In this document: piece by piece, positions 1 through 64,000 of the stretch
How the letters are laid out: every line of letters starts with the position of its first letter
How positions within the stretch are numbered: position 1 is the first letter of the stretch
Source of the DNA: Candidatus Poribacteria bacterium
GTDB taxonomy: Bacteria; Poribacteria; WGA-4E; WGA-3G
Reading direction: 5' to 3'
Length of the DNA stretch: 64,000 nt
NCBI GenBank assembly: GCA_026706025.1
Contig: JAPOZO010000050.1
Location: forward strand, 1 to 64,000
Notes under the pieces: model-generated
Databases searched by the model: none
What the model was told of the DNA's origin: nothing
What the model saw: the letters and a program-made list of their open reading frames with translations, nothing else
Position numbers and translations under genes: made by a program

Positions 1-218
1 TTAACTGAAAACTGAAAGGTTTTTCATGCCTCGCAGTGAGAGAAAACCGAACTGAAAACTGACAACTATCTACGAAATAGCGTGCAATATCCGTGCCAAT
101 ATTCTTCGCTTGAAACAGCCGAAATTCTTGCTGAATGTCTGCCAAATTGACACGGATATAAAAATGGTGTAAGTTGACAAGTCAATTTGACTTACTGCCC
201 GCATCATATTTCTGTTTG
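1..218. repeat. Duplicated LamG-gene tail and 3' flank (copy A)
   Basis: This stretch matches 4499-4712 almost base for base, apart from a few substitutions and small indels. The match includes the TTTTTCATGCCTCGCAGTG block and the TCAATTTGACT block. In copy B the right end is the last codons of a LamG gene on the minus strand. Read on the minus strand, copy A gives a related ending (RKQKYDAGSKSN, then stop, against LKQRYRVRSQSN, then stop). It is therefore probably the relic tail of a second LamG gene plus its downstream flank. It may continue to the left of the window. Confidence 0.75.
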
Positions 219-222
219 CGGA

Positions 223-474
223 TACTATGCCGCCGGTGCATCGTTGGCACAGATGGCAGAAGCCATCATTCTGGATAAGAAACGACTACTGCCCTGCTCT
301 GCACACCTTACCGGGCAATACGGTATTGATGATCTCTATATCGGGGTTCCGATTAAACTCGGTGGAGATGGTATAGATGAGATTCTCGAAATCGAACTGA
401 CTGAAGACGAACTCAGTTCCTTACAGCATTCTGCTGCAACGGATCGGGAAGGGATTGCGTTGTTGGGGTATTAA
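223..474 (+). pseudogene. mdh: Malate dehydrogenase C-terminal fragment
   Basis: The reading frame encodes about 83 residues matching the extreme C-terminus of bacterial malate dehydrogenase (about 310 residues). It starts at YYAAGASLAQMAEAI, runs through LPCSAHLTGQYG and YIGVPIKLG, and ends EGIALLGY. The N-terminal Rossmann domain, the substrate arginines and the catalytic Asp/His are absent. The 12 codons before the homology come from the opposite strand of the LamG-tail repeat, so this is a truncated gene at a rearrangement junction. A TTG at 187 could open the frame, but there is no sign of a functional enzyme. The join could also be an assembly artefact near a repeat. Confidence 0.8.
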
Positions 475-630
475 AACAGCGTACCCTGCATGTAAAGTGG
501 GTTGTGTTAGCAGGACTTCTCACCTTGAACAGCTGGCTGAGTCTATCACATTGATGTGAAGGGCTTGATCAGTTGCATTTAAAGTTAGTACCCCCAAAAA
601 TCAAATGTTATCTAATCTTGAGTAATTTAC

Positions 631-1326
631 CTAATAGAAATTTAAGCCAACACGAAAAGCAATATCTGATCTCTCAAAAGAAAACTGTAAACCACCGAGT
701 GCTGTTACTGTCGGCGACAATTCAATCTCTATACCGATTTCTCCAGCTAGGTCTCCATGACGCACTGATTTTTTGAAAACTAAATTCTCTAATTCTTCAG
801 CAAATTCTGCGTTAGTTTCTGAAGTTTCCCAAGACCTGATATAAGATAAAGTGAAAAACGGGTGCATCACTTGTCCAGACTCGGTTTCCAGGCGTTTTAA
901 GACACCTGCCGCACCTGAAAGTCTAAGAATACGTGAACGCTCAAGGATCTGATTCGTAGACTCTTGAACAGATCGGAAGAATACAGCACCGAAATCTCCT
1001 CTCCAAAAATAGTCTAAGCCGGTGTCCCCTAACGGTTTGAGACGCACGATACTGACCACCCCATTAGGTGCTGGCGGAACAGCAGTTGCGTCAGTCAATC
1101 CGATCCCAACTTGAAAAGAAATCTTTAAGTCATCTTCAACCCCATAGTCAAGATTAGCACCAACCGTTGTAGTGTCTTTGGGTTCAGTAATACCTATATC
1201 CTGCTTACTGAGAGCAAGTCCAAGCGAGGTATCCGCTGTAGGCAACCGGTATAAACTTGTCTGAGAATACGCGATAATAGGATACAGCATAAATATCAAC
1301 GCTACATACATCCATTTCTTTAACAA
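631..1326 (-). CDS. Exported beta-barrel-like protein of unknown function
   Basis: A 231-residue protein with an N-terminal signal peptide (MLKKWMYVALIFMLYPIIAYSQ, cleavage near residue 22). The rest is rich in alternating polar and hydrophobic strands with many Gly and aromatic residues, and it ends in Phe-Tyr (VGLNFY). A terminal aromatic residue is typical of outer-membrane beta-barrels, so an outer-membrane location is inferred. The start is TTG with an AAGGAG Shine-Dalgarno 7 bases upstream. The next ATG, five codons in, lacks such a site. No enzymatic motif was recognised. It stands alone, facing away from the repeat-rich gap at 1327-1768. Confidence 0.7.
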   Translation of the reverse strand: MLKKWMYVALIFMLYPIIAYSQTSLYRLPTADTSLGLALSKQDIGITEPKDTTTVGANLDYGVEDDLKISFQVGIGLTDATAVPPAPNGVVSIVRLKPLGDTGLDYFWRGDFGAVFFRSVQESTNQILERSRILRLSGAAGVLKRLETESGQVMHPFFTLSYIRSWETSETNAEFAEELENLVFKKSVRHGDLAGEIGIEIELSPTVTALGGLQFSFERSDIAFRVGLNFY

Positions 1327-1379
1327 TGCATAACTCCTTCTATCGAAATAATACCACTTCTAATTGACGACTTCTCATT

Positions 1380-1665
1380 AAAAGGGGCCGCCGTTTTTAG
1401 TTATGCCCGGTGGGGTTAGGAATGCAGATCGCATTTGGTCGAGTACGCCGCAAAACCGCACTATAGGTGTCAATTTAGGGATATTTCGCGATATTTAGCG
1501 TGACCCCATCATAGATGCCGTCCCTACGGGGCTTGGGTTTTCCTTGAGCCGAGTTTCTACAGAGACACCGTTCCTACGGAACTCAAGCGTTTTTGAAGTT
1601 TTCAAGGTTTCTATGTAAAACCCGGTTCGGTTAGGAAACCGCACCTACTGGGCCTGGGTAGACGG
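1380..1665. repeat. Repeat-rich intergenic block
   Basis: No credible gene lies between 1327 and 1768. The block holds two CCGTNCCTACGG hairpin units (near 1518 and 1569), an ATAGGTGTCAATTTA element (1463-1477, again at 54110-54124), and a GGTTCGGTTAGG hairpin (1621-1658). The second CCGT unit and the hairpin are joined by a TTTGAAG-TTCAAGG segment, the same composite order seen at 29905-29972. Confidence 0.7.
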
Positions 1666-1768
1666 TGCGGTCAATGCGATATAAACTTTTAGAAACGGTA
1701 TAAGAATCTTGCCCCTCAGAGTGGCAGGCACAGAAACGATAATTTCAGAGACACCATCAAATGCCAAC

Positions 1769-2374
1769 TTACGCCTTTTGTGCGACCATACTGGCGAGGA
1801 TGCCGAGGATCCTGTCGCACCGCTCAATGGTGTAGGTTGTCATATCGATGTGTAGGCACTTTCCTTGCAACTTGAGAAATAACCACTCAACACCTGTTGT
1901 GGAAGCCCCATAAACGCAAGGGATATCATTTCCTCTTTCTGCATTAAAGCGTTGGGCGGCGAACATCTCGGCGACACATTGCCCAAGACCAAGTTTCAAA
2001 TCAAGATTTTTTGCCTCAACAAGGATAATGGCAGGTGCTTCCAGATAGAATTGGTTTGGTGACAGACTCACCAAAAAATCGCACACGCCGGCTAATCCCT
2101 GTTCAGAATCAATGTTGAAATCAATCCCAGAAAAGAGACTGATGCGGCGATCACAATGCTCGCGAAGTTCAACCAGAACATCAGCAACAATCAGTTCCGA
2201 ACGCGCTTTTTCTGTACCGATAGCGGTAGCTAACGATGCCTTTCTCTCCAGTCCTGTGGTGAGATAGGCACTTGGTGGCACCACTTCTACGTCAGAAAAG
2301 AATCCCGCTGTGTCAATCTTTTCAAGTTCAAATGCTGGCAGCACCGATTCTAAGGTGAAGTCACTATAAGCCAT
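1769..2374 (-). CDS. PD-(D/E)XK nuclease-like protein downstream of dnaK
   Basis: A 201-residue protein. The ATG at 2374 is chosen because GGGAGG lies 6 bases upstream. A longer frame would run into dnaK. Around residues 100-130 it shows the pattern of the restriction-endonuclease-like fold: an Asp in GVCDFLVS, then a strand with the E-x-K motif in IILVEAKN, then a Gln in GQCVAEM. Proteins of this type are mostly uncharacterised. A DNase role is inferred from the motif only. It follows dnaK by 49 bases on the same strand, so the two may be cotranscribed. Nothing links it to a methyltransferase or specificity subunit. Confidence 0.7.
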   Translation of the reverse strand: MAYSDFTLESVLPAFELEKIDTAGFFSDVEVVPPSAYLTTGLERKASLATAIGTEKARSELIVADVLVELREHCDRRISLFSGIDFNIDSEQGLAGVCDFLVSLSPNQFYLEAPAIILVEAKNLDLKLGLGQCVAEMFAAQRFNAERGNDIPCVYGASTTGVEWLFLKLQGKCLHIDMTTYTIERCDRILGILASMVAQKA

Positions 2375-2423
2375 TGAGAAACCTCCCATGTGGCACCAAC
2401 AGAGTCGCAATTTAGAGGGGGAC

Positions 2424-4364
2424 CTAACTTTTATCTTTCTCCTTGTCCTCGTCAACAACTTCGTATTCAGCGTCAACGACATCATCGCTATCTGCGGCAT
2501 CCGGTGTTGCTTCATCAGCAGCGGATGGATCTCCCGGAGCAGCACCCGGATCCGCACCGGCTGTCTGCTGGTACATCTGCGCAGAGACTTCATGCCAGAC
2601 CTGCGTTAATTCATCCGTTGAAGACTGGATCTCGGCGTGGTTGTCTGCCTCTAACGCCTGCTTGACACGCGCAACGGCAGCGTTCACTTTCTCCTTGGAA
2701 GCATCGTCTACCTTGTCGCCAAATTCACCCAAGTTCTTCTCAGTCTCGTAAACCATGGAATCCGCCCGGTTGCGCGTCTCAACTTCTTCGCGTTTCTGCT
2801 TATCTTCCTCGGCGTGTGCTTCGGCATCTTTCATCATCTGTTCGATCTCTGCCTCGCTGAGTCCAGAGGAAGCGGTAATGGTAATCTTCTGCTCTTTACC
2901 GGTCGCGGTATCTTTTGCAGACACATTGAGAATACCGTTCGCGTCAATATCAAACGTCACATCAATCTGCGGTACACCTCTCGGCGCGGGGGGGAGCTCA
3001 CTTAAACGGAAACGCCCGATGGTTTTGTTGTAAACCGCCTGTTCACGTTCGCCTTGAAGGACATGCACATCAACCGAGGTCTGGTTGTTCTCAGGCGTTG
3101 TGAAGATATTCGATTTCTTTGTAGGAATCGTTGTGTTCCTATCAATCAACCGCGTGAACATTCCACCAAGTGTCTCAACTCCAAGTGAGAGTGGTGTGAC
3201 ATCCAACAACAGAATGTCTTTGACCTCTTCATCACCTGCGAGGACACCGCCCTGGATTGCTGCACCGATGGCGACGACTTCATCCGGATTGACCCCTTTG
3301 TGCGGTTCTCTGCCGAAGAGTTGCTCCACGGCTTCCTGCACTTTAGGCATCCGTGTCTGTCCACCGACAAGGATCACTTCGTCAATTTCAGAGGGCGGCA
3401 TCTCAGCATCCGCGAGTGCCTGTCGGCACGGTTCAAGTGACCGTTGGACGAGATCATCTGTAATCTGTTCGAGTTTTGCGCGGGTAAGCGTCAAGTTAAG
3501 GTGCTTCGGACCACTGGCATCAACGGTGATAAACGGCAAATTTATGTCGGTCTGTAAAGTGCTGGAGAGTTCACATTTTGCGGTTTCCGCTGCTTCTTTC
3601 AAGCGTTGCAAAGCCATCTCGTCGTTGCGGAGATCAATCCCTTGGCTACTGAGGAATTCTTGCGCCATCCAGTCAATCACCACTTGGTCGAAGTCATCTC
3701 CACCGAGGTGTGTATCGCCGTTCGTGCTTTTTACCTCGAAAACACCATCACCGATTTCCAGAATAGAGATGTCAAATGTACCGCCGCCGAGGTCATAGAC
3801 GGCAATCTTCTTGTCGCCTTCGGTTTGCAATCCATAGGCGAGCGATGCGGCGGTCGGTTCATTGATAATCCGCTCGACTTCTAACCCTGCGATCTTGCCT
3901 GCGTCTGCTGTCGCCTGACGTTGGGAATCGTTAAAGTAGGCAGGCACGGTGATAACCGCTTTTGTGACATCCTCTCCGAGGTACGCCTCGGCGGTCTCCT
4001 TCATTTTCCGCAAAACCATCGCGGAGATTTCCGGGGACGAGTAATCTTTACCATCAATATTCACGGCGACATCACCATCTTTATCGGCTTTTAATTCATA
4101 AGGCACACGCGAAGCATCGTCGCCGATCTCGTTAAATTTGCGTCCCATGAACCTTTTAATCGAAAAGATTGTATTTTGTGGGTTCGTGATGGCTTGTCTT
4201 TTAGCAACTTGTCCAACGGGACGCTCGCCTTCTTTGGTAAAGCCGACAACCGAGGGCGTCGTTCGATTACCCTCCGCGTTTTCGATCACTTTCGCATCGC
4301 CGCTCTCTAAAACAGCCACGCATGAATTTGTTGTGCCTAAATCAATTCCAATGACCTTGCTCAT
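2424..4364 (-). CDS. dnaK: Chaperone protein DnaK (Hsp70)
   Basis: A full-length 646-residue ATP-dependent cytoplasmic chaperone that binds exposed hydrophobic segments of client proteins. The N-terminal ATPase domain (about 1-380) carries [13 protein letters not shown] and the phosphate-binding [12 protein letters not shown]. The conserved linker [11 protein letters not shown] follows, then the beta-sandwich substrate domain and a charged helical lid. The end matches the classic DnaK tail ([12 protein letters not shown]). The start is supported by an AGAGGAG-type ribosome site. dnaJ and grpE are not adjacent. A MITE-like repeat lies about 45 bases upstream, with an ATTATA (TATAAT on this strand) at 4398-4403. 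No full CIRCE operator was seen. Confidence 0.97.
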
Positions 4365-4409
4365 TTCTAATTTCTCCTCTGTATGAATAACTTCGAGATT
4401 ATATTATTA

Positions 4410-4568
4410 ATTATCAGTTATCAGTTGTCAGTTTGCCTCGCAGTGAGAGTTAAGAGTCATGCTGTGGCAGGTACAAGAAAAGCAACTGCCACAAGTAGTT
4501 AACTGAAAACTGAAAGGTTTTTCATGCCTCGCAGTGAGAGAAAACCGAACTGATAACTGACAACTATT
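4410..4568. repeat. MITE-like repeat with inverted ends, upstream of dnaK
   Basis: The left end holds the TATCAGTTATCAGTTGTCAG block. The right end holds its inverse (AACTGATAACTGACAAC), so the unit can fold on itself. Inside is a perfect 8-bp stem, TGTGGCAG at 4463-4470 with CTGCCACA at 4486-4493. The TGCCTCGCAGTGAGAG block occurs twice in this copy. Related copies lie at 8654, 20268, 21408, 33486 and 61962. It overlaps the LamG-tail duplication. Confidence 0.7.
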
Positions 4569-4712
4569 TACAAAATAGTATGCAATATCCGTGCCAATAT
4601 TCTTCGCTTGCAATAACCGAAATTTCTACTGAATGTCTGCCAAATTGGCACAAAAATAAAAAAGACCAAGTTCACAAGTCAATTTGACTGACTACGCACC
4701 CTATATCTCTGT
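4499..4712. repeat. LamG-gene tail and 3' flank (copy B)
   Basis: Counterpart of 1-218. Here the right end is still attached to its gene: bases 4679-4712 encode the last eleven codons and stop of the LamG protein on the minus strand. Confidence 0.75.
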
Positions 4713-5485
4713 TTGAGATGTCCCCATGTCGTCGGCAATTTTGCCTCGGGGTCAACCGCCAAAATCTCTTGGATACCGCCCTGAATTTCTTTAATCTCAT
4801 CCTGTGAGAGTCCCCGGTTAAAGAGTGCGAAGTCATCAATAATACCGTTGTAGTAGCGATTGAGAGCCGGTGGTTCCTCAGTGCCGAGAAAAAGCGGGGC
4901 ATCAATCGGCACCAGTTTATCGCCAGTCTTAGGATAATCTATCAGTACCTCACCATCAAGATAGATGGTCCACCACTTTCCACTCTGAAATGAGACAGCA
5001 ACGTGCTGCCATTTGTCTTTGACGACATCACGAGGGCTTTGTGCTGGCACATTACGTCCACCGGTCAACTTCCATCCCATCCATATAAAACCGTCCGGAT
5101 GGAGCAGCACCTCAAAAAATTCCTGTACATCTGGTCCCTTTGCAGCGATAAGTTGCCATGTACCGGGTCCCGCTTTCAAAGTGGGTTTAATCCAAGCAGC
5201 AATTGTAATTCCGTCGGTAAATTCAAATGCATCAGAGTGTTCAACCCGAACAACCCCATCCTTACCACCGAAATTAACCGCTTTCCCGATTTTACCATCG
5301 CTCCATGATGTATCTCCCTCTAATTTCCCATCCTGTTTGTTACCAGAAAGATCGGCGACAGTCTTACCCGCACCCTCCTCAAAAGCAAAATAGACGACTA
5401 AGCCTTCCAGTTCTGCGGCTGTGCTAACACTTTGAAAATTCCCTACCAGATACACAGCACACAAGCAAATTAATAATTGACGCAT
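4679..5485 (-). CDS. Secreted LamG-domain (concanavalin A-like) protein
   Basis: A 268-residue protein with a signal peptide (MRQLLICLCAVYLVGNFQSVSTAAEL). A single LamG/concanavalin A-like domain follows (about residues 28-235): YFAFEEGAGKTVADLSGNKQDG, FTDGITIAAWIKP, WQHVAVSF, WWTIYLDGE and the closing IDDFALFNRGLSQDEIKEI. The tail LPTTWGHLKQRY is a short, basic end. LamG domains bind glycans or ligands. No catalytic domain is attached, so an adhesin or carbohydrate-binding role is inferred. Its terminal codons and downstream flank are duplicated at 1-218. The next gene upstream (PhyH) is 86 bases away on the same strand. Confidence 0.85.
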   Translation of the reverse strand: MRQLLICLCAVYLVGNFQSVSTAAELEGLVVYFAFEEGAGKTVADLSGNKQDGKLEGDTSWSDGKIGKAVNFGGKDGVVRVEHSDAFEFTDGITIAAWIKPTLKAGPGTWQLIAAKGPDVQEFFEVLLHPDGFIWMGWKLTGGRNVPAQSPRDVVKDKWQHVAVSFQSGKWWTIYLDGEVLIDYPKTGDKLVPIDAPLFLGTEEPPALNRYYNGIIDDFALFNRGLSQDEIKEIQGGIQEILAVDPEAKLPTTWGHLKQRYRVRSQSN

Positions 5486-5571
5486 GAGTGTCCTCCAATC
5501 CTATAGGGGTCAGTTTGTAAAGAAATACGGGCGGATGTAAAAACACCCGCCCGCGAGACACCTGTATATAC

Positions 5572-6294
5572 CTAAGCAAATGGAAACGTCCCTTGATACC
5601 CACGCGGTCGAGAGACGTGCCAAACGCCTTCATACATCGGGGTTACCTGATAATGGCAGACGACATTACTCCGCTCCATATCGTCCCGTTCTTTTGCACC
5701 TTGATGGGGAATGTGATTGATAAATACCACACAATCGCCTGCTTTTGGATATAGAATAACATGTTCTTGCGCTTCACACCATTCTTCAAATTTAGGGCGA
5801 TCTAACGGATAGAGGTGCGGCGGTTCTGACAAATGTCCACCTTTGATAAACTTAAGATGCCCTTCACCGGGGGCGTTATCTTGAAAATAGTACGTCGTGT
5901 TAATCCCGACAGGTGCCATCGCAAATGGGTGTTCCTCGACATACCGTTGCTCCTGCCAGTAGCCGTAAAAATCCATGTGCCACTCTTGGAGATACGGCCC
6001 CGGATTGATATGCGCTCGCAGGCTTCGGAGCTGACACTGTTTGCCCATTAAGCCTTCAAGATAGGGACGGACGCTCGGATGCCCGACGAGCGGCGCGTAT
6101 GTATCCGGTTCTCGATCGAGCAAGGAATCAAACCACATGTTTCCGACAGCGTTTAAGCCTTCCTCCCACCCCTTTTCTCGTGCGTAGTTAACGCGCTGAC
6201 GGATATGTTCCGTCTCTTCCGGTGATAATGCACCCTCTATTAAAACGAAACCTTCTTGCTGGAGTTTCGCGAGTTTACCTTTCATGTCTGCCAT
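5572..6294 (-). CDS. Phytanoyl-CoA dioxygenase (PhyH) family protein, copy 1
   Basis: A 240-residue Fe(II)/2-oxoglutarate-dependent oxygenase of the PhyH family. The iron-binding triad appears intact: His106-x-Asp108 in EWHMDFYG and His197 in NHIPHQGA. Arg in MERSNVVCHY is the probable 2-oxoglutarate anchor. Substrate binding is expected in the central double-stranded helix. The start has AAGGAG 9 bases upstream. The true substrate is unknown. Environmental PhyH homologues act on many small molecules and lipids, so phytanoyl-CoA should not be assumed. It shares orientation with the transporter and ThuA genes upstream, with a 70-base gap. Confidence 0.9.
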   Translation of the reverse strand: MADMKGKLAKLQQEGFVLIEGALSPEETEHIRQRVNYAREKGWEEGLNAVGNMWFDSLLDREPDTYAPLVGHPSVRPYLEGLMGKQCQLRSLRAHINPGPYLQEWHMDFYGYWQEQRYVEEHPFAMAPVGINTTYYFQDNAPGEGHLKFIKGGHLSEPPHLYPLDRPKFEEWCEAQEHVILYPKAGDCVVFINHIPHQGAKERDDMERSNVVCHYQVTPMYEGVWHVSRPRGYQGTFPFA

Positions 6295-6364
6295 GGTTTC
6301 CTCTCCTTTTGAAGATTCAGAGTTATTGACAATATTCTATATGCTTATATAAAAAGGGTCAACT

Positions 6365-7852
6365 TTAATTGCCAGCGAAAAGCTTAACGAACAACCCCCA
6401 ACCGCTAATCCCCGCAAAGGTGACAAGCACTGCTGCAGAAATTAAAGCACCAATGAACATGAACGGACGCGTCCGATACCCAGCCGGGAGTTTGGCGTTC
6501 AGATATAGTGCCGCAAGCATCATCAATGCGATTGAAAAATTCGCCAAAATAAAACCAGCGATCTGCGTTAAGATGTCAAACGGGATATTCAACCAGATCA
6601 GCACCATCGTTGTAAGGAAAATATAGAGACAAACCCATTTGCGAAGCGTCCCGTAACCCCATTCGCGGTGAGGCCAGATCGCCTGAAAGAACTCTTGCAT
6701 CACGCGGGCATAGATTTCAGGGAGTGCTTGTAGTGTTCCCCACAGCGCAACGATAATACAGATGTAATAGACCCACACGAGTGACGCGTGGATATTCTTC
6801 CAGACGCTTGCTTGATCGGTGAGCAGACTCCAGCCTTCAAAGGTGCTTTCCATTCCATATAGGACGGCAGCCCCTGAGATCATAAACGCGCCTGTCACAA
6901 TGAACAGCACGATTGCCCCCATACCGATATCCCATCTTAGGGGAGCAAGGATTTTTCGGAGTTGGCTGATCTGCTCAGGGTGTTCAGGGAGATAGTCAAT
7001 TTTATCACTATTTGCGGCACGCTGACGGATGGCTTCAATGTTATTATGGGATGTCATGCCCCAGCGATGCATACTCACCCAATTGGCATAGACGACGTAT
7101 CCCATGACAGAACCGCCGACGTAACCGAACGCTGTCGCCATTGTCAACAACGGATTCTCGACGGCATCCTTCGGTGCCCATTCAGGAAACTCAGGTAGGT
7201 GCCCAAAACGGAGGCTCCCAACCAGTGCTTTGCCAAAGTCGGGACGCACCATCAATGTGCCGATAATTGTGCCGACAACGAGGATAGCACAGATAATGAG
7301 CTGCTGCTTTTCCAATCTTTCAAAGGAGATACGTAAGCCGAAAAGGAGCGCGAGGGTGATAAAACAAGACGTGATTAGATTTTCCCAAACGAGTTGCGAG
7401 ATACCTGAAGATAGCGTGTCTTTAAATAGAAAATGGAGCAGCGCACCGCAAGGTTTGGCGATCGGCACCCATGCTAAAGGCGCGCCTACCATTTCAAAGA
7501 TGACAATTGCAATCAGAAGCCATCCACGCGGTCCCGGCAGCTTGGCGAGTCGATTCCCGATATATTCACCACTAACAGCGGTATATCGCCCCAGCAGATA
7601 AGTGACAAAAACACCTTTCACGACGCAGCTGAGTAGTACAAGCCAGAGCAAATTATATTCAGCCCACGCGCCTGCCCGGACAACAACGATCGTTTCGCCA
7701 GCACCGATGCTTACTGAAGCCACGATTGCAGCAGGTCCAAACACAGCAGCAAGCCCAATAATTTTCTTAAGCGACCACGGTTCAGCAAATGGACCGGCGA
7801 CGGGTGGGATGTCAACGTGTTCAGTATTTTTTGGGGTCTCTTCTGTCTGCAT
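6365..7852 (-). CDS. Nramp-like metal ion transporter family membrane protein
   Basis: A 495-residue integral membrane protein with about 11 predicted hydrophobic helices. The fold resembles Nramp (SLC11) proton-coupled divalent metal transporters, but the TM1 signature DPGN of true Nramps is replaced (SIGAGET in GPAAIVASVSIGAGETIVVV). It therefore belongs to the divergent Nramp-related group, and its substrate cannot be read from sequence. The ATG at 7852 is preferred: AGGGA lies 8 bases upstream, while the longer frame begins with a TTG inside a hairpin. It lies 60 bases after thuA on the same strand and may share its transcript, subject to the hairpin between them. Confidence 0.8.
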   Translation of the reverse strand: MQTEETPKNTEHVDIPPVAGPFAEPWSLKKIIGLAAVFGPAAIVASVSIGAGETIVVVRAGAWAEYNLLWLVLLSCVVKGVFVTYLLGRYTAVSGEYIGNRLAKLPGPRGWLLIAIVIFEMVGAPLAWVPIAKPCGALLHFLFKDTLSSGISQLVWENLITSCFITLALLFGLRISFERLEKQQLIICAILVVGTIIGTLMVRPDFGKALVGSLRFGHLPEFPEWAPKDAVENPLLTMATAFGYVGGSVMGYVVYANWVSMHRWGMTSHNNIEAIRQRAANSDKIDYLPEHPEQISQLRKILAPLRWDIGMGAIVLFIVTGAFMISGAAVLYGMESTFEGWSLLTDQASVWKNIHASLVWVYYICIIVALWGTLQALPEIYARVMQEFFQAIWPHREWGYGTLRKWVCLYIFLTTMVLIWLNIPFDILTQIAGFILANFSIALMMLAALYLNAKLPAGYRTRPFMFIGALISAAVLVTFAGISGWGLFVKLFAGN

Positions 7853-7875
7853 AGCAGGTTCCCTAAAAGCAATGA

Positions 7876-7895
7876 GCGGACTCAAAGAAGTCCGC
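7876..7895. terminator. Hairpin between ThuA and transporter genes
   Basis: Perfect 7-bp stem: GCGGACT (7876-7882), loop CAAAGA, AGTCCGC (7889-7895). On the minus strand it follows the ThuA stop by 17 bases, with a short CATTGCTTTT stretch after it. It may act as a weak terminator or attenuator. Confidence 0.5.
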
Positions 7896-7912
7896 CCGCT
7901 GCCACCGCTTTA

Positions 7913-8641
7913 TTATTCCAACGGTTCTAACGGCTTAGCATTCCCAAAAACTGGGGTCGGTGCGTTGCCCGGTGCTGCCCATCGAGAGGCGTTTGCAATC
8001 ACGTGTCGAACGTTCTCATCATAATAGATCGGGTACGTCTCGTGACCGGGACGGAAATAGAAGATTTTGCCTCTCCCGCGATAATAACAGCATCCACTTC
8101 GGAAGACTTCACCACCGGGGAACCAGCTCACAAAAACAAGCGTATCCGGCTCAGGAATATCAAACGGTTCGCCATACATCTCGGCGTGTTCAAGTTCAAA
8201 GTATTCGCCTAAACCCTCGACAATTGGGTGTCCGTGTTCAATGACCCAGAGGCGTTCCTTTTCACCGGCTTCACGCCATTTGAGGCTACAAGACGTGCCC
8301 ATCAAACGGGTAAAGGGTTTAGAATAGTGGGCAGAGTGGAGCACGATAAGCCCCATACCCTCCAAGACGCGGGCGCGAACTTTGTCAGCAATAGCGTCCT
8401 CAACTGCGCCGTGTGCGGCGTGTCCCCACCAGATTAAGACATCTGTGCTTGAGAGTACAGCATCGGTTAAGCCGTGTTCGGGTTCATCTAAAGTTGCGCT
8501 TTGAACTTTAAAGCCACCGGAGTCGTCCAAACCATCAGCAATTGCGGCGTGGATACCTTTTGGGTAGATACCGCGAATAAAATCGTTCGTTTTTTCGTGC
8601 CTAAATTCATTCCAGACTGTAACCTGAATTGGTTGCGTCAT
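7913..8641 (-). CDS. ThuA-like domain protein
   Basis: A 242-residue single-domain protein of the ThuA (trehalose-utilisation, glutamine amidotransferase-like fold) family. Features include [11 protein letters not shown] at the start, [14 protein letters not shown] (about 65-80), [39 protein letters not shown] and the late [17 protein letters not shown]. In planctomycete-like genomes ThuA proteins cluster with Gfo/Idh dehydrogenases and sugar epimerases. Here it sits with a transporter and PhyH. The biochemical reaction of the family is not settled, so a role in sugar metabolism is only inferred. A MITE-like repeat begins about 13 bases upstream of the start. Confidence 0.88.
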
Positions 8642-8653
8642 AGATTTCTCCTC

Positions 8654-8785
8654 ATAATAGTTATCAGTCTTCAGTTATCGGTTGTCGGTTAAGAAGTCTC
8701 TATGCAACAATTCGCCTTTGCTGGAATACACCAAGTTAGGGAAGATTTTACAAAGGAGACTCTTAACTGATACCTGAACACCTTT
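8654..8785. repeat. MITE-like repeat upstream of ThuA
   Basis: Left end TATCAGTCTTCAGTTATCGG, right end CTCTTAACTGATACCTGAAC in inverted sense. The interior (GCAACAATTCGCCTTTGCTGG) matches the interior of the 20268 copy with mismatches. The rest of the 8642-8879 gap shows no gene. Confidence 0.65.
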
Positions 8786-8879
8786 GTTTGTTAAAAATTC
8801 ACAAAATCAGGTTTCAAAAACCGATTTCGGGTTTTTAGTTTATCAAATCATCGTATCGATCGGTAATGGGTATAAGCAG

Positions 8880-9284
8880 TTAACGCAAATCACCGCGCTC
8901 GGTAGTAACTTCAAGATGCGGATCTGCGCTTTCTCTTGGTGCAACCGAGTAATCCTTGTCTGTACTGGCATTCGTATCCTTTAGCGGTTGAATAGACAAC
9001 CGACATCCAAGTCCCTGAAGAATCGTATTGAGCGTATCCAGGCGCGGTGCCTTTTCGCTTGAGAGCACGTCCGAGAGGACTTGTGGCGCGATGCCGATTT
9101 TCTTAGCGACCTCGGAAACCCCACCTCGTGCTTCAATGACATGCTGGAGTCCCAGCAGAAAAAATAGAATGTCGCCATCCTCTTGGTATTCCTCAAGTGC
9201 CACGTCGAGATAGCTGACCGCTTCTTCCGAGTCAGCCGCAAATTGTTCCATTAGGAACTCGTGCAGGGTTCTCAATTTTCTCAT
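8880..9284 (-). CDS. HigA-like antitoxin with helix-turn-helix
   Basis: A 134-residue protein of the type often annotated as addiction-module antidote. A helix-turn-helix lies near residues 55-80 (GVSEVAKKIGIAPQVLSDVLS), followed by a short conserved stretch (LDTLNTILQGLGCRLSIQPL). The C-terminus from about residue 100 is polar and probably disordered. It starts inside the toxin stop codon (4-base overlap, ATGA), so the pair is translationally coupled in the toxin-first order of HigBA. The antitoxin should neutralise the toxin and repress the operon. The extended tail is longer than usual for about 100-residue relatives. Confidence 0.85.
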   Translation of the reverse strand: MRKLRTLHEFLMEQFAADSEEAVSYLDVALEEYQEDGDILFFLLGLQHVIEARGGVSEVAKKIGIAPQVLSDVLSSEKAPRLDTLNTILQGLGCRLSIQPLKDTNASTDKDYSVAPRESADPHLEVTTERGDLR

Positions 9285-9619
9285 GATCGTGTCTCCTTGT
9301 ATTCAAGCCAATAGTTTTTTGCGCGTTCAATATCCCGTGACTGTGTTGACTTATCTCCTCCGCAGAGCACAAGGACGCGTATATTATCGGGCTTACTGAA
9401 ATAGATGCGATAGCCCGCGCCAAAATGAAACCGCAGTTCAAACACTCCGTTCCCAATAACATGACAGTCACCAAAATTACCAGCCTCAAGCCTCACAAGC
9501 CTCCTTTGAATTCTGGTTCGCGTCCGTGTGTCTCGGATTGCGTTAAACCACTCAGCAAAAGGTTCATGACCGTTTGGTGTGCAGTAAAATTGCAATTCTC
9601 TTGGTTGTACGCTACGCAT
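9281..9619 (-). CDS. HigB/RelE-like toxin
   Basis: A 112-residue protein of the RelE/ParE superfamily (addiction-module killer type). Recognisable parts are the N-terminal FAEWFNAIRDTRTRTRIQRRL helix region, the central GNFGDCHVIGNGVFELRFHFGAGYRIYF strands, and the LVLCGGDKSTQSRDIERAKNYWLEY tail. The basic residues and Tyr in these positions are those linked to ribosome-dependent mRNA cleavage in the family. GGAGG lies 11 bases before the ATG. The gene precedes its antitoxin. It is intact, so the module could be active. Confidence 0.87.
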   Translation of the reverse strand: MRSVQPRELQFYCTPNGHEPFAEWFNAIRDTRTRTRIQRRLVRLEAGNFGDCHVIGNGVFELRFHFGAGYRIYFSKPDNIRVLVLCGGDKSTQSRDIERAKNYWLEYKETRS

Positions 9620-9649
9620 TAAGGTTTTGACCTCCGCAGCCTGCTACTT

Positions 9650-10843
9650 TTAGAACACTAATTCCGTCTCCACCGCTTCATCGTAATCTACGCCTTCGAC
9701 TTCAAACCCGAAAAGGTTTCGGAAACGTCGCCTATAACCTGCGTAATCGGAGAGTTCGTGGAAGTTGTCGGTGTCAATTTGTGCCCAACGCTCGGTCACT
9801 GCGTTGGTTATCTCAGGTTGTAACTCCCGGTCATCGAGTCGGATATAACGTTCACTATCGAGTTGGGGTTGTAACCCCGGTCCGAGATGTTCTGAGAAGA
9901 GGCGCCGCATCTGTCCAATGGGTGCCTCATTGACACCCTTCGCGTCCATGATGTCATAAAGAATGCTGATATAGAGCGGCACAACCGGAATCGCTGCAGA
10001 CGCTTGCGTAACAACGGCTTTGTTCACCGAAATATAAGCACTACCGCCGAGTTGATCAGCAAGTCGTTGGTCAAGTGCGTCCACATGTGCTTTCAGGTCG
10101 TCCTTTGCTCTACCGATAGTGCCCTCTCGGTAGATGGGCCAGGTCAAGGAACTTCCAATATAAGTATAGGCGACGACGGTTATTTCTGGCGCGAGCAATT
10201 CCGCGTCCGCCAATGCGTCAACCCATATCTCTAAATCTTCACCACCCATCACAGCAATTGTATCGGTGATCTCTCGTTCATTCGCTGGCTCAATCGTTAC
10301 AGGTGCGACGACTTCCCGACTTAGATCAATTGTCTTCCCTGTATATGGGGCGCCAATAGGTTTAAGAACGGATTCATGTGAGACACCGGTACCCGGGTGT
10401 ATTCGGCGTGGTGCGGCGATGCTATAGACGAGGGTATCTATTTTGCCGAAGTCCGCTTTGAGTCGGTCAATAGTTTCCGTTTTCATCTCATTTGAAAACG
10501 CGTCTCCGTTGAGACTCTGTGCGAGAAATCCGTCCGCTGCCGCTTGTTGATGGAAGGCAGCGGTGTTATAGTAGCCTGCCGATGCAGTGCGTCTGTCGTC
10601 GGCTGGACGTTCGTAGAGGAGTCCGAGCGTTTTGGCACCGTAAGCATAAGTCAAGGCGATGCGAGAGGCAAGCCCGTACCCCGTTGATGCTCCGATAACA
10701 AGGGCATTCATATCTGTCTCTTTGTGCGGGATGCCGTGCTGGATCTCGCCTATCTGGTTGTTTACATTCGCCTGACAACCTGCTGGATGGGCATTGGTAC
10801 AGATAAACCCACGTATCCGAGGTTTAACAATTTGAACTGCCAT
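9650..10843 (-). CDS. fabV: Trans-2-enoyl-ACP/CoA reductase FabV
   Basis: A 397-residue NADH-dependent enoyl reductase that completes the fatty-acid elongation cycle in the cytoplasm. It has the family start (IVKPRIRGFICTNAHPAGCQANV), the Rossmann glycine motif in NALVIGASTGYGLASRIALTYAYGA, and the FabV active-site Y-x8-K in YREGTIGRAK. Length matches the family (about 400). FabV is naturally resistant to triclosan and replaces FabI in many bacteria. AAGGAAAG precedes the start. It lies downstream of the RidA-family gene on the same strand (132-base gap), probably under the promoter at 11550-11578. No FabI is seen in this window. Confidence 0.95.
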   Translation of the reverse strand: MAVQIVKPRIRGFICTNAHPAGCQANVNNQIGEIQHGIPHKETDMNALVIGASTGYGLASRIALTYAYGAKTLGLLYERPADDRRTASAGYYNTAAFHQQAAADGFLAQSLNGDAFSNEMKTETIDRLKADFGKIDTLVYSIAAPRRIHPGTGVSHESVLKPIGAPYTGKTIDLSREVVAPVTIEPANEREITDTIAVMGGEDLEIWVDALADAELLAPEITVVAYTYIGSSLTWPIYREGTIGRAKDDLKAHVDALDQRLADQLGGSAYISVNKAVVTQASAAIPVVPLYISILYDIMDAKGVNEAPIGQMRRLFSEHLGPGLQPQLDSERYIRLDDRELQPEITNAVTERWAQIDTDNFHELSDYAGYRRRFRNLFGFEVEGVDYDEAVETELVF

Positions 10844-10975
10844 TTTTTTTACTTTCCTTGCGGCGTAATAAGCGTGGTTTCATGCTTAGAGTATTCTCCT
10901 CCCGAGTCGCCCTCCACTTCGTTTCGGGCTGCGCTTTCGTGACTCATAATACCGACTTTAAGTTTCCTCAAGAGA

Positions 10976-11437
10976 TTAATCCTCAATTTCGATGACCATT
11001 TCAACTTCAACGGGGATCCCGCCGGGCAATTGCACCATGCCGACTGCGGAGCGCGCATGTTTGCCTTTATCGCCAAATACCTCAACGAAGAAATCTGATG
11101 CGCCGTTGACGACTGCCGGTTGGTCGATAAAATCGGGTGCTGAATTGACGAACCCAACCACTTTGACGACCCGTTTCACCCTGTCCAAATCACCGAGTGC
11201 GTGTTTGAGGGTACTTAATAAGGCGATCGCCACCTCCCGCGCCGATGCGTAGCCTTCTTCAATCGTCGCATCGGTACCGAGTTGACTCTTATAGATTGGA
11301 CCTTCACCTGTTCCGGGTCCGTGTCCTGACGTAAATATGAGATTGCCGGTCTGCACCGTTGTAACGTAATTCGCTACGGGGACCGCTGGTTCTGGTAGTT
11401 CCACACCTAATTCTTCAAGCCTTTGTTCTACTTTCAT
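10976..11437 (-). CDS. RidA/YjgF/Endoribonuclease L-PSP family protein
   Basis: A 153-residue member of the RidA superfamily, which hydrolyses reactive enamine/imine intermediates of amino-acid metabolism. It has the longer N-terminus typical of the RidA-like subgroup (MKVEQRLEELGVELPEPAVPVANYVTTVQTGNLIF begins the domain), GYASAREVAIALLSTLKHALGDLD in the middle, and the terminal GGIPVEVEMVIEIED. The central Arg of canonical RidA (about Arg105, in RSAVGM) is visible in KHARSAVGMVQLPGG. AAGGA lies about 8 bases upstream of the ATG. Substrate is unknown. It is probably first in an operon with fabV. Confidence 0.9.
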   Translation of the reverse strand: MKVEQRLEELGVELPEPAVPVANYVTTVQTGNLIFTSGHGPGTGEGPIYKSQLGTDATIEEGYASAREVAIALLSTLKHALGDLDRVKRVVKVVGFVNSAPDFIDQPAVVNGASDFFVEVFGDKGKHARSAVGMVQLPGGIPVEVEMVIEIED

Positions 11438-11549
11438 TGATCCGTCCTTTTAGAAATAGATTATTAGATTCTAATATACCGCAAACACGATATCTTTGGT
11501 ATAACTCGTAAGTCAAAACTTGCCGTGATCGTTTGCTTTCACCTCTATT

Positions 11550-11578
11550 ATTAAACAGACTTTCGCTAATTTTGTCAA
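11550..11578 (-). promoter_or_regulatory. Sigma70-type promoter for the RidA-fabV operon
   Basis: On the minus strand: -35 TTGACA (11573-11578), 17-base spacer, -10 TTTAAT (11550-11555). The RidA gene begins about 105 bases further on. It is divergent from the promoter at 11619. Confidence 0.6.
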
Positions 11579-11618
11579 GCAAAGTTTTTGTGCATCCGCA
11601 GTATCAAAACGCTACAAT

Positions 11619-11647
11619 TTGCTTTATAGCGCGACCTATGCTAAAAT
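11619..11647 (+). promoter_or_regulatory. Sigma70-type promoter for the alcohol dehydrogenase-sulfatase operon
   Basis: -35 TTGCTT (11619-11624), 17-base spacer, -10 TAAAAT (11642-11647), about 50 bases before the dehydrogenase ATG. Confidence 0.6.
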
Positions 11648-11702
11648 GCAGGAGGTTTAACCGAAATATCCGTATATCTTTAGGAAGACACAAGGAGCAA
11701 CT

Positions 11703-12725
11703 ATGAAGGTCGCAGCAATTTTAGGTGAACATCAAGCAGGGCTCGTCGAGGTGCCAGATCCAACACCGAAAGAGGATTGGGTCGTCGTAAAAATCCATGC
11801 GTCGCCGATGTGTAACGAATACCACGCTTTTGAGCACGGCAGCAAAACTGATCGGATGGGACACGAGGCAGCAGGTGAGGTTGTCGATGTTGCACAACCC
11901 GGAAAAGTAGAGGTAGGCGATAGAGTAGTCGTGATGCCGCAATATCCTTGTGGGAAATGCGCGCTTTGCACAGATGGTGACTATATCCACTGCGAAAACA
12001 ACTACAATTTTGAGGAATTCGTCGGATCCCCTTACGGCAGTGCGACAATGGCACAGTATATCCTGAAACCGTCTTGGTTGCTCCCGAAGATTCCAGACAA
12101 CGTCTCTTATGAACACGCCTCACTTGCGTGTTGTGCGTTAGGGCCGTCCTACCGCGCCTTCGACGAGATGGGGGTTAACGCGACACATACCGTGCTCATC
12201 ACGGGTATTGGCCCCGTCGGTTTCGGTGCGATTACCAACGCCAGGTTCCGCGGTGCGAAGGTCATCGCAGCAGAATTAATTCCGTGGCGCGCCGAGCGGG
12301 CAAAACAGATGGGCGTTGAAGCGGTCATCAATCCAACCGATGAAGATGCTGTTGATCAGATTCGCGACCTTACAACAGACGGGCGCGGTGTCGATTTCGC
12401 GCTTGATTGTTCTGGCAACGTCCAAGCGCATCGGCTTTGCATTGACGCAACGCGTCGGCGCGGCACCATCGCTTTTGTTGGACAAAGTGGCAGAAACGAT
12501 ACTGTTATCCATGTGAGTCCGGATCTCATCGGCAAAGGATTACGTCTCGCTGGCGCGTGGCACTATAACCTGAACCAATTCCCCGGATTGATGAAGGTCA
12601 TCGAAGGATCATCGCTCCTCGACTTGCTGATCAGCAACGTCTTCCCCATGAGTGAAATCCAAGCGGCATTTGAGACCTCCGCCTCTCACGAAAGTTCTAA
12701 GATTATCCTCAAACCTTGGGAATAA
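11703..12725 (+). CDS. Zinc-dependent alcohol dehydrogenase family protein
   Basis: A 340-residue medium-chain dehydrogenase/reductase. The N-terminal GroES-like domain has the catalytic-zinc elements (Cys in MCNEYHAFEHG, GHEAAGEVV) and the four-Cys structural-zinc lobe (YPCGKCALCTDGDYIHC). The Rossmann domain has VLITGIGPVGFGAITNARFRGAKVIA. It should oxidise an alcohol or polyol with NAD(P), substrate unknown. AAGGAG sits 6 bases before the ATG. The sulfatase gene follows after 3 bases, so the two are almost certainly one operon. Together they suggest processing of a sulfated sugar or polyol, which is inference. Confidence 0.93.
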   Translation: MKVAAILGEHQAGLVEVPDPTPKEDWVVVKIHASPMCNEYHAFEHGSKTDRMGHEAAGEVVDVAQPGKVEVGDRVVVMPQYPCGKCALCTDGDYIHCENNYNFEEFVGSPYGSATMAQYILKPSWLLPKIPDNVSYEHASLACCALGPSYRAFDEMGVNATHTVLITGIGPVGFGAITNARFRGAKVIAAELIPWRAERAKQMGVEAVINPTDEDAVDQIRDLTTDGRGVDFALDCSGNVQAHRLCIDATRRRGTIAFVGQSGRNDTVIHVSPDLIGKGLRLAGAWHYNLNQFPGLMKVIEGSSLLDLLISNVFPMSEIQAAFETSASHESSKIILKPWE

Positions 12726-12728
12726 GCC

Positions 12729-14123
12729 ATGCCAACAACACACAGACCGAACATACTTCTCATCGTGTCCGATGACCACGCGGCACCCGCGATTAGCTGC
12801 TATGGTAGTGAAATGAACCGCACCCCGAATATCGATCGAATCGGTGATGGCGGGATGCGGTTCAACAACTGTTTCTGTACAAACGCGATCTGCACACCTG
12901 CCCGTGGCTCCATCCTAACGGGGAAGTACAGCCATAAAACCGGCATCAAAACCCTCGCGGATACAATCGATCACACGCAGGAACGGACGGTCGCACAGAT
13001 ACTGCATGAAGACGGATATCAGACGGCGATTGTCGGAAAATGGCACCTCGGACACGGTGGTGTCAGCGATCCGCACGGCTTCGATTACTGGAATGTGTTC
13101 CCAGGGCAAGGCGCGCACATCAACCCTGAAATGATTGAGATGGGTGAACGCAAACAATTTAACGGATATTCCGCAGACATCGTGACAAACAGTTCGCTGA
13201 ATTGGCTACAAAATAGGGAGATAGATCAGCCGTTCTTCCTGATGACGACCTATAAAGCGACACACGATCCGTTTTTTCCGAATCCAAAGCATCTACATCT
13301 CTATACGGACGAAATTCCTGAACCACCGACTTTCAACGACACCTATGAAAATCGGGCAGATGCTGCAGCTATGAACACGGCGAAGGTCAGCATCATGCAA
13401 CGGAAAAACCATCTCCCAGAGCCAACGCCGGAAGGTCTGGAAGGCGATGATCTGAAGCGGTGGAACTATCAGTGCTACATGCAGAACTACCTACGTTGTG
13501 CGCACGCTATCGACGAAAACGTTGGACGATTGCTTGATTATCTGGATGCTGAAGATTTAGCGGAGGACACGCTCGTCATCTATTCGGCGGATCATGGGTT
13601 CTTTTTAGGTGATCACGGCTGGTACGATAAACGGTTCATGTATGAGGCATCGATGCGGATTCCGTTGCTTGTCCGATATCCACGTGAGATTCCAGCGGCA
13701 GGCGTCAGCGATCAGATTGCCCTGAATGTCGATTTTGCACCGACGCTACTCAACTACGCTGGCATAGCAATTTCAAACGATATACAGGGAAGTAGTCTCC
13801 GAACCTCGTTGGCGGGTGAAATGCCTACGGATTGGCGGACATCCATGTATTACCGATATTGGATGCACCTCGCGCATTTCAATATCCCCGCGCACTATGG
13901 CGTGCGGACAGAACGCTATAAACTCATCTACTATTACGGTGAGGCGTTAGGGTCAGGCGGTGCGATTGATCGTTCTACACCCCCGGAATGGGAATTGTTC
14001 GATTTGGAGAAAGACCCGCATGAGATGCACAATGTCTACGCAGATCCGGCGTATGCGGGGATTGTTGTAGAATTGAAGGCGGAATTGGAACGGCTACGAG
14101 ATGAATTGGGGGATTATGAGTGA
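12729..14123 (+). CDS. Sulfatase, formylglycine (C-x-P-x-R) type
   Basis: A 464-residue S1-family sulfatase. The calcium-binding aspartates are in ILLIVSDDH (about 15-16) and the modification motif is Cys55-T-P-A-Arg59 (AICTPARGSILTGKY), where Cys is converted to formylglycine. Further landmarks are GKWHLGHGG, SADHGFFLGDHGWYDK with the late metal-binding Asp-His, and PLLVRYP. The family hydrolyses sulfate esters, often on algal or host glycans. No signal peptide is apparent, so a cytoplasmic or atypically exported enzyme is suggested. No anaerobic sulfatase-maturing or FGE gene is in the window. Coupled to the upstream dehydrogenase. Confidence 0.94.
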   Translation: MPTTHRPNILLIVSDDHAAPAISCYGSEMNRTPNIDRIGDGGMRFNNCFCTNAICTPARGSILTGKYSHKTGIKTLADTIDHTQERTVAQILHEDGYQTAIVGKWHLGHGGVSDPHGFDYWNVFPGQGAHINPEMIEMGERKQFNGYSADIVTNSSLNWLQNREIDQPFFLMTTYKATHDPFFPNPKHLHLYTDEIPEPPTFNDTYENRADAAAMNTAKVSIMQRKNHLPEPTPEGLEGDDLKRWNYQCYMQNYLRCAHAIDENVGRLLDYLDAEDLAEDTLVIYSADHGFFLGDHGWYDKRFMYEASMRIPLLVRYPREIPAAGVSDQIALNVDFAPTLLNYAGIAISNDIQGSSLRTSLAGEMPTDWRTSMYYRYWMHLAHFNIPAHYGVRTERYKLIYYYGEALGSGGAIDRSTPPEWELFDLEKDPHEMHNVYADPAYAGIVVELKAELERLRDELGDYE

Positions 14124-14188
14124 ATTGGAATCATCCATCCGAAAGAAATTGAAAACTTTTGACCATGTTTTTCGGTACGGGCGTTTCT

Positions 14189-14608
14189 TCAGTTGGATGC
14201 TCCTTTTAGGACATCAACAGGCTCCTTTCGGCCCCTCTCTGTCAAATCGAAGTCCTTATCAAAGCTAACAATCTGTAGATCGTATTTCTCAGCAACCGCA
14301 TATTGATAAACATCATCAAAATCGAGATTGAATTTTTGAGTGGGTAGGTTTAATGTCTTAAGATCCTCTGGAGTGAGTGAAAGTATACTAATGCCATCAA
14401 CAATCATATCTTCCACAAAGCGAGTGAAAATTGTAAAATTCTTTACTCGAAACAAAGCGATGCCAATCGAATAAACAGAGAAATCTGTCATGAAGATTGT
14501 GTCTAAATCAATCAACTGGAAAAATGACTCGACTTCTGCTGCCCTCTCTTGACGCAACAATGCTTCAAGAAAGATATTGGTATCTACAAGATACACTAAT
14601 CTCTCCAT
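14189..14608 (-). CDS. PIN-domain toxin (VapC-like)
   Basis: A 139-residue PIN-domain RNase. The catalytic carboxylates are visible: Asp in YLVDTNIFLEALL (about residue 9), Glu15-type position in FLEALL, and the late Asp residues in FDDVYQYAVAEKYDLQIVSFDKDFD. Family members cleave tRNA or rRNA when released from their antitoxin. Its start lies 13 bases inside the upstream gene, which encodes the partner. The order (antitoxin then toxin) fits VapBC. The gene appears complete. Confidence 0.88.
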   Translation of the reverse strand: MERLVYLVDTNIFLEALLRQERAAEVESFFQLIDLDTIFMTDFSVYSIGIALFRVKNFTIFTRFVEDMIVDGISILSLTPEDLKTLNLPTQKFNLDFDDVYQYAVAEKYDLQIVSFDKDFDLTERGRKEPVDVLKGASN

Positions 14609-14802
14609 TCCAATGTTTTCTTTTGAAGTTCAAGTGCTGTATACTGGTCCCGATATTCTTCCAAAGCACCAATCCAATCTAACTTTGGTTTCTTTTTTTC
14701 TTGTGAAACTTTTTCGGTTAGAAGGGTATCAATGAAATGGATCACTTCCTTATGACATTCAGGAGGTAACAGTTTGAGTTTTTCAATAATGATCGATTCC
14801 AT
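14596..14802 (-). CDS. DUF2281-like antitoxin partner of the PIN toxin
   Basis: A 68-residue protein. It starts MESIIIEKLKLLPPECHKEVIHFIDTLL, a pattern typical of the DUF2281 family found upstream of PIN toxins, and continues as a lysine-rich stretch and a C-terminal amphipathic part that would wrap the toxin. AAAGGAG precedes the ATG. The stop overlaps the start of the PIN gene, so translation is coupled. No separate DNA-binding domain is obvious. Confidence 0.8.
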   Translation of the reverse strand: MESIIIEKLKLLPPECHKEVIHFIDTLLTEKVSQEKKKPKLDWIGALEEYRDQYTALELQKKTLEWRD

Positions 14803-14906
14803 TTTTATCTATCTCCTTTACCTTTTTTGTATTACTCCCTCGTATGACAATTCTTAGGGGAGCATCAGTTTTTCGATGTTCACCGCAACTAACGTACTTT
14901 ACTGTA

Positions 14907-14944
14907 AATATTATAAATTATCTTGATATTTAAAGCAAACCTTT
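14907..14944. repeat. 38-bp direct repeat, copy 1
   Basis: Identical over 38 bases to 15116-15153 (contains TTATAAATTATCTTGATATT). The pair brackets the truncated nucleotidyltransferase gene, whose frame ends just 2 bases beyond this copy. Confidence 0.9.
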
Positions 14945-14946
14945 CC

Positions 14947-15063
14947 TCAAGCGTAGGAACCGAATAAGCCGATCCATTTGACCCCATATTTCTGCAAAGT
15001 TTCCCGATTGTCCACAAGTGTTTGCTTGATAAATGCTTTGCTAAGAATTTTTGGGTTCGTCAT
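14947..15063 (-). pseudogene. Truncated minimal nucleotidyltransferase (MNT-type) gene
   Basis: A 38-codon frame with its own ribosome site (GGAG, 9 bases before ATG). It reads MTNPKILSKAFI, then VKWIGLFGSYA, then stop. The GLFGSYA stretch is the start of the nucleotidyltransferase signature G-S-x-A-R-G, normally followed by Glu and the S-D-x-D metal site. It stops exactly where the signature should continue, at the edge of the 38-bp direct repeat. The catalytic aspartates and any HEPN partner are gone. It is a relic of a HEPN/MNT toxin-antitoxin type gene. Confidence 0.75.
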
Positions 15064-15115
15064 TTTACAAAGTCTCCACTTTCACCTCAACCCACATGCT
15101 CTATTGCTTCATGTT

Positions 15116-15153
15116 AATATTATAAATTATCTTGATATTTAAAGCAAACCTTT
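15116..15153. repeat. 38-bp direct repeat, copy 2
   Basis: Second perfect copy of the 14907-14944 element, about 50 bases upstream of the PhyH gene at 15204. Apart from the repeats and the relic, the 14803-15203 gap holds nothing recognisable. Confidence 0.9.
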
Positions 15154-15203
15154 ATATCATGTTTAGCAAGGGAAAATCACCTTATCTCGCTTGAGGAAAG
15201 CAC

Positions 15204-16016
15204 ATGACCCCGAAACAGAAATATCTCTTTGACTTACGCGGCTACCTGCATTTAGAGAAGGTCTTAACACCGGAAGAACTTAGTAACGCACAAGCAGCCA
15301 TTGAACGGCTTGTGCAGGCAGCCCCAGATGAATTGCCTCCTGGAATTAGTCGAGGTGGCGAAGGTTTTTCAAACGGGTTTTCAGCGGATAAATCGCTCGA
15401 AGCGTTGACGCTCCACCCCACCACATGGCCCATCATTAAAGAGTTGACTTTCAATAAGCCGCGTTTCAATCGTGGGTCGCTTGTTGTCAATACGCACGAA
15501 CGCCCAGAGATGACACCACTGCATTCTGCCGGTGAAGGTTTCCGATGGACACGACGGTATGAAGTCAAAAACGATCAAATTTTCACGAACGACATCGTTG
15601 CCTTCTTCTATTTCACGGATGTCTATCCAGGGGACGGTGGCTTGATAGTTTTGCCTGGTTCTCATAAACGCAATTTTAAGCGTCCGGAAAACCTGTTTTT
15701 CTCTAAACCTGACAATCCAGATGCTCCACTCCACCCAGCTCTTGTCAATGTGGCACCGAAAGCGGGAGATGTTGTGATTATCACCGAGATGTTGACACAC
15801 GGTGTGCTGGTCTGGAAACCGAAAGATCGGGATCGACGGTTTTTGATCTTGCGGTATAAGACGCAGTTTTTTCAAGACGAGCGCGGGATCCGAGAACTCT
15901 TTCCGCCAGAAGTGATGGAGAGACTCTCTCCAGAAACGAAAGCGTTGGCGGCTTACGGGTCAGAATGGGAAATCAAGGACCTCGTAAAACAGGACAATGT
16001 GAGGTTAACTATATAG
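15204..16016 (+). CDS. PhyH-family protein with HxA iron motif, copy 2
   Basis: A 270-residue member of the PhyH Fe(II)/2-oxoglutarate superfamily. The fold landmarks are present: TPLHSAGEGFRW, VAFFYFTDVYPGDGGLIVLPGSHK, His199 in LTHGVLVW and the Arg in RRFLILRY. Where canonical members have His-x-Asp, this one has His107-Ser-Ala109. In known Fe/2OG halogenases (SyrB2, HxA; WelO5, HxG) loss of this carboxylate opens a site for halide. It can also mean an inactive or structurally altered enzyme. GAGGAAAG precedes the ATG. Next gene: nucleoside phosphorylase, 21 bases on. Confidence 0.88.
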   Translation: MTPKQKYLFDLRGYLHLEKVLTPEELSNAQAAIERLVQAAPDELPPGISRGGEGFSNGFSADKSLEALTLHPTTWPIIKELTFNKPRFNRGSLVVNTHERPEMTPLHSAGEGFRWTRRYEVKNDQIFTNDIVAFFYFTDVYPGDGGLIVLPGSHKRNFKRPENLFFSKPDNPDAPLHPALVNVAPKAGDVVIITEMLTHGVLVWKPKDRDRRFLILRYKTQFFQDERGIRELFPPEVMERLSPETKALAAYGSEWEIKDLVKQDNVRLTI

Positions 16017-16037
16017 ACAGGATTTCAAAAATACACA

Positions 16038-16805
16038 ATGCTCAAAGAGTTAACGAAAAATGAATGGTTGTCGCTTTTAAATATCCCTGAGGACAAGGTA
16101 CCGACCATTTTAATCCTGCGAGGAACACGCAATCTAAAAGTCAATTACGCCAAGCACAGCACCTTTTTTAGGGACATTTATGAAGTCGGTTCACCGAATG
16201 GTATTTTTGAGGATGTGCTGATTGGTGATTATAAGAACATCAGCGTTGGTTACGCTTCCGTGTACGGTGACGCGATGGCTTCTGAAATCACACATCTATT
16301 CGGTGTGCTGGGAACATCCTTAGTCATACAAACAGGTTGCTGCGGTGCGTTGAACGATAGTATTCAAGCAGGTGATATCGTCTGCGTAACATCAGCATAT
16401 TGTGGTGAAGGGGCAGCACAATACTATTTACCACAGACTCAGGAAATCAATGCCTCACTTGATCTTGTTGAACAGATTACGCCTTCACGTGTTGCCTCTG
16501 TTGAGATACATAAAGGTCCAATCTGGACGACATCGGCACTGCTTGCAGAGGGAAAAGCAGAAATTCAGCGTTGGTCTCATCAAGGTTATATTGCCGTGGA
16601 CATGGAAACGGCTACTACTTTCGCAGTTGCTGAATACTTTGGGATGCAACGTCTATCATTACTGTTCGTTTTTGATAATCCGAGCAAGGGTGAGCATATT
16701 CTCTTGAGCGATGTTGAAAAGCAAAGCCGTAGGGAAAAGGGAGAACAAGCCGTTATTGATACGACCTTAGCTATCATAGAAAATTACGAAAATGGAAATC
16801 ATTAA
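16038..16805 (+). CDS. Nucleoside phosphorylase (PNP/UDP family)
   Basis: A 255-residue protein of the purine-nucleoside/uridine phosphorylase superfamily. The phosphate and ribose binding regions are recognisable: ILRGTRN, the VIQTGCCGALNDSIQAGDIVCVTSAYCGEG segment (about 95-125), and the typical AVDMETATTFAVAEYFGMQ with the ribose-binding Met-Glu. It should cleave a nucleoside with phosphate for salvage. The base is not predictable. It overlaps the GNAT gene by 14 bases and follows PhyH closely, so the three probably form one transcript. Confidence 0.88.
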   Translation: MLKELTKNEWLSLLNIPEDKVPTILILRGTRNLKVNYAKHSTFFRDIYEVGSPNGIFEDVLIGDYKNISVGYASVYGDAMASEITHLFGVLGTSLVIQTGCCGALNDSIQAGDIVCVTSAYCGEGAAQYYLPQTQEINASLDLVEQITPSRVASVEIHKGPIWTTSALLAEGKAEIQRWSHQGYIAVDMETATTFAVAEYFGMQRLSLLFVFDNPSKGEHILLSDVEKQSRREKGEQAVIDTTLAIIENYENGNH

Positions 16806-17199
16806 AGCAAAACTAAGTGATACCAAAAGACTTGCCGAACTGAACAGATGCCTCATTGAGGACGAACAGCACCCCAATCCGATGAACATAGCCGAACTCA
16901 CCGAACGGATAAAAGCGTGGTTGGCAACCGACTATATCTGCTATACGGTCAAGGAGAACGGAGATATCGTCGCGTATTGTCTATACAGAGATGACGGCGG
17001 ATACTATTATATGCGGCAATTGTACGTGGACAGAGCGCATCGGCGAAAAGGCATCGCTACGCAGCTGCTGGATTGGTTGTACGAAAACGTATGGACGGAT
17101 AAGAAAGTCAGATTGGATGTACTCGTCCATAACGAAGATGCCGTTGCCTTTTACAAGCGTTACGGCTTCAGAATCGGTGTCTATAGAATGGAGAAATAA
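16792..17199 (+). CDS. GNAT-family N-acetyltransferase
   Basis: A 135-residue single-domain acetyltransferase. The acetyl-CoA binding motif is in LYVDRAHRRKGIATQLLDWLYE (the R/Q-x-x-G-x-G/A type loop), preceded by DDGGYYYMRQ and followed by the VRLDVLVHNEDAVAFYKRYGFR motif typical of the family. The acceptor substrate is unknown. It starts within the end of the nucleoside phosphorylase gene. After it comes a 146-base AT-rich gap without a recognisable gene. Confidence 0.88.
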   Translation: MEIIKAKLSDTKRLAELNRCLIEDEQHPNPMNIAELTERIKAWLATDYICYTVKENGDIVAYCLYRDDGGYYYMRQLYVDRAHRRKGIATQLLDWLYENVWTDKKVRLDVLVHNEDAVAFYKRYGFRIGVYRMEK

Positions 17200-17345
17200 T
17201 CCATAATTCACTGTACATTTGACACAGATTCTTTGTTAATGTTATTATATATCAAGGTAGTGTTATTTATTAACAGATAATAAAACTCAGGACTAAATCA
17301 ATTTGCCTCACGAGATTCCCTGCCTAAAATATTGAGATTACCATC

Positions 17346-17675
17346 ATGGCTGAATACATTAATGGGATCAACCCTGACATCCTCAAATGGGCGCGCGAAC
17401 GTTCCGGTTATGCCGTGGAAGCGATTGCCGCGTTTTTGAAAAAAGATGCCTCAATCGTCAATGATTGGGAATCGGGAGAACGCGCGCCGACTTATATTCA
17501 ACTCGAGAAATTAGCGGATAAATACAAGCGTCCCATCGCCCTCTTTTTTTTTCCAGAACCGCCCGACGAACCGAATATTGCCGAGCACCTCGAGCAAGGA
17601 TTCAGTATGGATTCATATCAAGAGAAAATTGGAGTTTCTAACGTTAACTCAGGGAACCTAAGGAACCTACAATGA
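17346..17675 (+). CDS. XRE-type helix-turn-helix protein, truncated ImmR/ImmA-type
   Basis: A 109-residue protein. The N-terminal HTH (about 8-65: ILKWARERSGYAVEAIAAFLKKDASIVNDWESGERAPTYIQL) and the hinge RPIALFFFPEPPDEP match the start of the common XRE plus ImmA (DUF955 metallopeptidase) proteins of 350-400 residues. After PPDEP the sequence loses resemblance and stops, so the peptidase (HExxH) is missing. The stop overlaps the next ATG by 4 bases, coupling it to the PhyH gene. It may be a remnant or a stand-alone regulator of that gene. Confidence 0.75.
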   Translation: MAEYINGINPDILKWARERSGYAVEAIAAFLKKDASIVNDWESGERAPTYIQLEKLADKYKRPIALFFFPEPPDEPNIAEHLEQGFSMDSYQEKIGVSNVNSGNLRNLQ

Positions 17676-18586
17676 AATACGATGAAATAAACCGCACCTT
17701 TGACTGTGAACCGACGCTCACCGATACACAGGTGCTGCAATATTGTCGAGACGGCTACCTGCAACTCCAAGGCGTTGTTTCCGATGAAATTAACCAGCGT
17801 ACATGTGATTATCTCAATGGCGACTTACCGATAAACCCGTGCTTTATTCCACCGGGTATAACACACGCCGATTTAGAACGCATGCGGGATACACATGAGC
17901 CGAGTTCCATCTTGCTCGAAGACTGGTACATCGAGCATGTGCTGCTGAATCGTGAACTTGCCGGTGCCTTGCGTTCGCTGCTTGGTAAGAATGTCGGGTT
18001 ACCCGTGCTGGTCAGCAATCATCGTGTCGAGTGTCCGATGCCTGCACAAGGGTGGCATCATGATGCGGATCACGTCTTTGGACCCGAAATTAACTTTGTT
18101 GAGGTCTTCTACTTCCCGCAAGATACACCCTTGGAAATGGGTCCGACGGAACTCTTACCCGGTTCGCATATTCGCTCAACAGGTCGAGATATAGCCGAGA
18201 AAGGCGTTTCAAGCGAGGGACCCGCGGGTTCTTTTGTTATCCATTCGCAGAGCATCCTCCATCGCCGTGGGGAATCTTCTGCGGAAGGGTTGCGCCACAT
18301 GTTGAAATACAGTTACTGGCGGACAGTACCACCGACACGGGATTGGAAGGAAGAACCTGATTTTGATTTTCAGATGGCGGAGTATGGCGGACACGGTGTT
18401 GCGAGATATGTGGCACACATGTTCTATTGGCTCTGCGGTAAAGGTGATGAATTTCGTCTGATAGGTGGGCAAGCGTGGCCCTGGTCAAGCGTGAACCAAA
18501 TCGGACCTTCTTACGGCTTTGGGCATACAGAGGGATATCTCCCGAATTGGCGGAAAGACAACCCAGACGATTATGCCGTGCCGTAG
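17672..18586 (+). CDS. PhyH-family dioxygenase, copy 3
   Basis: A 304-residue Fe(II)/2-oxoglutarate oxygenase. The triad appears intact: His129-His-Asp131 in GWHHDADH and the distal His in SQSILHRRGE. The Arg in GLRHMLKYSYWR is the likely 2-oxoglutarate contact. The conserved ELLPGSHIR loop is present. The C-terminal 50 residues extend beyond the usual core. AAGGA lies upstream and the ATG overlaps the stop of the XRE fragment. Substrate unknown. Confidence 0.9.
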   Translation: MKYDEINRTFDCEPTLTDTQVLQYCRDGYLQLQGVVSDEINQRTCDYLNGDLPINPCFIPPGITHADLERMRDTHEPSSILLEDWYIEHVLLNRELAGALRSLLGKNVGLPVLVSNHRVECPMPAQGWHHDADHVFGPEINFVEVFYFPQDTPLEMGPTELLPGSHIRSTGRDIAEKGVSSEGPAGSFVIHSQSILHRRGESSAEGLRHMLKYSYWRTVPPTRDWKEEPDFDFQMAEYGGHGVARYVAHMFYWLCGKGDEFRLIGGQAWPWSSVNQIGPSYGFGHTEGYLPNWRKDNPDDYAVP

Positions 18587-18595
18587 GAACATATA

Positions 18596-20245
18596 CTATT
18601 TTTCGGAAATAATAAGCACCTGATTCGTTTCAATAGCTTGTAAGGTTTGGATTTTGCCGCAGAGCCATCGCACTATCAGGGTATCAACCTGTGTAGCGTC
18701 GCCTAATCCGAAATGTAGGCGGAGATCGTTTTGACTGAGGTAACCCGAACCGCTTTTGACCTCACGTATCTGTGCCAAGTTTCCAGATACGACCGTTACC
18801 CGCGCACCAATTGCATCTCGGTTACAATGCGTGCCGACTAACTTGACACTTAACCACTGCGATGCTTTGTCACTATCGTTCCGCAAAATAGTCGGTGCGT
18901 CTTTAAGATTAGAGACAACAATATCCACATCGCCATCGTTATCTATGTCACCGAATGCGGTGCCACGACTCACCTTTTGCTCCGTTATTGCCATATCAAC
19001 GGACTCCGCAAAATTGCGACCGCGGTCGCTCAGAAAAAGTTGATTGGGTTGCGCATATGTGCCAATCGGATCAATCTCCGCGACATTATTGTCCAAGTGC
19101 CCATTGGCAACGAACAGATCCAACCAACCGTCATTGTTAAAATCGGCGAAATCGACACCCCACGCCAAATAGCGGAGACTTCTCTCACCGATACCTTTAG
19201 CGAAACTCACCTCGTTGAAAAAGCTGCTCTGTGCGTTGTGATAGAGACTATTCGTCTGATCCTGAAAATTTGTGATTACGATATCGAGATAGCCGTCGTT
19301 GTCGAAATCGCCGAGATTCGCACCCATTCCGCTATAGGCGCGCCCCTCCTCGCTGAGCGCAACACCTGCGAAAAGTGCATCCTCCATCATCTTAATAGCA
19401 GTGTCGCTGTCGTTGCGATAGAGGAAATTCGGGGTGGTATCGTTTGCAACGAAAATATCGACATCGCCATCGTTATCTATATCACCGCAGACAACACCCA
19501 ACCCTTTTCCATCAGCACCACTGATGCCCGCCTCTGCCGTCACATCTGTGAAAGTGCCGTCCCCGTTGTTCCGATAGAGGATATCCGCAGCACCTTCCAA
19601 TGCTTCCGGCGTGCAATACGTCCGAATCCCTTGCCGAGTGCATTCCGGGTTTGTCTTCGGATCGAATTGAACATAGTTGACGACATAGAGATCCAGATAC
19701 CCGTCTGCATCAAGGTCTACAAAAGCGCAACCGCTGCTAAACTGAGTTCCATCAACTCCGGCGGACTCGGTGACATCTGTAAAAGTGCCATCACCGTTAT
19801 TGTGATAGAGGACATTTGCGCCGAAGTTCGTTACGTAGAGATCGGTAAAACCGTCATTGTTATAATCAGCAACACAACACCCCAACCCGTACCCTGTATC
19901 ACCGACAGAGGCTTCAAGAGTTACATCGGTAAAGGTGTCCCCATCGTTGCGATAGAGGCGGTTGGTTGGCGACATAGGTGAGGTTGTACCGGGCAAGTTG
20001 CTGCCATTGACGAGGTAGAGATCCAAATCTCCATCATTGTCAAAATCGAAGAGGGCAGCCCCACTACCGATGGGTTCAATAAAGTATTTTTCGCCACTTT
20101 CGCCATTGGTATGACGAAATTCAATACCGAGTTCCGCTGTTACATCGGTGAAACGTATCCCATCTGCTTGTGAAAAGATGGGCTGTGGTCCGGCGTAAAG
20201 GATAAAGATTGCCAGAAATAGTCCGGTTAATTTTTTGTAACGCAT
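18596..20245 (-). CDS. Secreted FG-GAP repeat protein with ASPIC/UnbV domain (CRTAC1-like)
   Basis: A 549-residue exported protein with a signal peptide (KLTGLFLAIFILYAGPQPIFSQA). It carries a series of FG-GAP/VCBS beta-propeller blades with calcium loops (DFDNDGDLDLYLVNGS, DYNNDGFTDLYVTN, DLDADGYLDLYVVN, DIDNDGDVDIFVAND, DFDNDGYLDIVITN and DFNNDGWLDLFVANG). The ASPIC/UnbV C-terminal domain (about 470-545) has WLSVKLVGTHCNRDAIGARV and GSGYLSQNDLRLHFGLG. Such proteins are abundant in planctomycete-like bacteria and are thought to bind glycans or mediate adhesion. No catalytic motif. It converges on PhyH copy 3 with 9 bases between stops. Confidence 0.92.
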   Translation of the reverse strand: MRYKKLTGLFLAIFILYAGPQPIFSQADGIRFTDVTAELGIEFRHTNGESGEKYFIEPIGSGAALFDFDNDGDLDLYLVNGSNLPGTTSPMSPTNRLYRNDGDTFTDVTLEASVGDTGYGLGCCVADYNNDGFTDLYVTNFGANVLYHNNGDGTFTDVTESAGVDGTQFSSGCAFVDLDADGYLDLYVVNYVQFDPKTNPECTRQGIRTYCTPEALEGAADILYRNNGDGTFTDVTAEAGISGADGKGLGVVCGDIDNDGDVDIFVANDTTPNFLYRNDSDTAIKMMEDALFAGVALSEEGRAYSGMGANLGDFDNDGYLDIVITNFQDQTNSLYHNAQSSFFNEVSFAKGIGERSLRYLAWGVDFADFNNDGWLDLFVANGHLDNNVAEIDPIGTYAQPNQLFLSDRGRNFAESVDMAITEQKVSRGTAFGDIDNDGDVDIVVSNLKDAPTILRNDSDKASQWLSVKLVGTHCNRDAIGARVTVVSGNLAQIREVKSGSGYLSQNDLRLHFGLGDATQVDTLIVRWLCGKIQTLQAIETNQVLIISEK

Positions 20246-20257
20246 AGTCTATGTATA

Positions 20258-20266
20258 TGCTATAAT
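20258..20266 (+). promoter_or_regulatory. Extended -10 promoter candidate upstream of Gfo/Idh
   Basis: TGCTATAAT, an extended -10 element (TG at 20258-20259, TATAAT at 20261-20266). No good -35 at 17 bases. The transcript would run through the MITE-like repeat into the Gfo/Idh gene. Confidence 0.4.
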
Positions 20267-20267
20267 G

Positions 20268-20411
20268 GTTATCAGTCATCAGTTATCAGTTGTCAGTTAA
20301 GAGTTTTGCTTGTAACAACTCATCTTTTCCTGGCGTATGCCAAATGGTAGCGATATGTTCTAAACACGAAAACCCTTTGACTGATAACCAATAACTGACA
20401 ACTGACAACTA
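20268..20411. repeat. MITE-like repeat between divergent genes
   Basis: The most complete copy. Left end GTTATCAGTCATCAGTTATC and TTGTCAGTTAAGAG; right end ACTGATAACCAATAACTGAC then AACTGACAACTAT, the inverse of the left. The interior (GTAACAACTCATC, CTGGCGTATGCC) resembles the 8654 copy. It ends 17 bases before the Gfo/Idh ATG, so it supplies the 5' leader. Confidence 0.75.
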
Positions 20412-20428
20412 TAAAAGGAGAAATTCTA

Positions 20429-21400
20429 ATGTCTAATAATCTACGTTTTGGCGTTGTCGGTTTAGGTATGGGTATGAACCGCTCCAATGTAATTCACAGC
20501 ACAGATGGCGCAGAACTCGTTGCTGTAGCAGATTTAGTTGAAGATCGGCGCAAGACAGCTGAAGAACGCTTCGGCTGCGAAAGCCATGACGATGCCCTTG
20601 AGATGTTCGACCGCGATGACATTGACGTGGCAATGATTATGACTCCGAGCGGTCTTCACGGCAAATTTGGAGAGGAAGCGGCACGCCGCGGTAAACACGT
20701 CATCACTACAAAACCGATGGATGTCAGCGTCGAGAATTGTAACTCCCTCATTAAAACATGCGAAGACAACGATGTCAAGCTGCTTGTTGACTTCGGTGAA
20801 CGCTACGGTACACACAACCGCAGGATCCAACAAGTACTGGAAACGGGTGCGCTCGGTAGACCGTTGCTGTGCGAACTCCGCATGAAATGGAAACGTCCAG
20901 ATAGCTACTACGTCGGTTGGCACGGCACATGGGAACTTGATGGCGGCGGCTCCATCATGAACCAAGGTGTGCATTACATTGATCTAATGCTCTGGTTTAT
21001 GGGTCCCGTCAAACGGGTCATCGGTGCGCATTTTGATGTCTATGACCACGAAAATTGCGAAACAGAGGATATGACCTCAGCGATTCTCGAATTTGAAAAT
21101 GGCGCACTCGGTCACGTCCTAACAACGACCACATATCCCGGCGGTAACGTCTCAATGATTCACATCCACGGCGAAAAAGGGATCGTCGGTCTCGGACCGG
21201 AGATGTGGCAGTTCGACGACGACGATGAACCGAATATTGACCTTCCGCCTTATCCGAATAGTGTAATTGAGGACGCACTCCGTGTTATTAATGATGGCGC
21301 GTCCCCAGCGGTTGATGGCTATGAGGGCAGACGCTCCGTCGCGCTCAACATGGCTATCTACGAATGCGCACGCACCGGTAAAGTGGTTGAATTGTCATAA
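20429..21400 (+). CDS. Gfo/Idh/MocA family oxidoreductase
   Basis: A 323-residue NAD(P)-dependent dehydrogenase. The N-terminal Rossmann fold has GVVGLGMGMNRSNVIHSTDGAELVAVAD, and the family motif (E)KP appears as TTKPMDVSVENC (Thr-Lys-Pro instead of Glu-Lys-Pro). The C-terminal alpha/beta domain has ELDGGGSIMNQGVHYIDLMLWFMG with the typical Gly-Gly and catalytic His-Asp region (HYIDL). Substrates are usually sugars, inositols or amino sugars and cannot be predicted here. AAAGGAG precedes the ATG. The long leader is a MITE-like repeat. Confidence 0.93.
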   Translation: MSNNLRFGVVGLGMGMNRSNVIHSTDGAELVAVADLVEDRRKTAEERFGCESHDDALEMFDRDDIDVAMIMTPSGLHGKFGEEAARRGKHVITTKPMDVSVENCNSLIKTCEDNDVKLLVDFGERYGTHNRRIQQVLETGALGRPLLCELRMKWKRPDSYYVGWHGTWELDGGGSIMNQGVHYIDLMLWFMGPVKRVIGAHFDVYDHENCETEDMTSAILEFENGALGHVLTTTTYPGGNVSMIHIHGEKGIVGLGPEMWQFDDDDEPNIDLPPYPNSVIEDALRVINDGASPAVDGYEGRRSVALNMAIYECARTGKVVELS

Positions 21401-21407
21401 TACAGAG

Positions 21408-21487
21408 TTTTCAGTTATCAGTTGTCGGTTGTCAGTTAAGGGAGACTTTTGATAAGGATCTCCCCATTGATAGCCGACAACCGTTTA
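21408..21487. repeat. MITE-like repeat after Gfo/Idh
   Basis: Short copy: left TTTTCAGTTATCAGTTGTCG and TTGTCAGTTAAGG, right GATAGCCGACAACCG in inverted sense. Confidence 0.6.
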
Positions 21488-21521
21488 AAGTTGAGTACAC
21501 CTGGTTACATTTACATCTCAC

Positions 21522-21550
21522 TTGCAATTCGGGCGAAAAATCGGTATAAT
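21522..21550 (+). promoter_or_regulatory. Strong sigma70-type promoter for mtaB
   Basis: -35 TTGCAA (21522-21527), 17-base spacer, perfect -10 TATAAT (21545-21550). The expected leader is about 105 bases. Confidence 0.75.
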
Positions 21551-21609
21551 ATTTACCGGATCGAAAAACCGTCCGCCCTCGCGAAGCCGCACCGAATGCA
21601 ACAGAAAAC

Positions 21610-21636
21610 CATTTTTTTGATAACGTCAAAAAAATG
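21610..21636 (+). promoter_or_regulatory. AT-rich hairpin in the mtaB leader
   Basis: Perfect 11-bp inverted repeat: CATTTTTTTGA (21610-21620), loop TAACG, TCAAAAAAATG (21626-21636), ending 25 bases before the mtaB ATG. It could affect translation or act as a weak terminator/attenuator. No function is shown. Confidence 0.45.
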
Positions 21637-21661
21637 AGCAAGAAGGCCCATAGTTAAAAAC

Positions 21662-23017
21662 ATGAAAACCGCAAAACTGATTACGATGGGATGTAAGGCG
21701 AACCAATACGATACGCAATCCATGCGTGAGACACTCCAGCGCAACGGATATAGGCTTGTTGACGCGGAGATGTCGGGACAGCAGACAGACCTCTATCTCA
21801 TCAATACATGCACCGTAACGAACGTCGCCGATCAGAAGGCACGGCAAGCGATTCGGAGGGCGATCCGCCAGTATCCGAACGCAAAAGTGCTGGTTACAGG
21901 CTGCTATGCCGAAAGCGATCGCGAGGCGATTGAAGAGATACCGGGTGTGACGTTTGTTTTCGGTAACCGAGAAAAAGCGGATTTTCAAAATTACCTGGAC
22001 ATATTAAACGCCGAAACGTCATCATCTACGGAAGAAGTACCCCACACATCAAACCCGCTTCTCTCCATAGAACCCGTACAGCACGATGCCATCCGCGAAC
22101 ATGCACGCTTCAGCAAAGGCGTTAGCGATGCTGGCAAACGCACACGCGCGCTCATCAAGGTGCAAGATGGCTGCAGTGCATTCTGCACCTACTGTATCAT
22201 CCCTTACGTACGCGGTCGGATGACAAGCCGTCCGCTTGATGACATCGCTGAGGAAGCACAGCGCATCGCCGACAGTGGCATCAAAGAGGTCGTTATCACC
22301 GGCGTGCATTTGGGTGCCTACGGCATGGATACCGGTAGGGACAAGGACATCGCTGACATCTTAGAGCACATCCACGACATTGAAGGCATCGAACGGATCC
22401 GTTTCAGCTCAATTGAGCCGATGTACTTTCCGGATATCCTCGGTGAACGGATGGCGGCATTGCCGAAATGTATGCCCCACTTTCATCTCCCACTACAAGC
22501 CGGTTCGGATGCGGTACTACGACAGATGCGTCGGCGTTATACCACTACAGAGTTTGCGCATCTCGTTGGGAACTTACGACGGGGCTTTGGTGATGATGTT
22601 GGGATCACTACCGATATTATGGTCGGGTTTCCCGGTGAAACGGACGCACACTTTGAAGCATCCTGCCAATTCGTTGAAGATATCGGCTTCAGTCAATTGC
22701 ATGTGTTCCGCTACTCTCCCCGAAAAGGCACACCCGCCGCGACCTACCCGGACCAAGTGTCGCCACATATCTCCGCTGCACGGAGCCAAACGATGATTGC
22801 ACTCGGCGAACGTCTTAACACAGCGTTTCGACGACGGATGCTTGGGAAACAGAAAGAGGTGTTGATCGAAGCGAGCAGAGAAGGCGAAAATGACCACCTC
22901 GCTGGTTTTACTGACAATTACCTCCGCGTCCTCATTGATGCCCCAGAGAGCGCAATCAATCAGATCCAGCGTGTCACCCTCGGTTCGTTAGAAGGGGACT
23001 GCATCGCTGCCGCCTAA
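21662..23017 (+). CDS. mtaB: tRNA t6A37 methylthiotransferase MtaB
   Basis: A 451-residue radical-SAM enzyme that adds a methylthio group to N6-threonylcarbamoyladenosine at tRNA position 37. The N-terminal UPF0004 domain has three cluster cysteines (MGCKANQYDTQ, NTCTVTNVADQKAR, VTGCYAE). The radical-SAM Cys-x3-Cys-x2-Cys is in GCSAFCTYCIIPYVRGR (about 170-186). A TRAM-like end follows (about 380-450). The absence of MiaB-type signatures and the KVQDGCSAFC context favour MtaB. The strong promoter and hairpin leader upstream suggest monocistronic expression. Its stop overlaps the convergent mutS stop by 4 bases. A t6A-synthesis gene (Sua5/YrdC) lies at the window's right end. Confidence 0.94.
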   Translation: MKTAKLITMGCKANQYDTQSMRETLQRNGYRLVDAEMSGQQTDLYLINTCTVTNVADQKARQAIRRAIRQYPNAKVLVTGCYAESDREAIEEIPGVTFVFGNREKADFQNYLDILNAETSSSTEEVPHTSNPLLSIEPVQHDAIREHARFSKGVSDAGKRTRALIKVQDGCSAFCTYCIIPYVRGRMTSRPLDDIAEEAQRIADSGIKEVVITGVHLGAYGMDTGRDKDIADILEHIHDIEGIERIRFSSIEPMYFPDILGERMAALPKCMPHFHLPLQAGSDAVLRQMRRRYTTTEFAHLVGNLRRGFGDDVGITTDIMVGFPGETDAHFEASCQFVEDIGFSQLHVFRYSPRKGTPAATYPDQVSPHISAARSQTMIALGERLNTAFRRRMLGKQKEVLIEASREGENDHLAGFTDNYLRVLIDAPESAINQIQRVTLGSLEGDCIAAA

Positions 23018-25707
23018 CCCTCAGATTCCTCCGCTTTTGCTTTCAAATCATAGAGGATATTTACGGCGTCTAACGGTGTCACCTGCGTGAGTTCCAAACG
23101 TCGGATCTCTTCAACGAGCGGGTGCGTCTTTGGTGTAAAGAGTGCCATCTGCAGCGCATCACTCTGCATCGTTTTTCGGGAAACGCGACGGCGCGGTTTT
23201 GGCATGGTCGGATGCGCTTTCGGCTGTTGTCCGGTGGCACTGTCCGCCTCAACACTGAGATTGTGTTGTTCAAGCACCTCAAGTATCTGCTGCGCACGTG
23301 TGATCACGGCTTGGGGTAAGCCAGCGAGCCGAGCGACGTGGATGCCGTAACTCTGGTCTGCGCCACCGGGTACAACTTTACGGAGGAATGTCACCTTTTG
23401 TCCATCTTCATGGACAGCGACGTTATAGTTCTTCGCACGTTTATATTTACTGGCGAGTTCCACTAACTCGTGATAATGCGTAGCGAAGAGCGTTTTCGCG
23501 CCCATCCGTTTTTCATCCAAGAGATACTCCGAAACCGCCCACGCGATACTAAGTCCATCAAACGTGCTGGTGCCGCGTCCGACTTCATCAAAGATGACGA
23601 GACTGTTGCGGGTGGCATTGTTGAGGATATTTGCTGTTTCGTTCATCTCAACGAGGAAAGTACTCTGCCCCATCACAAGGTTATCCGACGCGCCAACACG
23701 TGTAAAGATCCGATCCACCAAGCCGATCTTCGCAGCGGAGGCAGGCACGAAACACCCCACCTGTGCCATTAAAACAATGAGTGCTGTTTGACGCAGATAA
23801 GTGCTCTTACCGCTCATATTCGGTCCCGTGATGATATGTAATTGCTCGTCATCGCAGTTGAGTAGCGTGTCGTTGGGGACAAAACCCTCCTGTGTAAATA
23901 GCTGCTCAACAACCGGATGCCGACCGTCGCGGATAACGATCTCATCTACAGATGTGACTGTCGGTTTCACGTAGTTGTATTTTGATGCGATATACGCGAA
24001 ATTGGCGAGGACATCCGTCATTGCGAGTGCCGCTCCGATTTTCTGGATGGCTTCCGTATACTTCGACACCTCATCCCGAATTTGACAGAAAAGGTCGTAT
24101 TCTAAAGTCTGGATCCGATCTTCAGCGTTGAGTACCTTCGCTTCTTGTTCCTTGAGTTCAGGCGTGATGAACCGTTCGGAGTTCCGAAGTGTCTGTTTAC
24201 GGATATAGTGTTCAGGCACCATGTCGAGATTCGGTTTCGTCACGTCAATGTAATAACCGAAGACCTGATTGAATCCGATCTTTAAGGATTGGATACCACT
24301 GCGTTTGCGTTCCTCTGCCTCCATAGCGGCGATCCATTCCTTTCCTTGCCCCACAATCTGCCGAAGATCATCAAGTTCCTCATTATACCCATCGCATATC
24401 ACACCGCCCTCGCGAATCGTTGCGGGTGGGTTCGGATGGATGCCGTTTTCAATCAACTCGACTAACCCAGGAAGCGGATCCAAGGTACCGTTGAGAGATA
24501 CTAACATTCCGCTGCTACAGTCTTGCAGCTGCGCTTTGACATCGGGAATTAGGCACAATGAATCCTTGAGTGAATGTAGATCCCGACCATTCACAGAACC
24601 GAGGCTGATCCGTGAAATGAGCCGCTCAATATCGTACATTTGTCCGAGTGCCTCGCGGAGTTCTTCCTGCAAGTTAATTTGGGTTTTGAGTTCGTCAACC
24701 GCGCCGAGCCGTCCCTCAATCTCATTTTCATCAAGCAGGGGTTGCAAGAGACACTGGCGCATCCTTCTGCCACCCATCGCCGTCACTGTCTGATCCAAGA
24801 CTTCAAGGAGTGTGCCTTTTGTGGAGCCGTCGCGAATAGAGGTCGTGAGTTCCAAGTTGCGCTGTGTATCGGCATCCAGCACCATAAAATCCGAGAGCGT
24901 GTAGGTATGAAGCGAGACGATGTGTTCAACTTCCTGTTTTTGTGTTTCGTTTAGATAATAGATGAGCGCGCCAGCAGCAGAGATAGCGGTGTGTAGGTGT
25001 TCGCATCCGAAGCCGTCGAGCGAAATCGTTTGGAAATGTTCGAGGAGTTCCGTGCGAGCGGTATCATAGTCAAACCGCCAATCAGGTAGATTATTGAGTG
25101 TCGCTTTTAGTTCGGTTTTGAGACGGTCAAACATCTCCGCATCTTCAAAGGATTCGGAAAAGAGAAACTCCTTTGGAGAAAATCGGTGTATCTCTGCCCA
25201 CAGACGTGAGGGATCTGTAAGTTCGGTTACCAGAAATTCGCCTGTGGAGAGATCCGCAACAGCCACACCGTAGACTTCTTTGTTCGGATAGATCGAGATA
25301 AGGTAATTGTTCTGCTTATGCTCAAGGACTTTCGGGTCAGTCACGGTGCCGGGTGTAACGATCCGAACGATATCGCGTTTAACAAGTCGGTTTTCGTCTC
25401 GTGCGAGTTTTGCGTCTTCGGTCTGCTCCAAAATAGCGACCTTATGTCCGGCTTTGACGAGTTTGTAGAGATAGGAGTCGAGTGCGTGGTGTGGGATGCC
25501 TGCCATCGGTGGTGCCGGGGATTTTTGGTTCTTATGACTTCTCGCTGTCAAGGCGATCTCAAGGAGACGTGCGATCAGTTCCGCGTCTTCAAAAAAGGCT
25601 TCATAGAAATCACCGACTCGGCAAAGGAGAATGGCATCTTCATGTTGTTTTTTTAGTTGTTTGTAGAGTTCTATCAACGAAAGGTCTGACTGTTTTGAAC
25701 GTGCCAT
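23014..25707 (-). CDS. mutS: DNA mismatch repair protein MutS
   Basis: An 897-residue mismatch-recognition ATPase. The N-terminal mismatch-binding domain keeps the Phe-x-Glu wedge (VGDFYEAFFEDAE, about 31-43). The ATPase domain has Walker A GPNMSGKST (about 627), the DEVGRGTSTFDG motif, and ATHYHELVELA. The C-terminal end has the short P-L-x-x-I-R-R-L type motif (HPLVEEIRRLELTQVTPLDAVNILYDLK), the clamp/tetramer region. It acts in the cytoplasm with MutL, which is absent from this window. A TTGACA promoter lies upstream. It is convergent with mtaB. Confidence 0.97.
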   Translation of the reverse strand: MARSKQSDLSLIELYKQLKKQHEDAILLCRVGDFYEAFFEDAELIARLLEIALTARSHKNQKSPAPPMAGIPHHALDSYLYKLVKAGHKVAILEQTEDAKLARDENRLVKRDIVRIVTPGTVTDPKVLEHKQNNYLISIYPNKEVYGVAVADLSTGEFLVTELTDPSRLWAEIHRFSPKEFLFSESFEDAEMFDRLKTELKATLNNLPDWRFDYDTARTELLEHFQTISLDGFGCEHLHTAISAAGALIYYLNETQKQEVEHIVSLHTYTLSDFMVLDADTQRNLELTTSIRDGSTKGTLLEVLDQTVTAMGGRRMRQCLLQPLLDENEIEGRLGAVDELKTQINLQEELREALGQMYDIERLISRISLGSVNGRDLHSLKDSLCLIPDVKAQLQDCSSGMLVSLNGTLDPLPGLVELIENGIHPNPPATIREGGVICDGYNEELDDLRQIVGQGKEWIAAMEAEERKRSGIQSLKIGFNQVFGYYIDVTKPNLDMVPEHYIRKQTLRNSERFITPELKEQEAKVLNAEDRIQTLEYDLFCQIRDEVSKYTEAIQKIGAALAMTDVLANFAYIASKYNYVKPTVTSVDEIVIRDGRHPVVEQLFTQEGFVPNDTLLNCDDEQLHIITGPNMSGKSTYLRQTALIVLMAQVGCFVPASAAKIGLVDRIFTRVGASDNLVMGQSTFLVEMNETANILNNATRNSLVIFDEVGRGTSTFDGLSIAWAVSEYLLDEKRMGAKTLFATHYHELVELASKYKRAKNYNVAVHEDGQKVTFLRKVVPGGADQSYGIHVARLAGLPQAVITRAQQILEVLEQHNLSVEADSATGQQPKAHPTMPKPRRRVSRKTMQSDALQMALFTPKTHPLVEEIRRLELTQVTPLDAVNILYDLKAKAEESEG

Positions 25708-25766
25708 ATAGTTTCCCTTGCTGTAGTTTGTGGGGTTGTCTTTTGGACAAAAAGTTAATTTCTAAT

Positions 25767-25795
25767 ACCGTAGCACATTTAGAAGTTTATGTCAA
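25767..25795 (-). promoter_or_regulatory. Promoter candidate for mutS
   Basis: On the minus strand: perfect -35 TTGACA (25790-25795), 17-base spacer, weak -10 TACGGT (25767-25772), about 60 bases upstream of mutS. Confidence 0.5.
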
Positions 25796-25880
25796 ATCTA
25801 TTTTAGCGATCGGTAATCAGCAGTTAATGGTAGGCGGCTGGAAAACCTCGTCAACCGTGGGTGAGGGTATCGCGTGAAAC

Positions 25881-25901
25881 GGCGAGGTTAGAAACCTCGC
25901 C
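25881..25901. terminator. GGCGAGGTT hairpin repeat
   Basis: Perfect 9-bp stem GGCGAGGTT (25881-25889), loop AGA, AACCTCGCC (25893-25901). Same hairpin as at 43453-43475. It lies just downstream of the NIPSNAP stop on the minus strand, so it may end that transcript. It lacks a clear T tract. Confidence 0.55.
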
Positions 25902-25938
25902 AGCGATTGGGACAGGACTTATTGTTGTGGAAGTCTAA

Positions 25939-26559
25939 CTACTGCATCGGTGAGAAAGGCGCGGGTAGTAGGAGTTTACTCTCCTGTGTGATGGGTCTGA
26001 CAGAGCCTTTGGGGGGCCAGACCCCTTTCTCTCGTGTCTCTGCTCGGATCCGTTGACGTTCTTCAAAACTTCTATACGCCCATATATGGATAAAATTGTT
26101 GACGCCACCGTATTCTGAGTACCAACAACCGGCGAGAGGTGAGAACTTCACGCGTTCAGGGATAGCCGCGCCCCATGCTTCCAGCACTTGCAGCATGCCT
26201 TCTACTGGATAGGTGTACAGACGCATCTCGTACAGGGGGCCGATGTCCTTTTCACCTAACGGTTCCATAAAGGGGGCAGGTAGATAAATCTCAGAGACCA
26301 TTGATACAATGAGTTCACTTGTATCGGGGGGCCATACCGGATTTGGTTCGGCTTCCGCAGCGCGTCGGATTTCTGTCCGCTGTTCGAGACTTTCGTAGGG
26401 CCAAATAGCGACCATCTGATTCAACGGTCCAACTTCGGTGTACCAGTGTCCACCGAGTTTCGAGAGTTCCTGACGACCGGGTAGTTTTTCACTGAAACGT
26501 TTCCAATATTCTTGAAGTTGTCCGAGTTTCAAGTTGTAGGTTCTTATCTCGTGGATCAT
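25939..26559 (-). CDS. NIPSNAP family protein (tandem domains)
   Basis: A 206-residue protein made of two NIPSNAP (dimeric alpha/beta barrel) repeats. The first starts MIHEIRTYNLKLGQLQEYWKRF and contains GGHWYTEVGPLNQMVAIWPYESLEQRTEIR. The second, from about residue 105, is YEMRLYTYPVEGMLQVLEAW with SEYGGVNNFIHIWAYRSFEERQRIR. Function is poorly known; bacterial members often accompany catabolic genes. It shares the strand with the PIN-ATPase cassette (25 bases from PIN stop to its ATG) and could be cotranscribed with it. Confidence 0.9.
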   Translation of the reverse strand: MIHEIRTYNLKLGQLQEYWKRFSEKLPGRQELSKLGGHWYTEVGPLNQMVAIWPYESLEQRTEIRRAAEAEPNPVWPPDTSELIVSMVSEIYLPAPFMEPLGEKDIGPLYEMRLYTYPVEGMLQVLEAWGAAIPERVKFSPLAGCWYSEYGGVNNFIHIWAYRSFEERQRIRAETREKGVWPPKGSVRPITQESKLLLPAPFSPMQ

Positions 26560-26584
26560 GCTATCTCTCCTGTGTTTTGAGGTG

Positions 26585-27091
26585 TTACGAACTCAGAATC
26601 AGACGAATATCATCTTCACAGATGAAATCAACTGTGACACCATTTTGATGGAGTGCGTCGCGAAAGTTCCACCAATCACTATCGACTGCTTGCAGGATGG
26701 GAGGGTTCTCGGCGTGAGCGCGTGCAACAGCGATAAACTTTCTATCATCTGGATCAAAGTCCGTTAGTGTGGGATCTGTTGGAAACTCTTGAAAATCAGT
26801 TTCTGAATCATCAATAGGCGTAATGGAAACCAAATCGCATTGTTGCGGGTTTGCCCAATTTATCTCCGCCCATTTGAGGAAAGCGTCTCCAACACCAGGA
26901 AAACCTCCGGGGTTCAACTTATTCCGGTATTCTTCAATAATTCGCCGCTGGTCATCCAATACTAATTTTATATCACCTTCGGTAATCTTCATCAGTTCGT
27001 CAATACAGGTTTCCACGCAATCTTCAGAGGCTTGTTCTGCTTTTCCATTAGCAACTAAGGGAACATTCGTATCTACAATAACTTTCATCAT
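26585..27091 (-). CDS. PIN-like nuclease paired with an OLD-type ATPase
   Basis: A 168-residue protein with PIN-domain carboxylates: MKVIVDTNVPLVANG (Asp at about residue 7), a central acidic EEYRNKL, and late DFDPDDRKFIAVARAH with a further Asp in QAVDSDWWNF. It is longer than VapC toxins (about 130) by an insert around residues 65-110. The ATG overlaps the stop of the upstream ATPase gene (ATGA), so the pair is translationally coupled. No small antitoxin gene is adjacent. This argues for an ATPase-controlled nuclease rather than a classic VapBC. Confidence 0.75.
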   Translation of the reverse strand: MMKVIVDTNVPLVANGKAEQASEDCVETCIDELMKITEGDIKLVLDDQRRIIEEYRNKLNPGGFPGVGDAFLKWAEINWANPQQCDLVSITPIDDSETDFQEFPTDPTLTDFDPDDRKFIAVARAHAENPPILQAVDSDWWNFRDALHQNGVTVDFICEDDIRLILSS

Positions 27092-28338
27092 TTGTCGGCT
27101 TTCCGACGTTTCATCTCCGCTTTAGTTTTTGCTGCTAAGTCGCCCATCTCATCGCCGAAGAAGTTTTGTGGCCAATTTGTGATGTTTCCATAATCATCAA
27201 CGTTGAGCCTCTCAATTTCAGATACGCCTTCGTTCATTTCGCAAAAATAGAAGGCGGTATCGTCTGCAGAAATCTGTTCCTCAGCGATGCGTCGCATTAA
27301 CCGTATCAGTAGATGCTCGCTGTGGCTCTCAAGGATAATCTGCAGTTTCCGATTTTTGACGACCTCAATGAGCAGATCCGCCAATTCCGACTGGACCTTC
27401 GGATGGAGGTGCGCCTCAGGTTGTTCAAGGATGAGAATGCTGCCCTCTGGCACGTAATAACAGAGTACCAATACCGGCAATACTTGGGAGACACCAAACC
27501 CGACATCGGTGAGTCGGACTTCAGGTCCTCCTTTGTACTTTCGGACAAGGAATTCGTAATTTTTTTCTGAACCAGAAATAGGATTGAGACGATAGGAATC
27601 GATTAAATCCAACCGCTGTAACCATTCTATTATCTGTTTATCAATACCTTGAAGTTTTACCCTCTTTGAAAGGATAGCAGAAGTCATTTCTTTCCCGCTC
27701 TGTCCGGTATCTTTCGGATGATTGCCTTGCCATGCATAACGCGAGTAAGGGGATTCACGAAGTGAACCGAGGTAGCAAATTCGGTGAAATAGATTCTCAA
27801 ACGTATCTTTAAGAGGCTTGAAAGATTCCAGTGGTCCAAAGGGATTAGCGACACCATAGCATCGAAACAATTCTGCGCTTTCGGAATAAAATTCTGATTT
27901 GTATTTGTACCCCGACGATTCCCATTTAATCTCAAAATCCTTCCTACCCATTGTATAACAAAAGCGAGATAACTCCGCATCCCCATATTTGTTAGCAATA
28001 GACATTAAGAAAGAGAGTGAATCGTCCTCAATTGAATCCAATTTCTGTCTTTCAGGCAGCTTCCATGCCACAGCAATATCGAGGCTTAAATCTAAGTTGT
28101 GCTGGTGAATGAGGTCATCAAAACTGCCTAAGTTAACGAGGGAACTATCATCACCGAAATCAATCACGCCATCCCAATCCGGTGGACGTTCCACAGTCTG
28201 CTTCAGCATGAGCAGCGTTTGCAGGATGGTGGTTTTGCCGGAACTGTTCGCGCCAAAGAATCCAGTTAAGGGTGCTATCTGCAATTTACCGGTATCTTTC
28301 CATGATTTGAAATTTTGTACGCGGAGTTCGGTAATCAT
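27088..28338 (-). CDS. OLD/RecF-like AAA ATPase (DUF3696-type)
   Basis: A 416-residue ABC/SMC-like ATPase. Walker A is GFFGANSSGKTTILQTLLML (about 28-45). The signature-like region is LTDVGFGVSQVLPVLV. Walker B is in ILILEQPEAHLHPKVQSELADLL, and QIILESHSEHLLIRLMRRI is the switch His region. The C-terminal part (YFCEMNEGVSEIERLNVDDYGNI) matches the DUF3696 tail. No TOPRIM nuclease is fused, unlike OLD proteins. The nuclease function appears to be supplied in trans by the PIN protein. Related two-gene ATPase-effector units serve in phage defence, which is inference here. Confidence 0.85.
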   Translation of the reverse strand: MITELRVQNFKSWKDTGKLQIAPLTGFFGANSSGKTTILQTLLMLKQTVERPPDWDGVIDFGDDSSLVNLGSFDDLIHQHNLDLSLDIAVAWKLPERQKLDSIEDDSLSFLMSIANKYGDAELSRFCYTMGRKDFEIKWESSGYKYKSEFYSESAELFRCYGVANPFGPLESFKPLKDTFENLFHRICYLGSLRESPYSRYAWQGNHPKDTGQSGKEMTSAILSKRVKLQGIDKQIIEWLQRLDLIDSYRLNPISGSEKNYEFLVRKYKGGPEVRLTDVGFGVSQVLPVLVLCYYVPEGSILILEQPEAHLHPKVQSELADLLIEVVKNRKLQIILESHSEHLLIRLMRRIAEEQISADDTAFYFCEMNEGVSEIERLNVDDYGNITNWPQNFFGDEMGDLAAKTKAEMKRRKADK

Positions 28339-28386
28339 GATACATACCTGCCTCTTTAACAGGCAAAGATAGAAATAGCCTCAATT

Positions 28387-29730
28387 TTACTTTTTAGCTG
28401 CGGTTGTGAAGGTAATCTCGACAGCAAGTTTGTTACCGGCACCATCAGAGACAGTGCCTTTAATAACATAAGTCGTCTCATTGTCGATCTCTTTGCCGGC
28501 AACGAGTTCGAGTGTGCCTTTGTTACCTCCAACTATCTTTTTGCTGATCCAACCGACATCATCTCCGCCTTCGGTTTGCAGGGCGATGTAACCCGTGACC
28601 GCCTCACTGAAGATGATCTCGATCTTTCCTTCGGTGTTGATAACTTCTGGATCAATATTTCTGTCTCCATCTGCAATCGTTCCACTGATGACCGAGGGTG
28701 GCTCGGTATCCGGTGCTGAGACCGTATAGTTCAGAACATGGATTTCATCCGCCCAAGTGATCGTCAATGTGAGCGGACCAGGGGTGAAGTCCCCTGTGAT
28801 TGTACGGACTTTACCGGATCCTGCGACGGTAAGTTGTCGTTTTCCCGGTAGCAACACCGAGGTCACTCCAGTTGTTTTACCTGCAGCTGTGACATCAGCA
28901 GGTGTGTCACTTACTGTGACACCAGAAGGTGCGTTGTTAAAGGTAAGGGTGATAATTGCATCAGGGGCAATTGTTGAACCATTTGGAGGATTTGCACTTA
29001 CGAACCTTACGAACTTGGCTGGGTAGGATTCAGCTAGATTGAACTCGACCAGATTGACTCTTACCTCAGGTTTGTTCTCGTCCCCTCCAGCAGCATCAAG
29101 GTTTTGGGCAACCAGGACTAAGTCTAAAATATTGACCTTCCCATCTTTATTGACATCTGCGCGCGGATTTGCCGGAACATCTGCATTAAGGTTGCTGGCA
29201 ACCAACGTCAGATCGAGGATGTTCACCTTGCCATCCTCATTGACATCCCAGTTTTCGGGCAACTCAGTTGCCACAATTTTCCCATTTTCGTTTATAACTG
29301 CCACTGACATTCCAGCACTATCGGAAAGGGTTATATCTATTAATTCAATGGTAGAATCTTTGGCAGCAATCACTTCAAACGTTAATGTAGCAAGTGTGCC
29401 TTCACTGGTAAAAGCAGGCCCAGCAGAGGATGTGGCCGCAACATAAACACTATTATCAGAAATTATGGGAGGAACAGCAAAAGCACCTGCCTGTAGGTAA
29501 TCCGCATTCACGCTTTCAATATAGCGGAGCGCGGTTGGATCAAAACCCACAGTCAACTCATATCCTGAAACGCTTTTGCCCCCCAAGATTTGAATATTCA
29601 GGTGCATCTGCTCACCGACAGCAAGCGGTTCAATCTGTGTCGATGACACATAAACGAGAGCCTGTCCGTAACTTCCGACAGTAAAACCCAAAAACATGAA
29701 AATATTTGCAATGGAAAAAAGCAGTTTCAT
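28387..29730 (-). CDS. Secreted cohesin-like/dockerin protein with Ig-like domain
   Basis: A 447-residue exported protein from the ATG at 29730 (signal peptide MKLLFSIANIFMFLGFTVGSYGQA). A further upstream TTG lacks support. Residues about 25-155 resemble a cohesin/Big-type sandwich (VGEQMHLNIQILGGKSVSGYELTVGFDP, GTLATLTFEVIA). A complete type I dockerin follows, with two calcium repeats (WDVNEDGKVNILDLTLVASNL and ADVNKDGKVNILDLVLVAQNL). The C-terminal half is Ig-like (SGTIADGDRNIDPEVINTEGKIEIIFSEAVTGYI). Dockerins bind cohesins, so an extracellular scaffold role is inferred. It has no enzyme domain. Confidence 0.85.
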   Translation of the reverse strand: MKLLFSIANIFMFLGFTVGSYGQALVYVSSTQIEPLAVGEQMHLNIQILGGKSVSGYELTVGFDPTALRYIESVNADYLQAGAFAVPPIISDNSVYVAATSSAGPAFTSEGTLATLTFEVIAAKDSTIELIDITLSDSAGMSVAVINENGKIVATELPENWDVNEDGKVNILDLTLVASNLNADVPANPRADVNKDGKVNILDLVLVAQNLDAAGGDENKPEVRVNLVEFNLAESYPAKFVRFVSANPPNGSTIAPDAIITLTFNNAPSGVTVSDTPADVTAAGKTTGVTSVLLPGKRQLTVAGSGKVRTITGDFTPGPLTLTITWADEIHVLNYTVSAPDTEPPSVISGTIADGDRNIDPEVINTEGKIEIIFSEAVTGYIALQTEGGDDVGWISKKIVGGNKGTLELVAGKEIDNETTYVIKGTVSDGAGNKLAVEITFTTAAKK

Positions 29731-29756
29731 CTCAGGTAATTTTCCCAAAAGCCTGC

Positions 29757-30083
29757 GTCTTTACAGATGCCGTCCTTACGGGACTAAAGAGGGTAGTGAG
29801 GTTCCATCTCTACAAACATATCGTCCCTACGGGACTAAAGAAAAATGAGTTGAATTGTTGACCTCATTTTCTATACAAATACTGAAGAAATACCCAAACA
29901 AATAAACCCTACGGGACTGAAGAGGGCTTTGAAGTCTTCAAGGTTTTCGCGGAGTATCCGGTTCGGTTAGGGGATTTAGTCTGGGAATAGACTAAATCCA
30001 TTCCTTGTATTACATTCCGAACCTACCGGCCTGGGGGCGCGACGGTTGTTTTTTTTTAAGTTTTTTCTAAAATTGACACTTAT
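29757..30083. repeat. Dense cluster of hairpin repeats
   Basis: No gene between 29749 and 30161. It contains three units built on GTCCCTACGGGACT (near 29769, 29820 and 29906), a TTTGAAG-TTCAAGG segment, and a GGTTCGGTTAGG...CGAACCTACC hairpin. Between the arms of the last lies a second perfect hairpin: GGATTTAGTCT 29973-29983, loop GGGAAT, AGACTAAATCC 29990-30000. A reverse-oriented ATTGACACTTATGG element near 30069-30082 completes the cluster. Confidence 0.75.
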
Positions 30084-30123
30084 GGGTGCGATTAAAAATC
30101 ACACCTACCCGGATTGGAGTTAC

Positions 30124-30140
30124 GGCACACGGGGTGTGCC
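30124..30140. terminator. GGCACAC hairpin
   Basis: Perfect 7-bp stem GGCACAC (30124-30130), loop GGG, GTGTGCC (30134-30140), 22 bases past the stop of the small membrane protein. Relatives lie at 44745 and 51052. No T tract, so terminator function is uncertain. Confidence 0.5.
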
Positions 30141-30161
30141 TACTACTTTGCAAAACAATAC

Positions 30162-30299
30162 CTACCGCTCGCCTTGCTTGCGGATTTCGACTAACTCTTC
30201 CAAGATACGCCTATGAAGACGATGTAATTCGAGCCCTATTCCGATGCCGATGGCAACTAACGCACCCGCGCCAAGGATAATTTTTGTTTTTAAGGACAT
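30162..30299 (-). CDS. Small single-pass membrane protein (45 residues)
   Basis: A 45-codon gene with a good ribosome site (AGAGGAG, 6 bases before the ATG). The product is MSLKTK, then one hydrophobic helix (about 7-22, IILGAGALVAIGIGIG), then a basic/acidic amphipathic helix (RLHRRILEELVEIRKQGER). This is a credible short inner-membrane protein with a cytoplasmic coil. It begins 38 bases after icd on the same strand, so it is probably the last gene of the citrate synthase-icd transcript. Function unknown. Confidence 0.65.
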   Translation of the reverse strand: MSLKTKIILGAGALVAIGIGIGLELHRLHRRILEELVEIRKQGER

Positions 30300-30337
30300 G
30301 TGCTGCTCCTCTTTTATGGGCAGTGAGGGTGTTTTCG

Positions 30338-31582
30338 TTAGAAGTTTTCGATAATTGATGCGCCGAATTCGGAGGTGCGGACTTTTGTCGCGCCTTCCAT
30401 AAGACGCTCCAGATCATAGGTAACCCGCTTTTGGAGGATGGTTTTCTCAAGTCCGTTGATGATCAGGTCAGCGGCTTCTTGCCAACCGATATGCTCCAGC
30501 ATCATCACTGCTGAAAGGATCAATGAACCCGGATTGACGACATCTTGGTCGGTGTACTTCGGTGCAGTGCCGTGGGTCGCTTCAAAGAGTGCGACTTCGT
30601 CGCTGAGGTTACCACCGGGTGCCATACCGATACCGCCGACCTGTGCTGCAGCGGCATCCGAGAGATAGTCGCCGTTCAAGTTCGGCGTGACAATTACATC
30701 ATATTCGTCGGTCCGAGTTAAAATTTGCTGCAACATGCTATCGGCAATTCGGTCATTAACGATAATCTTACCTTCAGGACACTTACCGTCGTAATCGTCA
30801 TAGAGTTCGTCTTCCGTGATCGTTTGGTCAGCGAACTCCTCTTTGGCGAGTTCATAGCCCCAAGCGCAGAACGCGCCTTCGGTAAACTTCATGATGTTGC
30901 CTTTGTGGACGAAAGTGACGCTGCGTCTGCCGTGGTCGATTGCGTATTGGATCGCCATGCGCGCCAAACGTTTTGTGCCGAAAATGCTGATCGGTTTTAT
31001 GCCGACACCAGAATCCTCACGAATTTCCACACCCATTTCAGAGCGGAGCAGCTCAATCACTTTTTTCACTTCTGGTGTGCCTTGTTCCCACTCAATACCG
31101 GCGTAGACATCCTCGGTATTCTCACGAAAGATAACGACATCCATCTTTTCGGGATGCGTAACCGGTGCGGGGACACCTTGGAAATAACGGACAGGACGGA
31201 CACATGCATAGAGTTCAAGTACTTGACGCAAGGTCACGTTTAAACTACGAAAACCACCGCCGACAGGGGTCGTCAGGGGTCCCTTCAAGGCGACTCGAAA
31301 GTATTCAATAGCGTCAAAAGTATCTTGTGGTAGCCATTCGTTGTATTTTGCCATGGCGTTTTCGCCAGCATAGACATCAAACCAGACGATCCGTTTTTCG
31401 CCATTGTAAGCCGCCTGGACAGCTGCATCAACGACGTTGCGCGCCACCTTCATGATGTCTCGTCCGATGCCATCGCCTTCAATAACAGGGATAATAGGTT
31501 TATTGGGTACGACGAGCTGCCTGTCAACGTACCCTATTCTTTCACCCTCTGTTGGCACTGTTAATTGCCCTAATTCAGTCAC
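30338..31582 (-). CDS. icd: Isocitrate dehydrogenase, NADP type
   Basis: A 414-residue TCA-cycle enzyme converting isocitrate to 2-oxoglutarate. The GTG at 31582 is chosen: AGAGGAAG lies 6 bases upstream and the length matches E. coli Icd (416). An upstream ATG lies inside a repeat hairpin. Visible sites are [15 protein letters not shown] (substrate and phosphorylation-loop region), [50 protein letters not shown] and [28 protein letters not shown]. 2-oxoglutarate is the cosubstrate of the many PhyH enzymes nearby, though this is general metabolism. It follows the citrate synthase gene on the same strand. Confidence 0.96.
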
Positions 31583-31628
31583 TGATTCTTCCTCTTTAAT
31601 TGCGTTACAGTATCTTTCTTGCAAACTC

Positions 31629-31652
31629 GGTGCGGTTACAAACCGCATCTAC
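31629..31652. repeat. TGCGGTT hairpin of the GGTTCGGTTAGG family
   Basis: Stem TGCGGTT (31631-31637), loop ACA, AACCGCA (31641-31647), followed by TCTAC. It sits 49 bases upstream of the icd start in the citrate synthase-icd gap. Confidence 0.55.
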
Positions 31653-31695
31653 TTTGCTTAGGGGTTTAGTAAGGTTGGAAATCCCATCAAGATGG

Positions 31696-33252
31696 CTATC
31701 CGTCAAAGGCGTTCGTACTTGCCATTCGGTTGTGTAATGCCACAACTTCGTTCGCGATTGTCATATCATCAGTTGGTGTTGGAATGACATCAGGGTGTGG
31801 CGGGATAACGGGTCGGATAATCTTCAACGGGAGTTGTTCACGGGCATCCATCATCCAACCGAAACCTCGGAAAATGTATGTCAATAGCGTTCTGTCGCTT
31901 TCATAGATGTCCAATCCTTCTTGGACTCCCCATCCACCGAAATCGGTATTCGGCGTTAAGCGGAGTGGCGGTTCATCTTCACGGCCCGGACGGACAAAAC
32001 CTTCAACGAAGGCGAGTTGATAAATGCGTTGGATAATAGTTAATCGCTTTTTCTGTGAATCATTGAGTTGAATGTCGCCGTTATCAATTGCCTCAAGGAA
32101 CGGATTGAAATAGATAGCGGGTCTGGGATCTTGTTGGATTTCATCAGCGCGCCCGGCGGCGGCGATTTCTGGATGCCCAAAGGTCGGCAGTGCGGATTGC
32201 ATCCGTTCACGGATCGCGTCCTCGCGTGCCTCGGTATCCAGTGGTTCAATTTGATTGATAAACGCTGTCATATCGTGAATCGCCCCGAAATGCCGATCGC
32301 CATCGAGAGCCATCTGCGCTGCGACAAAAAAGTCGGAGACCGCCCCGGTATGCAAAGTGGCGAGATAGCGAGCGACGACGTTGGAGCCTGCAGAACCGTG
32401 GTGTATCTGTATGATGCCCATCCGTTCTAAAATATCTGCTTCAACCGTAGAGGCTTCACGTCCTAAGAGGAGACTATAGCAGGTTTGGAAAGCAGTCTTT
32501 TCACTCTTTTGATACTCGGTGATCAGATCCGTTGCGCGCATTGCCAGAACTTGAGGGTGTAGTGCTGGGTTCTCACGGAGTTGATGTCGCATATACGCCG
32601 AAACTGTTCCTACAGCGACATTCTCCATGTGCGTTTCAATCAATTCAAGCAGGAGTGAATCGGGGTCCCGCGTGCCGTTAATTCCTTTCTGATTTGGAAT
32701 ACCCAGTTTACGGAGCGTTGAGAAGTGTTGAATAGCAGCCTCGGGACCGGCTTCAGGGAAGGCTTTAGCAAATTCTGCAACCTGGTTAACGAGGCGTTGT
32801 TCACCGGTTAGACTTTCTCTGCGAGTTGTAATGAAGTCATAAAATTTCTTATCTATTAGGTTTGACAGTAGCGTCTCTTCATCAAGTTCACTGTCATCTG
32901 TTCCAGGTCGCCTGCCGAAAAGTCCTGCGAAGATAACGAAAGCGGGGCTGAGTTTGTCTGCGACGATTTCACTTTCGGAAACGATACCGCGGATGGCAAA
33001 ACTACGGATATTCAAGGTTATCTGTGTGCCGCCACAATCAACCGCGGCTTTGTGTAGTGCCGGATTCGCGAAAACGGTTGTAGATTGGGGCATCGAACTG
33101 AAACCGTTAAGGACACCTGCGATTTTATCCTCTCCTAATTCAGTCGCCCTACTCAAAGAATCTGTTACGGGTGTATACGTCGAGGTTTCTGGCACCTCTG
33201 ACAGGATTTTTCGGAGTGCGGCTTCCTGCTTTGCCTCCAAATTCTTGTTCAA
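31696..33252 (-). CDS. Divergent citrate synthase with N-terminal extension
   Basis: A 518-residue protein. From about residue 150 it follows citrate synthase order. IIQIHHGSAGSNVVARYLA (about 280) sits at the ADHELNAS position. GDRHFGAIHDM (about 317) sits at the PLHGGAN position, keeping the first catalytic His. PTFGHPEIAA...DPRP (about 354-378) matches GFGHRVY...DPR with the second His. NTDFGGWGV (about 435) carries the Asp, and FRGFGWMMDAREQ...IIRPV matches RTVGWIAHW...RP. The first 130 residues are unmatched. TTG at 33252 is chosen for its AAGGAG site; the frame stays open to 33375. Adjacent to icd, so a TCA or methylcitrate role is likely. Confidence 0.8.
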   Translation of the reverse strand: MNKNLEAKQEAALRKILSEVPETSTYTPVTDSLSRATELGEDKIAGVLNGFSSMPQSTTVFANPALHKAAVDCGGTQITLNIRSFAIRGIVSESEIVADKLSPAFVIFAGLFGRRPGTDDSELDEETLLSNLIDKKFYDFITTRRESLTGEQRLVNQVAEFAKAFPEAGPEAAIQHFSTLRKLGIPNQKGINGTRDPDSLLLELIETHMENVAVGTVSAYMRHQLRENPALHPQVLAMRATDLITEYQKSEKTAFQTCYSLLLGREASTVEADILERMGIIQIHHGSAGSNVVARYLATLHTGAVSDFFVAAQMALDGDRHFGAIHDMTAFINQIEPLDTEAREDAIRERMQSALPTFGHPEIAAAGRADEIQQDPRPAIYFNPFLEAIDNGDIQLNDSQKKRLTIIQRIYQLAFVEGFVRPGREDEPPLRLTPNTDFGGWGVQEGLDIYESDRTLLTYIFRGFGWMMDAREQLPLKIIRPVIPPHPDVIPTPTDDMTIANEVVALHNRMASTNAFDG

Positions 33253-33421
33253 AATGAGATCTCCTTCGTTGGCTATTTTTAGATAAACGTTCCGTCTTGC
33301 AAACTTCACCGAAATTTTGATGCGTCCTGATCCGCACAACCACCTTTCAGACGACGAGAGGGTGAGGTGCTCCAATTTCCGTTTAAAAAGGTTCTGATCA
33401 ATTCATACCAAGGTTAATAAT

Positions 33422-33450
33422 ATTTTATCAGAATTCCGATTAAAAGTCAA
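33422..33450 (-). promoter_or_regulatory. Sigma70-type promoter for citrate synthase-icd
   Basis: On the minus strand: -35 TTGACT (33445-33450), 17-base spacer, -10 TAAAAT (33422-33427). A start at TTG 33252 gives a leader of about 160 bases; the upstream TTG at 33375 gives about 40. Confidence 0.65.
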
Positions 33451-33485
33451 GACAAAATTGGAAAGGCTATTAGTTTTGAGTAAGA

Positions 33486-33640
33486 ATAGTTATCAGTTAT
33501 CAGTTATCAGTTTGCCTCGCAGTGAGAGTTATCAGTTAGGAGGAAACGCTCTTTTTAGGAATTAAAAGAAAACTGAAATTAGTAGATACGTGATCTATAG
33601 CAGGTCAAATTACCGAACACTAATAATTGAACACTAAAAT
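33486..33640. repeat. MITE-like repeat upstream of the microcompartment gene
   Basis: The left end has three TATCAGT steps then TTGCCTCGCAGTGAGAG, as in the dnaK copy. The right part is AAAACTGAAATTAG and less regular. The gap 33376-33802 otherwise shows only promoters and a small stem TGCAAG/CTTGCA at 33756-33771. Confidence 0.6.
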
Positions 33641-33671
33641 TTGACTTGCAGAAATGCGGATTTTGTAGTAT
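33641..33671 (+). promoter_or_regulatory. Possible promoter for the microcompartment locus
   Basis: -35 TTGACT (33641-33646) and -10 TAGTAT (33666-33671) with a long 19-base spacer. Weak evidence. Confidence 0.35.
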
Positions 33672-33802
33672 CATTATTAACGAGCGTATTTGATTAAGGT
33701 GCCTATGTGCGTACCCACACTACATCAAAAATACAAATAGATACCAGTGGTGCACTGCAAGGCATCTTGCATTCTATTTTTACAGATAAGGAGTCTAACT
33801 AC

Positions 33803-34105
33803 ATGCGCAATGAAGCATTAGGAATGGTTGAAACACGCGGACTCATCGGTGCGGTTGAAGCTGCCGACACCATGGTGAAAGCCGCAAACGTCAAATTAGT
33901 CGGGAAAGAACAGGTCGGTGGCGGTTTTGTCACTGTCATGGTTCGCGGAGATGTCGGTGCGGTGCAGGCAGCGACAGATGCTGGGGCAGAAGCCGCGAAA
34001 GCGGTCGGCGAACTGGTATCGGTACACGTCATCCCTCGCCCGCATGCAGATGTGGAGACTATTCTCGGTGGCGGTTCGGAAGAACCGAAGAGTAGCAGCA
34101 AATAA
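33803..34105 (+). CDS. Bacterial microcompartment shell protein (BMC-H)
   Basis: A 100-residue single BMC domain (hexamer-forming shell protein, EutM/PduA/CcmK-like): [31 protein letters not shown], then [27 protein letters not shown] and [17 protein letters not shown]. The ATG at 33803 is preferred because AAGGAG lies 9 bases before it; the longer open frame adds 32 unmatched residues. Hexamers tile the faces of a protein shell enclosing an enzyme pathway that makes a volatile or toxic aldehyde. The next gene encodes an acylating aldehyde dehydrogenase. No pentamer (BMV) gene is adjacent. Confidence 0.95.
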
Positions 34106-34114
34106 ATTGGCTTT

Positions 34115-34149
34115 GTAGGGCGGGGATGATTTTCTCGCCTTTGCCCTAC
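34115..34149. terminator. GTAGGGC hairpin between shell and dehydrogenase genes
   Basis: Outer stem GTAGGGC (34115-34121) with GCCCTAC (34143-34149). It may reduce read-through so that the shell protein is made in excess over the enzyme, as often seen in such operons. No T tract. Confidence 0.45.
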
Positions 34150-34268
34150 TCCGCTTTAGCAGAGAACATGTTAGCATTGCCACGGGTTTCCGTATCTAAG
34201 GTGCCGCCCAGTGGTTTTACTATGTTCTCCTTAGGCGTGTTCTACGCGATGAGTGACTGGAGGGGTGA

Positions 34269-35696
34269 ATGGCACAAATTGACGAAAAACAGATTGAAGA
34301 GATTGTTTCCCAAGTCTTGAGAACACTGCAACAAGACGGGACGACGACTGTACAACCCACGACACCCGTTGGCGGAAATTCGTCGCGGGCAGGCGTCTTC
34401 GCGACAGCAACAGAGGCTATCGCAGCAGCACAGACAGCACAGGCAGCATTCGTTAAACTTGGGTTTGCCAAAAGAAGCGAAATTATAGAAGCGATCAAAG
34501 AGGTTTCGCTTGCGAATGCGAAACGTCTCGCTGACTTAGCCGTACAAGATACCAATATGGGCAATGCGGCACATAAAGTGATGAAAAACGAGGGTGCTGT
34601 AACACTTTCACCCGGTGTGGACGATCTTATCTCGGAAGCGATATCGGGTGATTCAGGAACGCTTCTCATCGAATATGTCCCGTTTGGGGTCATTAATTCA
34701 ATCACACCTACCACCAATCCGACATCAACGGTGATTAACCACGCGATTATAATGCTATCGGCAGGGAACGCTGTCGTCTTCAGTCCGCATCCAAATGCGC
34801 GGGACTGTACTGAAGAAACGATGCATGTCATTAACGAGGCGATCATTAAGGCAGGCGGTCCCGCCAATCTGCTCACCTCGGTTGAAAATGCGAGTCTACG
34901 GACAGCAAAAGAAATCATGGAGCATCCTGATATCGCCATGCTCGTCGCGACCGGTGGGGCATCCGTTGTGAGGACAGCATTATCGAGCGGTAAAAAGACA
35001 ATCGCTGCGGGTCCCGGTAATCCCCCCGCGATTGTTGACGAAACAGCTGACCTTCAGGACGCAGCGAAGCACGTCATCGCAGGTACCAGTTTCGACAACA
35101 ACCTGCTCTGTATCGGTGAGAAGGCACTCTTTGTCATCGAATCCGTTGCAAACGAGACGGTCCGAGAACTCACACAGAACGGTGGTCATTTGTTGAACGC
35201 GAGCCAACTTGGGGCATTAGAGGCGATTGTCACCGAAAAAGGTGAATCAAACAAGGAATACATTGGCAAAGATGCAACGACTATTTTAAAAGCGGCTGGC
35301 ATTACAGCCCCCGCGCAGACAGTCGCGATCGTCGTAGAAGTTCCAGCAGATCACAACTTTGTTATCAACGAATACCTGATGCCGATTCTACCTGTCGTTC
35401 GGTGTCGTGATTTCGACGAAGCATTGGCAGGCGCACTCCGAGCGGAGGGTGGACGCGGACACACCGCAGTGCTCCATACCAACAATACCAAACGTATCAC
35501 GCAATTCAACAAAGCGATGGACTGTAGCGTTGTAGTTATTAATGCCCCGTCTTATGCCTCTTGCGGATTGGAAGGCGAAGGCTTTTTAGCAATGACAATC
35601 GCGGGACCGACAGGCGAAGGGTATACGCGTCCACGCACTTTTACGCGTCAGCGGCGATTAACGATCGCAAACAATTTGTCAGCACATACCCAGTGA
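34269..35696 (+). CDS. CoA-acylating aldehyde dehydrogenase of microcompartment type (EutE/PduP-like)
   Basis: A 475-residue enzyme converting an aldehyde plus CoA and NAD to acyl-CoA. The N-terminal 20 residues (MAQIDEKQIEEIVSQVLRTL) form the amphipathic encapsulation helix typical of PduP/EutE. A poor-complexity linker (TTTVQPTTPVGGN) leads to the catalytic domain. Landmarks are GVINSITPTTNPTSTVINHA, VATGGASVVRTAL, GPGNPPAIVD and the catalytic Cys near 281 in SFDNNLLCIGEKAL. GGAGG precedes the ATG. It follows the shell gene by 163 bases. Whether the aldehyde comes from fucose, rhamnose, ethanolamine or another source is not visible. Confidence 0.93.
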   Translation: MAQIDEKQIEEIVSQVLRTLQQDGTTTVQPTTPVGGNSSRAGVFATATEAIAAAQTAQAAFVKLGFAKRSEIIEAIKEVSLANAKRLADLAVQDTNMGNAAHKVMKNEGAVTLSPGVDDLISEAISGDSGTLLIEYVPFGVINSITPTTNPTSTVINHAIIMLSAGNAVVFSPHPNARDCTEETMHVINEAIIKAGGPANLLTSVENASLRTAKEIMEHPDIAMLVATGGASVVRTALSSGKKTIAAGPGNPPAIVDETADLQDAAKHVIAGTSFDNNLLCIGEKALFVIESVANETVRELTQNGGHLLNASQLGALEAIVTEKGESNKEYIGKDATTILKAAGITAPAQTVAIVVEVPADHNFVINEYLMPILPVVRCRDFDEALAGALRAEGGRGHTAVLHTNNTKRITQFNKAMDCSVVVINAPSYASCGLEGEGFLAMTIAGPTGEGYTRPRTFTRQRRLTIANNLSAHTQ

Positions 35697-35705
35697 CGGA
35701 AATAG

Positions 35706-37778
<2,073 letters not shown>

Positions 37779-37849
37779 CGAATATCCCACGCCTTGCGTC
37801 TAAGTATATCTACGAATTTCTGCTCCGTTGATGCCTAACCTCAGCACTC

Positions 37850-38536
37850 TTAAGTTCCTGATTCAGACGAATTGTAATAGGCACACGATTCGCGTAAGCG
37901 ACACTCTTGACAGCTCGGCGTTTTCTTCTGACATACTCTCGCACCGTGCCCAACTATTAACGCATGATATTCGTTAAAAAGATCCACATCGTGGGGGAGG
38001 TTATCCATAAACATGGCGCGAAGTTTCGCGTAATTATATTTCCCTTCAATCCAGCCTAACCTCGAAAAAAGCCTGTAAGTATACGAATCAACGACAAAAC
38101 TCGGTTTACCCGCGGCATAGAGGATAATCGTATCCGCTGTTTCGGGACCGACACCGTAGATAGAGAGAAGTTCTTCGCGTAATTCAGGAACATCCTGCTG
38201 AAACATTACGTGCAACGGACGCTCCGTGATGTAATCCACAAATGCGCGCACTTTCTGTGCCTTCATGCGAAAATAGCGCGACGGTCGGATCAATCGTTCC
38301 AATGCAGCTTGGCTAATAGAAGCGATCTCTTCGGATGTAAAGGCACCAGCGTTTCTGAGATTCTCCATCGCTTTTTCGACATTGCGCCACGATGTGGCTT
38401 GTGTTAGGATTGCCCCGAGTGCCACTTCAAAGGGTGTGTCTGCGGGCCACCACTTACGGTTCCCATGTTGGGCAAGGAGTTGGTTATAGAGCGTATAGAG
38501 TCTTTCGGTAAGATTATCTTCATACAGAATTTGCAT
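37850..38536 (-). CDS. HhH-GPD DNA glycosylase with Fe-S cluster (endonuclease III/MagIII-like)
   Basis: A 228-residue base-excision repair enzyme. The helix-hairpin-helix and catalytic region reads LSIYGVGPETADTIILYAAGKPSFVVDSYTYR. The catalytic Asp (VVDSYTYR) is present, but the bifunctional lyase Lys of endonuclease III (GRKTANV) is Glu here (GPETAD). The C-terminus has a four-cysteine cluster site, C-x6-C-x2-C-x5-C, in CQKKTPSCQECRLRESC. This suggests a monofunctional glycosylase, perhaps for alkylated bases as in MagIII. It converges with ligA, another repair gene. Confidence 0.88.
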   Translation of the reverse strand: MQILYEDNLTERLYTLYNQLLAQHGNRKWWPADTPFEVALGAILTQATSWRNVEKAMENLRNAGAFTSEEIASISQAALERLIRPSRYFRMKAQKVRAFVDYITERPLHVMFQQDVPELREELLSIYGVGPETADTIILYAAGKPSFVVDSYTYRLFSRLGWIEGKYNYAKLRAMFMDNLPHDVDLFNEYHALIVGHGARVCQKKTPSCQECRLRESCAYYNSSESGT

Positions 38537-38571
38537 AAGTAGAAAATCCTCAATATCATAAGGGGAAAATC

Positions 38572-39450
38572 ATGGATTTAAGTTTTAGCACCAGCGCAGG
38601 CAACGGCGGTTGGAGCCTTGCCGAATGCACAGCGTGGGCAAAAGAAAACGGATTTGATGCAATCCGTCCGAACGCCACTGGCACTTTTGAACCGAGTGTC
38701 ATTATACAATCCGGTGGCGAAGCAGTCAAGAAAATTTTAGAGGTCAACGGTATCTACCTCGCTGCCTTGACATCGCACTGTAACCTCCTTGACGATGTCG
38801 CGGAAAATCGGGAAAACGCCCGTGACACACTGATGCAGGCAATCGAAGCGACACACATCCTCGGTGCCCCAGTGGTAGTGACGTATGCGGGGAGTCCTGT
38901 AAGTTGGCACTTTTACGGACAATTCTCTTCGGAGCCGGGGAACCCGGGTGACCGGTCAGTTGAACTCGTCGGACGGTTCGAGGAGATGTGGACACCTGTC
39001 GTCCGATTCGCGGAAGAGAAAGGCGTGCAGCTTGCGTTAGATTGTGCCGTCCGGATGGGCAATATCGCTTGTAACCCTGAAATGTGGGAACGGATCCTTG
39101 ATGCGATTCCATCAGATTCGCTGGGGCTGTCCTGCGACCCGTCACATTGGTTATGGATGGGCATTTTACCTGCTGAGGATGCGATCCGTATGTTTGACGG
39201 TAAGTGGTATTATGCCGACGTAAAAGATTGCGAAATTAGTCCGCGCATGAAGTTCCGACAAGGGATTATTGGGAACTGGTGGTGGCAATATCGGGTGCCC
39301 GGGCGCGGACAATTAAATTGGGGTACAATCACTGGTGCGCTGCAAGAATCTGGTTATGATTATGTGTTATGTGTCGAAAACGAGGATCGGGGTGCCCCCG
39401 GGTTAGACGGTTTCGCCCTCGGTGGTAGGTATCTTCGGCAATTCCTTTAG
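38572..39450 (+). CDS. Sugar phosphate isomerase/epimerase family TIM barrel
   Basis: A 292-residue AP-endonuclease-2 superfamily protein. It starts MDLSFSTSAGNGGWSLAECTAWAKENGFDAIRPNATG. The barrel metal-site residues are spread over GAPVVVTYAGSP, LALDCAVRMGN, GLSCDPSHWLWMG, WYYADVKDCEIS and CVENEDRGAPG. The usual His in the first part is not obvious, but the DPSH and VKD (for xKD) metal motifs are kept. Members isomerise or epimerise sugars or inositols and often pair with Gfo/Idh enzymes, which occur elsewhere in the window. A 101-base gap separates it from the next gene. Confidence 0.9.
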   Translation: MDLSFSTSAGNGGWSLAECTAWAKENGFDAIRPNATGTFEPSVIIQSGGEAVKKILEVNGIYLAALTSHCNLLDDVAENRENARDTLMQAIEATHILGAPVVVTYAGSPVSWHFYGQFSSEPGNPGDRSVELVGRFEEMWTPVVRFAEEKGVQLALDCAVRMGNIACNPEMWERILDAIPSDSLGLSCDPSHWLWMGILPAEDAIRMFDGKWYYADVKDCEISPRMKFRQGIIGNWWWQYRVPGRGQLNWGTITGALQESGYDYVLCVENEDRGAPGLDGFALGGRYLRQFL

Positions 39451-39498
39451 TAGTTTTCAGTTGGAGAACTGAATGGCTCTGTTTTAATTTTCTAACCC

Positions 39499-39527
39499 TT
39501 GAAATTGATTGGGATTTGTGTTAATCT
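39499..39527 (+). promoter_or_regulatory. Promoter candidate for the DUF1611-ATPase-nuclease operon
   Basis: -35 TTGAAA (39499-39504), 17-base spacer, -10 TAATCT (39522-39527). It lies only about 20 bases before the ATG at 39552, so a very short leader is implied. Confidence 0.5.
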
Positions 39528-39551
39528 ACAAGCATATCTATTCTGCATGAA

Positions 39552-40661
39552 ATGACAAACCGAAAAATGGAAAAGCAGTTACAACCGAAATCACATAAAA
39601 TAGCGATTCTTGCCGAAGGCTCATTCGGTGTTCTTGAATCAAAAACCGCCACAGTCCTCGTGCGCTATCTCCCTGATAATGTTGTCGCAGTTATTGATAG
39701 TGCCAATGCGGGACGAGATGTCAGCGAAGTTATTGAGATTGGGGAAGGGATTCCGATTGTCCGCTATCTCGCTGAGGCGATGCGATTCAATCCGACGATG
39801 CTTGCTATCGGCATTGCACCACCCGGGGGCGAGTTGCCACATCCTTGGCGCGCGATCCTCCGTGAGGCGATCCAGAACGGCTTGCACGTCATGAGCGGAC
39901 TCCACCAATTCCTGAGCGAAGACACAGAACTGTCCGAATTGGCAGCAGCAAACGATGTGGTTTTATGGGATGCCCGAAAACCGCCTGCCGATTTACCCGT
40001 CGCAACGTGCAAAGCCGATGAAGTTGATGCCACGGTTATTTTGACTGTCGGCTCAGATTGCCGTGTCGGGAAGATGCTATCTGGTATAGAGGTGACCCGT
40101 GCTGCGCGGGAACGTGGTGTGAATGCCGAATTTTGTCCGACGGGACAGAATGGGATTATGGTCTGGGGTTGGGGAATTGCGATCGATGCTGTCGTCTCCG
40201 ATTTTACTGCTGGTGCCGCGGAGGAGATTGTGCTGGAAGGTGCAAAAAATCACGAGCTGCTTATCGTTGAAGGGCAAGGTTCGTTGGTCCATCCGGGGTA
40301 CTCCGGTGTAACGTTAAGTCTACTCCACGGCAGTCTACCGGATGCGATGATCTTTTGTCACCAACCCTCACGGGATACAGTTGCGCGGTATACAGTGCCG
40401 TTGCCATCGTTAACTGAGATGATTGCGCACTATGAGACGTTGGCTGCACCGATAAAACCCGCTAAAGTGATTGGGTTGGCGTTGAATTGCTTTGATTTGT
40501 CCAAGGATGAGGCACGCGAAGCAATTCAACAGGCAGAGGCGGAAACGGGGCTGCCAGCAACAGATGTCGTGCGGTTCGGGGCGGATAAACTCGTTGATGC
40601 GATTCAGAAAGTGCATAGAGAAATGAGGAGAGATTTCAATGAGCGAACCCAAAAAGATTGA
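39552..40661 (+). CDS. DUF1611/DgcN-type P-loop protein
   Basis: A 369-residue protein. The N-terminal Rossmann-like part is KIAILAEGSFGVLESKTATVLVRYLPDNVVAVIDSANAG and GIAPPGGELPHPWRAILREAIQNGLHVMSG. The C-terminal domain has a P-loop-like GSDCRVGKMLSGIEVTRAARERG (about 164-186) and VEGQGSLVHPGYSGVTLSLLHGS. This is the DUF1611 family. Some members (DgcN) are described in D-glutamate metabolism with a partner epimerase, which is not seen here. Its end overlaps the next gene, an ATPase, by 23 bases, so the genes are cotranscribed. There is no obvious functional tie between them. Confidence 0.85.
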   Translation: MTNRKMEKQLQPKSHKIAILAEGSFGVLESKTATVLVRYLPDNVVAVIDSANAGRDVSEVIEIGEGIPIVRYLAEAMRFNPTMLAIGIAPPGGELPHPWRAILREAIQNGLHVMSGLHQFLSEDTELSELAAANDVVLWDARKPPADLPVATCKADEVDATVILTVGSDCRVGKMLSGIEVTRAARERGVNAEFCPTGQNGIMVWGWGIAIDAVVSDFTAGAAEEIVLEGAKNHELLIVEGQGSLVHPGYSGVTLSLLHGSLPDAMIFCHQPSRDTVARYTVPLPSLTEMIAHYETLAAPIKPAKVIGLALNCFDLSKDEAREAIQQAEAETGLPATDVVRFGADKLVDAIQKVHREMRRDFNERTQKD

Positions 40662-42084
40662 AACATTAGAAATGCCCAAGTATCCAAAGGTCAAAATCGC
40701 TGTTAAGAATTTCGGGCCGATTGCAGAAGCCACAATAGACCTCCAACCATTGACAGTATTTGTCGGACCAAGCAACACTGGAAAAACTTACTTTTCTACG
40801 TTAATCTATGCGTTAGACGGCGTTTTTACAGGACACTCAAAATTCCCAGGGCGGTTCAAACGCTTAGGTATTCATGGTTTCAAGGACTTGTTAAATCAAA
40901 ATTGGGATGCGATTCGCTCAATTCTCAAAAAACTAAACACATCTGATCAATCGATTAAGTTTTCAGATTTGCCACCAGAAATTCGTGCCAGTTTAGAGTC
41001 AGACCTCAAGGATCCGGAAAGCACAGCAAACGAGCTCAACCGCTGCTTTGACTTAAATTCAATTACAGAATTGATTCGTTTAAAAAACGGTCAACGCAGT
41101 GAAATGAGCGTCTCTCTGGAGGTCAGGCGGGAAAATCAGCGTCTATGGAATTTCAATATAGAGGGCTGCGGGTCAAATTTTGCGGTACGTGGTTCAGTCA
41201 ACGAGGATTTAATGATTTACGACAAAGACTCGTTGATCTCACATTCACATAAGGACCTTGACATTGATGATTTATTTTTCTGGGCCGCTATTGAATTAGA
41301 CAGACATCGAGAAAAAAGATTCTATCTACCAGCCGCCCGAAGCGGAATTATGCAGAGTCACCGAGTGATAGCCAGTTCACTCGTCGAGCGTGCGACTCGC
41401 GGCGGTCTCACACCATTAGAGGTTCCGACGTTTTCAGGGATTGTCGCAGATTTTATGCAGCAACTTATACTCTACAAAGAATCCGAAGCACCCGACGAAG
41501 GCATAACACAGCTTGCAGGGACCATAGAATCTGGTGTGCTTGACGGTCAGATTCTCATGAAACCTACACCGAGCGGATATCCGGATTTTCTTTTTCGTTC
41601 GCGCGAAATGGGAGAAGATGTGCGTCTTACACGCGCAGCGTCTATGGTATCTGAACTCGCCCCGGTTGTACTTTTTCTCCGCAGTGGCATCCGCCCTGGT
41701 GATATGCTCATCATTGAAGAACCGGAGGCACACTTGCATCCGGGTGCCCAAACTGATATAGCATTAACCCTCGCTGGTTTAGTCCGTGCCGGTGTACGAG
41801 TTGTCGTGACAACTCATAGCGATTGGATACTCAAAGAAATTGCGAATCTAATACGGATAGGGGACCTCAAGAGAAAAGGCGTGCCGCAAGTGAAAAAGAT
41901 GGAATCAATCCATTGGTTACTACCGGAGGAAGTAGGGACATGGTGGTTCCAAAAGGACGGGATCGTGAAACACATTCCTTTTGATCCCACTGAAGGCATA
42001 GAACCAAAAGACTATGAAGACGTAGCATATAAACTCTATGACCGGTCTGTTAACCTCCAAGACTTACTTGAGAAAGCCGGATAG
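40639..42084 (+). CDS. AAA ATPase (OLD/RecF-like) paired with a nuclease-like gene
   Basis: A 481-residue ABC-type ATPase. Walker A is Gly43-PSNTGKT50 in LTVFVGPSNTGKTYF. Residues about 190-230 form a unique middle part. The late RLTRAASMVSELAPVVLFLRSG takes the place of a signature helix. Walker B is DMLIIEEPEAHLHPGAQTDIALTLAG (about 355-378) and VVVTTHSDWILKEIANLI is the switch. GAGG precedes the ATG, which lies inside the DUF1611 gene. There is no TOPRIM domain. The 13-base gap to the next gene, which encodes a PD-(D/E)XK-like protein, makes a two-gene cassette similar in logic to the ATPase-PIN pair at 26585-28338. Confidence 0.83.
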   Translation: MSEPKKIETLEMPKYPKVKIAVKNFGPIAEATIDLQPLTVFVGPSNTGKTYFSTLIYALDGVFTGHSKFPGRFKRLGIHGFKDLLNQNWDAIRSILKKLNTSDQSIKFSDLPPEIRASLESDLKDPESTANELNRCFDLNSITELIRLKNGQRSEMSVSLEVRRENQRLWNFNIEGCGSNFAVRGSVNEDLMIYDKDSLISHSHKDLDIDDLFFWAAIELDRHREKRFYLPAARSGIMQSHRVIASSLVERATRGGLTPLEVPTFSGIVADFMQQLILYKESEAPDEGITQLAGTIESGVLDGQILMKPTPSGYPDFLFRSREMGEDVRLTRAASMVSELAPVVLFLRSGIRPGDMLIIEEPEAHLHPGAQTDIALTLAGLVRAGVRVVVTTHSDWILKEIANLIRIGDLKRKGVPQVKKMESIHWLLPEEVGTWWFQKDGIVKHIPFDPTEGIEPKDYEDVAYKLYDRSVNLQDLLEKAG

Positions 42085-42097
42085 GAGGTAGCAGCGA

Positions 42098-42613
42098 GTG
42101 GGACTAAAAGAGCTTCTCACAGAAATAGAGAAGCAAGTACACGAAGAATGCATTAGCAAATCTTGTAGTGGAGACGGATGTCGTGTATACCTAACCGGCA
42201 CCCCATCTGACCGAGTTATCGTAAACCTTGAATGCGAATTTGAACAGCGGAAAATAAGCACAAAACGATGTGACTATGTTCTCTTCTGTGGCGATGCTTC
42301 TCGAGGTAATTTGGTTGTTGTGCTTATAGAACTCAAAAGTGGAACTTTTAAAACATCAACAGTAGCCGATCAGCTGCAAAGCGGAGCCAACTTCGTCTCA
42401 GAAATGTTTGGAAAGTTACCTAAGGAGGCGAATGCAGCACTAAACACACTCGAAATTACGTGTGTTCCTACTCTGTTCCATGGTAAACGTATTGACAGAT
42501 TTGAACTCCGAGAACTTGAACGCTCTAAAATTCGCTTCCGTAGTCGAAACACAGCAATTAAGAGAAGTAAGGGTGGTCAAGCAAAAAATCTCGCCTCAGT
42601 TTTGAGCGGATAG
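42098..42613 (+). CDS. PD-(D/E)XK-like small nuclease, cassette partner
   Basis: A 171-residue protein. The GTG start is supported by AGGAGG 9 bases upstream. The core shows a restriction-endonuclease-like pattern. CEFEQRKISTKRCDYVLFCGD supplies an Asp. The next strand VVVLIELKSG holds E-x-K (about 75-80). Then come a Thr-rich turn and DQLQSGANFVSEMF with Gln. The C-terminus is very basic (RSKIRFRSRNTAIKRSKGGQAKN), suggesting nucleic-acid contact. The pattern is inferred by eye, so enzyme activity is not certain. Position right after the ATPase gene suggests a joint system, perhaps defence. Confidence 0.65.
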   Translation: MGLKELLTEIEKQVHEECISKSCSGDGCRVYLTGTPSDRVIVNLECEFEQRKISTKRCDYVLFCGDASRGNLVVVLIELKSGTFKTSTVADQLQSGANFVSEMFGKLPKEANAALNTLEITCVPTLFHGKRIDRFELRELERSKIRFRSRNTAIKRSKGGQAKNLASVLSG

Positions 42614-42644
42614 ACCTATTCTCAAATAAGGAGATGTAAATCCT

Positions 42645-43445
42645 ATGACTGATGAAGAAAAATTTCGATTTGACTTGAGCGGATTTCTCGTGCGTCCTGC
42701 GATCCTTGAACGTGATGAAGTGAACGCAATCGTCGATCAGATCGAGAGGATACACCATAGTCCTGAATCTTTACCACCAGAACACCGCGCTGTGCCGGGA
42801 GGTCCAGCAAGTGTCCTGATTGACCATCCGAAGGTCCTTGATGTACTGCACGAAATCATCGGACCCGATGTTCGGTTAGAGAACTGTTCCTCTGTCTGGC
42901 GAGAAAAAGGGCAGGAACATGGTGGACTTCACGGTGGTGGACCGCAACAAGGGGATCCAATTTTCGGGTACCGTGTCAATAATGGACGGATTCACGCGGG
43001 GATGGTGCGTGTCGTCTTTGAACTCACAGATGTCTCCAAAAACGATGGCGCGACACACTTTATCGCGGGCAGTCACAAGTCTAACTTCCCGATGCACGCT
43101 GAACACATGTCGTTAGAGGCAGGGAAACGGAGTCCGTTTCTGATGTCATACGAATGTCCGGCTGGCAGTGCGATTTTCTTTACGGAAAACCTGTGTCATG
43201 CGGGTCCTGTCTGGCAACGGGAGGCACCGCGCGTGGCAGTGCTGAACGCTTACGCGCATCTCGCAACGCATTGGCATCGGCTGAAGACTCCGCCCGAAGT
43301 ACTCGCCGCCTTACCGCGTGAAAAGCAGGCATACTTCCGTGAACCATGGGTTGCCGATTTCCGTACGAGTCCAGCAACAATAAACACGATTGAACGATTT
43401 ATTGACAACGACGAACCACCTGTTAACACCGATACTAAACCGTGA
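42645..43445 (+). CDS. PhyH-family protein with HxG iron motif, copy 4
   Basis: A 266-residue PhyH-superfamily protein. The fold is clear: VVFELTDVSKNDGATHFIAGSHKSNF, then PAGSAIFFTENLCHAGPVWQREAPRVAVLNAY with the distal His185 and Arg. At the site of the canonical His-x-Asp it has His96-Gly-Gly98 (GGLHGGGPQQG), so the carboxylate iron ligand is missing. This resembles the HxG of the halogenase WelO5 and parallels copy 2 (HxA). Alternatively another residue may bind iron, or the protein may be inactive. It lies 31 bases after the ATPase-nuclease cassette. Confidence 0.88.
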   Translation: MTDEEKFRFDLSGFLVRPAILERDEVNAIVDQIERIHHSPESLPPEHRAVPGGPASVLIDHPKVLDVLHEIIGPDVRLENCSSVWREKGQEHGGLHGGGPQQGDPIFGYRVNNGRIHAGMVRVVFELTDVSKNDGATHFIAGSHKSNFPMHAEHMSLEAGKRSPFLMSYECPAGSAIFFTENLCHAGPVWQREAPRVAVLNAYAHLATHWHRLKTPPEVLAALPREKQAYFREPWVADFRTSPATINTIERFIDNDEPPVNTDTKP

Positions 43446-43452
43446 TTTTATG

Positions 43453-43475
43453 TGGCGAGGTTGACAACCTCGCCA
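43453..43475. terminator. GGCGAGGTT hairpin repeat between convergent genes
   Basis: 10-bp stem TGGCGAGGTT (43453-43462), loop GAC, AACCTCGCCA (43466-43475). Same hairpin as 25881-25901. It sits between the convergent ends of PhyH copy 4 and the BMP lipoprotein gene, a fitting place for a bidirectional terminator. Confidence 0.6.
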
Positions 43476-43498
43476 GCAAACAAAGAGCAAAAATAGCA

Positions 43499-44596
43499 TT
43501 ACGGTACAACTGGTGATATTTCTGCGCCTTCATCATCCGATGTCGTCGCTTGAATTTCAGGCTCCGGTACCGTTGGAACAGTAATCTCACCAGCAACAAT
43601 GCTCGCCTTCAATGCTTCAACCTTTGCTAAGATGTCATCAGAGATCAAATCCCTATTGCCATCAGTCAACAGATAGCCGACATTGTCTTCAGCAAGACCG
43701 AGAGACCGAACACCAGCCATCAGATTCCCAGCTGCGAATTCTTGGATAACCTTATACGCTGACTCGTCGATTCCGACGCGCAGCCCTGTTAGGATTATGT
43801 CCGGTGCGACATCAGTGATATCAATGTAGTTCCATATCACATACCTGTCATCCGCGAGTTTAGCGGCTGCAACGGCACCAAAACCCGATTGGTCCGCCAT
43901 CGCGTAAATCACGTCCACACCACTATCGTATTGAGTAGACGCAATCTCCTGTCCTTTGACCGGATTGTAGAAACCCGCTTGATCATCAGCGACATAACCT
44001 CTAATTATTTCCGCGTTTGGATTGACCGCTTTGACACCAGCGAGGTAACCGGCTTCAAATTCGTGCAGTAACGGAACATCCGCACCACCGAGGTAACCGA
44101 CTTTCCCGGTCTTCGATTTTAATCCGGCAATCGCGCCAGCGAGAAATGTCCCTTCGTTGACTCGATGGGTGAAAGAAACTACATTCGGTAGATCCACCGC
44201 GGCGTCAAAAACGACAAACATAACGTCTGGAAATTCCGGTGCCACGCGTGAAACTGGGTCAGCCATTTGATAACCGGAAGTGATAACGAGCCCTGAGTTT
44301 CCAGCAGCGGCTTGCAGCTGCATATCCCATGTCTCGAAATTGCTCTCCATTTCGGTTATCTCAACGCTAAGCTCCGCTTTGGCTTTCTGGATACCGTTAT
44401 AGAGGACATCACAGTAAGAGGAATCACCAAGGCAGTCACCCGGATAGACAACACTTACCCGAATCGGGGCAGCCTCCGTCGCGTCTTGCGGTTCAGAGAC
44501 AATCATATCCTGAACCCGATTACAGCCACAGGTATAGATTAATAAGAATCCGAAGACCAAAAAACTTGCATTTTTCAACACGTTCAAATAGTTCAT
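43499..44596 (-). CDS. BMP-family substrate-binding lipoprotein
   Basis: A 365-residue ABC-type binding lipoprotein of the basic membrane protein (BMP/Med/PnrA) family. The ATG at 44596 is chosen for the AGGAG just upstream; an ATG five codons earlier would contain that site. It has a lipobox (LLIYTCGCNR), so the mature protein is membrane-anchored. Domain landmarks are RVSVVYPGDCLGDSSYCDVLYNG, VVSFTHRVNEGTFLAGAIAGLKSKTGKVGYLGG, GVDVIYAMADQSGFGAV and GLRVGIDESAYKVI. PnrA relatives bind purine nucleosides. No permease or ATPase partner is in the window, though a nucleoside phosphorylase is at 16038. Confidence 0.9.
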   Translation of the reverse strand: MNYLNVLKNASFLVFGFLLIYTCGCNRVQDMIVSEPQDATEAAPIRVSVVYPGDCLGDSSYCDVLYNGIQKAKAELSVEITEMESNFETWDMQLQAAAGNSGLVITSGYQMADPVSRVAPEFPDVMFVVFDAAVDLPNVVSFTHRVNEGTFLAGAIAGLKSKTGKVGYLGGADVPLLHEFEAGYLAGVKAVNPNAEIIRGYVADDQAGFYNPVKGQEIASTQYDSGVDVIYAMADQSGFGAVAAAKLADDRYVIWNYIDITDVAPDIILTGLRVGIDESAYKVIQEFAAGNLMAGVRSLGLAEDNVGYLLTDGNRDLISDDILAKVEALKASIVAGEITVPTVPEPEIQATTSDDEGAEISPVVP

Positions 44597-44744
44597 TTTT
44601 CTCCTATACATTGTAAACGCACAACGTGCGTTGTCACATATTTAAAGTTAAGACTTACGCGATTCATCGTTTTTAGTAGGCGCGCTTTCTGGGTAAGTCC
44701 GGTTAAAGTATTAGACACACCTAATGCGATTATACTTAAAATAT

Positions 44745-44769
44745 TAACGGCACACGTCGTGTGCCGTTA
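44745..44769. repeat. GGCACAC hairpin in the 44.6-45.1 kb gap
   Basis: Perfect 11-bp stem TAACGGCACAC (44745-44755), loop GTC, GTGTGCCGTTA (44759-44769). The best copy of the GGCACAC hairpin family. No gene was seen in 44612-45128; the rest holds the next repeat and a promoter. Confidence 0.65.
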
Positions 44770-44828
44770 CATAAGTCAGAGTCATTCAGTTTTAAGAAAT
44801 TATAGAGTTTCTCGTCCTTTTTTCAGGA

Positions 44829-44868
44829 TCCGGTTCGGTTAGGAAAACGAACCTACCGGGCCTGGGAC
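44829..44868. repeat. GGTTCGGTTAGG hairpin repeat
   Basis: CCGGTTCGGTTAGG, then CGAACCTACCGGGCC, forming a GGTTCG/CGAACC stem. Close relatives lie at 1621-1658 and 29960-30035, with a variant at 31629. Confidence 0.65.
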
Positions 44869-44977
44869 CAAAATTGGACTACAGAACTGAGAACTGACCT
44901 GTAAATCGGGTGGACAAAGCCCGCCTACAAGAGTGTTTCGCGGGAATTGAATGGCCCTGAATTATGTTCAAAAAACC

Positions 44978-45006
44978 TTGATTTTTTGCATCGAATATGG
45001 TATAAT
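44978..45006 (+). promoter_or_regulatory. Strong sigma70-type promoter for the UvrD-exonuclease gene
   Basis: -35 TTGATT (44978-44983), 17-base spacer, perfect -10 TATAAT (45001-45006). The leader is about 115 bases. Confidence 0.7.
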
Positions 45007-45128
45007 AACCGTGAATGATTTAGCGTAATAGATTGTTGTTCCGCGCTATGTTTCCTGATGTAAATAGTATAGACACCAACTATAAAAATTACACAAATTT
45101 CTTCCGATAGCATGAACGGGGGAACCCC

Positions 45129-48100
45129 ATGAACACTTGGCACGGCTTAAATGAGAAACAGATAGAAGCAGTAATACATAAAGACGGTCCCCTTCTCGTT
45201 ATCGCAGGTCCCGGTACTGGAAAAACAAAAGTCATCACACACCGCATTGAGCATCTGATCCGCGAACACAATATCAGACCTGAGAAGATTCTGGCGATTA
45301 CGTTTACGAATAAAGCAGCGGAAGAGATGCAGGAACGCATCAACACCGAGATCGGCGAACCGCACGGATCCAGCGTTAAGGCTTGCACCTTCCATGCATT
45401 TTGTGTCAAAGTGCTAAGGAAACACGCGCTGAAGATTGGATTGAGCGAGAATTTCACCATCTTTGACCAAGAACTCCAAGACGAGATTTTAACAGAAAGC
45501 GTCCGAGAACTGAGTCTCAACGCTGACGACTACCCGCCATGGCTGCTACGAAACATTATCAGCGATGCTAAATGCACACTCCAGGACCCAGTTGAAGCAG
45601 TAGACAACACAGAGATTTACGACCCAGAGACGCTCGAAAATATCCGAAATATACTGCAAACCTATCAGCACAAACTCACTGAATACGATGCCCTCGATTT
45701 TGATGACCTTCTGCTGAAAACCGTCGAACTCTTAGGCGTAAAAGAAGTAAAAGAAGCCTATCATAAGGAAATTTCCTATATCCTCGTTGACGAATTTCAC
45801 GATGTGAATCGCGTGCAGTACTATCTACTCCAACTGCTCTGTGCCGCACCGGCGCGTAATCTCATGGTCGTCGCCGATGAAGACCAGTCTATCTATAGTT
45901 GGCGTGGGTCAAACCCAGAGTATATTGACAATTTTAGAACGGATTTCGATCCGCGAACCGTCGAACTGGATGATCATTACAGGTGTAGTGAGAAAATCTT
46001 ACGCGCTGCAGAAGAAGTTATCTCCAGAAACCCGGAGCGACAGAAACAGCACACCCTCAGAACCCACAAAGATGCAGGACGCGACATTTTTCATTATACT
46101 TTTGACACACCGATAGCGGAAGCACTTGGCATCATTCATGTTATTGAGAATTTGGTAAAGCAGCGTGGCTATTCCTATCGCGATATTGCGGTTTTTTACC
46201 GGACACACAAACTCGCTGATGTTTTGGCGGAGCAGCTGCTGCGCAAAGACATCAAATTCCAACGGATTCTACCGACAAATTCCTTTAGTGAAGGAAACAG
46301 CAAGGCGATTCTGGCATATCTCCGTCTCATCCAGTGGCAACTTCCGCAGGATTTGGAACAGGCAATCAATTTCCCTGAGACCTGTATTGACGATTTGACA
46401 TGGGTGCGTCTCAAGTGGCTCGCGCAGCGTGAACATATTGCGTTTATAGAGCTTTTGAGAAATATTGAGGCATACGCAGAAGATGTCGGTCCCTTGACCC
46501 GTCGAAACGTCCGCCAGTTCTGGACGCAACTTGAGAACCTGTCAACCGGCATCCAAGACGCGAAGATTGATAAAATCATTCAGACCCTCTTTGACGCTTT
46601 GGAACGCTCTCGCTCGCCTTACCGCGCCGAAGAGCTGGAAGTTATTGAGAAACAGCCTGAGCTGCCGAACCTTGTGACCGCGCAGGATGTCCTTTATAGT
46701 GCCCTTGACCTTGATGAACCCATCCAGATTACTGCCTGCCACGGCATCGACGAGTATTGCGCGGCGCATATCATTCATCAGACGCTTGAAACGTATCTCA
46801 ACCAGCATGCACAACTCCAATTCTTACCACCTAACGTAAATAGACCGCCGCAGCTGGACAACGGTGTCCATCTCCTCATTGGTGATTTTGAAGAACTTGG
46901 AAGAAAAGCACGGGACACGCGGATTATTCTCATCGGAACCCCAGCAGAAATGGCAGATAGCGATGTAATTCACCTCGAAACCAAAGGTGTTCGGAGCATC
47001 GCGGCACTCAAACTTTGCCAACGCCTTATTAATCGCTTTGAAAATCCAAATATGGCAGATATGGTTGTCTATGATCTGGAGACAACGGGTATCAACCCGA
47101 AAACAGCAGAAATTGTTGAGATCGCCGCGCACCGTCTCAGCGTAATCGGAGATGAAGTGGAAAGGTACCACTGCTTGGTAAAACCCCCCGGCGGGCTTAT
47201 CCCTCGTGCAGCCACACGCATTCACCAGATTGATGCAGAGACCGTCAAAAACGCACCCGGCATTGAGATGGTATTGCCCGAATTTTCTGGATTTATCCAA
47301 GATCGGATTTTGATTGGGCATAATGTCGCGGAATACGATAATCCAATTCTTGCGCGAGACCTCAGCAGGTACTTGAAAATAGGATTATCGGCACCGCATT
47401 ACGATACCCTTACCACCGCGCGTCGGCTTTTCCCGCGACAACGGTGTAGCATCGGCGCGCTTGCTGAAAAATTTGGCATTGAACATGATCGTCTACACGG
47501 TGCCTTAGAGGATGTTAGGGTCAATAGAGAAATTTTCAAAGAGCTCATCAAAATCGATGCTTACAAACGGGAAGTGAAATCCCTCACCGAACTTCTTCCG
47601 CTTGTGGGGCTTGGCATCCTCGCTAAAACGGAGGCATCGGAACAAGCAGTAGTAGCTACAAGAGATACCTTAACTGAAACCGATGTACTCCTTAACGCTG
47701 CGAAGCGTTTTGTCCAGACACACAACGCTGTTCCGCCGGATCGTCTACCGCTTGAAGCAGCAGAAGCAGCAGAAGCAACAGCATACATAGAAGAACTACG
47801 AGATACCGCTGTCCCAGAATTCCGAGAAGATATTGAATGGCGGCAACGCCATATTCAGTTTATGAACGCTGTCGTCCATTTTGAATCCGTGAACGACGAG
47901 CATCAGCTCACCAACTTCTTGGACTATCAGAAGTTACTTACCAATATCGATGAGCTTGACGATAAGACCGAGCAATTGACCTTAATGACGTTACACGCAG
48001 CGAAAGGCACAGAATTTCCGGTCGTTATCATTCTCGGCATGGAGGAGGGAAGCTTCCCGATGTGGCGGCAGAACATCACAGAAGCAGAAATTGAGGAGGA

Positions 48101-48260
48101 GCGGCGTCTCTTCTATGTCGGTATGACCCGCGCGCAAAACCAACTCTATCTGTCGTCTACCACCTATCGCACAGGTGATCGGGATCGCGCTGCATCTATG
48201 TTCGTTCGTGAAGTGCCGTCTAACTACGTGATCAAATGGCCTCAGCCGAGACATGCGTAA
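45129..48260 (+). CDS. UvrD/Rep-type helicase with embedded DEDDh exonuclease
   Basis: A 1043-residue fusion. The N-terminal SF1 helicase part has Walker A Gly27-PGTGKT33, ITFTNKAAEEM, the VDEFHDVNRVQ Walker B region, VVADEDQSIYSWRG and LDDHYRCSEKIL (motif IV). The end (about 950-1010) has TLMTLHAAKGTEFPVVIILGMEEGSFP (motif V) and EERRLFYVGMTRAQNQLYL (motif VI). Between them lies a DnaQ-like 3'-5' exonuclease with all DEDDh elements: Asp649-Leu-Glu651 in VVYDLETTG, then GHNVAEYDNPIL, then HGALEDVRV (about 640-815). It sits where the 2B domain of UvrD would be. A role in DNA repair or defence is inferred. Confidence 0.92.
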   Translation: MNTWHGLNEKQIEAVIHKDGPLLVIAGPGTGKTKVITHRIEHLIREHNIRPEKILAITFTNKAAEEMQERINTEIGEPHGSSVKACTFHAFCVKVLRKHALKIGLSENFTIFDQELQDEILTESVRELSLNADDYPPWLLRNIISDAKCTLQDPVEAVDNTEIYDPETLENIRNILQTYQHKLTEYDALDFDDLLLKTVELLGVKEVKEAYHKEISYILVDEFHDVNRVQYYLLQLLCAAPARNLMVVADEDQSIYSWRGSNPEYIDNFRTDFDPRTVELDDHYRCSEKILRAAEEVISRNPERQKQHTLRTHKDAGRDIFHYTFDTPIAEALGIIHVIENLVKQRGYSYRDIAVFYRTHKLADVLAEQLLRKDIKFQRILPTNSFSEGNSKAILAYLRLIQWQLPQDLEQAINFPETCIDDLTWVRLKWLAQREHIAFIELLRNIEAYAEDVGPLTRRNVRQFWTQLENLSTGIQDAKIDKIIQTLFDALERSRSPYRAEELEVIEKQPELPNLVTAQDVLYSALDLDEPIQITACHGIDEYCAAHIIHQTLETYLNQHAQLQFLPPNVNRPPQLDNGVHLLIGDFEELGRKARDTRIILIGTPAEMADSDVIHLETKGVRSIAALKLCQRLINRFENPNMADMVVYDLETTGINPKTAEIVEIAAHRLSVIGDEVERYHCLVKPPGGLIPRAATRIHQIDAETVKNAPGIEMVLPEFSGFIQDRILIGHNVAEYDNPILARDLSRYLKIGLSAPHYDTLTTARRLFPRQRCSIGALAEKFGIEHDRLHGALEDVRVNREIFKELIKIDAYKREVKSLTELLPLVGLGILAKTEASEQAVVATRDTLTETDVLLNAAKRFVQTHNAVPPDRLPLEAAEAAEATAYIEELRDTAVPEFREDIEWRQRHIQFMNAVVHFESVNDEHQLTNFLDYQKLLTNIDELDDKTEQLTLMTLHAAKGTEFPVVIILGMEEGSFPMWRQNITEAEIEEERRLFYVGMTRAQNQLYLSSTTYRTGDRDRAASMFVREVPSNYVIKWPQPRHA

Positions 48261-48296
48261 ATATTCCACAGTCCCAAAGCACTTTTGACTTGAAAA

Positions 48297-49265
48297 ATGC
48301 GAATTGATTGCCAAAGCCACATATTTCCAAACGCCTATATTGAAATCCTCGCGCAGAACCCGCATCCGCCGCAAGTGATTCGCAGCGGCAGCGAGGCTGT
48401 CGTTACGTACGGTAATGTTCAAACATTTCGCTTACAAGACGAGGCATACGATCCGAAACGCAAACTCAAAGACATGGACGAAGCGGAAGTCGATATGGCA
48501 CTGCTCAGTACCAATATACCGCCACCATGTATGCTCGCACCTGAATTAGGGAACAAGGGTGCGCAAGCGATTAACAATGCCATCGCTGAACTTGTGGACA
48601 TGTACCCAAACCGATTCGCAGGATTGGCGTGCCTTCCGTGGCAAAATCCAGATGAGGCAATCACAGAAATGGATCGAGTGCAGCAACTCGGTTTTCGCGG
48701 GATAATGCTCTATTCGCATATCGGTGGGAAACCGGTTGACGCGCCAGAATTTGGACAAGTCTATACACACGCCGAAACACTACGGATGCCGATTATTATG
48801 CATCCGACCGTCCCGACATGGGGTGAAGCAATCAAAGACCACTGGATGATCGGTATGATGGGGTTACAGGTGGATAGCAGTTTCGCGCTGCTGCGGCTGA
48901 TTCTGAGCGGGATTCTTGAACGGCATCCACGTCTTCAACTCGTGATGCCACACGTTGGTGGTATTTTACCCTATATGAGTGGGAGGATTGATCATCAGAC
49001 CGAAGTATTGGGCAGAGCGAAAGATAACATAACGCAACCACCGAGCGCGTATCTACAAGGTATCTATTTGGATACCGTGTCACCATCAACACAAGCACTG
49101 CAGTACGCTTACGAGTTTTCCGGTGCTGATCGGTTGTTGTTCGGGACAGACCATCCGTGGGTGGATATGCCACGGTTTGTCCGTTTGATTGAGGAGATGC
49201 CCATGCCTGAAGCAGATAAGGCACGAATTTTTGGTGAGAATGCACAAAAATTATTTGATTTATAG
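48297..49265 (+). CDS. Amidohydrolase family protein (ACMSD-like)
   Basis: A 322-residue metal-dependent TIM barrel of the amidohydrolase-2 family (aminocarboxymuconate-semialdehyde decarboxylase-like). Later metal-site elements are present: PIIMHPTVPTW, QLVMPHVGGILPYMSGRID and LLFGTDHPWVDMPRF with the catalytic Asp. The first motif reads RIDCQSHIFPNAY, with Gln where the first His of H-x-H is usual. A single metal site or altered specificity is possible. It follows the helicase by 36 bases and precedes two PhyH genes on the same strand. Confidence 0.88.
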   Translation: MRIDCQSHIFPNAYIEILAQNPHPPQVIRSGSEAVVTYGNVQTFRLQDEAYDPKRKLKDMDEAEVDMALLSTNIPPPCMLAPELGNKGAQAINNAIAELVDMYPNRFAGLACLPWQNPDEAITEMDRVQQLGFRGIMLYSHIGGKPVDAPEFGQVYTHAETLRMPIIMHPTVPTWGEAIKDHWMIGMMGLQVDSSFALLRLILSGILERHPRLQLVMPHVGGILPYMSGRIDHQTEVLGRAKDNITQPPSAYLQGIYLDTVSPSTQALQYAYEFSGADRLLFGTDHPWVDMPRFVRLIEEMPMPEADKARIFGENAQKLFDL

Positions 49266-49334
49266 TAAGATATTAGGAAACTGAAAAGAGAGATTCTCGG
49301 AAACCATGCTACTGAAAGGAAGAGGATTTACGAC

Positions 49335-50138
49335 ATGCCACACGACTTGACTGATGCCGAAAAGTTTTTCTTTGAAAATAACGGTTATCTCGTTTTGGAA
49401 AATTTTCTCGCGCCTTCACATATTGAAACACTCAGGAGTGCTCTCGCTGAAGTCATTGAGAAGCGGCGGGAAGGTGAAGAGAAAGGGTTACCCCAGACTG
49501 GGATGACACATATTCACGGCGAAAAAAGCACCCGCATTTTCTATATCCTCGGCGACCATCCAGCGTTCTTGGAACTCTTGGATTGGCAGCCGATTTTGAC
49601 GTACGTCACAGGATTGCTCAATAAGATGCCACACCACCACGCCTCGGATGCCATCGTTGAAGACGGTTCGGAACTTATCGAACGCTCGATGGGTTGGCAC
49701 ATCGATGGACACGATGAAGGTTATCGTAACCTACGTCCAATTCCGTTTTTGCAACTGAAAATTGGGTATTACCTGACAGACATGACAGAAGGTGGACAGG
49801 GGAATCTGTGGCTCATACCGGGCAGCCACACAGCGATGTATGATCCGAACCATGAAGACCTCCGGTATCCTTACGAATATCCCGGTGCCCTTGAGGTCTG
49901 TGCCCCACCGGGAAGTGCGATCCTATTCCACAACGCTGTCTGGCATTCCGCGGGCATCTTCACGAAGCCGAAGGGTCGGCGTGAGATGCTCTATTACGCT
50001 TATGAACATCCGTGGATGATCGCTTCGCAAGAACATTGGGGGTATCCTAAAGATTTCTATAATAAAGAACTCTCACTTGAACAGCGGAAGTTTTTCCACG
50101 GGTTCGTCTTTGACCCACCAGAGCAACGATGGGGATAG
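49335..50138 (+). CDS. PhyH-family dioxygenase, copy 5
   Basis: A 267-residue Fe(II)/2-oxoglutarate oxygenase with intact iron ligands: His122-Ile-Asp124 in MGWHIDGHDEGY and His204 in AVWHSAG. The 2-oxoglutarate Arg is probably in KGRREMLYYAY. The WLIPGSHTAMYDP loop is typical. It is followed after 25 bases by a second PhyH gene, so the two are likely cotranscribed. They are not close duplicates: residue identity is limited to the core motifs. Confidence 0.92.
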   Translation: MPHDLTDAEKFFFENNGYLVLENFLAPSHIETLRSALAEVIEKRREGEEKGLPQTGMTHIHGEKSTRIFYILGDHPAFLELLDWQPILTYVTGLLNKMPHHHASDAIVEDGSELIERSMGWHIDGHDEGYRNLRPIPFLQLKIGYYLTDMTEGGQGNLWLIPGSHTAMYDPNHEDLRYPYEYPGALEVCAPPGSAILFHNAVWHSAGIFTKPKGRREMLYYAYEHPWMIASQEHWGYPKDFYNKELSLEQRKFFHGFVFDPPEQRWG

Positions 50139-50163
50139 TCCATAACGCAAGGAGGACGCGATT

Positions 50164-51042
50164 ATGCGTTTAACCGAATCACATGTTTCGTTTTTCCACG
50201 ATAACGGGTACCTACTGCTCGAAGATGCGCTTGATGAAAACGATCTGGGACCCGTAATCGCTGAATACGAGAGAATTATAGCAGAGCGCGCCGAGAAATT
50301 GCATGCAGAGGAGAAAGTTACCGACACACACGCCGATAAACCCTTCACTGAACGACTGCTTCATCTTTCAAACGAAGCACCGGAGGTTACGGCGAATTTG
50401 GATATTATGCAGGCACGCGGCGAAGCGACGTTCAATTTCCTCAAGAATCCCAAGATCCTTGACATTGCGGAGTCTCTGGTCGGTTCTGAGATTATCTGTA
50501 ATCCGATTCAACATATCCGTGCAGTCTTGCCGAAAGAGAAATCACAGCGCGCACCGACTCCTTGGCATCAGGACGCAGGTGTGTGTTGGCCCGATACGGA
50601 TCCCTACTTTATGCTCACCGTCTGGATTCCAATTGTAGATGCGACGTTGGAAAACGGATGTCTACAGGTGATGCCGGGGAGTCATAAGATGGGACTCTAC
50701 AGACACGATTGGAACGAGGCAGGATTGACAGTTCTACCGGAATATCAACCCACTAACCTCACCCCAAAAGCGTTGCCGATTCGGGCGGGAGGCGTCATTC
50801 TGTTCCATAATTACACGCTCCACAGCGCGAAACCGAATGAATCGGAGAGTGTCCGGTGGAGTTTCGATCTACGGTATCACGATGTTTATCAACCGACGGG
50901 TCGTCCGTTCTATCCCGCGTTTCTGATGCGGAGTCGCCTACGTCCGGAAGCCGGTAACACGCAATATGAAACGTGGTGTCAACGATGGGAATTTGCGTTA
51001 GAGAATTCTAAGGGTGCGCAAGCCTATCGGTGGCCCCGGTAG
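50164..51042 (+). CDS. PhyH-family dioxygenase, copy 6
   Basis: A 292-residue canonical PhyH protein: His135-Gln-Asp137 in TPWHQDAGVCWPDTDP, FMLTVWIPIVDATLENGCLQVMPGSHK, His220 in YTLHSAKPNESESVRWSFDLRY with the 2-oxoglutarate Arg. Of the seven copies this has the clearest match to the consensus. Its start has AAGGAGG upstream. The substrate is unknown. Confidence 0.93.
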   Translation: MRLTESHVSFFHDNGYLLLEDALDENDLGPVIAEYERIIAERAEKLHAEEKVTDTHADKPFTERLLHLSNEAPEVTANLDIMQARGEATFNFLKNPKILDIAESLVGSEIICNPIQHIRAVLPKEKSQRAPTPWHQDAGVCWPDTDPYFMLTVWIPIVDATLENGCLQVMPGSHKMGLYRHDWNEAGLTVLPEYQPTNLTPKALPIRAGGVILFHNYTLHSAKPNESESVRWSFDLRYHDVYQPTGRPFYPAFLMRSRLRPEAGNTQYETWCQRWEFALENSKGAQAYRWPR

Positions 51043-51051
51043 AAAGTAGCA

Positions 51052-51069
51052 GGCACACTCCGTTGTGCC
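51052..51069. repeat. GGCACA hairpin upstream of DUF420
   Basis: Stem GGCACA (51052-51057), loop CTCCGT, TGTGCC (51064-51069). Third member of the GGCACAC hairpin family, in the 51-base gap before the DUF420 gene. Confidence 0.5.
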
Positions 51070-51093
51070 GAAGCAAGGATATAGGAGGAAAAC

Positions 51094-51510
51094 GTGCTTG
51101 AGATTTCACATCTGCCGACGGTCAATGCAACACTAAACACAATCAGCGGTATCTTGCTGACAATTGGGTATGTGTTCATTCGGCAGCGGAAAATTACGGC
51201 ACATAAAAACTGTATGCTCGCGGCATTCGGTGTGTCTGTGCTTTTTCTCGTCTCTTATGTTATTTACCACTATCACGCTGGATCAAAGCCGTTCACACAG
51301 CAGGGTTGGATCCGTCCAGTCTACTTTACCATCCTGATTTCACATATCCTTTTAGCGTTTATTATAGTACCGTTGGCGTTACGTACACTCTATTTGGCGT
51401 GGCGTGAGCGGTTTGATGCACACCGTCGTATCGCGAAAATTACCTTCCCGATTTGGCTGTATGTCTCGGTAACAGGCGTGATTATCTATCTGATGTTGTA
51501 TCAGTTGTAG
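51094..51510 (+). CDS. DUF420 membrane protein
   Basis: A 138-residue integral membrane protein with four hydrophobic helices. The DUF420 (YozB-type) landmarks are LPTVNATLNTISGILLTIGYVFIRQRKITAHKNCMLAAFGVSVLFLVSYVIYHYHAGS, HILLAFIIVPLALRTLY and FDAHRRIAKITFPIWLYVSVTGVIIYLML. Conserved His residues lie in the helices. Relatives occur near cytochrome c oxidase genes and may help heme-copper oxidase assembly; no oxidase gene is here. The GTG start has GGAGGAAAA upstream. Confidence 0.92.
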   Translation: MLEISHLPTVNATLNTISGILLTIGYVFIRQRKITAHKNCMLAAFGVSVLFLVSYVIYHYHAGSKPFTQQGWIRPVYFTILISHILLAFIIVPLALRTLYLAWRERFDAHRRIAKITFPIWLYVSVTGVIIYLMLYQL

Positions 51511-51541
51511 AACCGAAGAAACTGTTCCACTTCGGACAATA

Positions 51542-51564
51542 AAATCCCCTATCAAGGGGGATTT
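51542..51564. terminator. Terminator-like hairpin between convergent genes
   Basis: Stem AAATCCCC (51542-51549) with GGGGATTT (51557-51564), followed by AGGGGTTAAAA. It lies between the ends of DUF420 and PhyH copy 7. Confidence 0.55.
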
Positions 51565-51592
51565 AGGGGTTAAAACACTGAGAAAAGCAAGT

Positions 51593-52495
51593 TTAATCCT
51601 GCGAATTAAACGGACGGAACCCGCGTAACATCAAGCCCCGATCACTATTAGATTTCTTCGCTTCCTCAGCGGCGGCTGCTCGCTTCTCCGCTTCTGCCCG
51701 ATTTGTTGTTGTTGTCCCGCCGATAATTACAAAGTCATCTGTTCGACGGTAGCGGTTGATGAAAATCGGACGCGGTTTGTCGGACATATTCTGTTTGGAA
51801 CCGTGTATGGTCTTGACATTAAAGAAGATTGAATCACCGGCTTTGCCTTCGACCGGGAGCGCGCTCTCCCAGGGCCATTCATCCTCTGCCAGACCGAGAT
51901 GCGAGAACGTATCAATATGCTTGAGTTGTCCAAGTTGATGTGAACCCGGCACGACGTGTAACGCCCCATTTACCAAGTCCGTGTCCACAACGTAGCTTAG
52001 GATGCCGACGGGTCCCTGATAGCGGTGTTCAAAGTATGCAGAATCCTGATGTAGGTGTTTCGGGTGTCCGCCGACGGGTTCCTTATAGAGGCACTGACCG
52101 TTACCGAATATCTCAACATTCGGCCCCAAGATCGCCTCCACAATATTGACTGTATTTTCATCAAAAGCGGACTGGAAAAACGCCGCGCTCGTCTGATAAC
52201 CTACCGACAACACCATGATCTGTTTGTCACGTTCATAGCCTTCTGGTGCTGGTAGGAATAGCGTGCCATTCGGTGTACGCCACCCTTCAACAATCCGTTC
52301 CGCCTTGTCGAGTAACGATATGGATTCCGCCGCGGCTGCCTCAATATCCTGATGAATCGCTTCAATATAGGGTGCCATCAGTCCGCGGACGACCAGGCAT
52401 CCGTGTTCCTCAAAGATGTCCGCAGCTTTTTGGACATCCAATGCATCCATGGACATCTCAATATCTTCAATTTTCACCTTAGGTTCTTGATTCAC
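51593..52495 (-). CDS. PhyH-family dioxygenase, copy 7
   Basis: A 300-residue Fe(II)/2-oxoglutarate oxygenase. The GTG at 52495 is chosen because AAGGAG lies 10 bases upstream; the frame stays open further up with unmatched sequence. Ligands: His149-Gln-Asp151 in PKHLHQDSAYFEHRY and His231 in KTIHGSKQN, with the Arg in PIFINRYR. The LHVVPGSHQLGQLKH loop is typical. The C-terminus has an Ala/Glu-rich helical stretch (TTTNRAEAEKRAAAAEEAKK) unlike the other copies. It lies downstream of the small gene at 52549 on the same strand. Confidence 0.92.
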   Translation of the reverse strand: MNQEPKVKIEDIEMSMDALDVQKAADIFEEHGCLVVRGLMAPYIEAIHQDIEAAAAESISLLDKAERIVEGWRTPNGTLFLPAPEGYERDKQIMVLSVGYQTSAAFFQSAFDENTVNIVEAILGPNVEIFGNGQCLYKEPVGGHPKHLHQDSAYFEHRYQGPVGILSYVVDTDLVNGALHVVPGSHQLGQLKHIDTFSHLGLAEDEWPWESALPVEGKAGDSIFFNVKTIHGSKQNMSDKPRPIFINRYRRTDDFVIIGGTTTTNRAEAEKRAAAAEEAKKSNSDRGLMLRGFRPFNSQD

Positions 52496-52548
52496 GAAAT
52501 ATTCTCCTTGATTCGTAAGCATTCTGGCATCTGACGCAATGCTTATAA

Positions 52549-52899
52549 CTACTCTTTTTCTCCCCACGAGGGTCGCCTGCCTGTCAGTTCTTCGAGATAA
52601 CTTGCCGTTCGGTCGACCTCTGCTTTAAGTTTTCGACTTGAACTCCGTCTCGCGGTATCTTCGGCGGTGTATCTCACTCGGTAGACCCCTTTCTTAGTTT
52701 GTTGCAAGACGAACTCACCCGGGACATTCCGATTGACATATTGGAGCATGTCGTGGAGGAGCCAATAGAGATCGGTGGAGGAATACCGGAGTTTGTTGTG
52801 TGCTGACTGTTCGCTTACACCATCAAGCGTCTGTTTTACAGCGTCAATGACTTCGCTTAGCGTATAAGACTTATCTTCTGACACATGAATATCATTCAT
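52549..52899 (-). CDS. Hypothetical protein, 116 residues
   Basis: Family not recognised. Mostly helical, with YWLLHDMLQYVNRNVPGEFVLQQTKKGVYRVRYTAEDTARR in the middle and a basic/acidic end (KLKAEVDRTASYLEELTGRRPSWGEKE). No signal peptide or membrane segment. It begins 2 bases after the XdhC stop, so it is very likely cotranscribed with it, and it is followed by PhyH copy 7 in the same direction. A small accessory role is only a guess. Confidence 0.7.
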   Translation of the reverse strand: MNDIHVSEDKSYTLSEVIDAVKQTLDGVSEQSAHNKLRYSSTDLYWLLHDMLQYVNRNVPGEFVLQQTKKGVYRVRYTAEDTARRSSSRKLKAEVDRTASYLEELTGRRPSWGEKE

Positions 52900-52901
52900 T
52901 T

Positions 52902-54011
52902 TTATGCCTCTGCTATTTTGACGGTGGGCATTCGGACTGGTTGGGTGTCGAAGGTGTGGATACTTTCAGCGGCATTTCGGATCTGGATTAGCTGCGATGC
53001 GATGCTGACAGCAATTTCTGGTACGGTTTTCGAGTTAATATCTAAGCCAATCGGTGCGTAGACCCGTTGGAGATTCTCTTTGGAAATTCCGGCTTCCATC
53101 AAATCATCGAATATCAGTTTAATTTTCCGACGGCTACCTATTAAACCGATGTAACGGGCATCCGACTCAACGACGCTGTGTAACGCAGATTCATCGTGCT
53201 GGTGCCCACGGGTGACAATTACGACGTAGGTCAGTGGGGTAATCGGATAATTTCGGAGTTCGGTCGCGATGTCGCCAATGATGATTTCGTCTGCCTCTGG
53301 CAAGCGTTCCTTAGAGGCAAAGTCGGCGCGATCATCAACAATAGCGATGTCGAAATCTAACCAGCTGCCGAGATGACAGAGTGCCTGACCGACATGACCT
53401 GCGCCAGCAATGAGCAGCGTCGGACGCGGTTGCAACGGCTCCAAGAAGACTGCAGTCGAGTCTTCCTCACGAAATACACTCGCTCTGTTGTTTTCGAGGA
53501 TTCCAGCGGTCTCCTCTTCAACTGCCGCTTCCAACGTCGCATCGCCCAATGTACCGATGCGTTCACCCGTAGCAGCGAAGATCATCTTCATGCCGACATT
53601 GACATTCTGCTTGGCACTCGTCACAACTGTAGCATAAACGAGGGGTGTGTTTTCTGCATTCAGCGTTTGGAGCCGCTCAAACATCTCCGCTTCCGCTTCA
53701 GTCTTTGGCAGATCAATGAAGATTTTCATATTTCCGCCACAGATAAGTCCATCATCCCAACCGTAATCGCTGTCCAATTGAAATTCAAGGAGCCGTGGTA
53801 TTCCGCCTTGCATCAACCCAATGGCTTGTCGTCGCGCCTCGGCTTCAACACACCCACCACCGAGTGTGCCGATATTCCGCAGATCGGGAAGGATGAGTAA
53901 CTTTGACCCCGGTTTCTGTGGCGTTGAACCCTTCGTTTCTACGACAGTACAGTAGGCAGCGACTTGATCGGATTCAATGAGTTCTGGGATTTTTTGATAT
54001 ATTTCTCTCAT
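52902..54011 (-). CDS. XdhC/CoxI family protein
   Basis: A 369-residue protein. The N-terminal XdhC/CoxI domain starts MREIYQKIPELIESDQVAAYCTVVETKGSTPQKPGSKLLIL and continues GTLGGGCVEAEARRQAI. The C-terminal Rossmann domain has LLIAGAGHVGQALCHLGSWLDFDIAIVDDR and YVVIVTRGHQHDESAL. XdhC inserts or sulfurates molybdenum cofactor in xanthine dehydrogenase-type enzymes. No molybdoenzyme large subunit is in this window, so its partner must be elsewhere, or it serves a different enzyme. Full length. Confidence 0.92.
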   Translation of the reverse strand: MREIYQKIPELIESDQVAAYCTVVETKGSTPQKPGSKLLILPDLRNIGTLGGGCVEAEARRQAIGLMQGGIPRLLEFQLDSDYGWDDGLICGGNMKIFIDLPKTEAEAEMFERLQTLNAENTPLVYATVVTSAKQNVNVGMKMIFAATGERIGTLGDATLEAAVEEETAGILENNRASVFREEDSTAVFLEPLQPRPTLLIAGAGHVGQALCHLGSWLDFDIAIVDDRADFASKERLPEADEIIIGDIATELRNYPITPLTYVVIVTRGHQHDESALHSVVESDARYIGLIGSRRKIKLIFDDLMEAGISKENLQRVYAPIGLDINSKTVPEIAVSIASQLIQIRNAAESIHTFDTQPVRMPTVKIAEA

Positions 54012-54159
54012 CTTTTTTTACCAGTCGGCTATTGGAGGCCGCCAACCATCAGCAATTAGCCATCGGCCGGCAGCCATAAGAGGGCATTGGATTTCACTCC
54101 GTTCAACCCATAGGTGTCAATTTAACAATATCCCGGTTATCTTAGCACTCAATTTGTAG

Positions 54160-54178
54160 CACAATCCGTTAGATTGTG
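54160..54178. repeat. CACAATC hairpin
   Basis: Perfect 7-bp stem CACAATC (54160-54166), loop CGTTA, GATTGTG (54172-54178). A second, degenerate TAGCACAAAGCGTTAG follows at about 54188. No gene was seen between 54012 and 54251. Confidence 0.55.
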
Positions 54179-54221
54179 GTATTTGCTTAGCACAAAGCGT
54201 TAGGTCGGATCCGGCAAATTC

Positions 54222-54242
54222 CCGCAAACGAACAGTTTGCGG
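54222..54242. terminator. CCGCAAAC hairpin downstream of the MDH-like gene
   Basis: Perfect 8-bp stem CCGCAAAC (54222-54229), loop GAACA, GTTTGCGG (54235-54242), 9 bases past the stop of the MDH-like gene at 54252 on the minus strand. Weak T content after it, so an intrinsic terminator is only possible. Confidence 0.5.
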
Positions 54243-54251
54243 TACAAAATG

Positions 54252-55163
54252 TTACGGAGATTGATCTTCAGCACTCTGGGCAACTAATTTTTTAAACTGC
54301 TCGCGCTGATGTGTATCCAACTCAAGCGGGACAATAGAGGTTACACCGTCGCTTCCAATTTGCGCTGGAACGTTCAGATAAACCGATGTCTCGCCAGCGG
54401 ATATATGGGTGCCGATACTCATGACCCGCTTTTTATCAAGCGCAATCGCTGAAACCACCTGTAAAATATGGCTTATCAAGGTCCATTCCGATTGCGTGGT
54501 ATAAGGGCAACGCTGTGAGACGGCTTCAGAGAGACTGTCGATTTCAGCTTCAGACATCAGTTGTGCTATAGGAATGCCGTTCACACGACAGTATTGCGGC
54601 AGTGGATACGTCTCCCAATCACTTCCAATCGCCAAAGCGGTTACATCTGTTACAGAGACCTCAACGCGTTTCGCAATTTCAGTGGTTAAGTGTGCCGTCG
54701 CGGCACCGTTTCCGAGGCCGATAATTTTTCCGCCGCCGAGTGCCTCGTGCGTCCATGCAGCGATGTAATTCGTGGGTGCTATCGCCATCAAGATCTTGGC
54801 ATCCGATGCATATTGTTGGATTCCCGGAACAAACCGCCTGACCTGCGCGATTCCTGTTGTCTTTGACGCTTGTGCGGATCGGAAACCGGATTGTCCGATC
54901 GGTGGCAGCAGAATAACCACATCCGCGCCAGCTAACCCTTCCAACGCATTGGAAAACGAAATTGCAGTATCACTCGCGCTTAATGCATTTGATTCCACAA
55001 GATCCCGAAGTCTTCCGGATGCATCTTCTTTCAAAGACACAAATCTATTTTTGTTGGATGTCGCATCCGACACAAAGACAACTTCGTGCGCCGTCTCCGA
55101 TTGACACAAGCCCCAGGCAGCCGAAACGGCGAACTGACTGTTGCCCAATAAAGCTATTTTCAT
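54252..55163 (-). CDS. Malate/lactate dehydrogenase-like protein lacking the catalytic His
   Basis: A 303-residue protein with the LDH/MDH fold. The N-terminal Rossmann region (MKIALLGNSQFAVSAAWGL) has a degenerate glycine motif. Further on are GADVVILLPP, QVRRFVPGIQQYASDAKILMAIAPTNYI at the TNPVD position, and a C-terminal MSIGTHISAGETSVYLNVPAQIGSDGV. Where active enzymes carry the catalytic His (G-x-H-G-D), this has IGSDWETYPLPQYCRVNGIPI (about 178-198), with Asp-Trp instead. It probably does not reduce oxaloacetate and may have another role. A real mdh fragment sits at 223-474. Confidence 0.82.
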   Translation of the reverse strand: MKIALLGNSQFAVSAAWGLCQSETAHEVVFVSDATSNKNRFVSLKEDASGRLRDLVESNALSASDTAISFSNALEGLAGADVVILLPPIGQSGFRSAQASKTTGIAQVRRFVPGIQQYASDAKILMAIAPTNYIAAWTHEALGGGKIIGLGNGAATAHLTTEIAKRVEVSVTDVTALAIGSDWETYPLPQYCRVNGIPIAQLMSEAEIDSLSEAVSQRCPYTTQSEWTLISHILQVVSAIALDKKRVMSIGTHISAGETSVYLNVPAQIGSDGVTSIVPLELDTHQREQFKKLVAQSAEDQSP

Positions 55164-55291
55164 CTATCACCTTATGACGGACTTACGGAAAGTCGATCAT
55201 TTACGTGCTATGTCCACGCTCGCGCCTTTTGTGGCAGGACGCGTCCTGACTCAACACGTTTGAAATACCGATATGCGTTGAAAACCTAAAA

Positions 55292-58096
55292 CTACACCAA
55301 AAGGGTCTCAACGATCGCTTGAAATTGTTCCTCAATATATTGACGGTGGTTGTCCATTTCGGAATCTGATGCCAGTTTCGTGGATACTAATTCATCGTAA
55401 CGTTCAACATATTCGAGCAAGGTGTCCACCTCTTTCTCATAACAGATTGCCGAGGCGAGTACTTTCTCCTTCAACAAAAGCGGGAGTTCTGTCTCGGTAA
55501 TCTGGGTTAATTCCCATCGCCACACCTTTTCGGATATATAGGCGACAAATTGATCCAGCAGATCCCCCTGATAGTCGGTACTTTGAAGTGCTTTGACCTC
55601 CTGAATGAGTCCCAAGACATGGTTGAAGAGTTCATCTGGAAATTGTTGTCGTAACTCCATGAGTAGCCTGCCGGTTGTGGATATCGGCAGCTGATTTTGC
55701 AGGAGGAACATCCGCAAGTTCGGGTAATCTTCAACACTCTTGCTATCACCAAGCCATGTTTCTTGTATCGCTGGTAAATCGCTCACATCGAAACTGAGTA
55801 CCTGTCGTCTCCGAATCTCCTCAAGATTAGAAGCACGCGGATCAAGCCCGGCTGTCGCTAAAGTGCCAATAACCTCTTCCTGCCGATAAGGTCTTAGGAA
55901 CGTCATAAGCTCCTCGACCTTCTGCTGCTCTGCTGCAACAGCCTCAACATTTACTGCGCCACCATTTTGGGGGTTTCCACGCTTTCGCTTTTTCCCTTTT
56001 TGGGGTGCATTTGTGAGCCTGTTTGCCCGCTTCACCAAAGTGTCGTGATAACCGAGCAGTTCTTCGTATAGTATTGCGAGTAGCGTATCACCATGGATAG
56101 CAAGCATCGCTGCCGTAGTGATATCCGCCAATTCGTGCCCGGTTTTTGAGATAACAGCGCGATTCAGGTTCCGTTCTATCGACTTCCGGTCCTTTTCGGC
56201 TTGAATAATCAGTGTGCTTTCCAACATGAGGTTGATAAGCCTTTTGGTTTGGTCTGGTACACTGAGGTTAATATCACACGTCGGTTGGATTTCTGCCAGG
56301 AGCTGCTCTCGAAGTTTACCATCAAGTACTAACGTCCACAACGTCGCGTAATGCTGTTGTGCCTCCGCCTTCGGTGGAAGGTTAGCCAACCACTGCTTTA
56401 TGGTTGGCAAATGTAATTTTACATGGTTAAGCAGTTGCTCAAAAGCGTCATCAGCAATTTCAAAACCGGGAAAATTAGCAGCCCTGCCACGCTGCTGCGC
56501 TTGTTGTGACCGGCGTTGCACCTGCCCGGTTTTCGCCGCCAATAGAAGATCAACTAACGGTTGAATAACGTCTTCAAAATCTTGCTTGTGCTGACTCACG
56601 AAGTTAGCAAGTTCCAGCAACTCCAACCAGACAGTCGTCAAACGTTCAATTTGAGTGGGATGCCAAGTTGATCGGAGCGTGAAGCCCGCCATTTTTTCAC
56701 GCACAGTTGCGCGTGTCCACTTCGGTAGATATATCTCATCTAAGAGTTCGTTATTTTCAAAAGTTAGGAGTTCAACCTGTTTGACCAAACCTGTTTCAAT
56801 GAAGTCTTGCTCAAAGACTAAATCATGAAACAATCCGGCAGCCCTATCCAGTACCTGATTCGCCAATTTGTAAGAGGATTGAATGAGGTGATTCAGGGTT
56901 AACTGTTGGTTATCCTGCAGCTGCCAAAATTCAATCATAGGATCAATATTTTGGGTGAGTGCCTCGGTTTTCGCTGCTGCGACTGCCGTCTCAAAATTCT
57001 CAGTAAGATATTCCGCGTAAAATTCGACGAAAGCGAGTATTGTACTCCGCAATTCTCGAATCACGAGGTCGTCCCACACCTTATTGTGAACGCGTTGCCC
57101 AGGTCCCAACACAAGTGCTCTCAAACGGGTCTCGACTCCCTGTTGGAATTGTGCCATAAGTTGATGGGCGTGCTGGTTGGCTTTCACCGTATAGGTCTCG
57201 ATTTTCTTTGCGCTCTCAGCAATCTCGGTCTCAATGTCTTCGGTAGGTGCGTTGAAAGTGATAGCACCTAACTTGAGCGTCTCCGGTTCAAGTGGATCAT
57301 AGACCGCTGCCGTGGCAAGCACCTGAATGGAATCAAGTACCTCAGTTGCATCTTCATCAGCGGCAACATCGGACAGCCGGTTACGCAGGGTTAGACTATA
57401 CCCTAAATCAGCGAGGTCAGGGTACTGTTTAATATGCGTCCGAAGGACTACAAGGAGTAAGTCGTAGTCCTCTGTGAGCATCCGATCAAAAAGGAGATCC
57501 TCATTGAGATGAATGCGATGGATATGGGTTTGCTCTGGAATAATAACAGTTGCCGAGTGCATAGCCTCGGCATGCGTATCATCAGTTTGCGCGAGATCAT
57601 CAGTTTGCGCGAGTATATACGCGCCGGTTTTGATAGTGGTAGGTATTGCCAAACGTGCTTTCAAAACATCCTGTGTAAGTTCAGAAAGCGTCAGGGATTT
57701 TCCCAAATTTTGGATGGTTATGTCCGAGACAACGCCATCGGCGAATTCTGTGATTTGGCGTGCATTCCGTTCCAATTCTTGTATACTTCTATGGACCCGG
57801 TCATAGTCGTCTTGTGTCTCAGCAGTGACTTTCGCTTCGTCAATCCAAGAGACCCATGCCCCTGGACGTGGTCGCATTTTCAGCGTTAGTTCGCCATCTT
57901 CTGAGTCAAAACCGGGTAGAATGTCGCCCTCTGAAGTCTCTTTCGGTGTCCAAACGATCAGATGTTTATCGGATTTGACACCAAGCCCCAAGCCAAAAGT
58001 ATCTCCCCAACTCATTCGTCCCTCAATACTGGATTTGATTTTATCAACTAACGTAAAAAGCGTCTCTGAACGAAAATTAAGTGATAATCCTTGCAT
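55292..58096 (-). CDS. Large hypothetical protein, 934 residues
   Basis: Not recognised. From the ATG at 58096 (MQGLSLNF); a TTG nine codons upstream is the alternative, and neither has a strong ribosome site. No signal peptide or membrane helix. Composition is rich in Leu, Glu, Gln and Thr with long helical stretches, some coiled-coil-like (EQQKVEELMTFLRPYRQEEV). It has Gln-rich runs (RRSQQAQQRGRAA), a lysine-rich insert (APQKGKKRKRGNPQNGG) near 730, and a duplicated DDLAQTDD near 172. No Walker or nuclease motif was found. It is alone on its strand for 3 kb. Confidence 0.75.
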   Translation of the reverse strand: MQGLSLNFRSETLFTLVDKIKSSIEGRMSWGDTFGLGLGVKSDKHLIVWTPKETSEGDILPGFDSEDGELTLKMRPRPGAWVSWIDEAKVTAETQDDYDRVHRSIQELERNARQITEFADGVVSDITIQNLGKSLTLSELTQDVLKARLAIPTTIKTGAYILAQTDDLAQTDDTHAEAMHSATVIIPEQTHIHRIHLNEDLLFDRMLTEDYDLLLVVLRTHIKQYPDLADLGYSLTLRNRLSDVAADEDATEVLDSIQVLATAAVYDPLEPETLKLGAITFNAPTEDIETEIAESAKKIETYTVKANQHAHQLMAQFQQGVETRLRALVLGPGQRVHNKVWDDLVIRELRSTILAFVEFYAEYLTENFETAVAAAKTEALTQNIDPMIEFWQLQDNQQLTLNHLIQSSYKLANQVLDRAAGLFHDLVFEQDFIETGLVKQVELLTFENNELLDEIYLPKWTRATVREKMAGFTLRSTWHPTQIERLTTVWLELLELANFVSQHKQDFEDVIQPLVDLLLAAKTGQVQRRSQQAQQRGRAANFPGFEIADDAFEQLLNHVKLHLPTIKQWLANLPPKAEAQQHYATLWTLVLDGKLREQLLAEIQPTCDINLSVPDQTKRLINLMLESTLIIQAEKDRKSIERNLNRAVISKTGHELADITTAAMLAIHGDTLLAILYEELLGYHDTLVKRANRLTNAPQKGKKRKRGNPQNGGAVNVEAVAAEQQKVEELMTFLRPYRQEEVIGTLATAGLDPRASNLEEIRRRQVLSFDVSDLPAIQETWLGDSKSVEDYPNLRMFLLQNQLPISTTGRLLMELRQQFPDELFNHVLGLIQEVKALQSTDYQGDLLDQFVAYISEKVWRWELTQITETELPLLLKEKVLASAICYEKEVDTLLEYVERYDELVSTKLASDSEMDNHRQYIEEQFQAIVETLLV

Positions 58097-58123
58097 TGGG
58101 TCGATTTGATATGTGCCTTTCAA

Positions 58124-58427
58124 ATAAATTCAGGCAATGAATTTGTAAATGACTGATATATGCGCAAAGATCACGTTTTAAGGCAAACCGTTGCGCCCAG
58201 TCAGTTAAATAAATTATAGATTGATAGTAAACACAACACGAACAGATATTTTCCGTAATAGTGCTATAATGAAAGTTTTGACTGTCGTAAAAGTAAGCCA
58301 ACTTCAGTATAACTTTAGCCAGAAAGCACCCTTTGTGCTTACATCAACCGAAATGATAAGAAAAAAAATCAGTATTTTGCTCCCGCCTTATCGGCTAATC
58401 TGATGTTTCAGTGCTGCGTGATAAATG
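58124..58427. other. Intergenic region without a recognisable gene
   Basis: AT-rich. A TATAAT at about 58263 on the plus strand has no clear -35 and leads to no convincing gene. A weak stem AAGCAC/GTGCTT is at about 58324-58341. Confidence 0.5.
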
Positions 58428-58988
58428 TCACGAAGACAACTGAACCTCAAGTCCCCATGCGTCCCAGCCTTGTGTCTGCTTGCGTGCAAACAGTTCAATC
58501 TTACACTGATGCGGAAACATTTCCTCAATCCGCTCACGCACGACATCCGGTTTTTCAGAGTGGCGTGACCGTTTGGTTTGAACGAGTTGCCTAACGTTTC
58601 GCGCCCCGCGTGGCTGTGGAATTTTACCGCGTTTGAAAACGAGGCACAACTCACACTGGCTCATCGTATAAAAACCGGGGTTTACGCGTTGTTTATCCCA
58701 AATAAAGGCGATTGTTGCCCACTGAAACCCCCAAGCCTTGCCAAGCCGAATGGCTTGATCCAAGTGCGGAGACGAACTCCACATAAAAAGCAGGCAATTC
58801 TCTTCACTAATAGCAGTAATATCCCACGTCTCCATTTCTGACACCGGTACAGTCGGATAATGCCGAATTGCGCCTCCGCTGTCTTTGCCACCGCTCCCCG
58901 TGTGTTGAAGTTGTCCTTTGTAATCCCAGGGCGGATCTGCGTAGATAATACTGTACTTTTTTTTCGGAAACGGAGCGTATGATGCCAT
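58428..58988 (-). CDS. MT-A70 family adenine methyltransferase
   Basis: A 186-residue SAM-dependent methyltransferase of the MT-A70 class. Catalytic DPPW is in YSIIYADPPWDYKGQLQHTG (about 18-21). Later landmarks are LFMWSSSPHLDQAIRLGKAWGFQW, ATIAFIWDKQ, the PGFYTMSQCELCLVFKRG segment and ELFARKQTQGWDAWGLEV. Such bacterial enzymes methylate adenine N6 in DNA; no cognate restriction gene is adjacent. It begins 6 bases after nuoI on the same strand, so the two are in one transcript. The RHSEKPDVVRERIEEMFP stretch matches phage-type members. Confidence 0.92.
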   Translation of the reverse strand: MASYAPFPKKKYSIIYADPPWDYKGQLQHTGSGGKDSGGAIRHYPTVPVSEMETWDITAISEENCLLFMWSSSPHLDQAIRLGKAWGFQWATIAFIWDKQRVNPGFYTMSQCELCLVFKRGKIPQPRGARNVRQLVQTKRSRHSEKPDVVRERIEEMFPHQCKIELFARKQTQGWDAWGLEVQLSS

Positions 58989-58994
58989 TAATTC

Positions 58995-59543
58995 CTACTT
59001 CGCTTCAACACTGAGTCCCTCTTGAGGGATGTCGTTGTTAGCGACAAGCATGTCTCGGTCAAAAATGAAGTCACTGCGCGAGCTCCCAAGACTTTCGCCC
59101 TCTTCCTGGCGTTCACGGAAGTATTGAGGGAGCGTTAAGCCTGTCATCCGGATAGCATCTTCCGGACAAGCTTCAACACAATACCCACAAAAGATGCAGC
59201 GGAGCATATTGATTTCAAAGACATCGGGATACTTTTCGCGCGGGTAGCCTTCTTTGGTTGTCCAACCTTCCGGTGCGGGTGCGGCCTGAATGGTAATACA
59301 ATCAGCCGGACAGGCAGTCGCGCATAAGAAACATGCTACGCACTTGATCTCATCTTTCTCTGTCGTCGTGAGTTTGTGAATGCCGCGATACCGATCGTTC
59401 CGTTCATCCACACTCCTCGGATCTTCAGGGTACTGGTATGTCAATTTTTTCTTTGGAATATGCTTCAGTGTGGTAAGCATTCCCTTAATCAACGCTGGAA
59501 TATAGAGCCTATCCCAAAATGACATCTCTTCGTTAACTTTCAT
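58995..59543 (-). CDS. nuoI: NADH-quinone oxidoreductase subunit I (NuoI-like)
   Basis: A 182-residue ferredoxin-like subunit with two 4Fe-4S clusters. CVACFLCATACPADC (about 70-84) and CIFCGYCVEACPEDA (about 112-126) each give Cys-x2-Cys-x2-Cys-x3-Cys. It shuttles electrons toward quinone in complex I on the membrane. The second ATG (59543) is preferred, with AAAGGA 8 bases upstream. The other nuo genes are not next to it, so it is an isolated copy, unlike the usual nuoA-N operon. It is coupled with an MT-A70 gene. Confidence 0.92.
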   Translation of the reverse strand: MKVNEEMSFWDRLYIPALIKGMLTTLKHIPKKKLTYQYPEDPRSVDERNDRYRGIHKLTTTEKDEIKCVACFLCATACPADCITIQAAPAPEGWTTKEGYPREKYPDVFEINMLRCIFCGYCVEACPEDAIRMTGLTLPQYFRERQEEGESLGSSRSDFIFDRDMLVANNDIPQEGLSVEAK

Positions 59544-59785
59544 ACAACACATCCTTTCTGTGTTCGTGCAAACCGCTGGCTGTCGAAAACACGGCGAAAA
59601 GCACGATAAGATAATAAGGTATTGCCCAAGTAATGATATTTGTAATCAGCGAAACCCTTTGAACCTGTCTGGGTTTTAGCGAATATTATGGTAAAATCTA
59701 AAAAATATATAATACCTATTTTGCTGTTGGATTTTACACCGTCGGAGACAATCCACGGGGTCCAATTTTATACCAGAATCTCGTC

Positions 59786-59811
59786 AAAAAGTTACCAAAT
59801 GGTAACTTTTT
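59786..59811. promoter_or_regulatory. 26-bp perfect palindrome (GTTACCA-AA-TGGTAAC)
   Basis: 12-bp arms: AAAAAGTTACCA (59786-59797) and TGGTAACTTTTT (59800-59811), spaced by AA. A half-site GTTACC-AAGGTAA recurs near 59900. The 2-base centre suits a dimeric operator better than a hairpin, though the A/T ends could also serve a bidirectional terminator. No gene was recognised in the gap 59553-60007. Confidence 0.5.
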
Positions 59812-60007
59812 TCGTTTTTCGGTAATTTTTTAATTTTCGTTAGGAATCCAGACCCTGTATAGGTTCAAAGACGTTTTTTCTTTAATTTTGTTTTTAAAAA
59901 ATGTTACCAAGGTAAAGTGTAATCTTTCTGAAAAATGTCTACATATTTTTGGATTTCGGTATAAGACCCTGTTATATCATTAGCTGAGAAAAATCACTGA
60001 ATAGTAC

Positions 60008-61507
60008 CTACGCGTTGAGATTTGCAACTGTATAATTCGGTGCCTCCTCTGTAATATCAATGTCGTGCGGATGGCTTTCTCGGTAACCGCTGCTGGTCAT
60101 TCGGACGAATTGACTATTCGTGCGTAATGTGTTAATATCTGGGGTTCCACAATACCCCATAGCAGATCGGATTCCACCGACTAATTGATAAACAAAATTG
60201 CTGAGTTTCCCTTTGTGCGGGACACGTCCCTCAATTCCACGAGGCACGATTTTAGAGAGATCTTCTGCGCTGTCTGCTGCGTGTTGAGTATTCCGCTTTC
60301 GTAATGCGCCAATTGAACCCATGCCGCGGTGAATTTTATAGGTGCGTCCTTGATAAATGACTGTATCTCCAGGGCTTTCATCGGTGCCAGCGAGTAGGCT
60401 GCCAATCATCACGGAGCTCGCGCCTGCGCCGACGGCTTTCGCGATGTCGCCAGAGTAGCGAATACCACCATCAGCGATAATTGGGACTTCTGCCTTATCG
60501 GCTTCCGCCGCACAATCGTGGATTGCGGTAATTTGAGGGATGCTAACGCCTGCTACGACGCGTGTTGTGCAAATGGAACCAGGGCCAACACCGACTTTCA
60601 CTGCATCGGCACCAGCATCAATAAGGCTTCGCGTGGCTTCCGGTGTGACGACATTGCCTGCGACGAGTTCAACGTTTGGAAAGTGGGATTTAAGGTATTC
60701 TGTCGATCGGATCACGTTTTTGGAATGACCGTGTGCTGTATCTAATACAAGCACATCGACACCTGCTCCGACGAGTCGGTCAACATCTCCGAGAGGCGTT
60801 GACGGTAGAACAGCGGCACCAACCCGCAACCGACCGGCACTGTCCTTACACGCCTGTGGAAACATCTGAACCTTATCAATATCCTTAATAGTAATCAACC
60901 CACAGAGTCGAAAGCCTTCATCGACAATCGGCAGTTTTTCTTTTCGAGATTTGTGGAGTATCTCTTTCGCCTTATCAAGTGTAATTCCTGGTGATGCGGT
61001 AATCAGTTTATCCTTCGGTGTCATTCGTGCGGTTACAGGCAGTTCGAGATTATCCTCATATTTCAGGTCGCGGTTGGTAATCAAACCGACGAGATACCCG
61101 TCTTGGGTAACGATAGGTACGCCACCGATGTGGTAACGCGCTGTCACCTGAAGTGCGTCCCGAATCGTCTTATCCTGTGTCAGCGTAATCGGTGCAGTAA
61201 TCATACCGCTCTCGGATCGTTTTACCCGGTCAACCTCAGAAACCTGCTCATCAATAGAGCAGTTATAATGAATTATTCCGATGCCTCCTTCGCGTGCAAG
61301 CGCAATCGCAAGAGCAGATTCGGTGACAGTATCCATAGGCGCGCTACAGATAGGAATGTTTAGCCGGAGGTTACGTGTCAGTTGTGTACTCGTATCCACT
61401 TGCTCCGGTAACACCTCCGATTCAGCCGGAATCAGCAAAACATCGTCGAAAGTTAACCCTTCTTTTGCAAATTTCGGGGGGAAGACATCGGAAATTTTAG
61501 TCTCCAT
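60008..61507 (-). CDS. guaB: Inosine-5'-monophosphate dehydrogenase
   Basis: A 499-residue enzyme that oxidises IMP to XMP, the committed step of GMP synthesis. The second ATG (61507) is used, with AAGGAG about 9 bases before it. The barrel encloses a CBS-domain pair (about 95-215: [25 protein letters not shown] and [22 protein letters not shown]). The catalytic Cys is in [20 protein letters not shown], and [22 protein letters not shown] and [11 protein letters not shown] are typical. Full length. A coiled-coil membrane protein gene directly precedes it with a 19-base gap. Confidence 0.97.
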
Positions 61508-61525
61508 CGGAATCGTCTCCTTCAT

Positions 61526-61804
61526 CTATTTTAGCCATGCAAAACTGATGGCTGCGACAGCAACAACGAGGGCGATCCAAGACTTTATGTTCGCCCAGAA
61601 TTCACCCCGTCTTTCAAGCTTCCCGCGCATCCATGCCATTCCTTGCTCAAGCGATGCGAGCCTGTTGTCGACAGACGACATTCCCTCATCCACAGAGGAT
61701 ATTCTCACATTCATAGACGATATCCTCTCACCCATAGACGATATCCTGCCGCTTATCTCAGAAAGTTGATTTAACAGGAGTACTTCAAACGCCTCTTGAT
61801 TCAT
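61526..61804 (-). CDS. Small coiled-coil membrane-anchored protein
   Basis: A 92-residue protein. Residues about 12-55 form repeated heptads (ISGRISSMGERISSMNVRISSVDEGMSSVDNRLASLEQGM), which at DNA level are near-repeats of a 21-base unit (CATAGACGATATCC). The C-terminus is a single hydrophobic helix (WIALVVAVAAISFAWLK), so the protein is probably anchored with the coil in the cytoplasm. It precedes guaB by 19 bases on the same strand and carries the operon promoter. Function unknown; resemblance to phage or tail-like hemolysin XhlA-type proteins is only superficial. Confidence 0.75.
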   Translation of the reverse strand: MNQEAFEVLLLNQLSEISGRISSMGERISSMNVRISSVDEGMSSVDNRLASLEQGMAWMRGKLERRGEFWANIKSWIALVVAVAAISFAWLK

Positions 61805-61891
61805 TTTCTGCCTCTGTTCCGCGCAGTGTGTTTTGCTGCCCCCACGGCGTATATGCTAAAAATCAATGATACATAACGCCGATTCTTTTTA

Positions 61892-61920
61892 ATTATACAA
61901 GAAAACGAAAATTATATCAA
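61892..61920 (-). promoter_or_regulatory. Strong sigma70-type promoter for the coiled-coil-guaB operon
   Basis: On the minus strand: -35 TTGATA (61915-61920), 17-base spacer, perfect -10 TATAAT (61892-61897). The leader is about 80 bases. Confidence 0.75.
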
Positions 61921-61961
61921 CTAATTTTTTCGCTCAAAAATCTGCATCTGTGATATGATAG

Positions 61962-61989
61962 TCATCAGTTATCAGTTATCAGTTGTCAA
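61962..61989. repeat. Short MITE-like end before Gfo/Idh
   Basis: CATCAGTTATCAGTTATCAG then TTGTCAAAGG, one end only of the repeat. It stands 12 bases before the ATG at 62002, so its GTCAAAGGAG supplies or abuts the ribosome site. Confidence 0.6.
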
Positions 61990-62001
61990 AGGAGATTTAG
62001 A

Positions 62002-63045
62002 ATGGATAACCTAAACGTTGGAATCGTTGGACTTGGTTGGGTAGCCGGTGCCCATATCGAAGCCTTTAAAGCCGTTACAGGTTCGGATGTCACTGCTATC
62101 TGCTCACGGCGCGAACACGATGAATCTGTATTGGCGGAAACTTATGGAACACCCCTTAAAGCCTATACCGATTTTGATAAAATGCTTGCTGACCCGGACG
62201 TCCATATTATTGACATTTGTACACCACACCCTTTCCATGCGGAACAAGCCATCGCTGCTGCGGAAGCGGGAAAACATCTCATTATTGAGAAACCAATCTG
62301 CCTCACATACGAAGATGCGAAAACCGTTCGCGATGCCGTCAAAAGCAACGGTGTTAATGTCTGCGTCTGCTTTGAGTGCCGATATAGTGCGCATTTCACG
62401 ATGATCCGCTCCGTAATTGACAACGGGCTGCTCGGCGAACTCCACTATGCCGAAGTTGATTATTACCACGGTATTGGCCCCTGGTATGGGCAATACGAAT
62501 GGAACAAGAAAAAAGATTTTGGCGGTAGCACCCTACTCACCGCTGGGTGTCATGCGCTTGATGCGCTCCTCTTTTTCATGGATGGAAACGTTGAAGAGGT
62601 AACTGGTTATCACACACAATCCACAGGTGCTGATTTTCAACCTTATGAATATAAGACGACCAGTGTGAGTCTCCTTAAGTTTGAAGGCGGTGGAAAGATA
62701 GGGAAAGTTACCTCTTGTGTAGACTGCTTGCAGCCCTACTACTTCCATATCCATCTCGTCGGCAGTGAAGGCAGCCTACTTGACAACCGTATCTATTCCT
62801 CAAAACTTAAAGGGATGGATAAAAGCAAGTGGAGCACACTTGAGACTTCACTCATTGATTCCGGTGATGTTAGTGATCATCCGTATGAACCGCAGTTCCA
62901 AGCGTTCATAGACAGTATTGGACGCAATGAACCGATGCCGTTGACCGATTTTGATACTGCGTTTGAAACACACCGCGTTGTGTTCGCTGCGGATATGTCC
63001 GCAGCAGCGGATGGCAGAACCGTTAAACTTTCCGAACTCACTTAA
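62002..63045 (+). CDS. Gfo/Idh/MocA family oxidoreductase
   Basis: A 347-residue NAD(P)-dependent dehydrogenase. The Rossmann motif is [29 protein letters not shown]; the classic EKP motif is present in [14 protein letters not shown] (about 93-106). The C-terminal domain has [22 protein letters not shown] with the catalytic region. It is not a close copy of the one at 20429: that protein has TTKP and a shorter C-terminus. Substrate unknown. AAGGAG precedes the ATG. Confidence 0.93.
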
Positions 63046-63046
63046 A

Positions 63047-63631
63047 TTACCATCGCATCGCTGCCTCGCGATAGAGCTGAATCTGCTCCATATTGCGAGG
63101 CACTGCTATTTGGATAGACTTACGCTTCCGATTCATATCTTTAATCACAATTGGGGCGCGCAGCATGTTCGTCATTGTGACAATACCGGAGTGGTAGAAA
63201 ACCCACATTCGTTGTTCCGTATAAGGATTGAGGACGTACTCCGATGTGTGCTCGGAAGGATGTCCACCTGCACCAGCAAAGAGATCGTGCTTCGGGTATT
63301 CAAGTTCAACACTCATATCATGTCCCTCTAAAACCAATTTTTCAGGCGGTGGCTTGGGGGCGTATCCGCTTAACTTACAGGTCCGAATCCGGATAGGCGC
63401 GGCGGATTTGTTAATTAGATGCAAGGATACAACGATGGCGAGGCGATGGTTGTCATCGCGGTTGATAAACCACGTATCATCTCGGATAACCTCTACTGTT
63501 AACCCTGGAATCTGCCGCTTTTTGTGATAGACAATCGCCAACACGACAAAACTGATGACACCGAATATAACCCAATTTCCAGTAGGTGTGGCTAAAAATT
63601 GTAGCAGCTGCTTTAAAGCTTGTTGTAGCAC
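63047..63631 (-). CDS. Hypothetical membrane-anchored protein
   Basis: A 194-residue protein of unrecognised family. It has one N-terminal hydrophobic helix (about 20-36, WVIFGVISFVVLAIVYH), then a soluble part rich in beta structure (LAIVVSLHLINKSAAPIRIRTCKLSGY). A Cys is present but no lipobox. The GTG start at 63631 has AAGGAG 5 bases upstream and lies 19 bases inside the end of the Sua5/YrdC gene, so the pair is coupled. It converges on Gfo/Idh with one base between stops. Confidence 0.7.
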   Translation of the reverse strand: MLQQALKQLLQFLATPTGNWVIFGVISFVVLAIVYHKKRQIPGLTVEVIRDDTWFINRDDNHRLAIVVSLHLINKSAAPIRIRTCKLSGYAPKPPPEKLVLEGHDMSVELEYPKHDLFAGAGGHPSEHTSEYVLNPYTEQRMWVFYHSGIVTMTNMLRAPIVIKDMNRKRKSIQIAVPRNMEQIQLYREAAMRW

Positions 63632-63999
63632 GCGAGCTCCTTAGCGAGTGTCTTTTCTGAAATCACGCCGTGCCGTCGGATCAGCGGCGGTGAGACTGAG
63701 ATGTCATAGACTGTGGACGGAATAGGGCCTGGTGTTTTGCCGCCATCGACAATCACATCAATTCGCGATGCGAGTTCGGCACCAATTTCTTTTGGAGAGG
63801 TGGCTGGCGGTTCCCCTGATAGATTCGCGCTTGTTATCGCCGCGGGGCCGCCAAAGGTTTTCAGGATTTTCAGAAGTAGTGGATTGTCCGGAATGCGTAC
63901 GCCAACCGTGTTGCCACCAGCTGTCAATACAGGCAGCAGACCTTTCGCCTCAACAATAATCGTCAAACCACCGGGCCAAAACCGATCCGTGAGGTGAAA
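63613..63999 (-). CDS. Threonylcarbamoyl-AMP synthase (Sua5/YrdC family), partial
   Basis: The C-terminal 128 residues of a gene that continues past the right end of the window. The order is typical of YrdC: DRFWPGGLTIIVEA, TVGVRIPDN, GGPAAITSANLSGEPPA, and IDVIVDGGKTPGPIPSTVYDIS. The enzyme makes threonylcarbamoyl-AMP from threonine, bicarbonate and ATP for the t6A37 tRNA modification. That base is the substrate of MtaB (21662-23017), a functional link rather than a neighbourhood link. The residual length and end match a TsaC-like short protein without the Sua5 tail. Confidence 0.93.
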   Translation of the reverse strand, partial: FHLTDRFWPGGLTIIVEAKGLLPVLTAGGNTVGVRIPDNPLLLKILKTFGGPAAITSANLSGEPPATSPKEIGAELASRIDVIVDGGKTPGPIPSTVYDISVSPPLIRRHGVISEKTLAKELACYNKL

Positions 64000-64000
64000 G

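Follow-up and report, generated by a model that had tools for sequence, protein, structure and literature searches.

An ATPase gene in the window, the 64,000-nucleotide stretch of DNA analysed here, carries an internal insert that has been exchanged between species within a fixed chromosomal slot while the rest of the gene has stayed put. The gene is followed directly by a small gene, B, and together they probably constitute a two-gene anti-phage system of a sponge-type Poribacterium, consisting of an OLD-like ABC ATPase and a predicted PD-(D/E)XK nuclease. We favour this reading because of the near-obligate pairing of the two genes, their homology to PD-T4-4 and PDC-M47, the conservation of catalytic-type residues, the polymorphism of the slot and the exchange of the insert. 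The positions of the features are collected in Table 1.

Table 1. Features of the ATPase-B locus and its borders, in window positions
Feature	Position	Strand	Remarks and basis
DUF1611 gene, left slot border	39552..40661	+	last 23 bases overlap the ATPase gene by junction
OLD-like ABC ATPase, proposed sensor and regulator	40639..42084	+	481 aa; AAA_15, PADLOC matches, motif conservation
Hypervariable, horizontally exchanged ATPase insert, proposed recognition module	40825..41316	+	residues 63-226; identity classes, AU tests, fourfold sites
ATPase Walker B / D-loop EEPEAHLHP	41716..41742	+	
ATPase-B gap of 13 bases with Shine-Dalgarno-like AGGAGGT	42085..42097	+	
B, small basic PD-(D/E)XK-like nuclease, proposed effector	42098..42613	+	171 aa; motif and profile matches
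B codon 159	42572..42574	+	Gly in window copy; Cys in 83/84 homologues with a residue there
PhyH (phytanoyl-CoA dioxygenase-like) gene, right slot border	42645..43445	+	

The ATPase and the small protein B

A sequence-only reading of this DNA had described an ABC-type ATPase with Walker A at residues 43-50 and an EEPEAHLHP motif, and both the coordinates and the motifs were confirmed (Walker A, GPSNTGKT; EEPEAHLHP, residues 360-368). Pfam matched AAA_15 at 3.8e-22 and also AAA_21. Among 94 homologues, Walker A K49, R234, E360/E361 and H393 were near-invariant, with K49, E360, E361 and H393 conserved at 98-100%, and by these elements (Walker A, the Walker B EE and the H-loop His) the window ATPase is classed among the OLD-like ABC ATPases. 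Assignment to the OLD-family nucleases, class 1 or 2, was rejected, as these require an ABC ATPase fused to TOPRIM; Pfam found no TOPRIM in the window ATPase, which ends at residue 481, in agreement with the earlier statement that none is fused. An AlphaFold model of the ATPase built from six close sequences was too weak to use.

The small basic protein that had been read 13 bases after the ATPase, with an Asp/E-x-K/Gln pattern, was recovered with the signature D59...E78-x-K80...Q92, a GTG start and a pI of 9.0. Across 90 B sequences, E78 and K80 were near-invariant and position 59 was Asp or Glu, while in a diverse B set E78 and K80 were invariant and D59 and Q92 conserved; the D...(E/D)xK motif of PD-(D/E)XK proteins (D59, as D or E, with E78 and K80) was present in nearly all intact members. 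The Pfam match to HSDR_N was weak and sub-threshold (0.011), and a profile comparison of B with HSDR_N was not significant (probability 4.9), although the E-x-K region did align. In the AlphaFold model of B, which is of low confidence (pLDDT 52), the elements follow the order expected for the alpha-beta-beta-beta-alpha-beta core of PD-(D/E)XK, placing D59 in strand two and E78-x-K80 where strand three ends; Foldseek with this model returned no significant match. The assignment of B as a PD-(D/E)XK-like, putative nuclease rests on the motif and profile evidence. Cys28, Cys58 and Cys159 were also near-invariant in the 90 B sequences and may have a metal-binding or structural role.

Pairing and chromosomal position

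Profiles of the ATPase and of B were searched over 85 Poribacteria genomes, mostly metagenome-assembled genomes (MAGs), with neighbouring genes called by a simple longest-ORF rule; the window genome is itself a MAG, with an assembly of 6.27 Mb in 103 contigs. The searches gave 142 ATPase matches in 62 genomes and 137 B matches in 60, with one to about seven copies per genome, nearly all in a single gene order. An ATPase lay directly upstream of B on the same strand in 133 of the 137 cases, far beyond chance, so the pair is near-obligate. To judge from the tables, the four B genes without an ATPase lie at contig edges or are broken or fragmentary, and so do not amount to the free-standing B homologues that the earlier reading had named as a refutation. 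This pairing, together with homology to known two-gene defence pairs, upholds the earlier proposal of a split OLD-like ATPase and PD-(D/E)XK-like protein. Nine ATPases had no detected B, and in one of these, L076, an intact ATPase stands beside a B with an internal deletion; B may be dispensable in such cases, or the locus may be decaying.

At the window slot, 13 genomes of the genus carry the pair between DUF1611 and PhyH, and in 20 others the same two genes are adjacent without it, usually 10-50 bases apart. A further genome of the family, G028, has the pair after DUF1611 with no PhyH, and L069, the nearest relative of the window genome, has a pair-less site. When mapped on the tree of the flanking genes, presence of the pair required about 11 changes, against 10.4 with shuffled labels. 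The pair has thus been gained and lost at the DUF1611-PhyH slot, where it is a presence/absence polymorphism. The cassette has a G+C content of 43-45%, compared with 52% for the genes on either side. Neither a target duplication nor a mobile-element gene was seen at the slot borders, and the search for viral, plasmid or phage relatives of the pair found none.

Co-transcription with DUF1611 through a 23-base overlap had been suggested for the window pair. The overlap is present, with DUF1611 ending at 40661, but it arises when the junction has eliminated the stop of DUF1611, which is the case in few genomes; most occupied genomes keep that stop ahead of the ATPase, and some have a FAIM1-like ORF in between, so conserved co-transcription by this route was rejected. 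This small ORF of ~82 aa (Pfam FAIM1, 4.6e-8) lies in the DUF1611-PhyH gap in L073, L079, L081 and L084 and ahead of the ATPase in L070 and L072, and so occurs in the slot with or without the pair.

Other copies of the pair are found in a small number of additional fixed slots, whose neighbours are conserved, and the ATPase core is 76% identical within a slot compared with 60% between slots. The upstream gene was on the same strand as the pair in 72 of 77 cases. In the other slots (L109-L188), the gene that follows the pair has the opposite orientation in 61 of 78 cases; pairs there therefore tend to lie at a host gene's 3' end, with a convergent gene beyond them. A conserved gene order with varied neighbours near defence islands had been anticipated for the pair; the order is kept, but the window copy is in one fixed slot, with DUF1611, AP_endonuc_2 and PhyH genes as neighbours and no defence genes or island. 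Among sister copies, a minority adjoin restriction-modification or Thoeris-like genes. Neighbours recorded for a few copies are Type IIG restriction enzymes, a methylase of Type III, a ThsB-like TIR protein and a UvrD helicase matching NERD. In L175 (1392-10190), a sister pair forms a defence cluster with genes for a Type III methylase, a ThsB-like TIR protein and a UvrD helicase that has a NERD+UvrD match.

Exchange of the ATPase insert

Outside the insert, alleles of the window slot are 80-95% identical, while residues 63-226 fall into discrete classes of 26-30%, about 40-60% and 86-96% identity. Mean identity among slot alleles was 81% for the N-terminus, 78% for residues 227-320, 85% for the C-terminus and 70% for B. 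Over allele pairs, the identity of B was correlated with that of the ATPase C-terminus (r 0.70) and not with that of the insert (r 0.10). AU tests pointed the same way: the insert class was rejected as a clade on C-terminus and B data (p 1e-75), and insert data rejected the groupings L087+L091 (p 3e-4) and L072+L074 (p 2e-7), these p-values being descriptive because the groups were chosen after the identities were seen. The B proteins of these two groupings are 97% (L087/L091) and 92% (L072/L074) identical, whereas the inserts of L087 and L091, which are sister genomes, share 51% identity.

The clearest evidence came from fourfold-degenerate sites, which are close to neutral and were compared in six alleles, from six species, that carry the insert class of the window. 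Identity at these sites was 0.91 in the insert, compared with 0.54 in the C-terminus, 0.63 in residues 227-320, 0.60 in B and 0.53-0.60 in the flanking AP_endonuc_2, DUF1611 and PhyH genes; residues 1-62, at 0.75, were partly carried along with the insert. An identity of 0.91 in the insert against 0.53-0.75 elsewhere is expected from recent transfer of the segment and is not expected from selection at the protein level. The breakpoints of the exchanges lie at about residues 45-60 and 240-275. A binning artefact is unlikely to account for the pattern, because G082 and G083, two of the genomes with the slot, are each assembled as a single contig. Slots S2 and S3 show exchange of the insert as well (for example L110/L119, 0.91 vs 0.36, p 1e-9), and between different slots no clear case of exchange was found. 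A search of open-access literature yielded no description of a hypervariable swapped sensor segment in the OLD-like ATPase family.

Relation to known defence systems

With the PADLOC models, the window ATPase matched PD-T4-4_A at 4e-36 and PDC-M47A at 1.3e-27, with a best stretch of residues 329-409 only, and window B matched PDC-M47B at 4.5e-6 over residues 23-100 and PD-T4-4_B at 3.5e-5. PD-T4-4_A was matched by 25 of 25 ATPases and PD-T4-4_B by only a few B proteins, the matches of the window pair to both being partial. Canonical PDC-M47 pairs, in contrast, match over their full length (M47A 3.7e-181 for copy L190; M47B 5e-59), and the genome of the window pair holds a canonical PDC-M47B of its own (G000:C24:48210-48761; full length, about 1e-54). 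Because canonical full-length pairs occur separately in the same genomes, and the matches of the window ATPase and B are only partial, membership in PDC-M47 was rejected, and the window pair is placed in a sister family of PDC-M47 and probably of PD-T4-4 and WonAB. In hhalign, the window ATPase aligned with PDC-M47A at a probability of 99.6 and window B with canonical PDC-M47B at 94.7 (E 6e-8), with D59, E78, K80 and Q92 in register.

PDC-M47, a PADLOC phage-defence candidate, has the same order of an ATPase and then a small PD-(D/E)XK-like protein, both homologous to those of the window, and the canonical pairs sampled in Poribacteria adjoin a PhyH dioxygenase gene as the window pair does (L189-L196; G000:C24:48210-48761). 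Canonical M47A also shows hypervariability of the insert like that of the window family, with insert identities of 28-74% compared with 78-90% in the C-terminus. The two-gene PD-T4-4 of E. coli likewise joins a PF13175-type ATPase to a PD-(D/E)XK protein (PMC9519451, PMC10952713); it is distant from the window pair and comes from an E. coli ICE-like element, whereas the window pair is in a fixed chromosomal slot, and its insert is not comparable with that of the window ATPase.

By their published description, WonAB of Vibrio cholerae and the 'OLD-ABC ATPase + novel REase' operon resemble the window pair in gene organisation, in the motifs of the ATPase, in having an ExK nuclease and in the sensor-effector logic proposed (PMC12137116). 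WonAB is on a prophage; it defends against phage by abortive infection after phage replication begins, phage DNA replication starting normally and the DNA not being simply degraded, and its authors found no phage escape mutants (PMC12137116). Defence requires WonA K34, R182, E300 and H333 and WonB K71 (PMC12137116), for which K49, R234, E361 and H393 of the window ATPase and K80 of B are plausible equivalents, by motif and not by alignment. In the modelled complex WonB is docked on C-terminal extensions of WonA, and WonAB-related operons differ in the 'Insert 1/2' regions of the ATPase (PMC12137116). Classical OLD, Gabija GajA, PARIS AriA and Septu-retron PtuA share the OLD-like ABC ATPase core, and in the region of its Walker B the window ATPase showed weak sequence similarity to 6p74 (OLD) and to PtuA structures. 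Unlike the window ATPase, OLD and GajA have a TOPRIM nuclease fused to them, and the partners of AriA and PtuA differ from B.

Proposed mechanism and alternatives

We propose that two ATPase protomers would close upon ATP and that the insert, which separates Walker A from the conserved YLPAARSG segment, would sense a phage-derived trigger. The activated ATPase would then license B, docked close to its C-terminal end, to cleave nucleic acid and halt the infection, the infected cell probably being sacrificed. The pair would act from its fixed slots, at the window slot downstream of DUF1611 and probably read from the DUF1611 operon. Specificity would be renewed by recombinational exchange of the insert, the ATPase core, the C-terminus and B evolving apart from it. 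This arrangement of sensor, core, dock and effector combines the WonAB mechanism with the pattern of insert exchange, and that B tracks the C-terminus and not the insert is as expected if the C-terminus docks B.

In the HsdS proteins of restriction-modification systems, target-recognition domains are swapped while the frame around them and the locus stay constant. The exchange found here resembles this in moving a putative recognition segment within a conserved frame at one site, but the segment belongs to an ABC ATPase whose partner is a small nuclease, with no methylase. The likeness lends itself to a modification-dependent or other DNA-targeting restriction system, in which the insert would read some feature of the DNA, for instance a modified base or a structure, and incoming DNA would be cleaved by B with no dormancy; some copies of the pair do have Type IIG and Type III methylase genes next to them. 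We nevertheless consider this unlikely, as the window slot has no methylase, Pfam matched no known DNA-reading domain in the insert, and WonAB lets phage DNA replication start normally and does not simply degrade the DNA (PMC12137116). Less likely again is a toxin-antitoxin or addiction module, in which the ATPase would restrain a toxic nuclease and cells losing the pair would die, with phage defence secondary or absent. Pfam AAA_21 takes in putative AbiEii-type toxins, the genes overlap or are closely spaced, there are several copies per genome with gain and loss at the slot, and inactivation of the WonA ATPase leads to loss of WonB (PMC12137116). Addiction, however, offers no reason to swap one internal ATPase segment while sparing the nuclease and its contact region; in L076 it is the ATPase, the partner expected as antidote, that stays intact after deletion in B, and the common pair-less sister sites argue that loss is tolerated. 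That the pair is a host-metabolism or repair accessory of a DUF1611-PhyH operon, with no defence role, agrees with its fixed position amid metabolic genes, on the same strand and probably co-transcribed, but appears very improbable given its sporadic, near-random occurrence among sister genomes on the flank tree, its relatives in several unrelated slots and the very fast exchange of one segment.

More generally, OLD-like ATPase-nuclease pairs could be modular immune receptors in which the insert after Walker A is an interchangeable recognition cassette, passed between species by recombination within fixed slots, so that each slot would hold a set of alleles differing in specificity around a single conserved engine. 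We consider the case for this about evenly balanced; the rule would also cover PDC-M47 and perhaps WonAB and PD-T4-4. Natural recombinants that differ almost solely in one segment point to that segment as the recognition module and are ready-made chimeras, so that the question of sensing reduces to a swap experiment. Fixed slots with present and absent alleles show that turnover of such systems is possible away from mobile elements and defence islands, and pairs in non-island slots would escape island-based searches.

Other genes near the slot

A second OLD/AAA-type ATPase gene (27136-28338, minus strand; NsnB model, E 4e-63) lies about 12 kb from the pair in the window. Several related genomes have similar ATPases close to the slot of the pair, and many more loci in each genome are matched by the NsnB model. 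On the other side, at 45129-48260 on the plus strand, is a gene for a 1043-aa UvrD-like helicase with an apparent inserted DnaQ-like exonuclease segment (DLETTGINPKTAEIVEIAAHRL), and a helicase of this kind is conserved near the slot in other genomes.
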